A program made the translations under genes and the position numbers. Under the pieces are notes generated by a model that saw only the letters and a program-made list of their open reading frames with translations, had not been told where the DNA came from and made no database searches. From Liolophura sinensis (taxonomy: Eukaryota; Mollusca; Polyplacophora; Chitonida; Chitonidae), in assembly GCF_032854445.1 (NCBI RefSeq), contig NC_088307.1, positions 24,129,953 to 24,193,952 on the forward strand: a stretch of 64,000 nucleotides of DNA, in the 5' to 3' direction. Within the stretch, counting starts at the first letter, position 1, and each line of letters begins with the position of its first letter. Shown here piece by piece: positions 1-64,000 of this stretch.

Positions 1-153
1 ACTTTAATTCAAACATGGTTTTATTGGTCAAGGACTACATGTTGTCATCGTCTGGGAAAACCAGTTATAGCAGCTCTGCCAACAAATCTCTCCCCCACTG
101 CGCACCCCCATGCTCTCTGGATAGAGTATTTTATATCATTTCTGTGCTTTCAG

Positions 154-271
154 GTGTGAATACCGCAGATATCCTCACGGCTTACATATCCGCAATTAGA
201 GCCCTCAGAGTGCTGGACCCAGCAGGTGTCATCCTGGAACTGGTCTGTGAGCCTGTCAGGAAGTACCTCAG
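154..271 (+). CDS. ANAPC2: ANAPC2 exon a (first in window)
   Basis: Acceptor ...gtgctttcag before 154; donor ctcag/gtgagt after 271. It enters with two bases finishing a Gly codon and leaves after two bases of an Arg codon (AG), which the first base of the next exon (3810) completes as AGG. It encodes VNTADILTAY ... VCEPVRKYLR, helical cullin-repeat material just before the acidic linker. From about 191 onward the exon is the first unit of a 90-bp tandem array, so the donor used in vivo cannot be told from sequence alone. Confidence 0.9.
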
Positions 272-3200
272 GTGAGTCTGGTTGTCAGTTAACCTCAGAG
301 TGCTGGACCCAGCGGGTGTCATCCTGGAACTCGTCTGTGAGCCTGTCAGGAAGTACCTCAGGTGAGTCTGGTTGTCAGGTAACCTCAGAGTTCTGGTCCC
401 AGCAGGTGTCATTCTGGTACTGGCCTGTGAGGCTGTCAGGAAGTACCTCAGGCGAGTCTGGTTGTCAGGTAACCTGATGGTGCTGAACCACACAGGTGTC
501 ATCCTGGTACTGACCTGTGAGCCTGTCAGGAAGTACCTCAGGCGAGTCTGGTTGTCAGGTAACCTGATGGTGCTGAACCACACAGGTGTCATCCTGGTAC
601 TGGCCTGTGAGCCTGTCAGGAAGTACCTCAGGCGAGTCTGGTTGTCAGGTAACCTGAGGGTGCTGAACCCCACAGGTGTCATCCTGGTACTGGCCTGTGA
701 GCCTGTCAGGAAGTACCTCAGGTAGTCTGGTTGTCAGGTAACCTGAGGGTGCTGAACCCCACAGGTGTCATCCTGGTACTGGCCTGTGAGCCTGTTAGGT
801 TGTACCTCAGGCGAGTCTGGTTGTCAGGTAACCTGAGGGTGCTAAACCCCATAGGTGTCATTCTGGTACTGGCCTGTGAGCCTGTCAGGAAGTACCTCAG
901 GTGAGTCTGGTTGTCAGGTAACCTCAGAGTGCTGGACCCAGCGGGTGTCATCCTGGAACTCGTCTGTGAGCCTGTCAGGAAGTACCTCAGGTGAGTCTGG
1001 TTGTCAGGTAACCTCAGAGTTCTGGTCCCAGCAGGTGTCATTCTGGTACTGGCCTGTGAGGCTGTCAGGAAGTACCTCAGGCGAGTCTGGTTGTCAGGTA
1101 ACCTGAGGGTGCTGAACGACACAGGTGTCATCCTGGTACTGACCTGTGAGCCTGTCAGGAAGTACCTCAGGCGAGTCTGGTTGTCAGGTAACCTGATGGT
1201 GCTGAACCACACAGGTGTCATTCTGGTACTGGCCTGTGAGCCTGTCAGGAAGTACCTCAGGTGAGTCTGGTTGTCAGGTAACCTGAGGGTGCTGAACCCC
1301 ACAGGTGTCATCCTGGTACTGGCCTGTGAGCCTGTCAGGAAGTACCTCAGGTAGTCTGGTTGTCAGGTAACCTGAGGGTGCTGAACCCCACAGGTGTCAT
1401 CCTGGTACTGGCCTGTGAGCCTGTCAGGAAGTACCTCAGGGGAGTCTGGTTGTCAGGTAACCTCAGAGTTCTGGCCCCTTCTGGTGTTATCCTGGTACTG
1501 GCCTGTGAGCCTGTTAGGTAGTACCTCAGGTGAGTCTGGTTGTCAGGTAACCTCAGAGTTCTGGCCCCTTCTGGTGTCATCCTGGAACTGGTCTGTGAGG
1601 CTGTCAGGAAGTACCTCAGGTGAGTCTGGTTGTCAGGTAACCTGAGGGTGCTTAACGACACAGGTGTCATCCTGGTACTGGCCTGTGAGCCTGTTAGGTA
1701 GTACCTCAGGTGAGTCTGGTTGTCAGGTAACCTCAGATTGCTGAACCCCACAGGTGTCATCCTGGTACTGGTCTGTGAGCCTGTCAGGAAGTACCTCAGG
1801 TGAGTCTGGTTGTCAGGTAACCTCAGATTGCTGGACCCCACTGGTGTCATTCTGGTACTGGTCTGTGAGCCTGTCAGGAAGTACCTCAGGTGAGTCTGGT
1901 TGTCAGGTAACCTCAGATTGCTGAACCCCACAGGTGTCATCCTGGTACTGGTCTGTGAGCCTGTCAGGAAGTACCTCAGGTGAGTCTGGTTGTCAGGTAA
2001 CCTCAGATTGCTGGACCCCACTGGTGTCATCCTGGAACTGGTCTGTGAGCCTGTCAGGAAGTACCTCAGGTGAGTCTGGTTGTCAGGTAACCCCAGGATG
2101 CTGAACCCCACAGGTGTCATTCTGGTACTGGTCTGTGAGCCTGTCAGGAAGTACCTCAGATGAGTCTGGCTGAAACAGCTGAGAATGTTCATTACCAAAA
2201 AGTCTTCCTGGAGAAGTACATTTGTATATGCCCTGACTTGCATGATAAGCTGTTCACTACCAAAAAGTCTTCCTGGAGAAGTACATTTGTATATGCCCTG
2301 ACTTGCATGATAAGCTGTTCACTACCAAAAAGTCTTCCTGGAGAAGTACATTTGTATATGCCCTAACTTGCATGATAAGCTGTTCACTACCAAAAAGTCT
2401 TCCTGGAGAAGTACATTTGTATATGCCCTGACTTGCATGATAAGCTGTTCACTGCCAAAAAGTCTTCCTGGAGAAGTACATTTGTATATGCCCTGACTTG
2501 CATGATAAGCTGTTCACTACCAAAAAGTCTTTCTGGAGAAGTACATTTGTATATGCCCTGACTTGCATGATAAGCTGTTCACTACCAAAAAGTCTTCCTG
2601 GAGAAGTACATTTGTATATGCCCTGACTTGCATGATAAGCTGTTCACTACCAAAAAGTCTTCCCAGAGAAGTACATTTGTATATGCCCTGACTTGCATGA
2701 TAAGCTGTTCACTACCAAAAAGTCTTCCCAGAGAAGTACATTTGTATATGCCCTGACTTGCATGATAAGCTGTTCACTACCAAAAAGTCTTCCTGGAGAA
2801 GTACATTTGTATATGCCCTGACTTGCATGATAAGCTGTTCACTACCAAAAAGTCTTCCCAGAGAAGTACATTTGTATATGCCCTGACTTGCATGATAAGC
2901 TGTTCACTACCAAAAAGTCTTCCTGGAGAAGTACATTTGTATATGCCCTGACTTGCATGATAAGCTGTTCACTACCAAAAAGTCTTCCCAGAGAAGTACA
3001 TTTGTATATGCCCTGACTTGCATGATAAGCTGTTCACTACCAAAAAGTCTTCCTGGAGAAGTACATTTGTATATGCCCTGACTTGCATGATAAGCTGTTC
3101 ACTACCAAAAAGTCTTCCTGGAGAAGTACATTTGTATATGCCCTGACCCTGCATGATAAGCTGTTCACTACCAAAAAGTCTTCCTGGAGAAGTACATTTG

Positions 3201-6200
3201 TATGTGCCCTGTCTTGCATGATAAGCTGTTTTAAGAGTAGTAGAGTTTAAGATTGTTACTGGAGCCTTGATCCCAATGAGCAGTCAACAATTTCCTTTGG
3301 TTTTGTCTTCCTGGAGGTGTATTGGAGGCCCATTCAATATGATATACAACATAAGGCTTGATCTGAGATAACGTGCGTCACACATAGTTTGTCATGTTCT
3401 TCCTATAGCTTGCCGACATCGTTTTCCTCCAACTACGATTAGCGATTTTATAATGCGGTTAATGAATACAGCATTTCACTTGAATAACTGTATTTCACCT
3501 ACAGTCTGGTACATAAAAATACATGTTCAGAAGCAGCTAAAGCCTTAAAATGATCCGAAAACTTAAGTTTTACTGAAAGAAAAACTAATAAAACGTCACC
3601 GAAAACTGTTAAGTGGACCTATCAAAAGTGTAGGAATCAAACAGAATCAAACAAAATGTGTCACTTGGAACATGCTAAACTTAAGGTGAACTAGAGTGAT
3701 CAGTCAATCAGTTAACCCTGTATGGCCTGTCCTTTCTGAAAACCCATACAGAGATGCATGTACACTTTATGAATGAGTAAATTACGTATATGATCTGAAC
3801 GTTGTTTAGGTCTCGCTCGGACACGGTGAGATGCGTGGTGTCTAGTTTAACTGACGAAGGGAATAATGAGCTGTCTGATGAGCTTGTTAAGGGTCAGCCC
3901 CTGGTACTAGAGGACACGAGTAACAGTGATGATGAGGGGGAGGACTGGGAGAGCTGGATGCCTGACCCTGTGGATGCTGACAGTGGTGAGTATAGGGGAT
4001 GACCTCATCTGTAAAATGGGAGGAAGGGAAGGGGCTGTGGTCTAGTGCTAGAGGACAGGAGTAACAGTGATGATGAGGGGGAGGACTGGGAGAGCTGGAT
4101 GCCTGACCCTGTGGATGCTGACAGTGGTGAGTATAGGGGATGACCTCATCTGTAGAATGGGAGGAGGGGGAGGGGCTGTGGTCTAGTGATAGAGGACAGG
4201 AGTAACAGTGATGATGAGGGGGAGGACTGGGAGAGCTGGATGCCTGACCCTGTGGATGCTGACAGTGGTGAGTATAGGGGATGACCTCATCTGTAGAATG
4301 GGAGGAGGGGGAGGGGCTGTGGTCTTGTGCTAGAGGACAGGAGTAACAGTGATGATGAGGGGGAGGACTGGGAGAGCTGGATGCCTGACCCTGTGGATGC
4401 TGACAGTGGTGAGTATAGGAGATAACCTCACCTGTAGAATGGGAGGAGGGGGAGGGGTTGTGGTCTAGTGCTAGAGGACAGGAGTAACAGTGGTGATGAG
4501 GGGGAGGACTGGGAGAGCTGGATGCCTGACCCTGTGGATGCTGACAGTGGTGAGTATAGGGGATGACCTCATCTGTAGAATGGGAGGAGGGGGAGGGGCT
4601 GTGGTCTAGTGCTAGAGGACAGGAGTAACAGTGGTGATGAGGGGAGGACTGGGAGAGCTGGATGCCTGACCCTGTGGATGCTGACAGTGGTGAGTATAGG
4701 GGATAACCTCACCTGTAGAATGGGAGGAGGGGGAGGGGTTGTGGTCTAGTGCTAGAGGACACAAGTAACAGTGGTGATGAGGGGGAGGACTGGGAGAGCT
4801 GAATGCCTCACCCTATGGATGCTGACAGTGGTGAGTATAGGGGATAACCTCACCTGTAGAATGGGAGGAGGGGGAGGGGTTGTGGTCTAGTGCTAGAGGA
4901 CACAAGTAACAGTGGTGATGAGGGGGAGGACTGGGAGAGCTGAATGCCTCACCCTATGGATGCTGATGGTGGTTAGTATAGGAGATAACCTCACCTGTAG
5001 AATGGGAGGAGGGGGAGGGGTTGTGGTCTAGTGCTAGAGGACAGGAGTAACAGTGATGATGAGGCGGAGGACTGGGAAATCTGGATGCCTGACCCTGTGG
5101 ATTCTGACAGTGGTGAGTATAGGAGATAACCTCACCTGTAGAATGGGAGGAAGGGGAGGGGCTGTGGTCTAGTGCTAGAGGACAGGAGTAACAGTGGTGA
5201 TGAGGGGGAGGACTGGGAGAGCTGGATGCCTGACCCTTTGGATGCTGATGATGGTTAGTATAGGAGATAACCTCACCTGTGGAATGGGAGGAGGGGGAGG
5301 GGCTGTGGTCTAGTGCTAGAGGACAGGAGTAACAGTGGTGATGAGGGGGAGGACTGGGAGAGCTGGATGCCTGACCCTGTGGATGCTGACAGTGGTAATT
5401 ACCTGGAGATGTTTGTAAACTCCACCAAGCAGAATTTAGAGCCTTGCAAAATGTCATACTGTGTGTCCAGTGGCCTGTTCTTTAAAATTGTTCCAATTTT
5501 TTTTTACAGGACAACTTTCCTGTACTCTTGATGTCTGTGAAATCCAATCGCAGAGTTTGTATAGGGCCTTGGAAATCATGAAAAGCCTGGAAAATTAGGG
5601 GATTTTGTAGTTCAACTTTAAAACGACTTGACATTGAGACTACAGAACCAACCCAGGCAACTGTTCATAGTATCCTGACATTCTATTGGGAGAAATGTGT
5701 TCTCGAACAATTATCAAATTGCTTAGTATGCTAATTCGTAGAAGTGAAACAGAGTTAAATGAATTGAAATCATTTTACATTGCTCTAAGTGAGGATAAGT
5801 GTAGAATGTTTGTTGCAAGTTGCCAGGAAAATGTGAATTTTGGACCTGGAGAAGTCTTGAGAAAGTCAGGAAATACGCTTGATGTGTACCAACCTGTGGA
5901 TGTATTTCTATTGCATGGCATGTATCCAGACATCTTCTATCTCTGCACTGTAAACAAGCTCAGATGGATACAAACCAACACACCAAGCAAATTCACTAAG
6001 CAAAAAATATCTCTGGAGTTAGGGTATGTCTGAAGGTTTGCTCTTGCAACAGTGGAGTGGACCTCAGCTAATGAGATTGCAGGATCAAGTCCAGTGCAGG
6101 GAAATGCAGTTTAGTATGGATTTATGTTTTCTCCAGTAAGTTCATGGATCTTAGATGATAAATAATTTTGATGAATTGGTAGGGTTGTTTTAGGCTGGCC

Positions 6201-9200
6201 TAATCATTTCCTTACAGGAAAAGAAAGCGTAAAAAAGGGTGCAAATTTCAGCTTAATGAGCATGAAAAGTTGATGTGTACAAGTTGTCTTGAGTATTTTT
6301 TTTCCAGTTGTTCTTTAAAGAGAAAAGGACATTTGTAAATAATTTTTGTGAGGTAACTATACCTTTTGGTATATATTGCCATGAGTAATAATCTTTTTAA
6401 TAAGAATAAAACAAAAGTATGATTAAAATTCTGGTTGAACACCATTTTTAGGTTAAAAGATCAGATTTTAACCGCAAAGAAATTTATTACACAAGCCTTT
6501 CGCATCCTCACTTGGAACATAATTATACTCAGAAAATATATGCTCAGAGTTGGTTCCCAGATTCCCACTTTTACAAAAATAATTTTCAAATGCCCTTTTC
6601 TCTTTAAAGAAAAACTAAAAAGAAAACATTGAAGGCCATATTTGCAATAACTTTTCACACTCCTTTTATCTGAAGTATACACGATTTGTACGGTTTGCGC
6701 CGTACCACCTTATCCATTCCAGCTGACGCGTCCAAAAGTCATCGTGCCTCTGACATCATTAGCATGCTTGTGAATATCTATGGTAGCAAAGAGCTGTTTG
6801 TGAACGAGTACCGCACGCTCCTGGCCGACCGCATCCTGACGCAGTTCAACTACGAGACCGGGCGAGAAATTCGTTACCTGGAACTCCTCAAGTTGATGTT
6901 TGGAGACGCTCAGCTGCATTACTGCGAGGTGATGCTCAAGGATGTGGCTGATTCTCGGCGTATCAACGGACACATAACGGAGGAGAGGAAGAAACTCAAA
7001 CAGACAGATGAGGTATGTTAAGATTGGCGAGTCTACCGTGTAAGATTGTCTGAGATTGTCTAAGATTGACCACAGTAGTTATGGAAGTGTTATCAATGAT
7101 CCAAAGAAAAGGTCAGTTTGCAGTGAAATTTAGTGACAAACTTTGTCAGTGGTCGTCTTGGAAAGGACTCGCAATGCTGCGTTATGCGCATTTGCCGTAG
7201 TGACATATGTCTTCACAATGTGACGCCATGGGCGTTACACCAGGTGTACCTTACTGCTTCGTAAGAGGGGCTCCTGGCTATGGTTATTTATTTTATTTAT
7301 TTATTTGATTGATGTTTTACTTTCAAGACTATTTGAATTCAGGGGTTGAAATAACGCCTGTCTACCTGTCGGCGACAGGTCACTAAAAATTCACACGGCC
7401 TCTGACATTATAAGGTAGGCTTAATAAGTTTACAATCACATGTAAGTCAATATCCATACATGCCTATGTTTGTGAAGTTTGTATATTTTCTTGGCGTTCC
7501 TATAGTCAAATTGCTATTGCACTGGGTTAAGATGTCATTTAGTGGATTGGGCAGTCATCAATGAACGCTATCAATTCTGAGATCAGATGTACCTTCAACA
7601 TAGAAGAATGCGCGCTGGTTATCACAGCAGTGGCAAAATTAGATCTGCAAGAAGCACTTTTAATTTTTTCGCAAGGGTCCACAGCTATGACGAAACAAAC
7701 AGCATCAACAAGTGCCAGTCAACCTGAACTTGAACACAGTCAGCCTAAAGCAGGGAATTTATCAAAAATTGAAGTGTCATGCACGACTCAGGAGTCTCTC
7801 ACCATCGCATTTGTAATCGGTACGAGTTGCTGGGCACCATCACATAAATTAGATCTTCTTGAGTATAGCGTGAAACACCAGTCAGTTAATAAATAATAAA
7901 ATGTAAAGTTAATATTTATAGTCCTGCCCTCTTCCTATCCCCCAAAAGGGTACAGCTTTAGGGCAGCATTGCTAACTTTTCTAACTTGAGGACTGCGTGT
8001 GGGGTAAAGGGGAGCAACTCAAGACACACAAACATATATTAGCACACACAGACTGAATGCATTTTCTTGAAGGGGAAACGCATGGGTACACAAGTACGGA
8101 CTGAACTCCCGCATGTAAGTTTTGTTTTGAAGATCGACTGTGCAGAAGTCCCAGTCTCAACAGAAAATTGAATAAAAAGGAAAATGCAACTGAAACCAAA
8201 TATTCTTGTAACACGTTCAACTAATATTGTTTTACCAAGGTGGCAATGTTGACGGAAAATAATTTGGCCAAACTGAAATTATGTGTTCACAAAGCGCAAC
8301 AATGGCCATCTATAGTATTAGCACAGATTCTAGACTTTCTGAAAGTCAGACTGATGGGGACAGGTAGATACCTGTAGGTGACGGGTACAAAAAAAATCTA
8401 CATGTCTCTGTGACAGGCGGTTTTAAAAAAACATTTCTACCCCTGCACTTGTACTGTGGCAGCCAGCATTATGGTGGGAGGAACTGGCTAATGTTTGTGT
8501 GTGACATGTCAAAGGGATCTTGATCAAAGTTGTCCAGGAAGGTCCAGTGAGCCATGAATTTTACTGAGTCATTTTACCAGAGGTTATGTCAGAAATGTCA
8601 TATTTATTTGCTTTAAATTTGATATCAGCCCAGGTGGGTACCACGCCAGCATGGCACAATGACCCAATAACCAATGCAGTTGTTGTGACTTCCTCTCCAC
8701 CGGTACGTGAGAAAGTCTGCCTTGCAACCGTCCTGGGGATGGTCGTGGGTTTCCCCTGGGCTCTGCCCAATTTCCTCCCACTAAAAAGCTGGTCTCCGTC
8801 ATATAAATGAAATATATCTTGAGTACCGGTACAGTGTAAAAAACCAATCAAATAAATAAATCAATCATTCAGTCCATGACTGTCGGGTTCTACAGTACGT
8901 ATGTGTCCCACCCACAGGTTGGGGTGAATGCAATGATCCTGTCGGCTCAGTTCTGGCCATCATTCCGTGAGGAGAAGATAACTCTGCCCGCTGAGTTGCA
9001 GCAGGGACTGGAGGAGTACACCAAGCAGTATGAGGCTCTGAAGGGGAATCGTACTCTTTCCTGGAAACCTCACCTGGGTGAGATTTTATGATTCTCTATT
9101 TGCTGGTGTGGGTCTTAAATAACATACTTTTTATTTATTTATTTATTTATTTATTTGTAGTTCTTAACATGTAGAACAATTATAGAAAAACTTGGTTTTA

Positions 9201-12200
9201 CATCATTGGGGCCAAACATTATGAGGTTTGTTTAGAAATCCTATCGTGTAATTGAAACATTTAGTGGTGTGAAAAGAACATCTAGAACTCGTAGCCTAAC
9301 CGTTGATTTTACAAGTCTAAAAGGAAATACACACATCTCAGGTTATCGGTTGTTTGTAAGTGACCTAAAATTTCTCCCATGATTAAGTTGTGCAGGTCAG
9401 AGCTCTGTTGATCAGAGAAAGGTGTTTTGGGCTTTTTTGGAAGATAGGGTGATTTCCCACTAGAAATTCTAACACTAAAATATTATTTTACAACATTTAT
9501 TTGCCTCTATAATTAAACTTTTGGGGCAAAATTTTAGGTCATTTACGTTTAAACTGTGTTAGGGGGACTGTTGCATAGACGAGGGGGTTAGCATGGCAGG
9601 GCAGAGTAATGACCCAGGAGCCTCCCACTATTGTGGTCCCCATGAGTTCAAGTCTAGCTCATGCTGGCTTCCTCTTCAGCAGTTCGTGGGAAGCTCTGCC
9701 CCCCCAACCTGCAAATGGTCGTGGGTTTCACACAGTCTCTGCCAGGTTTTCTCCCACCATAATGCTGGCCGCTGTCATTTAAGTGAAATATTCTTCAGTA
9801 GAGCGAAAAAAGTAATCATATAAATAAATAAACTTTAGGCGATACTCTTGCAGCAGCCTGTGTGAATTTGTAGGGAAAAAATTCATAATTGACATTGGAG
9901 GTGTGTTGAATTCCACACTTAGAATTTTTAAAAATTCTTCCAGGATTGTTGAGTATAGACATTGAGCTGAAGGACAGAACTCTCAACTTTACAGTGTCCC
10001 CTCTTCATGCTGCTATCATCATGCAGTTCCAAAACCAAGGTATGTAAACAATGTGGGTGCTACCTTCATCTACCTGATGTGTAAACATGCAGCATTGATG
10101 TGGATATTTATTAAAGCAGAGACTTGGAAATAATGGGAAATTTAAGTAAAAACAGACGTAAATTTGGGATCGCAGATGACCCTCATGAAGTAATTAGCCC
10201 GTATTTAAACTTTAGATGTCAAAAGTTGGACTCACCAACTTACCAACAGAGCAGCATAAATTGTCACTGGTAAAAATAATGGAAACTTGTCAATTTGATA
10301 CCTACATGACAAACCGATAAATAAATTATGCTAGCAAAATAAAGTTTTAAATCTTAAAATTTTGGTTTCATTCTGCATAGTTCGATGGAGTGTGGAAGCT
10401 TTGAGTGGTGTTCTCCAGACTCCAGTGTCAGCATTGCGCCGGAAAATCACCTACTGGCAGAGCCAGGGATTACTAAGGGAGGAAACTCCGGATGTCTTTG
10501 TCCTGATAGAGGAGCACAAGGGACCTCAGCAGGAAGTTATCTTGGCAGATGAAGAAGAGACAGAGTCTGCAATGGCATCTGCACATGCTCAGCGAGAAGA
10601 ACAGTTCCAGGTAGAGATTGTTGTGAAAATACATGCATATCAAAAGTGTGAAAATTGTCTGAAAAATAATTTATTTGGTCTCAGGATCAGGAATCTACTT
10701 TAAACTTAAGACAGACTTGGCTTTATCTCTAAAACACTTTACTGCATTAATATTGTGACCTACCTTAGTAGTTATTATTTTAATACTTAATTGTTGTCTT
10801 AGACACAAGTGACAAAATTGAAAAGTAGGGTTTAACTTCAAATACGTTCAGGAATAATAAGTTAAGACTAACTCAAGAAGATACAGGAGGCTACAATGAT
10901 GGATACTTATGAGTGGTCAAGTACTGGTCAGTCAAGTGTCAGTTGTCAGTGACTGAGTGGGGCTTCATGCCTGGGTGGGACTTCATGCCTGGGTGGGGCT
11001 TCATGCCTGGGTGGGACTTCATGCCAGGGTGGGGCTTCAGGCCTGAGCTGGACTTCATTCCTGTGCTGGACTTCATGCCGGGGTGGGACTTCCTTCCTGA
11101 GTGGGGCTTCATGCCTGGGTGGGGCTTCATGCCTGGGAGGGACTTCATTCCTGGGTGGGGCATCATGCCTGGGTGGGGCTTCATGCCTGAGTGGTACTTC
11201 ATGCCAGGGTGGGACTTCATGCCTGAGTGGGGCTTCAGGCCTGAGCTGGACTTCAGGCCTGTGCTGGATTTCTTGCCTGAGCTGGACTTCATGCCTGGGA
11301 GGGGCTTCTTTCCTGAGTGGGGCTTCATGCCTAGGTGGGGCTTCATGCTTGGGTAGGGTATCATGCTTGGGTGGGGCTTCACGCCTGGGTAGGACATCAT
11401 GCCTGGGTAATGCATCGTGCATGGGGTTTAATGCCAGGGTGGAGTTTCCTGCCTGAGTGGGCTTCATGCCAGGGTGGGGTTTCATGCCTGAGTGGGGCTT
11501 CATGCCTTGGTGAGGCGTCATGCCTGGTCGCTTCAGCATTAATGCAAGCCAGTTGTATAGTTATTCCTCCATTTGGACTGATTAAAGGACAACACAGCAC
11601 CTGGCTAAAACATATTTCATTCAAAAGCAGGATGGTCAAGCTTTCTAAAAAGTATCACACTTTATTATTTTAATGAGATTTCACCGAATAGCATGTAGAA
11701 CAAAATGACAATGCTGCACAAATGGCTGGTGTGAATCGAGGCAACCATCTTGAGAATTTTATCCAATCAGGTTTCCGTGGCACAGGCTGTGACCTATGAT
11801 TCACCCATTCACTCCATGAAGTGACTTATCGAAACACACAACTACTCTATAAGACATCGTTTTGGAGATCGTTTACAATGATTTATTTACGTGCAGCCGA
11901 AGGGCCATTTCACACAGTGGTCTGTACCATTTTTGGACCACCACAGACATAAAATAAGTTGATTTACAAGATGTGGTAATATTCAATGACGGTATCGCAA
12001 ATTAGGTCAGACAGTAGCATACCATCTCGGCCCAAAACGCATTCCTCTCCCGAAGAGACCTCAAATTATGCAAATATACTTTTTGTCGTTCATGTTAGCG
12101 TATAGTCAGCACGCAGTTGCTAAATAACAAATGTCAGAGTCAGTTAAAACTTCATTAGGCGATGCTGAAGGTTTATGGGAATGAGAACTTCATTCATGAG

Positions 12201-13903
12201 ACGAGACGTACATCTTCTCATCGAAAAATGCTTTAAATCTTATAATAGTTTTTCTCTTTGAATTTATTAGAAGTGAAGAATTTAGATTTTGCCCTTTGTC
12301 TTTCTCCCATATAAGGTTTTTTTCTGTTCTCTCTGCTGTTTATCAAATACAATAAAATTATTGAAACACCGTCTATAAGCTGAGGTGCTTTCTCTGTCGT
12401 CCGCGATAACTAGGTCAGCACTGCTCTCATTTTAGAAGCCGCCGCTACAAAGTTGAAGCATAATGTCCAGCGACAGTCGAATGCCTAGATCAGCCTCAGT
12501 GGTGCTTGGATTTATTTCCAGAATTGAACATGAATCCAGTTGTACAACAACCCAATTGTAACTCTGTAAATATTTAATCAGATTCAAAATCACCATCACA
12601 ACCCCTTTGAACCAGAAATACCTAGGCTGTGCTTCTGCTGGCTGCTCAGAAACTGTATAAATGAACAGTTTAAGCAGAGGAAGAAATATCCTTCCAGTAT
12701 GTTTAGTTTCCGAGAAAACTATTTATCACTTGGCCCTTTATAACTGAAGTCTACAATTTTATCTGCCATATGGTACTGCTTAGACTGTTACACGGGAAAT
12801 AACTTTGACGTTAGAGAACTAAAGTTAATTTGACGTCACCTTGCTGTCGATAATGGAGACATGATGAAGCTGTGAAAAGACGAAGTTTCACTGAACTTTT
12901 ACTGGGTTGAAAAAAATCTTAAAAAAATATTTAATGCTGGTTTAAGATACTGTGAACGGTAGTCTTTCAGCGGACATTAGTCAGGTGCTGTCTTTCACTT
13001 GAAAGAAAAAAGCTGCAGTGATATCTCCTATAATACCCCAGTGGAGCCTCTATGGCTTAGAGCTTAGCGTGTTAGAGTAGCACAGTAACTCAAGAACCTC
13101 TCACCAATGTGATCGCTGTGAGTTCAAGTCCACCTCATGCTGGCGTTCTGTCTGGTCATTCTTGGGAAGGTCAGCCAGCAGATTTCAACCCGGTTTCCTC
13201 CCACCGTATTGCTGGCTGTCGTTGTACAAGTTAACTATTTTTGAGTATGGTGTAAAACAGCAATCAGATAAATAAATAAACTGTGTCACATTATGTTGCC
13301 TTTAACACTCACAAAATACTTGTCAACCTATCGTCAGTACTCTAGGTGGGGCTTCAGTGTGCATACATGTAGTTAGTTTACCATTTGGACTGGTTGGAGA
13401 CAACAAGTACAATGATGACCCTTACAATACCCCAAGGGGGCTTCCGGGCCTAGTGGTTGGTGTGTTAGATCGGTACAATGCTTTCTTCCTTTTTATTTAT
13501 TCCTTTCTTTCCGCCTAAACTCTGCTCGGTTTTTCTCTAATCATAATGCTCTCCGTCGTCATATAGGTCAAGTATTCCAAAGTACGGCATAAAACACCCA
13601 ATCAAACAAAAAAATCAACCTCTTTCTGTCATAGAAGTGAAATACTCTGAATAATAAAACTATAAACTTTATTGACCCAAATCTTTGTTTTAAATGCAGG
13701 TGTTCTGGTCATACATCATCGGCATGTTAACCTCCTTGGAGAGTTTAACCCTGGAGAGGATTCACAGCGTTCTGAACATGTTCGCCATGCAGGGACCAAC
13801 CACCACAGAGTTCACGCTGGCGGAACTCAAGGCCTTTCTCGACAGGAAGGTCAAGGATCAACAGCTCATCTCATCCAATGGAATTTACAGACTCGCGAAA
13901 TAA
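154..13903 (+). CDS. ANAPC2: ANAPC2, C-terminal half (anaphase-promoting complex subunit 2), 7 exons
   Basis: Cullin-like scaffold subunit of the APC/C ubiquitin ligase, which with the RING subunit ANAPC11 catalyses ubiquitin transfer to cell-cycle proteins. Exons seen: 154-271, 3810-3985, 6723-7012, 8918-9077, 9944-10039, 10381-10610, 13700-13903. All junctions are GT-AG and every phase matches, giving 424 codons including the TAA stop. Recognisable blocks: VCEPVRKYLR, then SDTVRCVVSSLTDEG, an acidic stretch ending PDPVDADS, the cullin-homology core (SDIISMLVNIYGSKELFVNE; MLKDVADSRRINGHI), FWPSFREEK, RTLSWKPHLG, and the C-terminal winged-helix domain (VFWSYIIGML ... KVKDQQLISSNGIYRL). The animal protein is about 820 residues, so the N-terminal half lies upstream of this window. 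Two exons seed tandem arrays (see those entries). Family assignment is from remembered homologues; no search was run. Confidence 0.95.
191..2160 (+). repeat. 90-bp tandem array (22 units) seeded by the 3' end of an ANAPC2 exon
   Basis: The unit runs from the middle of exon 154-271 (LRVLDPAGVILELVCEPVRKYLR-coding) through its splice donor and a short intronic piece (gagtctggttgtcaggtaac). Junctions recur about every 90 bp from 271 to 2160. By eye, the position equivalent to the donor reads GTGAGT in 12 units, GCGAGT in 6, GTAGTC in 2 (one-base deletion), GGGAGT in 1 (near 1440), and is destroyed (GATGAG) in the last. Only the first unit is joined to the exon's real acceptor. A seven-unit block is itself duplicated (offset 629 bp). 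Reading frames stay open for long stretches on both strands only because 90 is divisible by three. Confidence 0.95.
2191..3235 (+). repeat. 65-bp tandem array, about 16 units, intronic
   Basis: The unit reads about ccaaaaagtcttcctgg, agaagtacatttgtatatg, ccctgacttgcatgataagc, tgttcacta. It begins directly after the 90-bp array, inside the same ANAPC2 intron. Units are nearly identical; a cctgg/cccag variant alternates between 2640 and 3060, suggesting duplication by dimers. No coding relationship is visible and the period is not a multiple of three. Confidence 0.95.
3236..3809 (+). other. ANAPC2 intron, non-repetitive part
   Basis: AT-rich intron between the 65-bp array and the acceptor at 3808-3809 (gttgtttag). 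It holds a short dispersed repeat (about 3540-3690, 'aatcaaacaaaatgtgtcacttgg') also seen near 23400-23470 and, inverted, near 15710-15790. No gene seen. Confidence 0.6.
3810..3985 (+). CDS. ANAPC2: ANAPC2 exon b (acidic linker)
   Basis: Acceptor gttgtttag before 3810, donor cagtg/gtgagt after 3985. One base completes the Arg codon from exon a; one base (G) is left and becomes GCT (Ala) with exon c. It encodes SRSDTVRCVVSSLTDEG, then a Ser/Asp/Glu-rich stretch and the conserved DPVDAD. Its 3' two thirds form unit 1 of the 141-bp array that follows. Confidence 0.9.
3895..5400 (+). repeat. 141-bp tandem array (11 units) seeded by the next ANAPC2 exon
   Basis: The unit spans the acidic-linker coding part of exon 3810-3985 (SNSDDEGEDWESWMPDPVDA-like), its donor gtgagt and about 55 bp of intron (atgacctcatctgtagaatg, then gggaggagggggaggggctg). 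The ggatgctgacagtgg element recurs from 3971 to 5380, ten periods of about 141 bp. Most units keep the gtgagt donor; two have lost it (tgatggtggttag near 4967, tgatgatggttag near 5250) and the last reads gtaatt. Downstream units show frame-neutral changes and a few indels, with no acceptor of their own. Confidence 0.95.
5401..6286 (+). other. ANAPC2 intron
   Basis: Intronic sequence after the 141-bp array. It contains a 115-codon open frame (5686-6033) with no recognised similarity and AT-rich codon use, which I treat as chance. A tRNA-like B-box-type stretch near 6085-6100 (gcaggatcaagtcc) may be an old SINE remnant. Confidence 0.4.
6287..6632. repeat. Imperfect inverted repeat (hairpin-type element) in ANAPC2 intron
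   Basis: Arms at about 6287-6353 and 6560-6632 are imperfect reverse complements around the core ctttaaagagaaaaggacat / atgcccttttctctttaaag, separated by about 200 bp. This fits a MITE-like fold-back. No target-site duplication was identified. Confidence 0.6.
6723..7012 (+). CDS. ANAPC2: ANAPC2 exon c (cullin-homology core)
   Basis: Acceptor tccattccag before 6723, donor gatgag/gtatgt after 7012. Phase 1 in, phase 0 out. It encodes SDIISMLVNIYGSKELF, LLADRILTQFNYETGRE, LELLKLMFGDAQLHYCEVML and KDVADSRRIN, the best conserved part of the family. Confidence 0.97.
7013..8604 (+). other. ANAPC2 intron
   Basis: Holds SINE tails: an inverted fragment near 7280-7340 (tttatttgattgatgtttta) and a + fragment near 7855-7905. 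A 111-codon open frame at 7561-7896 runs into the second tail and has no recognised relatives. Two 'acctgt(cg/ag)g..gacagg' segments near 7365 and 8350 resemble each other. No gene. Confidence 0.5.
8605..8862 (+). mobile_element. SINE (family A), diverged
   Basis: Related to the full-length copy at 61583-61854: 'gcatggcacaatgacccaataaccaatgc' head portion, 'gggtttcccctgggctctgc' middle and 'caatcaaataaataaatcaa' tail. It lies in the ANAPC2 intron just before exon 8918. Confidence 0.75.
8918..9077 (+). CDS. ANAPC2: ANAPC2 exon d
   Basis: Acceptor cccacccacag before 8918, donor cctgg/gtgaga after 9077. Phase 0 in, phase 1 out. It encodes VNAMILSAQFWPSFREEKIT through TKQYEALKGNRTLSWKPHLG; the FWP and RTLSWK motifs are typical of APC2 and related cullins. 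Confidence 0.95.
9562..9836 (+). mobile_element. SINE (family A), diverged
   Basis: Contains 'gagtaatgacccaggagcct', 'gagttcaagtctagctcatg', 'ctgccaggttttctcccacc' and an 'aataaataaac' tail, colinear with the full copy at 61583. Located in the ANAPC2 intron. Confidence 0.8.
9944..10039 (+). CDS. ANAPC2: ANAPC2 exon e
   Basis: Acceptor attcttccag before 9944, donor caag/gtatgt after 10039. Phase 1 in and out. It encodes LLSIDIELKDRTLNFTVSPL then HAAIIMQFQNQ, matching the beta-rich segment before the winged helix of APC2. Confidence 0.93.
10381..10610 (+). CDS. ANAPC2: ANAPC2 exon f
   Basis: Acceptor ttctgcatag before 10381, donor ttccag/gtagag after 10610. Phase 1 in, phase 0 out. It encodes RWSVEALSGVLQTPVSALRR, then WQSQGLLREETPDVFVLIEE and an acidic loop, equivalent to the first winged-helix-like part of the C-terminus. 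Confidence 0.95.
10946..11540. repeat. 18-bp tandem array (minisatellite) in ANAPC2 intron
   Basis: About 33 units of the type ggcttcatgcctgggtgg, with many point variants and a few indels. Because 18 is a multiple of three, long open frames exist on both strands (hexapeptide GFMPGW on +, KPHPGM on -). No splice context supports translation. Confidence 0.95.
11541..13034 (+). other. ANAPC2 intron, unique sequence
   Basis: No recognised gene, repeat or element was found; AT-rich intronic sequence between the 18-bp array and SINE copies. Confidence 0.5.
13035..13283 (+). mobile_element. SINE (family A), diverged but near full length
   Basis: tRNA-like head 'ggagcctctatggcttagag', then 'tgagttcaagtccacctcat', 'cccggtttcctcccaccgta' and the tail 'caatcagataaataaataaa'. 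Located in the ANAPC2 intron. Confidence 0.8.
13430..13615 (+). mobile_element. SINE (family A), internally deleted
   Basis: Head 'gggggcttccgggcctagtg' followed, after a gap, by the 3' body 'ctctccgtcgtcatataggt' and 'aaaacacccaatcaaacaaa'. Second SINE in tandem within the last ANAPC2 intron. Confidence 0.7.
13700..13903 (+). CDS. ANAPC2: ANAPC2 terminal exon (winged-helix C-terminus)
   Basis: Acceptor ttaaatgcag before 13700; stop TAA at 13901-13903. It encodes the ANAPC2 C-terminal domain, VFWSYIIGMLTSLESLTLER through KVKDQQLISSNGIYRLAK. In homologues this segment packs on the catalytic module with ANAPC11. Confidence 0.97.
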   Translation: MFWSYIIGMLTSLESLTLERIHSVLNMFAMQGPTTTEFTLAELKAFLDRKVKDQQLISSNGIYRLAK

Positions 13904-13919
13904 ATGGTCACGACCTTGA

Positions 13920-13925
13920 AATAAA
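13920..13925 (+). terminator. Polyadenylation signal AATAAA of ANAPC2
   Basis: AATAAA starts 17 bases after the last base of the stop codon, which would make a very short 3' UTR. It is the first canonical signal downstream. Confidence 0.6.
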
Positions 13926-14282
13926 ACTTACCTGTACATTAAAAAACAATCTTTGATGCATTCTGTTGTTTTTTACTTGTCTGAGATCACAGCGCTTGTG
14001 ACAGTCACAAAATGTAGGAGAAAAAAATATAGTAGGACATTTTACGAAGAATTGCCCCAAAATGTGACAAACTGCACATTGAGCTTTACAATTCTCATTT
14101 GTTACCTCTGAAATCTTTCCTAATTTGGCTTCACAACCTTGCATATTTCTTAAACACATAATTTGGACATAAAAAGGAAACCAGAGACACAAATTTAGTT
14201 CAAGGCCTCTGAAACCTCTGAAAATCGCAGTAGGCATCACTAAACCTCTCAAAACTATACACTGTATGTCAAAAGGTCTATC

Positions 14283-14390
14283 AGCAACCTGCGGATGGTT
14301 GTGGGTTTCCCCCAGGCTCTGCGCGGTTTCCTCCCACCATAATGTTGGCTGCCATCATGTAAGTGCAAAATAAATAAATAAATCAATAAA
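14283..14390 (+). mobile_element. SINE (family A), 3' fragment
   Basis: 'ctgcggatggttgtgggttt', 'cccaccataatgttggctgc' and an 'aaataaataaataaatcaat' tail. Intergenic, just downstream of ANAPC2. Confidence 0.75.
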
Positions 14391-15060
14391 ACTATGCATT
14401 AATATACTTTCATTCATTTTTTCAGATTAGTGTGAACAGAGTTAAAGGTGTTCAAACATATGAATTCTCAGGTGGGCTTTACGGACCTTGCTATCAGAAT
14501 TTAGGAACATCACAGGAAGTTTTTCCAGCTCTAATTATGACACTTACTAATGTTGAAGTAAGTACCCATGAGAAAAAGGTTACTGAAATAATGTTCCCAA
14601 AAATTCCTTCAGGAATCGAGGGAAAAAAGGTGATGTTACATCAGATATCATCAGAATAACTCATAAAGCCCACCATAGTATTCAAATATTTGAATGCCTT
14701 TCAATACTTGTTAAAAAAAAGTCTGACAAAATAAATGATAGTAATTTTAAGCATAATTCTCAGTTTTGTTTATGATATAAAACACCACTTCATATTTTAG
14801 CTTTCTTTTATTTTAAGACATTTCATGTCTATGAAAAATGCATTTACAAGGAGCCCGTCAGGGATTTAAAACTACGCTCACAAAGTATAGGTTCAATTTG
14901 ACAGGGAGTTTGTAGATTTGCACATACTCATTGTTTATGAGGCCTTGGTGACAATCACTGGCCAACAACTTGTAGGGCATTTTGTGCAATATGGAAAAAG
15001 ACCACATACCCTGCACCAATATGACATTTCCAAGTGGTCATTTCTTAGTCTGACTGTTTT
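14391..15060. other. Intergenic sequence, no feature recognised
   Basis: AT-rich; open frames of 75 and 101 codons on + (14432-14659, 14918-15223) show no recognisable motifs and the second overlaps a SINE. Nothing supported. Confidence 0.4.
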
Positions 15061-15064
15061 GATG

Positions 15065-15345
15065 GCCTTGAGCGACCGCTACAAAAGTCCTGGGAGACCC
15101 AGGATCTTTTCCGGTTTGGGTCATACCAGACTTCAAACATGGTACTTGTTTCAGGCTAGTTTGGTGTTCAGCTCTGAGATGATAAGAGTGAGGACTGGTT
15201 GGGTCAGTGTCAGTATAATGTGACTGGGTGGGGTGTCATGTCTGGTGTCTGTGGCATGATACTTCAGTGGCTGCATGGACTCGCACTGCTAGAAGAACCA
15301 GTACACAGTTGCAAGTACCACATAAAAGCCAAAGCATACAAACAT
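15065..15345 (+). mobile_element. SINE-like repeat (family C)
   Basis: Shares 'gtcagtataatgtgactggg', 'tggggtgtcatgtctggtgt' and 'catgatacttcagtggctgc' with copies near 17425-17775 and 22086-22425 on + and 51665-52020 on -. The head 'ggcctt..gcg' is only weakly tRNA-like here. Confidence 0.7.
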
Positions 15346-15854
15346 ATGTGCTTCAATCACAAAACTTGACTTCCTTCTTATGAGCGAAAATTTCTTGCTT
15401 AGGCAACAGTCAAATAATTTTTACATTCATACATGCGAACATTTAAGGCTAGTCAGGTACATGTAAGTCAAGACCTGCTCACTCCCTTTAATATCGATAT
15501 TTTGCGACTGAGGTATACGTTGTAAGTGCACGGCTTGTACTAGTTACTATCGTTTTTCCATACAGAAGTATCAGCTGTGATCATCTTGATGCGCTTGGAT
15601 CAATGTCCCAGCATTCACTTCACGTAGACAAGTACAGCACGTCTCGTCAGATAGGCTGTCATTAAGTGCACATTATACAAAATACATCTACAAGGCAATT
15701 ACTGTATTTCGCCTGAAAATTTGCATTTTTCAAGTGACTCATTTCGCTTGATTCTGACTGATTCATAAATCTTATAAGACCACTTAAAAGAATTCCTTGT
15801 GAAGTTTGAATAATTTCTTACAATAAAAAACTTAAGTGTTGGCATCAAAAGTTT

Positions 15855-16190
15855 ATAGGGCATCTGCTTCGGGTCGGTAGATCAGATCGGGACACACCCT
15901 GACCCTGGATCGGGACACACCTAAGCCCTTAAAAGAGAAAGTTTGGCTTCCTTGCTTGGCATTGAGCGTTAAGGGGATAGTGCAATGACTCGACCCTTAT
16001 CAGTATAATGGCTCGGGTGGGGCGCTTTCTTGCCTTCGGTAAGTCGTCGCAGTGAAGCAGCACAAGATAAAAGAGCGGTGGAAATCCGTCCTGCAACAAA
16101 GAGGCACATTACACGTACATGCACTCTAAGGACTCCTTTCCAGGCTAGGAAAGGCAATTCATACAATATCAATACGTATCAGTATATCCA
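15855..16190 (+). mobile_element. SINE (family B), near full length
   Basis: Body: 'aaaagagaaagtttggcttc', 'cagtataatggctcgggtgg', 'taaaagagcggtggaaatcc', 'catgcactctaaggactcct'. Other copies are at 48722-49062 (+), 32243-32510 (-) and 50790-51125 (-). It lies just beyond the 3' end of the TRUB2-like gene. Confidence 0.85.
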
Positions 16191-16217
16191 CACTGGATTA
16201 ATTACACAAAAGTTTAC

Positions 16218-16223
16218 TTTATT
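16218..16223 (-). terminator. Polyadenylation signal for TRUB2-like gene (minus strand)
   Basis: TTTATT on +, AATAAA on the minus strand, about 32 bases past the stop codon at 16255-16257. Confidence 0.6.
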
Positions 16224-16254
16224 TTAACATATGTGACCATCAAAACTTTGAATA

Positions 16255-17273
16255 TCAAGAGCTTGATGCTATTTCACCATTCTCCAGGCGCATATCTGGG
16301 GACTGCTTTTCCTCAGGCAAGTATTTCCTGTCATCGGTGACAAACTGGCCTGGTAACAATTTGTCAAATTCTAGGTTACTACGACAAAACTGAATGTTTT
16401 CTAGTATATGCTCCAGAGTCCAGTGTTTCCGTAACAATGCGTGTGTCAGTGTAAAATGCCCGTAACGAAGTCTTAAGATTTTTGAACACACTGCCGTGGA
16501 TCGAACGCTCAGTCCGATTTCATGGATGAGATTCTTGAAGTATGCTGCATTTTCGTTAATAGAATGAATTTCCAGGGTGAAATGAGGAAGGTTGAAGTCG
16601 ATGCATTTCACACCATAAACCAGCGGTGGAGTTAGACCTGTGGTGGGACGTATTATCCCCTTGATGCCATCTCGTAAGCATCCTGGCTTTGACGATCTAC
16701 CCTTGCGAAATCAAACGCGAGCCTCGAGTGGTTGGCTTGAGTAGATGCACAAATCTTATCTACCATGGCCTTCTTGATATGGTGGTACGATGTTCTTTCA
16801 ATGATTTTTCCATGCGTTGTGAAATTCCCTGTGGCCATTCCAAACTGGCCTGTCACGTGGTACACACGAATATATCGACAGTCTCTAATCATATTGGCAT
16901 CCCGAATTCCTTTGCCGAGGCCTAAAATCTGGACTCCAGACGAGTGCTTAGAAAGACGGCTGGGAACAGCGAATAGCCGAATGTCCGAGGGGATGTAACG
17001 CGAACCTAAGACTAGCCGATGATCTGACAGGTCATGCATTTCAGCAGGCACGTCTGTCGGCACGGGGAGGATGGTATCACTATCACGGATCGCGTTGCTT
17101 GACACTCTTGCCATTTTTCTCTCATACTTATAGCATGGAAGTTTATTCAAATCCTGAGTCAGTTTGAACTTTAAGACTTCCAGGACCTGTGCAATGTGAA
17201 CACCTGTCGGCTTCTGAACACAGAAAACCCCATTCAGTGCTCGGTAAGCCTGAGGAGCCCAGTCAAACTTCAT
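16255..17273 (-). CDS. TRUB2: TRUB2-like mitochondrial pseudouridine synthase, single coding exon with a one-base frameshift
   Basis: Start ATG is at 17273-17271; stop TGA at 16257-16255. Human TRUB2 is a mitochondrial TruB-family protein needed for mitochondrial mRNA pseudouridylation and translation. Visible family blocks: NGVFCVQKPTGVHIAQVLEV near the N-terminus (the KPxG motif), RLSKHSSGVQILGLGKG (motif II), CRYIRVYHVTGQFGMAT, QDAYEMASRG, then in another frame IIRPTTG...VYGVKCIDF, LIHEIGLSVRSTAVCSKILR, and HFTLTHALLRKHWTLEHILE. The frame breaks at 16657-16660, where a run of four G (minus strand) would need five to continue ASRG-IIRP; the downstream frame then stays open for more than 120 conserved codons. 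The catalytic Asp of motif II (RLD) is Ser here (RLS). It could be a living gene with an assembly indel, a recently inactivated gene, or a retrocopy. Total length, about 339 codons, is near the family's usual 331. Confidence 0.85.
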
Positions 17274-17321
17274 CCTGCTGATCTTCTCTACAGACGCCTA
17301 CCACATCAACAATTCTGATAC
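17274..17321 (-). other. Possible 5' UTR segment and splice acceptor of the TRUB2-like gene
   Basis: On the minus strand ttcattgtattttgtag/gtatcag places a plausible acceptor at 17322-17323, 48 bases before the ATG. If used, the gene has a 5' UTR intron, which would argue against a retrocopy. Confidence 0.35.
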
Positions 17322-17424
17322 CTACAAAATACAATGAAACCTCAATTATATTGAATCTTTGAGAATAGATTTTTGACTTTTTCCTCATGCAATTTCATCC
17401 TGCTGTATTTAGTTGGTGGACCAT

Positions 17425-17775
17425 TTTGGTGGCCTAATTTTTATAGCGTCTACATCGAGGTCAGGAGACCTGGGATCAAACCCGGGTCGGGTCATACTGG
17501 ACCATTAAAATGGCACTTGGTGCTTGGTGGCCTCACTCAGTAAAATGGGACTGGGTCAGGTATCACTCAGTATAATGTGACCCCCATCGAGTGTCAGTAC
17601 AATGTGACTGCTTGGGCCTCAGTATAATGTGACTGCGTGGGGTCTAAGAATAATGTGATTGCGTGGGGTGTCTTATCTGGTGTCTTTCTGCTACAAGTGT
17701 TACTTCAATGGCGGCAGCACTTTGGCGGCATGTACAAAAGGCTCCGCATCACCATTTTGCTGTAAAATTGTTTAG
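17425..17775 (+). mobile_element. SINE-like repeat (family C)
   Basis: tRNA-like head 'gcgtctacatcgaggtcagg', B-box-like 'gggatcaaacccgggtcggg', then four short tandem 'cagtataatgtgac' units and 'ttacttcaatggcggcagca'. The internal duplication is absent from the 22086 copy. Confidence 0.75.
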
Positions 17776-18399
17776 TATTACTTCAGTAATAACTCAAGCA
17801 TACATGTACATATGCAATTACATATATTCAGTTCGTAAAAAGTCAATTAATCTGAAATTTCATTCACATAAAAATTTCAGGTGTTTTTTTTCATTAACTG
17901 CTCACTGTTCTATACAACACTTCACTTTTCTCTACTTATAATTAAATTTTATTGATTAACAGAAATGGAACTCCTAGGTAAACCACCAACGTTTGCGTGA
18001 AATATATATGTGATTTACTTTTTTGCTGTTAGAAACCAACATCACCTTCTATTGATAGCTTGTCAATGCAAGATCTGCAGAAAGAAAGAAGTGACGGATA
18101 AGCATCATTCATAGACTACAGTGTTATCAAATTCAGACTGGTGATTCCGGTGCCAATGTATGTTCCTGTGTGATTGCACGAGAGGACAGCCTCGGTCAAT
18201 CATGCTAAAGTGGAAAGACCGACTATAAACAAATATTCTTAGCCCAGTTACACAAGTACATCACCTATTCATCTTATGTGCGCTGGTTTTGCGTCGTGTG
18301 CTAGGCACGCCATGCTTTATCCGTCATGTGCTAGGGCATACCGTATGGAACAACTACTGTCGGCAAGAGACCGGAAATAGAGCTGGGTTTTAAGTATGG
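17776..18399. other. Region between TRUB2-like and PPIL3, possible shared promoter
   Basis: The two genes are divergent, with start codons about 1.2 kb apart. I see no clear TATA box or other named site; SINE-like family C sequence occupies the TRUB2 side. Confidence 0.3.
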
Positions 18400-18499
18400 T
18401 CATTTCCTTCCGGTATTACAAGGGCTAAGGTTGACGGCTGCTGTAGTACAGTGTTCGTACCAACAACGCACGTGGATTTGTTTTGGTGGCGTTGTAGTT

Positions 18500-18502
18500 A
18501 TG
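18500..18502 (+). CDS. PPIL3: PPIL3 coding exon 1 (start codon only)
   Basis: The sequence gttgtagttATG/gtaagg puts the start codon exactly at a donor. Exon 2 starts in phase 0 with TCG GTC ACT (Ser-Val-Thr), so the product begins MSVT as expected for PPIL3, and the total then equals 161 residues. The 5' UTR lies immediately upstream; its start is not visible. Confidence 0.65.
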
Positions 18503-21500
18503 GTAAGGTCGCATTACTGTAGCAATCAGGACATTTTAATCAGGTCACAACTGTCTCAAACTGTCAACACCATAATTCAGATTTAAAACTGCGTGGTTCC
18601 TTTGTCTGAATGACAAAAAGTACTTTATTGCATTTCATGGACTGGATGAAAACAGATCTTGTTATTGTTACAACAACAACATAATCGTGCTCTGAAGACA
18701 ATGTACATAAATCAGTTAGGCCTATACGATGGAGGTATGTATAGAAGGAAGAACAAATTGCCCAGTTAGCCCAGCGAGCCAGCCGCTGTGTCTTTCTACT
18801 CTGAATGAAACCTCCCTCGGCCAGGCAATCTGTGGTCCAATGTAGGATACCGCGCGTCACAAAAGGGCATCCGCGAGCGTGAGCCGTTCGTCTCGAAAGA
18901 GATCCCACCATGCGCACTTACTTTGAGTAAAAAGCGTCAACTCCAAATTCTGCACCCAACAAAGATATAGTGAGGTTGTATTTGTGCGTCTAAGTGGGCA
19001 TTTTAATCACATCTATAGAACTATTGTATCGGAAGATGTAGTATGTAAAGGACAGCGATATTTATTCAGCTGTAAGGAACATTGTTTATTTTTTCACTAT
19101 TTTCCGGTGTACAAAGTGCTTTAAAATTATGTTTTGCATGTTTTGTTTGTGGCATTTACCTGGTGCTGACGGATTACGGACCCTGGAAAAATTGGTCATG
19201 TTTGAGTTCCATAAACTCACATTTCCGCACAACTAATGATATCTAGTTTAGAAATATAAGATCGAGCAAATACTTAACTGTATGTGCACATGTGCCATTT
19301 TAGGTCCCCATAAGCGGTTTGTGAACAAGTTTGAGTTTTGTAAACTCTACATCCCTGTATTTCTCGAAAAGCACTGTTGGTCAGCTTTTAGGTGCACGTG
19401 CACAGCCCCCTCTGATTTTAAGTGTATAACTCACTGAAGAGGATGACCTGCTGTGAATACATGCCTCTCTGCCTCTCAAGGTTTGTTACCTTCCTGCTAA
19501 TGTTTGTCCATACGCAGTCATAACATTAATGTATATATGTAAATAGACAATCTTGCATTGTAAAACAAAAAAACAATTACCAGTTTAAATGATTTAATAA
19601 AAGTGCTGATTTGACGGGCCATGATATCCGAAAGGGAAGTAGTGGCTCTAAAACCAGTATTTCAGCAACAAAAATTGTCTATATAAGACGTGAGCCACTG
19701 CTTACGGACACATTTATGTACCGTCGTGGCAGGGGTTAATAAACTTTGGTTCATTGAAATGGAATATGAGCATGTCTAACTCCCATCGGACAGGAATGTC
19801 GTCCTTTTTTAAACCTCCACAGGGATAATATATATGTTGGCGGCACGTTGTTTTATGACTATTTAAAAATGGCTCTTTATGATGAAATCTAAGAATTGAA
19901 AATTCAAATCAACGACATGAAGTTGAGTTTTCTTTGCACGAGTAACTGCATCAGCAGATGGCCACTATTTTATCCAGATTTGATAAGGAGTTTCCAGGTG
20001 AAATGGTCCAAAGCCAAAATATGTATTCCAAATCATCATCAGGGAAACAGAAGAAATGAGACATAAACAGCCTTGATTTTGTCAAATATGAAGACAAAAC
20101 ATATCGACGGAAATTCCAACATGATTTGTATGTCATGGTGAAAATATTAATGCATCACATTTCAATTCACTGCATTGAAGCACTGTGACCTACTCATGTC
20201 CGTTACTGAAAGGGAACTAATGAATCGATGAAAAAGTTATTAAATCGATGAAAAAGTCTTTATATTAGAACTGTTTAAAAATATACTTAAAAAAAAACCT
20301 TTCTAGTGTTTTAGTCCATGGGCCAGACATGATATTGGTACCAGCTGAGGTGGCCAAACCTAATTGGTATCAACATGTTTGTAGGGTCAGTAGAAGTAAA
20401 TTAAGACATGATAGCCTTTCTGCAATGGTAGCTTTATCATACATTTTGATAAAATGAAAAATCACCTTACAAGGCGTTGCGCAAATGACAAAAAGCAAGA
20501 GAAAGGTCAGTATATCGTGGACTCTCGGTTAGTAATATTATAAGACCAATTTAAAAGGGTGGTTTGTATTGTTTATTAAACAAAGATTTAGCAGTCCACA
20601 TTTTGTCTTTATTTCATATACACTATTAGCTGAATATTGAGTTGACGTGTACATTTACATGTAGAATTTGCAAGGTTTATATGTTCATCTGTGTACTTGT
20701 TTTATTAACAACCTTTATTACCATGAGTTAAGGTAGATTAGCTCAGGTAAGTAAACATTTGTGTCATTTCCTTATACCTGTGATCTACAAGTCTCAAAAC
20801 TACAATGTCAGAGCTTTGATCAGATATTTTGACCCTCCATTAAGAACACTTGTAATTGAAAGTTCCACCATTGGAAGGACTCTGTAGGTAATACTGTAGA
20901 GTGTAAATGTCTACTTTAAAGTTAGACAAAGAAAAATAAATACTATTATGAGGCATATGTCAGATGAAATACTTTTCTTTCAATTTTTTTACAACATGGT
21001 AAATTACCTTTAAAACACTGGATACTTGAGTGGAATCATTCTGATCATAGTGTGAACAGTGACGTCACATAAGGTTTTTTGCCAATGGATAAATGCAGTC
21101 TGCTAACTACTACATTAAAATGCACAGGGATTCTACTGATGGACTATAAGCATCCCCGAGGCCTGGTCTGTTTGCATTGTTTTAATGTGATTGGATGTTA
21201 AATGTGATGACAACACAGTATTTTGAGTAATTCTGGACCAGTGACATCTAATAAATTGCAATTAACATCACTGAATATTTTTTAACCTGATTCTGCTTAA
21301 GCCATGGTGCTAGGGGCATATAAATTGCTACCATTTTTGCTGCAAAAGTTAATGAAAATGCACATTGAAAAACTTTTCTTATAAGGAATGTTCTCCTTCC
21401 TAGTTCATCATAATGACACCTCATTATAGACAGAACAATGTTACATTTCATAGTTTTGAGCAACCAAGTTTCTCACAAGGAACAGGAGGTGATAAATAAC

Positions 21501-24500
21501 ATGGAGCTAAATGGGCAAAATGCTGATTTTTGCTGATTCCCAAAATTAAAGTACAACAGGATAGTAAAACTACAATGTCCGAAGGCTTGATACATTCTGA
21601 TTACTTTTCCCCGAAAGCATTTCTTAACTGAAAGCTATATTTTTCACGTTTTATGGTAAAGTCCTCGTAAAGACCTATCTAACCTGGATTAAATTTGCTT
21701 TGTTTTCACCTCCAGTACTCTAGTCACATGACCAAAAAGTGTGATGATGATTGGCTCAAAGCAGTATGACATCGCTGTAAAACTGTGAAAAAAAAAAATA
21801 ATAATAATGTAAATAAAAATATGAGACCTTCCCGTTAATATTCTTATTCTGCCTTTTTAAAATCTGTCTAAGCAGTCAATGCTTTTCAAAATTAAAATCA
21901 AAATTTGTTTTTTAAAATTAAAATTTTTCAGAATTTACATAATTTATATGTGAAGTACAGTATACGGTGTGCATCTTTTCTTTTACAGTCGGTCACTTTT
22001 CACACAGATGTTGGAGACATCAAAATGGAGTTATTCTGTGAACAAGTGCCAAAAGCTTGTGAGGTATCTATCTTACTTTTACTGTTTATGACGGCTTTGA
22101 TGGCCTAATGGTTAGATCGTTGGCCTCAGCGATCGAACCCGGGTTGGGTCATACCAAAGACTTTAAAATAGTGCTTACTGCTGCCGCGCTTGGTGCTCAG
22201 CACTGGTAGTACAGAGCGAAGAAACGTAAGTTGTTGTCCCGGTGTCAGTATAATGTGACTGGATGGGGTGTCATGTCTAGTGTCTTCGGCATGATGCTTC
22301 AGTGGCCGCACCTCTTTGGTATCATGGACTCATGCTGCCACAAGAAGGCACAATATATGACTCATCATCGTCATATGATTGAAGAAAAGCATGATATTAA
22401 ATCCCAAGCATACATACATACATACTGTTCATGATATTTTATAACTGGTGTGTCAGTACTATTAAAGACTTGACCAGGTGTCTGAAATTTTGTTAGTTAT
22501 GCATTACTGTATATTCTGAGATCACTACAGTTGTGCTTATTAGTTACTGGTAGTATCAGGAAGTAAGTTGTTTTTTTCAAACCTGGAACTATTTGTATGT
22601 GATTTTACCTGCTGTAATATGTATTGCATTAAACTGACATGTATTATGCAAAATTATGGTATGACAAAATTAGGAATTCGATACTGAAATCTTTTATGTA
22701 TTTTTTTCTCCTTTGGTAACAATACAATATCAGTCTTAAAGAAAATTAGTACAAAAAACAGAATTGAATGGAAATGAGGCGAGATCTGTTTGCTTCTACA
22801 ACTGACAGTTGTCTTCTTTCTCACCCCCACTCCCCACCCCCCATCAGAATTTCCTGGCTTTGTGTGCCAGTGACTACTACAACGACTGCATCTTCCACCG
22901 TGTGATCAAAGGCTTTATGATACAGACAGGAGACCCCACAGGTAAATCAGACACTGTTCAAAAGTTTGAGTATTAAGATATATTCATAATGCATGTATTG
23001 CCTGTGACCTTAGTCTTAGATGTACATTCCATTTGTTAAGTCATCTTTGTAAACATTATATGTAGGTCATAACCTGACCCTATCAGAAAAAAAATAGGAT
23101 GGTTGTAGTGGACTCTTTTTTTTTTTTCTTAAATGGTGAGAAAGTTTTCACCAATTTCTAAGTTCTCATCATTTTTAAAATTTCAAATGAAAAAGCCATT
23201 AGTTATAAATCATCTAATGGTAACAGGTCACTTCTTAACAAACTACGAGAGACTGGTCTTCCGTATTTGAAATACCTTAATTCACCTAACGTGTGGAATG
23301 TAAAAATGCACTCTTTCAGAAGCATACATTAAAAGGCCATATATTAATACTTTTTATGCCAAGATTTAAGTTTTTCTAACAGAATTTCAAAAGAAAGAAA
23401 GTGACCCTATGAAGTGGATCACGCAATCAGAATCAAGCAAAATGCGTCACTTGAAAACATGCAAATTTTAGGTGAAATACAGTCACTAACAAGAGGCCTA
23501 ACCTGACAAGAGGGATGACTGTTTTGGGGAGATGAATGAAGCTTCTGGTATTAATCAAACCTGGCTGTGAGAAAATAGCTGCTATTTGTTTTACCCCTCT
23601 CCATCTTGCCTTTCTTTTTTTCATACATGCAAGTATATTGGATATGTCAAATTTTCATATACAAATAACCTATTTTATGGCAAGTAGCGGATCACATGCC
23701 TGAAACTGAGATTAGACAAGAACAAGACACTAACTAATTTTTCACCTCATCTATGTCCCAGGGACAGGGAAAGGAGGGTCCAGTATATGGGGGGACAAAT
23801 TTGAGGATGAATTTCGAGATGGATTAAAGGTATGTCAATTGAAGTGCTGCTTGTTCTCTATTAAAGGTACTGCTGTACTCTATATTAATTGTGTTGTAAT
23901 TCTTTATCTTCAGTATTGTTTTGCACTGCAGTACTTTCTGTACTGTGTTTAAAAATGCTAAAGTTAACATGCTTTCCTCTTTTTATAGTGCTTTATTATA
24001 AATGTGTTTAAATTGCTGAAATAGGCCTGCTAAGCGTATGTTTAAAAATCAACTCTGTTGAAATTGCTGCAAAGAGGGGTGGGTGGGGGGGGGGTGCCTG
24101 GGAAAGCCTTGGAATTGAGTCAACAGAACGAAATCTGTTTTCCAACATCTGTGACGTGGCTTAATGAACTGTTGTGTATAGCATGTAGATGACTGAAAGT
24201 TCAAGTTAATTACCCTAATTCTTCTAAAATTATTCTGTTGTTACTATTGAACATAGAATATTACATTTCTTTACCCTTCTTTTGAAAAAGGAAAAGAAAA
24301 GAAAAGGAAAGATCTGAGTATGTTATTCATTAGATGGCCTGACTATGTGAGAAAAAAAGGAAACTCAATATTCATGCTACAGTTACATATATAGTGCCAA
24401 ATGCCAAAAATGAGCAGACCAGGTGTCCCAAAAATTAGAAGAAATAGTGTAAGGCCATTTTACATGGCTTGAGGTTGTGTAAGTGTGGAATATTTATTCC

Positions 24501-25947
24501 ATGTAGCCAGGAAAGTGTGAATATTAAGTCTTTAAAAGCCTGGAAAATTGAAATCTTTCAAGTGCACATTGAGCCCTTTTACACTGTCATAGTAACAGCT
24601 AGAATCTGTGTCTTTAATTACAGCATAATGTCAGGGGTGTGGTTTCCATGGCGAACAACGGGCCAGACAGCAACGGATCACAGTTTTTCATCACTCTCTC
24701 CAAACAGCAGCACCTGGACATGAAGTACACTGTGCTTGGCAAGTAAGTGGATGTCTAACTGGACACTAAACCTTCTGACTTTTGGGACACCTAGTCTGCT
24801 CTGTTTTGCCATTATTCGTGGAACTGTAGCAGGAATATTTAGTTTCTGTTTTTTTTTTTTTCACATGGCTAGTCCATCTAATGAACTGAATATTCATATC
24901 TTTACGTTTAAAAAAAACTGGGAGAGAAATGTAATTCTTTGCTTTCAGCACTACTAGTATCTGTCCTAAAAATTAGAAGCATTGGGGTATGAAACAAGAC
25001 AACAATATACATTATACTTTACCATCTTTATTTATTGCCATCTAGGCCACACAAACAAGAAACGGACGAAATAATATTATTCAGATTCCACGGCCAATGA
25101 CAGGATTGAACCCTCATCTTGGTTAGGACTTGAGCATCTTAACCAGTGAGCCACTGGCCATTCTTAGTATTAGATTTTCAGTGTAAAAGACATAACATTG
25201 CTGACAAAAGATGCCTCCAGATATCCTTTTTGTAGGTATTTATCATACAAAAATGATCGAAGAACAAGGACGGTTTATTCCTCATATAGATGCATATATG
25301 TAAATAAGATTAAGGATACATTGGATGTATGTAATTCTTTATTTTACTGACATATATCACACTGATATGAACATGTTTATCCAGTAGTTTTTTAACTTGA
25401 TGGTAAAACTTGATGAATAGACAACAGCCATTAAGAGTTAAAGGGTTAGCTTTGTGTTTTAATTCAGAGTTTTAAACTTCATTAATCATGCTGGCTTCTT
25501 CTCCGGCCGTAAGCGGGAAGGTCTGCCAGCAACCTGCGGATGGTCGTGGGTTTCCCCCGGGCTCTGGCCGGTTTCCTCCCACCATAATGCTGGCCGCCAT
25601 TGTATAAATGAAATATTCTTTACACAGTTAAACACCAATCAAATAATTAAATAAATAATAAACGTTATTAAAGTGATTAAGGTATGTACATGTGGATCAT
25701 TACTCTTCACAGTGAAAGATTTCTTCATTTTGCTATAGATATAAAAAATATATCAAAAGTCTGAATATCTGCATTAAATAATGAAATTTGTTTTTTTCAA
25801 ATTTGGCCTTTTTCTTGCAGGGTAATTGATGGCTTTGACACACTAGAGGAAATAGAGAAGGCCCAAGTGAATGAGAAAAATTACAGACCTCTGACAGAAC
25901 TGAGGATACAGAGTGTGACGATTCACGCAAACCCGTTGGCTGGCTAA
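18500..25947 (+). CDS. PPIL3: PPIL3, peptidyl-prolyl cis-trans isomerase-like 3, complete, 6 coding exons
   Basis: Cyclophilin-type prolyl isomerase associated with the spliceosome. Coding exons: 18500-18502 (ATG only), 21989-22063, 22848-22941, 23762-23829, 24624-24742, 25821-25947. All junctions are GT-AG with matching phases; the sum is 161 codons plus stop, exactly the length of vertebrate PPIL3. N-terminus: [19 protein letters not shown]. Active-site region [14 protein letters not shown] gives Arg44, Phe49, Met50 and Gln52; SQFFITL follows at 99-105. The position of CypA Trp121 is His110 ([11 protein letters not shown]), as in PPIL3 relatives. C-terminus: [15 protein letters not shown]. 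The last exon seeds a 72-bp tandem array. Confidence 0.95.
18503..21988 (+). other. PPIL3 intron 1
   Basis: 3.5 kb, AT-rich. A dispersed repeat at about 21240-21345 ('gcaattaacatcactgaata', 'aagccatggtgctaggggca') recurs near 30600-30760, 41160-41280, 55290-55400 and 60140-60320. A poly-A/AT stretch lies near 21785-21825. No other gene is recognised. Confidence 0.5.
21989..22063 (+). CDS. PPIL3: PPIL3 coding exon 2
   Basis: Acceptor cttttacag, donor tgtgag/gtatct; phase 0 both ends; 25 codons [20 protein letters not shown] then PKACE, the first two cyclophilin strands. Confidence 0.95.
22086..22425 (+). mobile_element. SINE-like repeat (family C)
   Basis: tRNA-like head 'ggcctaatggttagatcgtt', B-box-like 'gatcgaacccgggttgggtc', body 'gtgtcagtataatgtgactg', 'catgatgcttcagtggccgc', then a 'gcatacatacatacata' tail. 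The best-preserved family C copy; in PPIL3 intron 2. Confidence 0.8.
22848..22941 (+). CDS. PPIL3: PPIL3 coding exon 3 (active-site motif)
   Basis: Acceptor ccccatcag after a C/T-rich tract, donor cacag/gtaaat; phase 0 in, 1 out. It encodes [20 protein letters not shown] then [12 protein letters not shown], with the cyclophilin residues Arg, Phe, Met and Gln. Confidence 0.97.
23762..23829 (+). CDS. PPIL3: PPIL3 coding exon 4
   Basis: Acceptor atgtcccag, donor taaag/gtatgt; phase 1 in, 0 out. It encodes [18 protein letters not shown] then RDGLK. Confidence 0.96.
24315..24465 (+). repeat. Dispersed repeat copy 1
   Basis: 'gatctgagtatgttattcat ... gagcagaccaggtgtcccaa ... ttagaagaaatagtgta' is similar to 53665-53810 on the same strand. 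Unclassified; in PPIL3 intron 4. Confidence 0.7.
24624..24742 (+). CDS. PPIL3: PPIL3 coding exon 5
   Basis: Acceptor tttaattacag, donor ggcaa/gtaagt; phase 0 in, 2 out. It encodes [39 protein letters not shown]. Confidence 0.97.
25485..25662 (+). mobile_element. SINE (family A), 5'-truncated
   Basis: Begins at 'catgctggcttcttctccgg' and continues colinear with the full copy through 'cccgggctctggccggtttc', ending 'caatcaaataattaaataaa'. In the last PPIL3 intron. Confidence 0.8.
25821..25947 (+). CDS. PPIL3: PPIL3 terminal exon
   Basis: Acceptor tttcttgcag; one base completes Lys120; stop TAA 25945-25947. It encodes [41 protein letters not shown]. The 3' part of the exon is the first unit of the 72-bp array. 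Confidence 0.97.
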
Positions 25948-26625
25948 AAGGATTAGACTTCTGACAGAACTGAGGATACAGACTGTGACGATTCACGCAA
26001 ACCCTTTGGCTGGCTGAGAGGATTACAGACTTCTGACAGAACTGAGGATACAGTCTGTGACGATTCACGCAAACCCTTTGGCTGGCTGAGAGGATTACAG
26101 ACTTCTAACAGAACTGAGGATACAGTCTGTGACGATTCACACAAACTCGTTGACTGGCTGAGAGGATTACAGACTTCTGACAGAACTGAGGATACAGTCT
26201 GTGACGATTCACGCATACTCATTGACTGGCTAAGAGGATTACAGACTTCTGACAGAACTGAGGATACAGTCTGTGACGATTCACACATACTCATTGACTG
26301 GCTGAGAGGATTACAGACTTCTGACAGAACTGAGGATACAGACTGTGACGATTCACGCAAACCTGTTGGCTGGCTGAGAGGATTACAGACTTCTGACAGA
26401 CTGAAGGTACAGACTCAGTCAATTCACACAAATACTGTCAGCTGGCTGAGAGGATTACAGACTTCTGACAGAACTGAGCATACGAACTGTGATGATTCAC
26501 ACAAACCAGTTAGCAGGCGGAGAGGATTACAGACTTCTGATAGAACTGAGGATACGAACTGTGATGATTCATGCAAACCCGTTAGCTGGCTTAGAGAATT
26601 TGAATTCACGCCAACAGGTTAGCTC
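25885..26625 (+). repeat. 72-bp tandem array (about ten units) seeded by the last PPIL3 exon
   Basis: Unit 1 is the coding end (CCTCTGACAGAACTGAGGAT through ATTCACGCAAACCCGTTGGC and the stop). Copies of 'acttctgacagaactgagg' start at 25957, 26029, 26101 and 26173, exactly 72 bp apart, and degenerate after about 26390. Unit 1 has TAA at the stop; later units mostly have ggcTGA. No splice acceptor lies inside, so the array would sit in the 3' UTR. Confidence 0.95.
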
Positions 26626-28018
26626 CTGAGAGAATTACATCCTGAGGGAAATGAGTATACAAACTGAACAATTCATGAATATGCATTAGCTGGCTGAGAG
26701 AAATACAGATGGAATCATACCAGTGGGCTGAAGACATTAACACAAACCAGTTTGGCTGGGAGACAGAATTTCAAAGTACATCTGAGACAAGTACATACAA
26801 AGGCTCTAGGTATTAAGTTGCTAAGAGAACTAAAAGACACTTTAACAGTGCAATCCCTCGCCCCAGTAAACTGTATAAATTCCCTTAATCTCTGCAGATA
26901 AACTAACTGTGGTCTGCATTTTTTTTCCTGTCTCTTAATATTGATGAGTTGTTCAAAAAAATTCCTCCTTCTAGAATCCGCACATAAACCCATAAAGACG
27001 GTCACGGGCGTCATAAAGTGAAACATTCTTTATCACAGCGGTAAACACCAGTCAGTCATAAAATAAACTGACGTTACATCAACCGCATGAGATATATTTA
27101 ATGTACCGATGTCTAGGAAGCTAATCTCCTTAAAATGTCCCATTACAGTGTTTTTCGGTATTACGACAAACTGATTTAGCTACACCATGGATACACATGT
27201 ACATTAGGTATGATGGAAAGTGGTGGCGGCCGATCAAAATTGGCGTGATTTCAAGTTCTGATTTACAGAGTTCTGTCCCTTCCCATGGTTTGGAGAAGCC
27301 ACGTGGCATGTCTTTATCTACCTGAAATTTGTATTGTCTCCGCAAGGAGTAGAATCTGTGAACAGTCCCTATGACTTCATGAATATTCATTATAATATCG
27401 TCACATGACACAGTGATCATCTGTCCAGTCACACACATCCACTGTATGTACTCGATTTTTTTCCGAGTAGACCCTCATAATTGTTCATCATCGTCAGAAA
27501 GTGATAGCATTTTAATTACATGTATATAAAGAATACTCGACACATCACAGTACTTGTTCTTGATTGTTGTTTGTTGTTTCGTGGTTTATTGTCTTGGGTT
27601 ATACGGCAAAAAACATTTCTCAACTCCTGCGCGAAAAAGCATGCACCAAAATCTGCGATAAGCATGCATCTGAACTAATGTCAAAACCTGCGAAAACAAA
27701 ACAAATGAGCGTTCGTTTGCACGTGAGGCAGTCCGTCGGCAAACTTGCTAAAGATCATTGGGATACCTCGAGCAGACAGGTTTCCAACCATACATAATAA
27801 TGACTACCGTCGTACAAGTGAAAATGGCGTTTAACAACAATGACTTCAAATCGTGACCACGTCTTTAGTTCTACAGCTCAAGTCTCAAATTCAGTTTGAT
27901 TTTGAATGTGGCTAGTAAGTCAGTAAATTCTGTAGATAAAACTATCAATAAACCAGGATTTCTCGTGTGAGTGGCAGAGAATCCTAAATGTGACGGTTCA
28001 GTGTATAGAGCATGAAAG
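26626..28018. other. Intergenic, no gene recognised
   Basis: Starts with decayed 72-bp units (to about 26720). A SINE tail fragment lies at about 26990-27070 ('ggtaaacaccagtcagtcat'). A 102-codon minus frame at 27130-27438 has no recognised motifs. Confidence 0.4.
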
Positions 28019-28031
28019 TCAAAGAACCGTA

Positions 28032-28288
28032 CGGGGGCCTCGGTGGCTCAGTTTGTTAGCGCGCTAGCGCAGCATAATGACCCAGTAGCCTCTGACCAAT
28101 GCGGTCGCTGTGAGTTAACTCCAGCTCATGCTGACTTCCTCTCCGACCGTATGTGGGAAAGTCTGTCAGCAACCTGCAGTTGGTCGTGAGCTTCCCACGG
28201 GCTCTGTCCGGTTTCCTCCCACCATAATGCTGGCCGCCGTCGTATAAATGGAATATTCTTGAGTAAAGCACCAATCAAATCAAATCAA
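28032..28288 (+). mobile_element. SINE (family A), full length with 13-bp target-site duplication
   Basis: tRNA-like head 'gggggcctcggtggctcagt', B-box-like 'gtgagttaactccagctcat', body 'gggctctgtccggtttcctc', tail 'caatcaaatcaaatcaa'. The flanks share tcaaagaaccgta (28019-28031 and 28289-28301), a perfect 13-bp duplication. Confidence 0.93.
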
Positions 28289-28400
28289 TCAAAGAACCGT
28301 AATGCAGTATTCCCATCTATGGAAGACACCTGCAGGTTCAGTTCAGCGTTTTAGAAGGTAACCTTGGTATTTTCTCCATTGGTACTCGGCACAATGGAAT

Positions 28401-28956
28401 ATATCGGGCGGGCATAAAAAAATGGGCCGTACTTTGATGCTGCATTGCTCCATTATCCTTTGTTCAAACCCTTTCAAACTCTAGACATTCAAATGGCATG
28501 ATTTTGTTAATATACCGATCAATTTTCAAGGTCATAGCTTGAGTAGTCTGTACACAGGGTTAAAATGATAACATAGCCTCAGAAACGCACGTTCCGGTGA
28601 CCCGCATTGCATCACATGTGTCACGAGTAGAGCGCGCTCTGCACCTGTGTGACAATCAAGTGTCATCTGGAAAGTTCTCAGGCCTGAGTGTCAGAGAAAC
28701 CCTTCTCTGACACTCAGATCACCTTTTCAAGTAAAACAAGGTAGAACATCATTTTAAAATGTCCGGAACATGCGTTTTTGATTCTATTTTGATTTTGGTC
28801 CCATGAACAGAAATCTTAAAGGATGAAATTGAAATTTGGTCTGTATACTCAAGACTTAATGGCTTTTGAGTGTGTAAATTTTTAGCAGCTGACGTAAGAG
28901 GGTTTCGGAGATTTTGAGTGTCGAAGTACGGCCCATTTTTTAAGCCCACCCGATAC
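28401..28956. mobile_element. MITE-like element with about 35-bp inverted ends
   Basis: Left end 28401-28436 (tatcgggcgggcataaaaaa, tgggccgtactttg) and right end 28919-28956 are near-perfect reverse complements, 555 bp overall. No coding sequence is inside. A direct TA-type duplication is possible but not certain. Confidence 0.75.
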
Positions 28957-29509
28957 ATATATGAGGCCAAGACGACCAGATATTCTGGTATGCTGTAAGA
29001 GGGTGACGTCACATATCGTGCGTTCGATAACAATAGATAGGTAACTGTGCCGTGGAATGCTTCCAAAAAATGATGCTTCCAGAAATTTCCCCAGCGATCT
29101 TTGCTTTAACGTTCCCGTCAAGAATTTGACATACACGAGTGCTGAAGGTGCGACTCCAGTCAACCCGACTGTTTCGTCAAATTGTAAGCACTCGTTTATG
29201 CGACATTTATACTGACGTGACCCAACGAGAATCGGCGCTAGTTGCAGTCCTAGTTTTCTGGCGCTGTTACAATACTAGCTCGATGTCAAACTGGGTTAAG
29301 TCGCGTTGTATAACCGTGTATGGCCCCTCAGCCTTCATTTGGAAAGGGTTGTAGACAATCACTAATTTTTGGTCATGAGTCAAAATAGATGCCGCAGAAA
29401 GCCAACAATTTGAGAGTGTTTGACCGAACTTGGCCGACAATTACCTTGGATTTTAGAATGGCAGACAACAGAACACTATATACAGCTTACGTACATTGTG
29501 AAAGTCAAT

Positions 29510-29605
29510 ACATTTATTTATTGTGTTTATTTTACGCCGCACTCAAGACAATAACACTTATACGACGGCGGCTGGTATTAAGATGGGAGGATAGCGGTGC
29601 TGGAA
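29510..29605 (-). mobile_element. SINE (family A), inverted 3' fragment
   Basis: 'ttattttacgccgcactcaa', 'cttatacgacggcggctggt', 'attaagatgggaggat': the 3' body of family A in minus orientation. Confidence 0.75.
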
Positions 29606-29684
29606 ATGGGCCGTTTTGGTCTTGTGTGAAGTTTTATGTGAGATTACTTTGCCTTCGAGCATTATTCATGGCATTCCAGTGGGA

Positions 29685-29890
29685 TACTTACAGAAGTCCG
29701 AAGTGGATATTCCACTGCAGCGTCAACAGTGCGACGTCACAATGGGTAGACCAAATACGTCACAGACGAAACCACAGCCGGCAACATGTTTCGCGTCGCG
29801 CAACAAAAGACTTGTGACGTACATGTCCTACGTCACACTAGCGCCACCATGTGTGAGAGGAAAATCTGCCGATACCCCATTGACCTCCCA
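29685..29890 (+). repeat. Dispersed repeat, copy 1 of 2
   Basis: Shares 'cttgtgacgtacatgtcc', 'cgtcacacta' and 'gaggaaaatctgcc' in the same order with 63150-63305. Unclassified; GC-richer than its surroundings. Confidence 0.6.
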
Positions 29891-30339
29891 CTGCTAGTGT
29901 CCCGTGCGGAAACGCACAGTGCATTGTTTGACACCAAGCATTCAGATTTAATCCATCCCTGAAACTGTGATATCATGTAAATGAATTATTTGTATCATGA
30001 CAATCAATTAATCAGTCAGTCAGTCATGGCAAACTTCCAATATTCGATGCACTGAAACTATACAAGTATAGTATAGAGAAATATCTTTTGAACGTCATTG
30101 CGCATATACTGTTTCAACTATATACCCATTAACCATATATATGCAGTCGGTTTTTGTGATTAGTGCCTCTTTTATCTGTACTGTCAGTCGTTCTTCTGTT
30201 ACCATTTTATGGGTCTATAACAGAGTATGCCAAGAGCGAAACCTTGTGCGTAGGATCGCTTTGAAGATAGTAAACGGTGTTGGCATATTTCTGTATACAT
30301 TACTTGATGGTAATCTGATGGTATGTATTCCATGCATGT

Positions 30340-30450
30340 AACCTTCGCCGTGGGTTTCTGCCCAGATTTTCTCCCACCATAGTGCTTGCCGCCGTAGTAT
30401 AAGCGAAATATTCTTGAGAATGACCTAAAACACCAATCAAATAAATTGTA
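30340..30450 (+). mobile_element. SINE (family A), 5'-truncated 3' fragment
   Basis: 'ccgtgggtttctgcccagat', 'tcccaccatagtgcttgccg', 'caccaatcaaataaattg'. Confidence 0.75.
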
Positions 30451-30594
30451 AAGACACATCTTCTTTTCAATACACAAATAACAAAGGAAGCTGTCTTCAC
30501 TCCTCGAAATGCGCAATGAAGCATTCGGCTGGGCCAGGAGTATATACATCTTTGTATTTTAAATGTGATGACAATACAGCATTTTCAATAATTC

Positions 30595-30770
30595 TAGAAC
30601 TTTGACGTCCAATATGTTGCAATTAACATCATTGCATTTTTTACCCAATTCTATTTAAGCCATGATGTTTGGGGGCGTGCAGTTTGCTACTATTTAAGCA
30701 TTTGCATGAGTAGTTAGAACAAAACCCTTGGTCACGTGAATTGGTCAAAGCCCATGTGAGGCCATCTATA
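30595..30770 (+). repeat. Dispersed repeat (family D)
   Basis: 'gttgcaattaacatcattgc', 'aagccatgatgtttgggggc', 'agttagaacaaaacccttgg'; similar copies near 21240, 41160, 55290 and 60140. No ends defined. Confidence 0.6.
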
Positions 30771-31044
30771 TATTCTGATCTATATATTTTATAGCGAAAA
30801 CACAGTATAGGCAGCGGCAGGTAAACAGCTTTGGTTTCACTCCATCCATGGACTCATAACGCCTGTCATGAGGGAAGAATTTTTGATCTACACTCCTCTA
30901 ATGAATGAATAACTTCATTCAGAGCATCACTGTGAAATATAAAGAACTGAAAATTTGAAATGTGAATAAGACCGTATACACCAATTAAAAAGTTCCCACA
31001 AAACACTGGAAGATTGAAAATGTTCTGCAGTAGGCTATTGTTGT

Positions 31045-31050
31045 TTTATT
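31045..31050 (-). terminator. Candidate polyadenylation signal of CIMIP2B-like gene
   Basis: TTTATT on +, AATAAA on the minus strand, about 265 bases past the stop codon at 31315. First canonical signal noticed downstream. Confidence 0.35.
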
Positions 31051-31314
31051 CATTCTCGTGCATGTTTACTGACATAATACATAAACAGAGGATCGTATCA
31101 AAAGAGAGAAACGATTAGCGGAATTTAGAATTAGCGGAATTTAGAAGCTACTGTTACATGTGGCAAGTGAGGCGAAATTGAAAACCATAGATTGCAACCC
31201 CATTTTCCCCTCCATTATTTTGCAACCCCTTTTTTTTTCTCTATTCCATTGCCCATCCTATATCCCCCAACCACACCTCCCCCCTCCATTCTCCTGCTTT
31301 TGCAGATGCCAACT

Positions 31315-31388
31315 TCATGTGCTTCTTGGTTGGTCCAACGCGTCATAAGTGCTGTGCCCAAAGGTACGCCCATGACGAAACTTCTGGC
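31315..31388 (-). CDS. CIMIP2B: CIMIP2B-like terminal exon
   Basis: Minus-strand acceptor atccacag/gc; two bases complete Gly276; encodes QKFRHGRTFGHSTYDALDQP, RST, then TGA (31317-31315). It matches the family's C-terminal FGHTFGHLTHDAL-type block. Confidence 0.88.
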
Positions 31389-34300
31389 CTGTGGATAGAA
31401 AAAACAAAATAGATCTTGTTAGAACAAAGCTCATTGAATACGGCAACATTTTGAGAAGCGTCTAATTCATAGTTAAGAGCATCCATATTCTTTGCCAGGA
31501 TTGGAAGATCTGCCAGCACTATGATTGGTCATGCGTTTCCTCCCACCATAACGCAGGTCGCTGTCGCATCAGTGAAATATTCTTAAGCACTCAAGTCAAA
31601 TAAATAAATCTTTGCCAATGGCAGATAGGACAGATGATGTGTTGTCACTTTCACACTGTGCTGGGAGAATATGTACGTTTTGCTACATGTGGTGGAGGTT
31701 CGTCCATGCTCTCGGAGTAGTTTCTAGTTCATTTATTTTTTCCCGACGTTAGTGAAGACTTTGGGTGAAGTAAACCCAAGAGTTTGGGACAACCATGTCA
31801 ACGTAAATTGCTTATTCAATAATATATTGTTATAATGTTCTCCTGGCGCCAATGCTACATGTTGATGAGCGCCTAAACGCCTAATATGACACGAAAACCT
31901 ACCAGAATAGGCCTATATATGCTTCAATGAATCGCCGTGGGCTTGTCACATCATGACACATCCATAAGAATCCAGTGATGAACACTGACGGCCATCTGGA
32001 GACTAGTGCATTTACTGTGACAAGGTGTCTCCGGTGTCGTATATGGTGTCCACGTCATAATGTTTTAATGATGCAGAACTGTGTGCTTGCTTAAATATTT
32101 CACTAATTTTTGAACCATCCGTTACAAACCATTTGTTTGTTGTTGTTTTTTTGTTTGTATTTTGTGTGTGTGTACGTTTTAATTCTGTTGGATGTGTGGA
32201 AACGTGTGGTATATATTTCTTGATGTTCAGTTTAGTGAATGAGTGAGTGAGTCCTTGGGGTTTAACGTAGTGCTCAACAATTTTTCAGTCATACGACGAC
32301 GAAGAAATCCTTAGGGTGTATGTAATGTACCTCCTTGCCGAAGGTAAGTAAGTCGCCCGCCCGAGCCATTATACTGATACGGGTCAACCAGTCGTTGCAC
32401 TATCCCCTTCATGCTGAACGCCAAGCGAGGAAGTTACAACTTCCTCTTTTAAAGTCTTAGGTGTGACTCGACCCAGGACTGAACCTTGATCTACCGCCTC
32501 CGAATGTTCAGTTTAGGATGTGTCATGACATAAACATAAAAAGAAAACTTCTGAACTTTCTTCTTGGGCCGTAAAAATGGCTTTAAACTACAATTTTCCT
32601 CAGGCCCCAGTTGTCAGTCCGATAGTCTAGTTCATCGTTGACGTCATTTCCGAAAATCCCGACCATTCTTGGGAAATAAGCATAAAGTAGAGGGGTAATT
32701 AATGTCTCGATGCTGACAATTAACAAAAAATAATAGAAAAAAAGACGGGGCAACTTTTTCCATTTCCCTTACAACCATAACCTTTTTAGAGTTCCTTTTC
32801 GTGTATCCTTTAAATAGCGAAATTTGTCTAGAATAAACATCAACCCTATATGGATAAACCTGTACTAAACTCACCTGGGATATGACCAGTGTAGCGCGGT
32901 ATGAGACCAGAAGAATCGGGGTAGATGCTAACAGGGTCCCTTCGTTCTTCGCGGACTTCCTCCAGTTTGACAGGTGCCGTCGCCGCAGCTTTGGTTTGGG
33001 CCACGGCGTCTGTGAATTCGTTCAAAGCCACGTGAGTCAAGCCTGGGGAGCCTTGACCAATGTGGAACTTCAGTTTCGGGACGTAGCCCATATAACCTGT
33101 GGGAGAAGTAAGTGGTTATCTTTTAACATTGACTCCCTAAAAATTTCCTTAAAAATATTTGAGATCGTCAGATATCTCCAAACTCGACGTTTACTTTAAC
33201 TGAACGAAGGAAACAGACGTGCTCGGAATAAACCACCAATCACTGGTAAGTAATGGACGCACAGACTGTCACCTCAGAGCGACCTCACTGCTGCTATGCC
33301 ACACTGACGAGTGATAGCCTGAGCCTCATTGTTGAGATATGCCACTCTGACGAGTGATAGCCTGAGCCTCATTGTTGAGATATGCCACTCTGACGAGTGA
33401 TAGCCTGAGCCTCATTGTTGAGGTATGCCACTCTGACGAGTGATAGCCTGAGCCTCATTGTTGAGGTATGCCACTCTGACGAGTGATAGCCCGAGCCTCA
33501 TTGTTGAGATATGCCACTCTGACGAGTGATAGCCTGAGCCTCATTGTTGAGATATGCCACTCTAACGAGTGATAGCCTGAGCCTCATTGTTGAGATATGC
33601 CACTCTGACGAGTGATAGCCTGAGCCTCATTGTTGAGATATGCCACACTGACAAACATATCCCATTATATTATCAAATAAACAAAAAAAACAACAATGCA
33701 TTTATAAAGTCAGCCAGGAACTATTTTGTACTCAATGTAAACTTATGTATAGACTATAGGCCTATGTTAATGACTTACTGGACATAAAACGTTTGTTGGG
33801 GTTGTCGTTTGGCAAAATAAATGGAGAGTTGTTCACGGCCGTGTGAATGGCGTTATGTGAAATGTACGGGTCAGCCTCACGCTGGATAGGTACGAGCCGC
33901 GGGCAGTGACGTCGTAAAGACATCTGAAACAATGAACATATGTTTCATACACTAAAGGAAGGGGAAAAAGCAAAGAAAGTGATGGCATGCTAGTTTGATT
34001 GTTTCAGTTTTACTGTCGCCACGTTATAGTTTTGCAATATTGCCGAATTAAGTGCTATATATAAAAACGTGCATTGCTTGAGTTTCACGAGCTTATTCCA
34101 TCAGTTGTTATAAAATTTCATGTTTTATAAGCAGTCGAGTTCGAACTCTCTTGGCGTTAAAGGTAAAAACAGTCCTTCTGTATCATGTGACTTTTGAAAC
34201 GTTTTTGGCCACCTTTGTAGACATTAATTTACCGATCACTTGTCTCACTGTGTTTCAGCTGCACAAATAACACATTTTTCCTTAAACTATAGGAATTTAT

Positions 34301-37300
34301 CATGTTCACAAACGTTCTTGCAGCTCCTCAATTTTCACCATCGTTCATCTACTCTGAATGACCTTTATGAAACTTTTTTCCGACGCCCATGTTGTAGTGA
34401 ATGTGATAAAAAAACACGTCTTTGACTGACATTTTTGACAGGTCATATGATACAGTATAGGACTTTTTCCGCCCTTTTGAGATAAAAGATATCGAACTCG
34501 AAATTTTCCCATTAGATCAAAAGGAAGTATCTATTACAGGCCCGTGGCTTTTTTTTAGAACAAAAGGGCATATTGGGAAGTACCTGTTACGTCTCATAAA
34601 ATATTAAAAAGACAATAATAGTAATGCTTTTGAAAGTCATTGCGTCTCTTCCTGATTGCACATGGTGAGCACCAGGTCCCAGGGTACTTTTTGTTAACAT
34701 AGTTATGTTTTTTTGGGGGGGGGGGGTTGCAAGTGCAACGGCGTTCTTTCTTCGCAACCGTGTAGAAAATTACCCATCTCTGTCAGTATGTTATACTATA
34801 CACAAGGAAAATAGTTAAGCACCCCCTGTTAAGATCAGTTATTAAAAATCCCTATTAATTTCAACTGTAATGCCAGTTATGATGATGACAAATGATGTTC
34901 CTTTGAACGATTGTGGCCATTCATGTTTGACAGTAACGTAAGAACTTCATGTTCTGCGACAAGAAAATTTTTTTCGTGCAATTATGCAAAATTCCGTATG
35001 CTTGCCCTTCAAATTTTTGTACTCAAGGTCGGTGTTGTGCAGTGTGGACTAATCTTCTTCGAACATGGCACGAAGGCGTATATCAGAGGAGCAAAGATTA
35101 TCGGTAAGCACTCCACAGGGTTGTCGTTCAAAGCTATCGGGCGTCAATTGCGGTACCATTATACAGCAATAAGCCTACTGGTGAGAAATCTCGGTGAAAC
35201 TAATGCTGTGAAAGACCGACCACTCATCGGCCGACCAGCTGTAACATCACAGCGTGAAGACAGGGCGCTGCTCCGACTGGTACGACGTCAGCCATTTGGA
35301 TCAAGTCCATCTTTGAAGCGACAGACGTCTGTCCACAAGAACAGTGAGAAACCGCTTGAAAGTATCGGGGCTGAGAGCAAGGAGAGTCATCAAACGCCCC
35401 TTATTATCAGATCGTCATCAACGGATACGTTTGGCATGGTGTTTAGCGCAACAAGATTGCAATTCGAGGATCTGGCGTAGAATCCATTGGTCGGACGAAA
35501 GTCGGTTCTTGCTCACGTTACAGATGGACGAATGAGGGTTTGGAGGCACAGGAACACAGCGCATACACCCACGAACATCCACTCATATGTTCCTTATGGA
35601 GGGGGTTCTGTAATGGTTTGGGGGTGCATCTCGTACGACTGCAAACTGGACCTATTCACTATACGAGGAAACCTCACAGGAGTGGCGACAGTTACACCCC
35701 TTCGGTAGATCCGACATCTAACTGGAGGGATGAGACGCAGATTGGAAGCTCTCATCCTGACTAATCAGGGCTGTACGCGCTATTAACCTTTAACCCTAGG
35801 GATGTGTTCTACACACTCAAAGTAACATTTTTACTTAGACATTTACGCCCTATGAAGCAAACTGACATTTTTACATAAACATTTACGCCCTAAGAAGCCA
35901 GATGAACTCTAAAGTTCAATACTTACAAGCCACTTTTATTTTGTAAAAAAATACATTTTTAATTTGGCGAAAGATATCCTGAATAAATTGTAAAGTCTAA
36001 TGTCATTTATGGTGCTTTCTTGTTGACAAAATGTTGCTATTTTTGATCACAACAGTAATCTCCCAACACCAATGATTTTATGTGTCACTGCAGACCAGGG
36101 GGGTGCTTAACTTTATTCTTTGTATATATATATTAATCTCTGCATTATCCAGCATATGTATCAAAAGTATTAGTACAGATTAGACATCTACAAAGTACAT
36201 GTACACATATTGGCACTTAGATTCAGATGAGAGTGCATATTTTCCTGAAGGATATTTTATCTAAAAATTTAATCTCTAAAGTTGCGTTAGAATTTCAATC
36301 AGTTGGCTCGCTAATGCATACCTTGTCAACTGCAGGTACATTGGTTTTCGGAATATTCTGCAATAGAAGTCCGTAAGGATACGAAATGAAATTAAGGGAA
36401 GTGAACAAAAGGTGTAAATATAATAATGTAAACAAAACTTTGCAACTGATGCAACTCTTGGCAGAAAAGCAACCTTTGGTAAATTACAGACGAACCTCCC
36501 CACATGCAACATTACACTCCAAAAATTAATCTGTTAATTTTGACAGAAAGTCTGTTGTTGCAACAGATTATTCTGTTAAATAACACACATGTTCTATAAA
36601 TCCAACATAAAAATTATATTGGACTAATGGGATATTATGTTGAATATGACAGTATTATATTACAATAACAAAATACATTCTAGAACACTGAGACAAGAGA
36701 CATCCTGTTAAAATTAAAAGATTATTTTATTTATTTATTTATTTATTTATTTGATTGGTGTTTTACGCCGTACTCAAAAATATTTCTCTTATACGACGGT
36801 GGCCGGCATTATGTTGGGGAGGGGAGGTTGGAGACCGGGCAGAGCCCGGTGGAAACCCACAACCATCCGCAGGTTGCTGCAAGACCTTCCCACGTACGGC
36901 CGGAGAGGAAGCCAGCATGAGCTGGTCTTGAACTCACAGCGACGGTGTTGGTGAGAGGCTTCTGGGTCATTACGCGGCGTTAGCGGGCTAACTAATTGAA
37001 CCACAGAGGCCCCCGAAAGTAGTTGAATCAGCCCTTGAGAGTTGTAAAAGTACCTGTAATTTAACATAGCCGTTAACAGTAGAAAATAAGCTCTCTTGAT
37101 TTCTTAGTTGTTAAAGTTCTGTTTTCAAAGTTTGCGCTGTATATGATGGGTGGTTATATTCAACCTGCCACTCTGAAATATAAGGATGATGTCTAAACAA
37201 CAACAACAACAACAGTCAGTTAAGTCTAATAAAAGGCTGCGACCTGAGCTGTACATGCGTTTTTATATGGCTATCTTAGTTATGTTTCCCGCCGTCGTAT

Positions 37301-40300
37301 AACTGAAATATTCTTCAGCATCGGTGTAAAACACCAGTCAAATAAAATAAATAAATAAATATTTATCTTTATTGTTGATTATCACGTGATTATCCTTACC
37401 GGCATTGGTACATCCACTCGATTGGTAGTTTCAGGTAACTCTGACATCTTCCGCTGATGTGCCAGGTGATCTGTTTCAAAAGCTGCCACAGCGTTCTTAC
37501 ATTTCTCAGTGTACCTCTCTCCGTAAAATTGCCGTAGACGGGGAACGAACCCTATCGACCGGAAGATAGGCATTGAGACAAATCAATTAACATACTGCAT
37601 TGGTCAATATCGGATAAAGAGGGGGTTTTTCGTGGATACGTGTGAGGAGCTGGGATACACCCATTCATTCTCCTTCTTTGTCAAAGCGTTCGCTGTCAGT
37701 TCAAATCCAGCACATGCAGGCTCCCTCTCCGACAATACGTGGGAAGGTGTCAACCACCGGCGGATTGTCGTGGATTTCCACCGGGTTCTGCCCGATTTCC
37801 TCCCACCATAGGTTGGACGCGAATAATAAGCGAAATATTCTTAAGTATGTCGAAAAACTCCAATTAAATGACAAAAATAAATTCGTTTCTTTCTTTATTC
37901 GTTAACACACATTCTCACATAGGCCTACTTTCATGTATACATTCATGTATACATTCTTTTCTATGCGTACACAGTAAACTTTGCAACGCCTGTTGAATTT
38001 AAGGCTACCAACTATAAATAAATTTCTTTCAACAGGTGAACTAGTATCTTATAGTCTAAAGATTGCATGCATGGCAGCCTGGAGAAATCGTCCATTGCTC
38101 TTCCCAGATGACAGCCATATTGGAAAAATTCAAGTCTTTTGCTCTTTTTTTTTTATGGGTGATGGCTTCACTCACAATTATCTTGCAAAAATGCACTGAA
38201 TAATTCCAGTAACCTCAATAAGGCTAAAACGTGTATAAACCACTTTAATATAATCCTTGGAGGACCTCAGATAGGTCAAACAGTTGAAGCTCTGGCTCGT
38301 TTTATTTATTTATTTATTTGATTGGTGTTTTACGCCATACTCAAGAATATTTCACTTATACCACGGTGGCCAGCATTATGGTGGGTGGAAGGAAGCCAGC
38401 ATGAGCTGGTCTTGAACTCACAGCGACCGCATTGGTGAGAGGCTTCTGGGTCACTCCGCTGCGCTAGCGCGCTAACCGACTAAGCCACGGAGGCCTCCCT
38501 GGGTCGTTTTAAATGTCAGGCACTTGAGCAATGAGGTGACGTGTTCGAAGCATAGAGATATTTGCAGGTACTTGCCGAAGGGTGATAGTTTTTTCCTGTA
38601 ATTCATATCTCCTACACTCATTAGCCTGATTGCTGTCACATGAGTGGACATTTCCTGACTACAATTAAACACCAATTATTATTTCAGCTACTTATCTGGA
38701 TCGTATCGATGACCCTATTATTTTTTTCTGCTATTTATCTGGTTCGTGTATAACAATTTCAAATTTCCAGACTTTTCCATGTCACAAATTGACATTTACC
38801 AGGCTAATCTGAATAACATTATATCCTCATTAGCTGAACTTTCACATAAAACCCCAGTGTTTCAAGCAATTTCGAAGACGCTGAAAAACAAATTTTAACA
38901 CATTTATAGCATATTACATAAAGTATCTTAGGCTGATTCTACAGTCTGTTCGCATATCAGCCAAACTGGTTAAGTTAATTTTATTTTCCAGGCTTTTCAA
39001 GGCTTCCCCGGCCCAGTACGATCCCTGAGAACTACGTCAAATATAAACATGTCACATCCGCTGGCCTCACCTGTATATCCGGGCACCAGAGGTTTCCCGA
39101 ACTTTTGCCCGCCCCAGTTCTCCGATCGTCTGCTCAACAGTTCATCACGTGACTGCTTACACTTGGCGACGGCCTGGTCCACGGGCTTTATGGAAGATAA
39201 CAGGGTGGCCTCCGAGCAGGCTACAGACTTGTCTTGAATAAGACAATGAGTTGTGCGTCCGAAGGTGTCCCCGATCTTGTATTTGTACTGGGGGCAGTAA
39301 CCGCCATATCTGAAAACAAAAGGATGTGTGCGAAATGTCTTTCCTGAAAGGAATTAAAACAATCACACTCAGTAGACACCCCGTATGTCTCGCAATGAAC
39401 CCTACGCATGATGTCATCGAAGTTTCAGGAGCTGGTAGACACGTAAGCTTAAGTTACACCAGCATAGATCTGCTGAGCTGAAAAGTTTGGGTTTGAAGCT
39501 CGGGATAAGCTCGCTTCTATTGTTCTTTATGATTAATTTTCGACTTAAAACTATGCTCAAGTCCATGAAAAGCTTCGGGTGTCTTAGGATCACATAAAAT
39601 GCACGAAATTGGCTGAAATGTGTGACGAGCCGCTGGTTTTCTGTCGTAAGACCCGGATGTGCCATGTCCACTCAGAACTGCTCTATGGCTTATTCTTATC
39701 GCTCATAGACAGAGAAATGACAAGGAAGCTCTGTGTTTACTGGGTCGGTTTCCAAAAGTTTCAGTTGCAGATATTTCCATGTACACACACTGAATCAAGA
39801 GGTTATCTGCAAGATTTGCATCTCTGTATATTGACAATGAACTCCCAATCAAACAAAAGAGAAATTTGGTACATTTCGGAAATGTCTCAGTTCTTGGATA
39901 CAAAAGACTACAGTATCCAGAGTAAAACCAGAGCAGCGACGACAATCTAATAAGTGGTACAAATCTGGCCTCTTGTCAGTTTTATCTTAGTTAGGGTTTT
40001 ATTCTAACTGTTGATGTTAATGTTTGTACTGTAGGAATTCAGCGCCCCTTAGCACCATGCCTTAAGTAGAATTATCGATAAATAAAAAGACTCAGTAGTC
40101 CACTAGCAGAATCCTGGTTTCGGGCACCAGCGGCAGATTCATTTTAAGCCCTAAAGCATTAGATTCACTAAAACTCAAAATGCTGATGTGTTCAAAGATT
40201 TAATAAACAGTCACAAGAAAACGACGCAAAGGGGCAAATGGGCAAGGCATCGGGGTCAGTAGTACCCTAGCACAACCCCAATTTCGAGCACCAGCTGCAG

Positions 40301-42643
40301 AATCAAGTCACACCCTGAATCACTGGATTCACTACGGTGTAATTTTGCAGTGGAATCACTAAGGAAAGATCAGATGGCATCCATACAGAAGACTGCACTT
40401 TACTTATATTAGCACAAACCAAATTAGTGAGAGCTGGATTTGAGCCCGCGACCTTATTGGTGAGAGGCCTATCGGCTGCGGTGGAAATAGTGCTCATTGG
40501 GTTTAACGTAGTAAAATCTTTGTATGATTATGTTCCTTGTAACGGTAGTTCGTGTGGCTTTCTATAAGAAAACGCGTTAGCACAAATTCTGAACTGTGTG
40601 GGTTTTACATCCCTTGATATAAGGCACTTAGTCATATTTATAATTTTATAATGTACTTAGGTGTATATATATAACGCAAATAAATGTCCCCATGATGCAA
40701 TTATACGTCGCTATAATGGTCTAGTAAATTACCTTGTTTACACATTACATGTCTATTACATGTATGTCGTGTATGATCACACTAGATAAGCTTACACAAG
40801 TATGTCAATGCGCCCCATGTGGTGATTCGAGGGGCGGGAGGTCGGGGTGTTGGGGTTGTGAAGTAAGGGGTTTATCATGGGCGAAAGGATTGGGCACATC
40901 AAAATTTGTCATAAATATTTCTTATCAATATTTATAGCCAAAAATAATAATAATAATAAAATAACGTGTTGGAAAAATTAAGACAATTAAAGCAGGAGGT
41001 CATCTTTCATAATTTTGCTGTTATATTACTAATATTATTACTTCATTCGATTGTAGCTGGGTCCCCATTAACTCTCTTTCATGGTGGTAAGAAAATGTGG
41101 CCCTGTGTAAAATATCGCAAAAAAAAATGCATTGACAACTTGTTTAGAAAGGGAAAATTTTTTAACATCACTGCAATTTTTTTACCTAATTCTGCCTTAC
41201 CCACGGTGCTAAAGGGCATGCTACTATTTATCTATTTACATGAACAGTTAGAACAAAAACCCTATAACTGACGTAAATGAAAAGTTACGTGTGATAATTT
41301 GCCAGCTATATCCCGCTGTCGTCCTACTCTACAGCTTTACTCTGTATGCTGGAGTCTTTTCTACTGCTCCATTTCCCACATCCATAGACTACAAGTGAAA
41401 CATTCCTGAGATTCTAAACCAACAGGCTTTATGCTGACACCTGAAATCACACCTGGCTTTTAATCAAACCAGGAATGTCTTTCATGATAACTTTGCTCGA
41501 TCAAGATGCCGAAATGACAAATATATATGACTGTAGATAAATACTCCGCAGACCCAGAAGAGTCTGACAGCCTCATGCATGGCCTATATACACGTATACA
41601 CTCTGGCCAATGACATTACTTTGATTTCATTTACTTGTATGACATTGAAATTTCACTATTTCTTTGATGACTATTCATATCATCATGTAGTGTCCAAAGT
41701 AAGACTCAGGAAAACTCAGCTTCGTTAACAGAATTAGAATAGCTAACTTGGAAACATACAGGCCTACAAATAATTTCAGCGAAAGTTAGCTGCATGTCTT
41801 GAGGAAGAAGCAGTTAACAGTTTTCCGTGTGACGAAGGGCAGACGTGTATCATGCACTTGCTGCCAGAATTTTTTTTTAGAACGAAATAAAGGTCATAAA
41901 ATATAACCTTTGATACTTAATGTCACATTTTCCAAGTAAGATATCACCATATACCTTCCAGACAAACCATACAAAATTTTAGAATAGAAGTTTCCTAATC
42001 AGGCAAAATGAGATATTAGAAACTCCAGGTTAAATCAAGTATAAAATATGTAAAGGCGTACTCTGTAGGATTCAATCTGTTCTATGGTCGTGGGTTTCCC
42101 CCGGGCTCTGCCCGGTTTCCACCCACCATAATGCTGGCCGCCGTCGTATAAGTGAAATATTCTTGTGTACGGCGTAAAACATCAATCAAATGAATAAATA
42201 AATAAATAAATAAATAAATCTGTTCTACGCTTAAAGCAGACCTCTGTACATAACATGCAGTTTGTGTACTGTGTAACAAGGATTACATGTCATATTCACT
42301 GTTTCCTGACGTATTAAGAGATGTACATGTAACCGCATTAAGTATATACACGTAGGCTATATGAGTTTGGAAATGTTAAAATTTATTGCCGGCTCAATAA
42401 ACACTTTTCAGGCTTGTTAAGGAAGCCGATATAAATTTAGAGCTGCATCAAATATATTGCACTGGATTCATTATAAATTACAGAATGCAACATAGTCACC
42501 AAGTCGTGTGTCTTAATTGCTAAGCGTTTAATACAGTTTTTCAACGGAATTGACCTTCAGGTATCCTGTACTTACCCCGGCGTGTGGTACGGGTTTTTAG
42601 GCAGGAGCTCTATCCGCTCCCTGAATGGGATAAGAGTTGACAT
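31315..42643 (-). CDS. CIMIP2B: CIMIP2B-like (FAM166B-like) ciliary microtubule inner protein, complete, 6 exons
   Basis: Coding exons from 5' to 3' on the minus strand: 42643-42576, 39309-39071, 37551-37400, 33923-33779, 33096-32875, 31388-31315. Junctions are GT-AG with matching phases; the sum is 299 codons plus TGA. Four copies of the family's G-x-x-G-[YFH]-x-P motif are visible: PGYGGYCPQYKYKIGDTFG (about 22-40), PGYTGFVPRLRQFYG (99-113), SSYMGYVPKLKFHIG (201-215) and PRYTGHIPGQKFRHGRTFGH (268-287). FAM166/CIMIP2 proteins bind inside doublet microtubules of motile cilia and sperm tails. CIMIP2B is the closest human paralogue I recall (275 residues), with the same order of NPxYIPGY, FMSGFTGYVP and the terminal YVPGYKF..G..FGH blocks. 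No membrane or signal segments. A 43-bp array and a Tc1-like element lie in its introns. Paralogue choice (2A/2B/2C) is uncertain. Confidence 0.9.
31493..31608 (+). mobile_element. SINE (family A), 5'-truncated
   Basis: 'ttggaagatctgccagcact', 'gtttcctcccaccataacgc', 'caagtcaaataaataaatc'. In the last intron of the CIMIP2B-like gene, opposite orientation. Confidence 0.7.
32243..32512 (-). mobile_element. SINE (family B), inverted
   Basis: 'ccttggggtttaacgtagtg', 'tttttcagtcatacgacgac', 'cagtcgttgcactatcccct', 'ctttaaagtctt..' are the reverse complement of family B as at 48722-49062, with an internal deletion. In the CIMIP2B-like gene intron. Confidence 0.85.
32875..33096 (-). CDS. CIMIP2B: CIMIP2B-like exon 5
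   Basis: Acceptor ttctcccacag/gt, donor cccag/gtgagt (minus strand). Phase 1 in and out. It encodes YMGYVPKLKFHIGQGSPGLT, HVALNEFTDAVAQ, a charged linker, then GLIPRYTGHIP. Confidence 0.93.
33298..33652 (+). repeat. 43-bp tandem array, about 8 units, intronic
   Basis: Unit: gccactctgacgagtgatag, cctgagcctcattgttgaga, tat. Units are nearly identical (one cc/ct and a few a/g changes). It lies between exons 4 and 5 of the CIMIP2B-like gene and has no coding relationship. Confidence 0.95.
33779..33923 (-). CDS. CIMIP2B: CIMIP2B-like exon 4
   Basis: Acceptor ttgtttcag, donor tgtcca/gtaagt (minus strand). Phase 0 in, 1 out. It encodes MSLRRHCPRLVPIQREADPY, ISHNAIHTAVNNSPFILPN, DNPNKRFMS; the RFMS-S-YMGYVP junction matches the family. 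Confidence 0.9.
34801..36122 (+). mobile_element. Tc1/mariner-like DNA transposon, inactive
   Basis: Terminal inverted repeats start cacaaggaaaatagttaagc,acccc (34801) and, read inward from 36122, caaagaataaagttaagcac,ccccc; TA flanks at both ends (34799-34800, 36123-36124). Length 1322 bp. Inside are broken pieces of a DDE transposase in at least three frames: a helix-turn-helix part (GLSFKAIGRQLRYHY, VKDRPLIGRPAVTSQREDRA), then GLRARRVIKRPLLSDRH and WSDESRF, then MRVWRHRN and YGGGSVMVWGCIS. Frameshifts and stops mean no full transposase. It lies in an intron of the CIMIP2B-like gene. Confidence 0.93.
36513..36724. mobile_element. MITE (acactcaaaaa family), interrupted copy
   Basis: Starts tacactccaaaaattaatct and continues gttaattttgacagaaagtc; internal 'aaatacattctagaacactg' and 'cctgttaaaattaaaagatt' match the inverted end sequence. 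The right terminus is cut off by the SINE that follows. Confidence 0.7.
36725..37014 (-). mobile_element. SINE (family A), full length, inverted
   Basis: From the A/T-rich tail (tttatttatttattt) through ttgattggtgttttacgccg, tgctgcaagaccttcccacg, to the tRNA-like head (accacagaggcccccg). It sits in the MITE at 36513. Confidence 0.92.
37270..37366 (+). mobile_element. SINE (family A), short 3' fragment
   Basis: 'tcccgccgtcgtataactga', 'gtaaaacaccagtcaaataa', then aaataaataaata. Confidence 0.75.
37400..37551 (-). CDS. CIMIP2B: CIMIP2B-like exon 3
   Basis: Acceptor ccggtcgatag/gg (minus strand), donor atgccg/gtaagg. Phase 1 in, 0 out. It encodes FVPRLRQFYGERYTEKCKNA, VAAFETDHLAHQRKMSELPE and TTNRVDVPMP; joins the previous exon as PGYTG-FVPRLR. 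Confidence 0.9.
37640..37882 (+). mobile_element. SINE (family A), diverged
   Basis: 'gttcgctgtcagttcaaatc', 'cccgatttcctcccaccata', 'gtcgaaaaactccaattaaa'. In the CIMIP2B-like gene intron. Confidence 0.7.
38298..38497 (-). mobile_element. SINE (family A), inverted, internally deleted
   Basis: 'tttatttgattggtgtttta', 'ggccagcattatggtgggtg', then directly 'gaagccagcatgagctggtc' and head 'taagccacggaggcctccct'. The middle (gggctctgcc segment) is missing. Confidence 0.88.
39071..39309 (-). CDS. CIMIP2B: CIMIP2B-like exon 2
   Basis: Acceptor ttttcag/a, donor atacag/gtgagg (minus strand). Phase 2 in, 1 out. It encodes YGGYCPQYKYKIGDTFGRTT, a Ser/Lys-rich middle, then KFGKPLVPGYT. Confidence 0.93.
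41160..41285 (+). repeat. Dispersed repeat (family D)
   Basis: 'taacatcactgcaatttttt', 'cccacggtgctaaagggcat', 'gaacagttagaacaaaaacc'; see 30595-30770. Confidence 0.55.
42085..42216 (+). mobile_element. SINE (family A), 5'-truncated with 11-bp target-site duplication
   Basis: Starts abruptly at tggtcgtgggtttcccccgg and ends in (aaat)n. aatctgttcta flanks it at 42074-42084 and 42217-42227. Confidence 0.93.
42576..42643 (-). CDS. CIMIP2B: CIMIP2B-like exon 1 with start codon
   Basis: ATG 42643-42641; donor ccgg/gtaagt (minus strand) leaves two bases (GG) completed by A of exon 2. It encodes MSTLIPFRERIELLPKNPYH,TP; the NPYHTPGYGGYCP order matches the family N-terminus. No intron signal appears immediately upstream, so the 5' UTR probably continues towards 42700. 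Confidence 0.85.
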
Positions 42644-42959
42644 GTTCCACGAAAGCGTTCCCGAGACTTGATGTTACATTTATACAGCTGCCGTCTGTTC
42701 CTTTAATGGACTGCCCTTTCTATCAGCCTTTACTTCACAAGCCGTCACCCGGGAGGCGACTAAAGGGATACTGACGTCATAAAGGGATCGGTAATCTCGC
42801 AAAATAAGTTCGCGCATGGCGTCTTGACCTTGAAGTCGGCACCAGCACTTTTGGTCCACAGAGTGACGCAAGATTTTCGGTGCAATCTTGCAGCTACTTT
42901 TTTTTCTCTTGCATGTGGACAAAATAAGGGCATGGTACATGTCTGTTGAGGCTTTATTT

Positions 42960-44769
42960 AATGTCGTTTATTATACGTGTTATTAACTTCAATGTTTACA
43001 GTTTCGAGATTACAAGGTTACAATAGGAAAAATTCAAAAGGGAAATCATTTGTTACGCTACGGCAGCGTTTGTTACGTTAACTCAATGATAACCATGGAC
43101 GTTTAGACGTCACAATCGGAAAATTATGGCAGCCGGTAGCGGTCATGCGTGCTTTCAGTCTCTGTGCCCAATATTTCAACAAGGGAAGAATGCGAAATCC
43201 TTCAATTTAAAAAACTCTAATGAGAGAGGCCACAAAAGTGCGGGATTCCACTAAACCTTGTACTTTCGTACGTTTGCCTTAGGCCTTTAACTCGCACTGC
43301 GCATGACTAACAGGAAGGCGAAAGGTCGAAAGGGTGAGATTCTTCTTAATCTCCTACTTTTGAACAAGGCTTGTTTGACCAGGATGAAGGTTTGACTGTC
43401 TTCTCCTTTAAAGGAATGTCGCTGATAGATAGGCAACTCCAGATTGAATTTTAGGTATAGCAGATTTATTCATGTGTGACTAGGACTGCAATGTTTAACC
43501 CAGGAAATCCTACCTGCACTGTCAGCCAGTCAGCGTCGATTCAGTATCCTTTTAAGTATAAATCTTACAACTCATAAACAACAATCAACATGGAAGCCTC
43601 AAAAGGTTATCAGTTCGATCAGACCAATAACATATCAGTCGGACAAATATCAGTAGTATGTAAGGTGTCGTAAATCAGCTTCAAAGTCACGCTACTTCTT
43701 TTGACCTTTAATTAGGGGGTTTATGGTTTCCAGTATATTGCAATAAATTATATGTGACCACTCGGCACATACATGTAGGTACAGCACACATATATATTTT
43801 ATTACCGTTTGCCGTTCAGTGTTCGTTTTTCGGTACATATATAGATATCGATGTTGATGTAACCATGGCTTGGATATGGTTTACCCACGTGACTAAAGTG
43901 GTCTCAGCCAATGAGGTCACAGGTTCGAATCCAGTTCTCGCTGGGTCGGTTGTGGCTTTTTAGGCAAAAGGCTTGTCAGATTTTGGGCAAAAGCCGTGCA
44001 TGTTTTTTTTTTCTGAATAAAGCTGAGTGCCGTCATACATAAGCGAAAACTTCTTCCCTGCATTAATGAAATAAATAAACGAGCACAACTTGGTTACCTT
44101 AAAGAGACATATATTTGTTGTGAAAAATCAAAATACATTATGCAGTAGTGAACAAAGTATTCATGCACAGAATTGCATTATGTACCTAAATAAAGAGGGA
44201 CAACAGGTAACAAGGAAATATCTAGCTATGTATAATACTGTTTAAGGTGAGTAACATTAGAGACATGCAAAACACCACTCTATTATACACAATTAGGGTA
44301 CACATATAGGAGTTATGAGCTTGATCAGTTAATACTGAAAGCAATTCCAGAGAGTGTTAATTATCCCTCTGCTTCAACAATAATATTTGCACACAGGCTT
44401 TTGTTCATAACAACTTTTATACGTAGCCCAATATATATGGTGATGTTTCCTATACATTTATATATTTGTACATAACCTTATTTGTATCACAGAATTATCA
44501 TGAATAATGTGTTAAAAAATAACATCATTACGGACACATATTCATATTGGGTCCACTTTCACAAAGGTTTGTGAATTAGTTTTTGGTAACTTTTTCTCTG
44601 AAATGACGTCCCCTTATGGCGCTATAATCCAGACAACGTCTTTTACGAAAAGAATTACGTAGAGAAATATGACTTACGAAATTTTTCGAAAGTGGCCCCT
44701 GTTCGGTCATAAGCGTTAATGCATGTGTCTCCTGGCGTAGATGCGTAGATGATGATTAATATGCATTGT

Positions 44770-44771
<2 letters not shown>
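42960..44771. other. Intergenic, no gene recognised
   Basis: Contains a tRNA-derived SINE-like stretch at about 43865-44085 ('cagccaatgaggtcacaggt', 'tcgaatccagttctcgctgg', tail 'gaaataaataaac'). Otherwise AT-rich unique sequence. Confidence 0.45.

Positions 44772-44862
<91 letters not shown>
44772..44862. repeat. (AT)n microsatellite
   Basis: About 90 bp of uninterrupted AT dinucleotides; it creates meaningless YIYI open frames on the minus strand. Confidence 0.99.
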
Positions 44863-44865
<3 letters not shown>

Positions 44866-46229
44866 GTATGTAATCCCTGTATATAAAAATTTCTTTGTGG
44901 AAAAATACATCGAAACAAGACTGTAAGTTCGAAATACACTCTACGTATAAACAATATACCAAACTCCCAAATCTATAGAAGAGCAACTGCATGCCCATGA
45001 CACGCCAGCCAAAAACGAAAAACGAAAAGGAATCTTACGAAATTGCAAAATAATAAAAGAGGTATGAATTAGAAACTCAGAAGTGTCTAATTGATACACC
45101 GGTAAGACCGAAGCCAAGAAACCCTTCAAAACTGGAATCTTAACTTTCTAAAGTTTAACGAAATAAAAAACCTACAAAGCCATTTTATGTTGAAAGAATC
45201 GGGTTCTTTGTCCACGGAACCTTCTCATGATCGATTCAGCTTAGCAAAAAAAAAAACATGTTTTGTTGGTCGAAACATACTTTGTCGAAATGGTTCTTTT
45301 GAGTAGAGGAATAACACATGAACAAACATCGTCTACTCAGTATAGGTTATTACGGTGATAAATCTTGCTGCATATCGTGAAATCTCATTGACAAGGGCGT
45401 TACGAAAATTTCTGAGACCTGGTTTGAACTCTCAGCTTCAGTGACAGATACCATCCAAGGCATTCCGCCCGATTGCCTGTCCACCTTGGTGTTCAGTGTA
45501 GAGTAAGTACCCATTTCGATTATCCGTTGGGATGTTGTCTTTGTGACAGCTGACCATACTGGTTAACCGTGTGTTAAGATTTTGCTTGTAACATAAATTC
45601 AGATATATATATATTCTTGGTATTAATGTTACAAAATATATACGAAACCTCCCAATTGTGTTACATGTATAGCTATTTCGAAATTAACGACGCGTGACAA
45701 ATACGATAAATCACATGGCGATAAAACAAATGACATATTGTGACATACATGTACATTATACAGATGAGACAACTTCAGTAGTAAACTCAAATTTGCCGAT
45801 GTGGCGTTAAGCCATAATGATTCATTCATTCAATGGTCAATTCGATAGTTCGCCCGATCAGGTAAATGGCATTGTGACATGGATCTCATGATGAGAAAAA
45901 TTGCATGATGGGATGAAACGCATGATAGAATAAATCGTGCAATTATATATAGGATAGGCGCTCATGTGTTCGCTGAGCATAATGCTTAACACTATCTTAA
46001 ATGGCCTCCATTTCTAATATAAAACAAGGTCATGAATGAAAGCAATGTTTACAGTGGTAAAACCTCTGGACAGGCGTGTCAGATTTTCAGCTTCGGTGAT
46101 TTCCATTGTATCGGCTTGTCAATGTGCGTCATAACTAGAAATCTTATCTACCATATATGCCCCACAGGCCTTTCCTGACAGAGAGTACATTTCATATATA
46201 TATAGTGTACAGCAGACCTGCTGGTCGAC
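44863..46229. other. Intergenic, no gene recognised
   Basis: AT-rich sequence. A tRNA-like fragment in minus orientation near 45415-45490 ('gacctggtttgaactctcag') may be an old SINE. Confidence 0.4.
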
Positions 46230-47885
46230 TAGCCCATTGGCTATAAACTCTGGCTGACTGGTTGTGGAATCGTCTGAGTGATAGGTTGATTAGTTATAGT
46301 CTATATCTGACTGGAGGTATGTCATCTAGTTGCTGGCTAATGAAACATAGTTTGACTGGCTGACTGACTGACCCCGTTTGGTTAGTTAAAGTTTCCGCGT
46401 GACCATCCGACTGGTTGAGTTCGTTTGACAATGATTATTCAGTTATACTGCCCTAGGGGTTGGTTTATCAAAACTCACAGCTTTACTCCCCGATTGGCTG
46501 GCTCGCCATAGTCCCATGCATTTTGACAGCCTCACTGATTTCCTCAAAATAGTCCCTGTTTGATTGCTGAATGGGCTGACTAGCTATATAGGCCCAGTTT
46601 GACTGCCTAATTGGCAGGTACACCATAGTCCCACACAGTTCGAACGCCTGATTGGTTGGCCTGACTGCCCGATTTGTTGAATCACCCTAGTTCCAGCTTC
46701 ACTTATTGTTTGATTTACTCGCCAAAGTCCCAGTCTGAATGCCTGCTTGGTTCACTCATCAATAGTCCCAGTTTACCAGTCCGGTTGGTTCACTCATCAA
46801 TAGTCCCAGTTTACCAGTCCGGTTGGTTCACTCATCAATAGTCCCAGTTTACCAGTCCGGTTGGTTCACTCATCAATAGTCTCAGTTTACCAGTTTACCA
46901 GTCCGCTTGGTTCACTCATCAATAGTCCCAGTTTACCAGTCCGGTTGGTTCACTCATCAATAGTCCCGGTTTAACTGTCCGGTTGGTTCACTCATCAATA
47001 GTCCCAGTTTAACTGTCCGGTTGGTTCACTCATCAACAGTCCCAGTTTACCAGTCCGGTTGGTTCACTCATCAATAATCCCAGTTTACCAGTCCGGTTGG
47101 TTCACTCATCAATAGTCCCAGTTTACCAGTCCGGGTGGTTCACTCATCAATAATCCCAGTTTACCAGTGCGCTTGGTTCAATCATTAATAATCCCAGTTT
47201 ACCAGTCCGGTTGGTTCACTGATCAATATTCCTAGTTTACCAGTCCGGCTGGTTCACTCATCAATAGTCCCAGTTTAACTGTCCGGTTGGTTCACTCATC
47301 AACAGTCCCAGTTTACCAGTCCGGTTGGTTCACTCATCAACAGTCCCAGTTTACCAGTCCGGTTGGTTCGCCCATCAATAGTCCCAGTTTACCAGTCCGG
47401 TTGGTTCACTCATCAATAGTCCCAGTTTACCAGTCCGGTTGGTTCACTCATCAATAGTCCTAGTTTACCAGTCCGGTTGGTTCACTCATCAATATTCCCA
47501 GTTTACCAGTGCGCTTGGTTCAATCATTAATAATCCCAGTTTACCAGTCCGGTTGGTTCACTCATCAACAGTCCCAGTTTACCAGTCCGGTTGGTTCACT
47601 CATCAATAGTCCCAGTTTACCAGTCCGGTTGGTTCACTCATCAATAGTCCCAGTTTAACTGTCCGGTTGGTTCACTCATCAATAGTCCCAGTTTAACTGT
47701 CCGGTTGGTTCACTCATCAATAGTTCAAGTTTACCAGTCCGGTCGGTCCACTCATCAATACTCCCAGTTTAACTGTCCACTCGGTCCACTCATCAATAGT
47801 GCCAATTAAACTGTCCACTCGGTCCACTCATCAATGGTCCCAGTTTAACTGTCCAGTCGGTCCACTCATCATAGTCCCAAACTGA
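46230..47885 (+). repeat. 38-bp tandem array, homogeneous core with degenerate left flank
   Basis: The core at about 46735-47880 has about 30 units of cactcatcaatagtcccagt,ttaccagtccggttggtt. Variants (taccagtgcgcttggttcaa; tttaactgtccggttggtt) recur in groups, showing block duplications. From 46230 to 46735 the motifs 'gactggttg', 'catagtccca', 'tgattggctg' recur with decreasing regularity, as decayed copies; the right edge (47740-47885) decays too. Confidence 0.93.
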
Positions 47886-48253
47886 CCACCCGGTAATTGA
47901 TTCTCTCCTCGTATTACCTGTTTAACGGCCCTATTGGATTGATTCGCCGCAATCTCATGGATACTACTGTTTGATTGATCAAAACGCTCCCTCACTGTAT
48001 GACAGATAAACGCGTTGTTTTCTGTGATCTCACAATAATATCCTTACAGCAAGAACAGAAGGTATTTTGACATCCTTCTCAAGGATGCATTAAAAATCAG
48101 GCTATTACATATGATCATAAGCTCCTTGACTAATAGACTTTTCAAAAGTCGCTTTTATTTTAGATGTAGAGTTCGTTAAACGTCTCCAAATTTAAAGTCA
48201 AATACTGAACAAAAATGATGTCAAACGTCAGGCAAAACATCGACGTCCAAACA

Positions 48254-48656
48254 TCAAGCTCTGCAGCCTATTAGCGGAACAGTGTGTGTCGGCGGCAAAA
48301 ACGATGTTCCCCTTGCACAGGATGATCTCGTTGGTCTGGTCAATCGACTCACAATTGCAGTTATCTCCGCCTGATTCGCCACTCTCCACGTACCCGGGTA
48401 GTGGCGCTGCAAACTAGGGTATTCCTTATAATTATACGGGCGTTCCCGAAACTCCACGTTATCTGTCTGGAAATGTCGATTGAACATTCGTCGTTCCTTG
48501 GACCAGAGAACGGATCGTCGACAAAACGACACCGTAGGTTGACTCACCCGGGAAACCAAACTCTCGATGTCGTCTGATGTTAATAGTTTCTTCTTCTGGA
48601 CTCGAGAAGGACGTCTCTGTGCCATTTTTTAAAAAGGATTCGGCAGTTTCTGGTAT
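48254..48656 (-). CDS. Small unassigned gene, 123 codons from ATG 48625
   Basis: Minus-strand exon preceded by the acceptor ctgcgtatttcag at 48657-48658. ATG 48625-48623 has a good context (aaaATGG); stop TGA at 48254. The protein is basic and has two related segments: IESLVSRVSQPTVSF (about 20-34) and ITAIVSRLTRPTRSS (87-101), with RPYNYKEYPSLQRHYPGTWR between them. I do not recognise the family; repeated short Pro-Thr motifs and Tyr/Arg/Pro-rich linkers resemble small axonemal microtubule inner proteins, but this is a guess. An in-frame TAA (48631-48629) lies two codons before the ATG. No further exon was found downstream. Confidence 0.65.
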
Positions 48657-48721
48657 CTGAAATACGCAGAAAAAGATAAAAAATTATTTTTTTAAGAAAC
48701 ACACACATACATGCCGAGTCA

Positions 48722-49062
48722 GTGGGGTGGGTCGTATCAGAATGATTTCATGGTCGATGAGGTTGCGTGTTCGAATCCAGCTTACGCTTTTTCGGCTGCT
48801 GCTTCAAGTCAGGTGTCGCTTGGCGTTCAGCATGAAGGGGATAGAGCAACGACTGGTTGACCCGTATCGGTATAATGGCTCGGGCTGGGTGGCTTACATG
48901 CCTTCGTTAAGGCGTCTCAGTGAAGCAGAACTAGATAAAAGAGCGGTAGAAATCCCTCCTGCAAGAAGGAGGCACGCCACATGCACTCTAAGGATTCCTT
49001 CGTCGTCATATGACTGAAAAATTGTTAAGTACGACGTTAAACCCCAAGCATTCACTCACCCA
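48722..49062 (+). mobile_element. SINE (family B), near full length
   Basis: tRNA-like head with 'catggtcgatgaggttgcgt', 'gttcgaatccagcttacgct'; body 'gtatcggtataatggctcgg', 'aactagataaaagagcggta', 'ctctaaggattccttcgtcg', end 'cgacgttaaaccccaagcat'. It lies in the intron between 48656 and 49370. Confidence 0.9.
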
Positions 49063-49369
49063 CTCAAGTCAGGTGGTTTACCAGGTACGTGATGAAGGTC
49101 GGTGGTTTATTCAGAGCACTCAGGTTTCCTCCACCTATAAACCTAATGGCCGTCAGTGAAAAATTATTTAGCCTTTAACACCAATCAAATCAATAGATGT
49201 CAGGATGGTTACGGTTTTTGCCATTCAACTGCTAATCAAAGACATACAGCATAGAGAGTAAAACAGGAGCAACGATGACAGTGTGATATCTGGCAAATGG
49301 TTACACTTAACCCGTGAAATACGGCCTCTTGTCAGTTTACCTCAGTTATAGGCTTTTATTCCAACTTAC

Positions 49370-49520
49370 TGCAAATGCTTCGCGTTAGGCACGTATCCCT
49401 TCTGCATGTACCACGACACGAAATCTCTGTGACCTATGTTTAACACGTTCCCGTGACCCAGCGTTTGGCCCAGAGAGATCCTGAGTGTGCTGGTGATTTC
49501 ATGAAATGTGACAGATGCAT
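49370..49520 (-). CDS. Coding-looking upstream exon of the 48.3-kb gene (uncertain)
   Basis: Minus strand: possible acceptor aaacttccag at 49522-49521, strong donor tttgca/gtaagt at 49369-49368. One frame is open throughout and has G or C at most third positions: SVTFHEITSTLRISLGQTLG, HGNVLNIGHRDFVSWYMQKG, YVPNAKHL. Its phase joins the 48656 exon in the same frame as the 123-codon protein, but a TAA intervenes after eight codons. It has no in-frame ATG near its start, so it would need another 5' exon, not found. It could also be a 5' UTR exon or part of an LTR-like element. Confidence 0.4.
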
Positions 49521-49534
49521 CTGGAAGTTTGTAA

Positions 49535-49576
49535 TGACGTCATCTTCTAGACGCTAAGGACGGGGAAGTATAAATA
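49535..49576. promoter_or_regulatory. CRE palindrome and TATA-like sequence
   Basis: TGACGTCA at 49535-49542 (symmetrical CREB/ATF-type site) and tataaata at 49569-49576 on +. Together they look like a promoter. Reading right leads to the duplicated SINE heads and an AATAAA near 50356; reading left leads to the small gene. Confidence 0.4.
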
Positions 49577-49800
49577 GGCCTCTCTCGGTGGTTATAGAAC
49601 GGAGTGGTTCTTTAGGCTATTAGAGTTAGCGATATAGCACTTTAACTGCTGATTCTCATCACAGTTTTTTTTAACTTAGTACTGTGTAACGCATAGCAGT
49701 TCGCCCCGTTTGAATTATTCCCAGTGTGGGTTATTTATACTGAGCACTTTGTAACTGTACTGATATTGTACATGACTATTTTCCGTGCTCTCATTGTGTT

Positions 49801-50222
49801 CGTCCTGCTGTGGACTTACGTGTGCTCTTATTTGCCTTTACCAGCCCCGCTAGCACAGTTGGTAGAGCGCCCGCTTCGGAAGCGGTAGATCCAGGATCAA
49901 TCCTGGGTCGAGTCACACCTGAGACGTTAAAAGAGGAAGTTGCAGCTTCCTCGCTTGGCGTTCAGCATAAAGGGGATAGTGCAACGACTGGTTGACCCGT
50001 ATCAGTATAATCGTCCTGCTGTGGACTTACGTGTGCTCTTATTTGCCTTTACCAGCCCCGCTAGCACAGTTGGTAGAGCGCCCGCTTCGGAAGCGGTAGA
50101 TCCAGGATCAATCCTGGGTCGAGTCACACCTGAGACGTTAAAAGAGGAAGTTGCAGCTTCCTCGCTTGGCGTTCAGCATAAAGGGGATAGTGCAACGACT
50201 GGTTGACCCGTATCAGTATAAT
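49801..50222 (+). repeat. 211-bp direct tandem duplication carrying a tRNA-derived SINE head (family B)
   Basis: 49801-50011 and 50012-50222 are virtually identical. Each contains ccgctagcacagttggtaga (A-box-like), ggatcaatcctgggtcgagt (B-box-like), then aagaggaagttgcagcttcc and gtgcaacgactggttgaccc. The SINE 3' body (gtcgtatgactga...) is missing from both. Confidence 0.9.
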
Positions 50223-50355
50223 GGCGGGAATTATAGAGTGTTGAGCATACTTGTGTTACCTGTCACCTGTTATGTTTATGGATTTTACCCTCGTTGTTCA
50301 TCTGGATTTGACGTTGATATAAGTACCTTTGTATTGTTTTATAAACCTTTATAAA

Positions 50356-50361
50356 ATAAAG
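50356..50361 (+). terminator. Isolated polyadenylation signal AATAAA
   Basis: 'ttataaaataaagtctgctg' lies about 790 bp downstream of the TATA-like box at 49569. This pair could bound a solo LTR or a noncoding transcript; no TG...CA termini with duplication were found. Confidence 0.3.
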
Positions 50362-50789
50362 TCTGCTGGTTCTATTAATTTTTGTGCGGCTTAGCTTTTC
50401 TGCATTAGCACTGTTCATGTAAATGATTAGGTAGTATCAAATTACATGTCCCCTAGCACCATGGATTAAGCAGAATTAGGTAAAGAAAACACTCAAGGTC
50501 TTGGTTCATTCCCATGCCAACTGCAAGGGATCTCCAGTAGTAAGGAGAGAATTTGAGTGAATATATATAAAGACGTACATCATGGTGAGTAAAACCAGAG
50601 CAGCGGCGACAGTGTGATAGCTGGCAGGGTTTTAGTCTAACTGTTCATGTAAATGCATAAATGGTAGCTACTTACACGCCCTTAGCACCATACCTTAAGC
50701 AGAATTAGATAAAAACAATGCAGTGATGTTAATTGCAATTTATTTGACGTTACTGGTCTAGAATGACTAAAAATGCTACGTTGTTGTCA

Positions 50790-51125
50790 CACAACTGATA
50801 GAAAGTGAGTGCTTGGGGTTTAACGTCGTACTCAACAAGTTTTCAGTCATTTGACGACGAAGGAATCCTTGGTGTGTATGTAATGTGCCTCCTTGTGGCA
50901 CGACAGATTTCCACCGCTCTTTTATCTAGTGCTTCACTGAGACGACTTAGCCAAGGCAAGTAAGCCCCACCGCCCGACCCATTACACTGATATAGGTCAA
51001 CCAGTCGTTGCACTATCCCCCTTGATGCTGAACGCCAAGCGAGGAAGTTACAACTCCCTCTTTTAAAGTCTTAGGTGTGACTCGACCCAGGATTGATCCT
51101 GGATTTTAGCGCTCCCGCTGATAGA
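50790..51125 (-). mobile_element. SINE (family B), inverted, near full length
   Basis: 'cttggggtttaacgtcgtac', 'tttccaccgctcttttatct', 'gtcaaccagtcgttgcacta', 'ccaggattgatcctggattt' are the complement of the + copies. Confidence 0.9.
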
Positions 51126-51664
51126 AAGGACCCTTTGCTGCCTAACCGCCGTACTAAGCCGTTGAGTTGGCGAGACACCTCGCTGCCTCGCTTTCCATAC
51201 TCGCTGCCTCTCTACCTCGCCTTGTGTTAGACAGGTGACGGTATCGACGTAGCGAAAGGTCCTCTATCGATTTCTATAGATCTGGCACCTCAGCTGATTC
51301 TTAAAATACATCCTAAGATGTTTTTATCTTACTTTTGCTATTTCTACAATTTTGGAACCTACAATATATAAGAGAGATTAAGTTTTTGTAATGATGTAAT
51401 TTTGGTATCGTAGCCAACTGAAAAGGCCCAATATTCATTTAGGTCAATTTGAGTTCTGGACTCTTTTTAAGTCCCGATTTAAGGGTGGAGTTGTGCCCCA
51501 AAACGTAATACTAGTATGACTTACACACTTTACACGCAAAAATGGTCTTCAACAACTTCCAGATTGCGCAAACGGCGAGACGAGCGTCGTCGACCACTTA
51601 TTGCATAAGTCCCTGTCCGAGATTGAACCTTCACCCTGAAATTACATAAGGAGAAGAGTGTATG

Positions 51665-52022
51665 TGTATGAATGTATGTGCGCTTACGGCTTTACATAGT
51701 ACTTAGTCATTTTTCAGTGATATGACGACGAGCAGTCAGTAGGTGTGTGTACGTATACTGTGTTTTTTTGTGGCAGTGCGAGTCCATGCCGCCAAAGTGC
51801 TGCCGTCACTGAAGTATCATGCAGAAGACACCAGACATGACACCTCAACCAGTCACATTATATTGACACCGGATCAACAAGTCCTGTTTCCTTGCTCTAA
51901 CCCATCAGTGCTGAGCTCCAAGCGAGACAGCAACAAATACCATTTTTAAAGTCTTTGGTATGACCCGAACCGGGTTTCATCCCGAATCTCTGGACTTCGA
52001 GGTGGACGCTATAACGACTAAA
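51665..52022 (-). mobile_element. SINE-like repeat (family C), inverted
   Basis: 'cagtgatatgacgacgagca', 'cactgaagtatcatgcagaa', 'gacatgacacctcaaccagt', 'tgacccgaaccgggtttcat' are the reverse complement of the 22086 copy. Confidence 0.8.
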
Positions 52023-54895
52023 AGCTATTGACATAGGACTAGTGCCTGAAAGATCTGAACACAGTAAGGAGACATGCTCCACAGCACACGTGCGAGATTC
52101 CTGGACGCAGAACAAGAGTTGTCTGCAAATGGCCCATGTTTTATCGATGGTTTTATCAAGTTTATGGCCGTTTTAAACGTTCATATTTCCACGCATAAAT
52201 ACAGGCATACAAAGATTTAACTGTTTTCGTCGTGTTTTGGACGATAAAAGCATTTTCACGTGACGTTTCATGTCGCACATTGAACCGACAGACTGAAAAC
52301 CAAACCCTGATCCCCAGGCTATACGCTGCAGTTAGTTACCGTCATTTATCCACCGGGAACAACCGACATTGAGAGATCCATGTCTAGACAGTAGAGCCTA
52401 TACTTGCTGAGCGACACGCTTGGTTCCTGTATACTAGTCCTTGACAATTGGACGCCAGTACAATATTGTATCTGGTATACTCCTGTAGGGCAAATAGACT
52501 CCATTAGAAGTCTCAGTTCATTGACGATGTTAGATTATTGATGAGAATTGGGCCATATAAAGTACATCGGTAGTATATTGGCATATTGTATTTCATTGCA
52601 CGACTGTTTTAATGATAATTTGCATGGTTGTCGAGCTGGGCGATGTAATGGCTAATGTACATGTGCTCACTGATGCACTCAATGATTGATAAGAGATTAA
52701 CTTCACTTCGGTAAAAAATTGCGGCTTTACCGGATACCATGCTAGCTAGACCGATGGCCGGGCCGACAGACCGACTGACCAACGTACTTACTCAGAACAT
52801 CGTCCGATATCCATCTTTTCTTTTCTATCAGTACATTCTATATTCTTCTCCTCGCAGACGTATTAATTTAGAAAATTCAACCCCCTTCCTTTCTACATAT
52901 TCCCACGGAGTAGACTGACATTCTTTGATTATCGACAACTTTTAAAACTAGCATGATACTGATTTAATTCATTCGCCTAGAATATTCCTTCCGTTTTCCA
53001 TCATCCATGAAATTCTCTTTATATACTTTTATATACCCTCTTTGATGTGTTGAGTATTGTTTTGGGAATTTGTCTTGCAAACATTGACCAAAAATATTGA
53101 TAAGTTTTGCTTCACGGCTTGTGCTTGTAGGCCTATACTATTGTTCGTTTTGACGCCAAGAATCGTGTAACCATACCGTAGAACAACAGTCCGGTGAAAG
53201 GGGGGCAATGTTCAACTATAATACATTAATTGAACTACACCTGACAGATCTACCGTAATTACATTTAGATGAGCTCCTCTAATCAAGATCTACATATTTT
53301 ATAAAACAATCACAGAATTTGATTGCATCGCACCAAACAACATCAGCCTGTCTAACCATCAAGCGTGCGTATGTAAGGCCATACACACAATCGTTTGACA
53401 GCCAAATATGCAGAGTTGGAGATGCAGATGGCTGTCCGTTATTGTCTTAGACAGGAAAATTTCAACATTCCTTTGCACTCATTCTTCTCAGAGTCTTGGG
53501 GGGGGGGGGGGGGGGGGCGCAGCGTTCTCTTGTGTGGTTATATATGAAATGAAGGCGGCTTGCTTCCATCTATACATATACCCCAATTCTTTTAATTTTT
53601 TGGACAGATATTACCAGTGCTGAAAGCAGAATATTACATTTCCCAGCTTTTTGGAAAAATAAAGATATGAGTATGTTCTTCACTGGATATGCTAACCATG
53701 CGAGAAAAAAAAAAAAACCATCAAACTAAACCCACCTGCTACAGCTGCATGTATACTGGCTAAAAAGAGCAGACTAGGTGTCCCCAAAAATTAGAAGAAA
53801 TAGTGTACTTCTTTTCTGCAATGGAATCCTGTCATTTTGAAGGCGGTGTATGATTTTTGCTGTCTCTCGCCTGATTCAGAAGACGTTGTTTTTCATCTTT
53901 TGAGTCTTCGGGCCAACTCAATGGACAGTCATTTGATTGGTTACCTGATACATTCGACAGCATTATACGGAAAATCACTTCCACTGGTGAAATTTAAAGT
54001 GCTGCATTTGAACTAAAATTTCGCCCATGTCTAAGTCCCTGAGTTTGCTATATTCCGAGAGTTCTACAGATCTTAGAAAGGCGTTTTTGCATTGCCTCGC
54101 AGATAGGATCATATATTTTACTGGAGACAATCCTTCAGCACCGTTACTAATATTTTGTAGCCTTTATTTGCCTCTAAATAAAATGATTTTTTTCTTGAAG
54201 TGAAGTTTTGGGGTAGGTCTGATCATGCAGAGCGATGTAGCCCATGGTTTGTTCATAATTTAGTTTCCTGTTTGTCTCTGGAAGACGTTTACTCGGGATC
54301 GAAATAGTACACCGTAATATATACACTGGACAACATCGACGCTAACCGGCATACAGATTTCTCCGTGCTGCTTTAATTCCATGAAAAGATTTTACGCTGT
54401 CTTTATATGCTTGGAGCCATATACATGTATACTATATAGAACTCTGTTGACACACTTTGTCCAAGTCAGTTTTGTAGCTGTGCTCATAACGTTTGACAAG
54501 ATACAAAATGCATTATATTGCGTGTGTCTAATACTGAACGGTGCTAAGGGTAGATGACATACTTGTAACTTGCGCTTATGTCAAGTGTATTACTGGGCAA
54601 TTTTGAAGAGCTGAAAATATTAGATTAAAGATCGAATATGCAGCCAGACTGAATAGCCCTCTGCGTCTCAATGGTTATTGTTGTACAGTATATACACTAT
54701 TGAGCGTCATCTTATCGATCTCATACACAAGTAAGTAGAACATACAAACCGTAGAGTAGAACATAAAATATAGTCTATTAAACTTAACGAAAAGTTTGTT
54801 GTTTGTTTATACATTTTCTAGCAGATCATTTATACAACAGACTTTCTGTTCAAATTAACGGATTTTTTATTGTAAAGGATCACATCTCAATACCT
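52023..54895. other. Intergenic, no gene recognised
   Basis: Contains a homopolymer G run (about 53499-53517) and, at 53665-53810, the second copy of the dispersed repeat at 24315-24465 ('gagcagactaggtgtcccca'). Otherwise unique AT-rich sequence. Confidence 0.45.
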
Positions 54896-55069
54896 TTATT
54901 TTATTTATTTATTTATTTATCTGATTGGTGTTTTACGCCGTACTCAAGAATATTTCACTTATACGACGGCGGCCAGCATTATGGCGGGAAGAAACCGAGC
55001 AGAGCCCGGGGGAAACCCACGACCATCCGCAGGTTGCTGTCAAACCTTCCCACATACGGCCGGAGAGGC
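54896..55069 (-). mobile_element. SINE (family A), inverted, head missing
   Basis: 'tttatctgattggtgtttta', 'cggcggccagcattatggcg', 'cacgaccatccgcaggttgc', 'cacatacggccggagaggca'; then it stops. Confidence 0.88.
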
Positions 55070-56239
55070 ACTACCTGCATCTTAATGCAGTGCTTTAACG
55101 ATGTGGGATAGTGCAATGCATTAACACTGTATAACAAAGGAAATGAACATAAAAAATTAAATGTCAAAGCACATCATCTGAAACAAAAACATGGATGATG
55201 GTGTCAGAATTGGTGTCAGTACACTTGGTAACGGAGATAGCAATACCGTGGAACGCTTTTGAGCCATTCAAAAGTAATAGGCGTTGTATCCTTTACACCT
55301 TGACGCTAGGGGCGTGTAAACTGCTTCTTTTTTTAGCATGTGTGTGAACACTTAGAACAATACCCTGACTGATGTAAATTGACAAGAGAGTGTATTTCAC
55401 CAGATACGTGTGACCATTTGCTAACTTTCACACTGTCGTCGCTGCTATGGTATTACTTTCTATGTGCAGTCTAATTATATTAAAGCGTAAGCAATTTTCT
55501 TCATGAAAAAAAAATTGAAATTATTGCGTTTACATGTTTAGCATATAAATGTTTGCAGTACATACATTCATAGACCTACCTGTAAGTCCCGAACAGCCCG
55601 GAGCGTTAGTGTATGAAGTCCAACTAGCGAGGCAGCAATGCACGTACCGAACAGTAGATCTGACAACCTAACAATCGGGGTCGAATTGTTATGAATAACT
55701 CAAGGTTAAATAAATATCTTCATAATTCTATAATGGTCGAACCCTATGTGGCAGCTATAAGTATAATCCGTATGCATTTATGTATCCCATTACACGGGGG
55801 GTAACAAAGCGTGACAGATTGCACACTCGCGGCTGTTCCGTTTTTTTGACGCCCCTGGCATCTGTCATGCCGCGCGCTGGCACGCGTGTATATTACAGTT
55901 TTTGTTTAAGGTTTAGCGCAATTAAGGCTGATGCATGACCGACCCGGCGCTACAAACTATAAGCCATGAGAAAAGTATCGCATGTTGGCACTACAGTTTT
56001 ATGACATAAGCCTTCCCGCTGCTTCGAATTGCGTAATAAGATACAATTTTTCGTATAAGTGGTTCTTGAGCTCTGGATCACACAGTGGGGTTATTTATAG
56101 AGCCATAATCCTAACGGTATCATGGACCACAGAATGAAGATTGTATTCTCAAAGTTATTGCTCTTATAAGTAAGTCTATAACAAGCTTTAGCTCTTATAC
56201 GAGCTTAGTTAGTAAGCACGAGTAATGTATAAATACATG
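55070..56239. other. Intergenic, no gene recognised
   Basis: Includes a family D repeat copy near 55290-55400 ('gcgtgtaaactgcttctttt', 'aacacttagaacaataccct'). Confidence 0.4.
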
Positions 56240-58488
56240 TACACTCAAAAAAATAAATGTTAATTTTAATAGAAAGTCTGTTGTCTGAGTGATGTTACAA
56301 TGTATTCTGTTATTGCAGCAGATAGAGCCCGGGAGCTAGCAGAGGTATCGGTCAGGTCACATGCGAAAGGTTTGACATATTGTACATTCAAAACCATGTG
56401 TAAAAATGCCAAAATGGTGATTGTTAAGTGCGGCACCCGTGCACAGCCCTCTAGGGGTGGGGTGAAAAGTACCTCAAAATTAATTTTATCGGTCACGATT
56501 GCATACTAGGATGAGCCTCATTTTATACATATAAGGAAATTTTTTTTACCAAAAGATACCTTGAGATGTGCTAATTATAAAATGGTAATTCTTAAGTCGA
56601 GGTCAAAAACCAGATAAGAACGGGCCAAAGATCAACATTTTGGCTAAATTACATTAAAACACTGGCATCAGTCACGACTGAGTATGAGGGCGAAACTTAG
56701 CTTATACATTCCTCATGACAACTTATTCACTAATGACCAATTCTTAAGTGTTTAGCTTACGTACTAAACCACTAATTAGCATCAATTATGTTTTTTTGCT
56801 ATGTCATGCCGAGAACGAGAACGATGTTTTGAGGAAAAGGTACTTTGAGATATACTGATTTTAAAATGCTAATAAATTTTCAACATGCACATATTCTCTT
56901 AAAAACGGATCAAAAGTTTCCTACCGGCCAAGGCAACAGGACTGCCATTCCAAAGTTTGCGGGTTATGGACTAGACTTATAAATTCATATATTTAACTAA
57001 CTTGTATTTAGCCATAGAATTTCGTGCACTTTGTGCTGCGGAGGATTGCCGACCATCGGCATTGTACAGCTTGTTTTTGCACGTTGGAGTTTGAACTTCA
57101 TCTGTTGTTGACAACTGTAGAAGGTAAGACAAACAAACAAACCCACCAGGAGTAGCGTGAAGCTATCATCCTCCAGAAAAGACAGAGGCAATGATGTAAA
57201 GCAATAATTCTAAGTGCATTTGACATTAAAAAATAATGGCAGACTTCTCATTTTTACTATTCAGATTTTTTTTTTTAAAAGCGACATTCAAGCATGTGCC
57301 CGGTTGGGTTATTGTCAAAAAATACTCGATTTATTCCTTTCCAGAAAATAATTTAAGCCATTTCATTAAAATCTGATCCATTCTGAAGCCAATCAGAACA
57401 ATGAATTGAAGACAATGAGAATTACCATTTTATATTGACGATGTTCTGTGTATCTTGTTGCACAAGTTCACCTACGTAACCGACATTACCAACAGATGTT
57501 AGAAAAGCGTTAATTAGGTGGTTCTTCAATGGCTTGGTACGTTTCATGAAAACGTTGACTCCAATCAAGGTCATGCTATTTAGGCTGCGGCTTTAAGTCC
57601 TACGGTTAGTCACACACCTGACGATGGTTGACACTCCCCCAAAGCACGAAGAGCATGAAACTGTATTATTAAATACAAGTCAGATAAATACATGACTTTA
57701 CAAAATTGGTCCATTAGATGCAAACTTAACAACGACAGTCCTGCTGCCTTGGTCGGTATACATAACTTTTGATCTGTTGTGAAGTGGTGTTTAGAATAAG
57801 CATTTTATATTTAGCGTATCTCTAGGTATCTTTTGATAAAAACATTCCTTGTTCGCAAAATGACCGATAAAAGTCACAATTAGCGTTAATTAGGCCGTTC
57901 TGACGCGGCGTAGTGCTTGGGCTGGGAACTTAAGAATTGGCTTTCAGTGATTGGGTTGTCATGAGGAATGTATAAAATGAGTTTCTTCCTTGTACTCAAA
58001 TGTGACCTATAAAATTAGTTTTGGGGTACTTTCCACCCCACCCCTAGAGGGCCGTGCACGGGTCAAGCACTTAAGAATCACCATTTTGGAGTTTTCACGC
58101 ATGGTTCTGTACGTTCAAGGTGTCAGATCTTTCGTACACGACCTGACCAATAGATCTGTGCTAGCTCCCAAACTAATAGTTCTGTTAAATATAACACACT
58201 TATTCCATTAATTCAACATAAAGCTTTTGTTAGACTAGCAGGACATTGTGTTGAATATGACAGAATATTATGCTATAGCAATAAAATACATTCTAACATC
58301 TAACGTTGAAGTTAACAGAAAGCGTTTTATCTGATGATGCTAGAATGCTCAGCATAACTATTCTATTAGACTAACAGGATATTATGTTGGATATGACTAA
58401 ATATTGTGTTGTAATAAGAGAATACATTCTAGCATTACTCAGACAACAAATTTTCTGTTAACCTTAACAGATTAATTTTTTGAGTGTA
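56240..58488. mobile_element. Fold-back element (acactcaaaaa family), 2.25 kb
   Basis: Ends tacactcaaaaaaataaatg (left) and tttttgagtgta (right, to 58488) are inverted. Longer inverted arms follow: left 'acccgtgcacagccctctag,gggtggggtgaaaagtacct' (near 56435) against right 'gtactttccaccccacccct,agagggccgtgcacgggtca' (near 58025). The right side carries extra internal copies of the terminal motif (near 58180 and 58320). No transposase was seen. Confidence 0.8.
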
Positions 58489-58999
58489 GTGCTTCTTCAC
58501 TGAAACACTATGCCGATTTACACCAGCCGTGACTCTCAACCCAGTCCCCCAATATACTGATAACAAAATGACAAATACTTCAATATCTCCACCTTCGTGT
58601 GTGTGTGTGTGTGCTAATTCTGTTACAGGCATTTTCTTCTTTGGTGCCACGATGATTAAGTACTTATAGAGAAAAGCATACTTGCACCCAAGTCATTTCA
58701 CACATCCGAACCGCAGAATTTTTTTTATATTAGCGGCAAATTGAGATAATTCCTCTCCCTTCAACCCTTCAACGGAATCTTTTACTGAGTGGATGTAGGC
58801 GGATCAATAGATTGCAAAGCTGTGGAAGCAAGCTGGTATAATTAAACTACTGCGTGTCACGATACATTGTCGATGGACAGCTATAGGTGAACGCTGCCCC
58901 TGGCCATTAGTATCGAGATTCAAACTCAAACCGAGTCGTTAGCTGTTATACTCACCTTTATAAGGGTCATTATATCCCTCTTGGTTAACATTTTTATGT

Positions 59000-59960
59000 G
59001 CCAAAGGCTGTCAACTGGTTAAGATAAGAATGTGTTATTGCTTCCTTTATGTACTTAACCTTTTGATTCTCATTTCACTGGATACTTTCCTCTTTGATCA
59101 CTCAGTAGCCTCTTGGCCTGGTTTCATTTGAACATTGATCTGTTCTTTTGGTTTTGTTTTTTATATGACTGTTGATATTTATTCATTTTATTGGATTAGT
59201 ATTTTACGTGGTACTCTAGGAAATTTCATTTGTCCGACAGCGACCAGCATTATGGCGGAAGAAAACCGGCCAGAGCCCTGGAGAAACCGAAGACCATCCG
59301 CAGGTTGCTGACAAATCTTTCCACTTACGGGCGAAAAGGAAGCCAGAATGACGTGGACTCACGGCTGAGTGGTTGTTGATAAATTGGTTTACTATTTGTT
59401 GGGACAATGGGATTTTGCATGGCAGGTCTTTGAATCAATGGTCTCTTGTGTTAGTTTCATTTAGTGATTGAACACAAAGTTCACAGCTAGTTGTTACATT
59501 AGTTTTTTCGGTCATATTTCCTTGGTCAGTGACCTTTTAATTGGCCACGTTTTACTGGGCTGTTGGCCTCTTGGCTCACAATTCGTTGGCACAAATGACT
59601 AATATGGACATCTAAGCATCTTAGCCTCGTTTCATTTGTTCGTTGGTATCCGTTGACATCTTTTGGTTAACGTTTCTTTGGGCCAGAGGCATCTTGACCT
59701 GGTTTCATTTGGCCGTTGACATCTTGGTTTACAATTCCTTGATACAAGGGCTCATTTCGTTAGCATTTCTTGGAAGCAGAGGCATCTTTGTTCCCTTACA
59801 TTAGGCCACTGGCATTTTTATTCAAAATTGCTTAGCACGCTGGTCACTTGATTAGCATACCTTTGGGTAGGTGGCATCATGGCCACGATTTAATTCCCTG
59901 TTCGCTCCTTCGTTCTAAATTATGTGGCACACTGGCTATTGCCTTTCTAAACTGGCCAAA
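59000..59960 (+). repeat. Degenerate tandem-like region built on 'tggtttcatttggcc..ttgacatcttggtt'
   Basis: Phrases such as gcctggtttcatttgaacat, gcctcgtttcatttgttcgt and acctggtttcatttggccgt recur irregularly every 60-100 bp. This looks like a very old minisatellite. Confidence 0.5.
59175..59362 (-). mobile_element. SINE (family A), inverted, diverged
   Basis: 'attggattagtattttacgt', 'cgaccagcattatggcggaa', 'gaccatccgcaggttgctga', ending 'aaggaagccagaatgacgtg'. It interrupts the degenerate repeat region. Confidence 0.8.
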
Positions 59961-61412
59961 CTCCACAAATTACGGCGGTTTACTGACCACAAATTTATCT
60001 ATCAACGCCGTATACTCATGCATTTTTCAAAGATGCGGCGTCTTTTAGATTAGCTGAAGATTTTCCATCATGAGATAAAATTTATGAGCATGATACCCAT
60101 TAACCAACATATTATAATATAATATACATAAATTGTCTTATAAATTACATAGATCTGCTTAACCCATTGTGCTAGGGGCATGCAAGCTGCTACAATTTAC
60201 GCATTTACATGAACAGTCAGAATAACATTCTGACTGAGGTGAATTGACAAGAGGCCGTATTTCACCGATTACGTGTGACCATTTGTCAGCTGTAACACTG
60301 TCGTCGGTGCTCTGGTTCTCTCTCTCCGTCGCACGTCTTTAATTATATTGCTATTTTACTTTCGTGACCAACCACAGTAACACCATTCAGAACGCTTGGA
60401 TCCATCCTGTTTTTTTTTCCCAATCCTAGCAGATTATGCAGGTCTGAATTGGCTTACTTCATTGATCACATGGTTCTGTACATGGTTCGGGACATTGCGT
60501 ATTAACGGCTTGAGACTTTGAGACATTCATAGGTATCCCTAAACCTCGAGTGAACCTTCCCCATTGGGTTAAGTATATCCTCTCTCTCGCCTCCTCATAG
60601 GATGCTTCTTCCATCCACCACGCACTCCCGACCCATCCACCACGCACTCCCGACCCACTCCCACCCACCCCCAAAATCATACTTCCTTACACATGTGATG
60701 ACACATTGTCATCACATGCACATGTACAGTCCATGAGTCTGACAAATTTCATCATTGTGAGATAAAAGGTGGGCGGACCTCCACGGACTGGCGAGTATGC
60801 CATCCTGATCGATGCAAACAAATCACCCCTCACATCGACGATCACTGACCATTATCAGGCCTATTAACCTACGTGTGAAGGCGTATCTGCGAACAGGCCT
60901 ATATACAATGGGTACACGTACTCATATAACCGTGTAAAAAACAAAAACAACAAAAAAACCCCTCTTAATTATAGTCTTTAGGACCCCGTTGTTCAAAACT
61001 TGTTTAAGACTTAACTTGAAACCAAGTCTTCATTTTTGTACTTGGCTGAAAAAAAATTGCGTAATATTATATTAAATATGAATAAAACTGCTGCTGTTAC
61101 ACTTTGACTTTGGAGAACTGAGTTGGCTGCTGAGTTTGGCTAAAATTTTAAATATAAAATATGTCTTGATACCAGTATTAGCTAATACACATTCGAACAA
61201 CTGCGCCCAAGGCTCCAAGACGAATGGAAATAGTGAAATGCAGAAAAAAACACGTCTGATCATGAGATTGAACCCATCTCTGATACATGTATGTCCTGGC
61301 GGGATTGTTAGGCAAGCATCTTAATTAACACGTCGCCCAGGGCCCGGTATGATGCTAGACTAGGACAGATTTTTCAAAGAAAGGCGAACAGTTGGTGCTG
61401 GTTACACGTGTA
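59961..61412. other. Intergenic, no gene recognised
   Basis: A family D repeat copy lies near 60140-60320 ('aacccattgtgctaggggca', 'gaacagtcagaataacattc'). A short direct duplication (ccaccacgcactcccgaccc) is at 60616-60655. A tRNA-like SINE remnant in minus orientation may lie near 61250-61330. Confidence 0.45.
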
Positions 61413-61893
61413 TACACTCAAAAAAGAAATAAAATAATCTGTTAATTTTAACAGAACATGTGTTGTTTGAGCGATGCTAGAATGTGTTGTGTTATTATAG
61501 CATATCAGGCTATAGTTATCAGGAAAATCTGTGGCAATAACAGAATACATTCTAGCACCACTCAGACAACAAACTTTGTCAAGTGCGGGGCCTCCGTGGC
61601 TCAGTCGGTTAGCGCGCTAGCACAGCGTAATGACCCAGGAGCCTCTCACCAATGCGGTCGCTGTGAGTTCAAGTCCAGCTCATGCTGGCTTCCTCTCTGG
61701 CCGCACGTGGGAAGGTCTGCTAGCAACCTGTGGATGGTCGTGGGTTTCCCCCGGGCTCTGCCCGGTTTCCTCCCACCATAATGCCGGCCGCCGTCGTATA
61801 AGTGAAATATTCTTGAGTACGGCGTAAAAACACCAATCCAATAAATAAATAAATAAACTTTGTCAAATGTAACAGATTATTTTTTTGAGAGTA
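61413..61893. mobile_element. MITE (acactcaaaaa family) split by a SINE
   Basis: Left end tacactcaaaaaagaaataa, right end ttttttgagagta (to 61893). Internal 'acagaacatgtgttgtttga' and 'attctagcaccactcagaca' are imperfect inverted copies. The SINE at 61583-61854 interrupts it. Confidence 0.85.
61583..61854 (+). mobile_element. SINE (family A), full-length reference copy with 12-bp target-site duplication
   Basis: tRNA-like head gcggggcctccgtggctcag,tcggttagcgcgctagc with B-box-like 'gtgagttcaagtccagctca', middle 'tcccccgggctctgcccggt', 3' body 'tgagtacggcgtaaaaacac', tail (aaat)n. aaactttgtcaa flanks it (61571-61582, 61855-61866). Best-preserved family A copy here. Confidence 0.96.
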
Positions 61894-63452
61894 GGCTTTA
61901 TGCAGATTGCTTTGAACTCAAGGATAAATGCCGTTACATGACATTACACATGGTGCATGGAGCTTGTACATGGTTATATAGAAGTATCGATTTCAATTCT
62001 TGTCATCACACAATCGCCACGTGCATCGAACCGTATGACACATTTATACCCGATAACATACAGTACTGTTAATATAGCTTCACATCCTTTTAATGTTTCT
62101 GCCAAATTGCCATATAAATAGGTTACCATGCACAATACGCTCATGCGAAGATTTTTGTCATTAAAAGGCATTCATGAGCAAGTGCGCAAACGTGAGCTTG
62201 GACCATATATACAAATATTATTATGTTCAAATGACGCTTTAATACATACTAAAATACATGCAGTATTAAAACGAATCATACGTAACCTATAGACATCCGA
62301 TGGTTTCTTCCAACAGGCTGAATGCTAATCTGTTAAGGACCATGTCTTTAACGGGAACTGTACATTTTATTTTTTTGGTAAATGTATGTATATTTTCTTG
62401 ACAAAGAGCAAGGGTTTCCATATCAAACCTTTTTTGAAAAGGGTTCGGATTATTTAAAACCTACATGTATGCAGCATCTGACATTTGTAATTCGTATTCC
62501 ACACGTTATCATATAATGTAAATTATCATTATCGTATAAAAAGGTACGTGTTCAGAATGCAGATTTACTTTCAATACAGCGTAACGTGCGCACACAAGCT
62601 GAATGTTAAATTCTCTAGATGCGTTTATCTGGCTTATGTAATAGGTCTACATATTGAAAATTATTTGCATTTCTAGCTGGTATATTCATATACCTATGGG
62701 CATACATATATATTTCAGATCCTGAAGAGATTTATGAAAAGTGGGATCCATCCCCACCTTGGGAAGGCAACTGCTAGATTCTACCTCAACCATAGCATAC
62801 GGTGACAATAAGTGGCCGGCTTCCCTCTGGAGACCGTTAGATCAGTGAATATATAGCGCCAATGTCTGCGCGTCTCACGTAACCAAGTTCACTAGTAACT
62901 TATCAAGGACATCGTCGTTCTAAGTGGATTTACCCTATTTCCTTAACCTTTTCACATATGAAAGAACAACTTTCAAGGCAATTTCTGTGCAAATTTTTCA
63001 TTTGATTTTGGAGACAAAACTATCATTGTTTGCTTTGGTCAGTTCCAGGGCTTCGTAAAAACTCGTTTTTATGAATCTACAACAGAACAATGCCTTCAGA
63101 ATATGCTTGAAAAAAAAAACACCTTATGAACATGAGAAAAGGTTGAAGAATGGATATCGGCAGAAGTTCGAAGTGGGATATGCGACATGTTACGTGATTT
63201 CGGTGACGCTGGACGCCCAACGAACACTTGTGACGTGCATGTCCGTCCGATGTCACACTAACCTCACGTTTTGTGAGCGGAAAATCTGCCTGTACCTCAT
63301 TACAGTACCATCTTATATGTGAACAATTCTTGGGCAATAATTAGCAACCTACTAAATCTTTGAGAACTACATGTACGCCTATGTAGAACTTTAATAATAA
63401 GGGACGTCAGTTGACAATTTTTTTTGCTATAGATCCATGTATACACATGTAT
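61894..63452. other. Intergenic, no gene recognised
   Basis: The second copy of the dispersed repeat seen at 29685-29890 lies at about 63150-63305 ('cttgtgacgtgcatgtccgt', 'gcggaaaatctgcctgtacc'). The rest is AT-rich and unassigned. Confidence 0.45.
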
Positions 63453-63712
63453 TAATGCATTAATTTTAACAGAAAGTCTGTTGTCTGCGTGATGCCAGAA
63501 TGTATTCTGCTATAGTAACAGATTATTCTGGGCCTATCATTTATATCTGATTAGTCAGTATCTTTTCTGATATTTCTGAGATTTAGCTCATTGATTTCTT
63601 GTTTATTTTGAATCTGTGGCGAAAATATACTGTCAGTGGTGTTACAAATTTGTTTTTACTTACTAAAAAATACATTTTAGCATCACTCAGACAACAGACT
63701 CTGAAATTAACA
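63453..63712. mobile_element. MITE (acactcaaaaa family), copy with decayed ends
   Basis: 'attaattttaacagaaagtc', 'gccagaatgtattctgctat' on the left and 'tacattttagcatcactcag', 'acaacagactctgaaattaa' on the right are inverted counterparts of the same family; terminal tacactc is lost. Confidence 0.7.
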
Positions 63713-64000
63713 GAAAATGGTCGGTACGAGTAGGCTTACCGGTATAGGGCCTACCTATAAATTTTAAAGAACGTGTAGGTATTCATCAATAAGCGGCATG
63801 TGGGGGCTATATGTAGGGGTGGGGTTCTACTTCATATATATGGGTCCATAGTCTATTAGATATAGGCCTAGGCCCCTATGGAATGAATGATCTGGGTTTA
63901 CCTCCACCTTGCCAGCATTTGTACCATATCGTGGCGATCTATATGATGGAAGTAGCTAGCCGATCGTGTTTCAACATTCTCTAAAGGTCAAGGGCAGAAA

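Follow-up and report, generated by a model that had tools for sequence, protein, structure and literature searches.

Minisatellite arrays carrying exon ends and splice donors in the ANAPC2 gene of a chiton and elsewhere in its genome

Exons and tandem arrays of the window

The window, i.e. the whole stretch of 64,000 nucleotides of Liolophura sinensis analysed here (C13:24129953-24193952), is taken from an assembly of 609,464,459 bases in 632 contigs that was searched in full. It carries exons of the essential gene ANAPC2, which extends at least from position 6292 of the stretch lying upstream (L009) to position 13903 of the window. The features that concern us are the following.

154–271, plus strand: ANAPC2 exon a, preceded by the acceptor ctttcag and ending in phase 2 (CTC AG|G); 203–271 is the repeated part
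203–2169, plus strand: array 1, 22 units of 90 bp (TRF and unit alignment)
272–277, plus strand: GTGAGT, first donor of exon a, in unit 1 (donor scan)
2186–3230, plus strand: array 2, an intronic minisatellite of 65 bp x 16 (TRF), directly after array 1 and between arrays 1 and 3
3810–3985, plus strand: ANAPC2 exon b, ending in phase 1 (GAC AGT G|CT) (phmmer, tblastn and splice scan)
3907–5396, plus strand: array 3, 11 units of 141 bp (TRF, unit alignment and donor scan)
6723–7012, plus strand: ANAPC2 exon c
8918–9077, plus strand: ANAPC2 exon d
9944–10039, plus strand: ANAPC2 exon e
10381–10610, plus strand: ANAPC2 exon f
13700–13903, plus strand: ANAPC2 exon g
25821–25947, plus strand: terminal coding exon of a PPIL3-like cyclophilin, stop codon TAA at 25945–25947 (PDB phmmer, E 7.4e-12 to PPIL3)
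25880–26600, plus strand: array founded on the PPIL3-like exon, 72 bp x 10, including the exon end with its stop codon (TRF)

Exons a and b, once joined, match the APC2 chains of the PDB with a phmmer E-value of 2.8e-28, and the start of exon b at 3810 completes the split codon left by exon a (AG|G TCT, by eye). The positions of exons c to g come from tblastn with a human ANAPC2 probe, each exon being open by eye and provided with splice-site scores; the phases of the ANAPC2 exon junctions are consistent (by eye). Scored with acceptor and donor matrices, the acceptor of exon a reaches 10.2 and its donor CAG|GTGAGT 12.5 of a possible 12.7 bits, while the real acceptor of exon b scores 0.7. Searching exons a to c against the whole assembly returned 32 matches, mostly array units, all within C13 24130108-24136964; ANAPC2 was found once, and no second copy of exon a outside its locus was recovered by this whole-assembly search.

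TRF describes array 1 with a period of 90, 21.9 copies, 92% matches and a score of 3003. Its unit joins the last 69 nt of exon a to 21 nt comprising the donor and the beginning of the intron, unit 1 being made of exon positions 203–271 and intron positions 272–292. Splitting the array at its donors yields 22 units separated by 21 spacings, 19 of 90 nt and two of 89 nt. As a minisatellite, array 1 was founded by a unit crossing an exon–intron boundary: unit 1 is the working exon end, and the further copies occupy the intron downstream of it. The original prediction, that the end of an ANAPC2 exon had founded a 22-unit array, is borne out by the TRF limits, the donor-anchored units and the PDB match. 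It had also stated that the copies bear usable donors; usable-looking donors are present, CAG|GTGAGT in 12 of the 22 units and the GC donor CAG|GCGAGT in six, the others being CAG|GTAGTC, which has lost one nucleotide, in two units, CAGGGGAGT in one and CAGATGAGT in one, the last. The prediction was incomplete, both exon b and the PPIL3-like terminal exon having founded arrays of their own. The unit of array 3 is unrelated to that of array 1 and has the same build, the 3′ end of exon b followed by donor and intron, with GTG|GTGAGT kept in eight of 11 units.

Units 2 to 6 of array 1 recur seven units later as units 9 to 13 with only 1, 0, 2, 2 and 0 differences, respectively, from which we infer an expansion by ordinary unequal exchange or slippage; units 7 and 14 show four differences. 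Among units 2–22 pairwise differences reach 16 of 90 nt. The last unit is no more diverged than units 15–17, and unit 1 is more diverged mainly in its left flank. A search of the 609 Mb that skipped very common words did not find the unit elsewhere. Such an array could in principle reflect a collapsed or falsely expanded repeat, given that it is represented by a single assembled copy and that the published Liolophura japonica assembly, built from PacBio HiFi reads of 8,347 bp on average, reports a coverage of only 14x (PMC11068029). However, the 5.2 kb occupied by arrays 1 to 3 fit within a mean read of 8.3 kb, and the genome holds many similar arrays with unrelated units. The read length, the divergence of the units and the single occurrence of the exon in the assembly make an artefact very unlikely.

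The copies might also be read as alternative exons arising by tandem exon duplication, or as an intron gained through a duplicated AGGT site. The units do hold an acceptor-like tgtcag|GAAG followed after 12 nt by the donor, the use of which would insert KYLR in frame (by eye), and the best eight of these sites in array 1 score 3.3 to 5.1 with the acceptor matrix, above the 0.7 of the real exon b acceptor. Their pyrimidine tracts are nevertheless poor, and array 1 starts 49 nt inside exon a, at 203 as compared with 154, so that the exon's own acceptor is absent from the unit. Tandem exon duplication, which requires the whole exon with its acceptor in the unit, was rejected on these coordinates, and we regard this family of explanations as very improbable.

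Three further observations were made around these features. Another ANAPC2 intron, lying in the upstream stretch before the exon at L009:8685, contains at L009:7365-8196 a degenerate array of 23–29 bp with acceptor-like units (TTTCCTCCAGGTTGTACTCATGG). On the minus strand, open frames of 162 aa or more cross the donor arrays at 182–2318 and 3887–5481 (183, 214, 323, 273 and 175 aa); their length is helped by array units divisible by three. Finally, positions 49800–50222 hold a 211-bp tandem duplication (TRF, 100% match) with a tRNA-like sequence that matches the Rfam tRNA family at 35.8 bits and is not called by ARAGORN.

Fate of the repeated donors

If the first donor of exon a is skipped, an in-frame TGA is read at 273–275 (from ...CTC AG|G), in agreement with the original prediction that any later donor truncates the protein. 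With such a donor, exon a would grow by about 90 nt for each unit included and translation would stop one codon further on; occasional transcripts of this kind would presumably be removed by nonsense-mediated decay. Exon definition and the order of transcription favour the first of several donors. Accordingly worded for ANAPC2, the spliceosome would use the first donor, which gives the shortest exon and is transcribed first, and would excise the other copies, the donor at 272 being most likely the one used as judged from the sequence. Since everything past the first donor is intron, arrays would survive there: they would be tolerated as long as exon, frame and donor are preserved in the first copy, the other copies becoming intron. 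We therefore speak of decoys in a putative sense, and consider it likely that ordinary expansion founded the arrays, that the first donor is spliced and that the decoys are neutral passengers. On the other hand, where identical 5′ splice sites are duplicated, the intron-proximal one may be preferred; on that view the last donors would be spliced and the gene would lose its function, which counts against neutral passengers.

The ANAPC2 decoys themselves look neutral because they are conserved no better than the rest of their unit. In array 1, 53% of the units retain the donor 9-mer unchanged, the mean over all 90 windows being 62%; in array 3 the corresponding figures are 71% and 78%. Distributed by codon position, the variable columns of array 1 number 7, 8 and 10 of 23 each (Fisher p 0.43) and the minority letters 29, 27 and 50, leaning to third positions, and 13 of 31 alleles are synonymous where 28% are expected; the third-position lean and the synonymous share are a weak hint of coding constraint. 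The decoys are neither kept nor purged, and nothing clear speaks for selection on them in either direction.

Donor conservation was assessed in eight arrays, namely arrays 1 and 3 and six others described below. Retention exceeds the window mean in three of the eight (0.93 against 0.55 in L032, 0.94 against 0.77 in L021 and 0.83 against 0.78 in L035), which counts against the reading as neutral passengers, L032 and L035 having been picked for their intact donors and L021 not. It about equals the mean in L041 (0.59 and 0.59) and in L047 (0.49 and 0.51, scored with a variant of the donor), and lies below it in L031 (0.78 against 0.87).

These figures bear on a functional explanation, according to which the 12 and eight strong U1-binding sites of arrays 1 and 3 guard a long intron from premature polyadenylation, or a regulated poison isoform, with an extended exon and the in-frame TGA, tunes the dose of ANAPC2. 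Consistent with it, the donors of 8 bits or more within positions 1–7100 all fall in arrays 1 and 3 or at real exon ends, except those at 154 and 3826, each downstream donor of array 1 leads to the same immediate stop, and donors are very well kept in L032 and L021. However, donor conservation in arrays 1 and 3 falls slightly short of the window mean, and CAG|GTGAGT is lost in ten of the 22 units of array 1. A strong donor is missing from array 2, where the best one of the unit reaches 4.1 bits, and a unit donor of 9 bits or more was found in only three of 32 arrays examined, as compared with 1.2 expected by shuffling. In this count only the best-scoring of any overlapping TRF rows was kept, so that some arrays were hidden by long-period rows with few copies (none was obtained from L009), and the match in array 3 is an antisense site and not the exon b donor. 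We consider a function of this kind improbable, and retain neutral passengers of ordinary expansion as the preferred reading.

Donor arrays throughout the genome

Pairs of the donor 9-mer, CAGGTRAGT-N(66-96)-CAGGTRAGT, i.e. 75–105 bp apart, occur 2459 times in the whole genome (1068 + 1391), as compared with 348 (222 + 126) for the reversed pattern at the same spacing; with N(97-127) the counts are 1933 (877 + 1056) and 307. The near-miss donor CAGGTRGAT forms 602 pairs genome-wide, a figure for pairs only and not per site. Since single sites number 19,904 for the donor 9-mer and 7,580 for its reverse, pairs per site amount to 12.4% and 4.6%, a ratio of 2.7 relative to a 9-mer of the same letters (2.4 for the more widely spaced pairs). 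As real donors make up only part of the 19,904 sites, their own excess is probably larger. With an excess of 2.7-fold per site, chance alone does not account for where arrays are founded or kept, a point against the neutral-passenger reading. Junctions may be favoured as founding sites or may retain arrays better, or genes and arrays may be unevenly distributed. Acceptors are over-represented as well, pairs of the acceptor-side pattern TTTTGCAGG numbering 77 as compared with 18 for the reversed control and stemming from few clusters, and we therefore make no claim that donors alone are affected.

Among the pairs listed, at least 19 donor arrays lie on contig C1 between 0.47 and 5.48 Mb, with minus-strand matches listed only to 4.54 Mb; the near-miss pairs listed, which reach 89.8 Mb of C1, comprise at least 16 arrays, of which three lie below 5.48 Mb. 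If the proportion of 19 arrays to 100 listed places held for all 2459 pairs, the 75–105-bp spacing would account for about 470 arrays, a rough extrapolation given that the start of C1 is denser than average. Donor-containing arrays thus probably number some hundreds in this genome, and the structure is confined neither to ANAPC2 nor to one of its exons. In a random sample of 20 stretches of 10 kb from C1 and C6 (L010–L029), 26 arrays with a period of 20 or more and four copies or more cover 8.9% of the sequence, so that minisatellites are abundant in this genome. The genome paper, by contrast, gives 0.08% for its class "other" (simple repeat, microsatellite, RNA) and 14.04% for unclassified repeats (PMC11068029).

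The 5′ edges of the 19 C1 arrays, in donor orientation, were examined, the edge of L043 not being reached. Five of the 19 adjoin there an exon confirmed by homology:

L032: CIAO3-type iron hydrogenase domain exon (Pfam 3.1e-13)
L035: SUFU exon (Pfam 1.2e-9, PDB 1.5e-14)
L041: BTAF1/Mot1-like SNF2 exon (Pfam 7.7e-6, PDB 1.6e-17)
L047: prominin exon (Pfam 6.1e-9)
L048: alpha-L-fucosidase exon (Pfam 5.9e-4, below the curated cut-off; PDB 2.5e-11)

The gene names CIAO3 and BTAF1 are those we take to apply. In four of these five cases the TRF array starts 21 to 52 nt inside the exon and extends downstream; that of L048 begins close to the donor, and its unit contains no more than about ten exon bases. 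Six of the 19 (L031, L034, L037, L040, L045 and L046) combine an acceptor-like site with a frame open as far as the first donor and gave no convincing family match, L045 having a weak PPR-like one (E 0.0015 to 0.0065); the acceptor-like-site test behind this group is not sharp, as it misses the acceptors of the confirmed exons of L035 and L048. Eight arrays belong to neither group. Scanning 76 ORFs at 18 of the 19 edges recovered the five confirmed exons and a flavin reductase match (3.7e-11), which is absent from the 30 ORFs rescanned; three weak matches, all from one ORF of the L033 array, were taken as chance. At 48 array edges of the random 200-kb sample (139 of 166 ORFs) two kinase members, one ankyrin, one SART-1 and repeat-like matches were obtained. 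Some random arrays too lie beside coding ORFs, which says nothing on whether an exon end is inside the unit.

Individual arrays show further features. The CIAO3-type array (C1:5471572-5475176) has a 40-bp unit with donor pairs across about 3.6 kb and keeps its donor in 93% of the units examined. The array at L021:1-717 (from C6:11000001), of 48 bp x 14, carries AAG|GTAAGG in nearly every unit and begins in an open frame, and looks like another exon-founded donor array; its exon stretch gave no family match, and the whole array ORF only weak, unrelated-looking ones. In L039 (C1:2759000-2761500) an exon-like stretch, for which no family match was found, lies between a 5′ acceptor-type array (112 bp x 13), the unit of which resembles an acceptor with an exon start (by eye), and a 3′ donor-type array.

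It is possible, though we hold it rather doubtful, that the minisatellites of this genome arise preferentially at exon–intron junctions, through a seeding linked to splicing or transcription, e.g. by R-loops or by pairing of nascent RNA at 5′ splice sites. If so, a few percent of the strongest donors, by a rough estimate, would carry arrays of identical decoys and would constitute a natural, genome-wide test of how the spliceosome chooses among identical 5′ splice sites. Tandem identical donors have been studied mostly in artificial constructs. Here, consensus donors repeated identically in natural arrays, probably hundreds of them, follow normal exons, essential genes included. Junction counts would reveal directly whether first, last or mixed donors are used, and the public genome comes with RNA-seq from five tissues (PMC11068029).

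Relation to amphioxus mirages and other systems

Minisatellite-like tandem duplications of exon–intron boundaries have been described in amphioxus under the name of mirages, in Adh3, the globins BflGb6 and BflGb9, troponin C and PGBD5 (PMC3087553, PMC3902484). According to these reports they occur at 5′ and 3′ boundaries, keep AG/GT signals in many units, differ in length between haplotypes and leave splicing apparently undisturbed (PMC3087553, PMC3902484). The ANAPC2 arrays resemble them in several respects: the units of arrays 1 and 3 cross the exon–intron boundary with an exon 3′ end, donor and intron, many but not all of them keep their splice signals (GTGAGT in 12 of 22 and eight of 11), and an intact exon adjoins an array containing near-identical units. 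They differ in that the host is a mollusc and not a cephalochordate, in that up to 22 units are present in ANAPC2 and in that two consecutive exons of one gene are hit. Whereas few amphioxus genes are named in the reports cited (PMC3087553, PMC3902484), the chiton arrays are probably hundreds. A word search of the literature, covering few subscription journals, brought up nothing on arrays of this kind in molluscs or on a genome-wide scale. The chiton arrays suggest that mirages are not peculiar to amphioxus but occur in a mollusc, apparently at the scale of the genome.

A second comparison is with intron gain by tandem genomic duplication, where the duplication of an AGGT-containing segment creates new potential splice sites (PMC3443670). 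The chiton arrays likewise duplicate a segment with a splice site and create potential splice sites, and provide material for this model; unlike it, an existing exon end is amplified in ANAPC2 and no new intron is shown. With the other minisatellites of this genome the ANAPC2 arrays share tandem expansion, and are set apart from them by a founding unit that includes coding sequence and a consensus donor.
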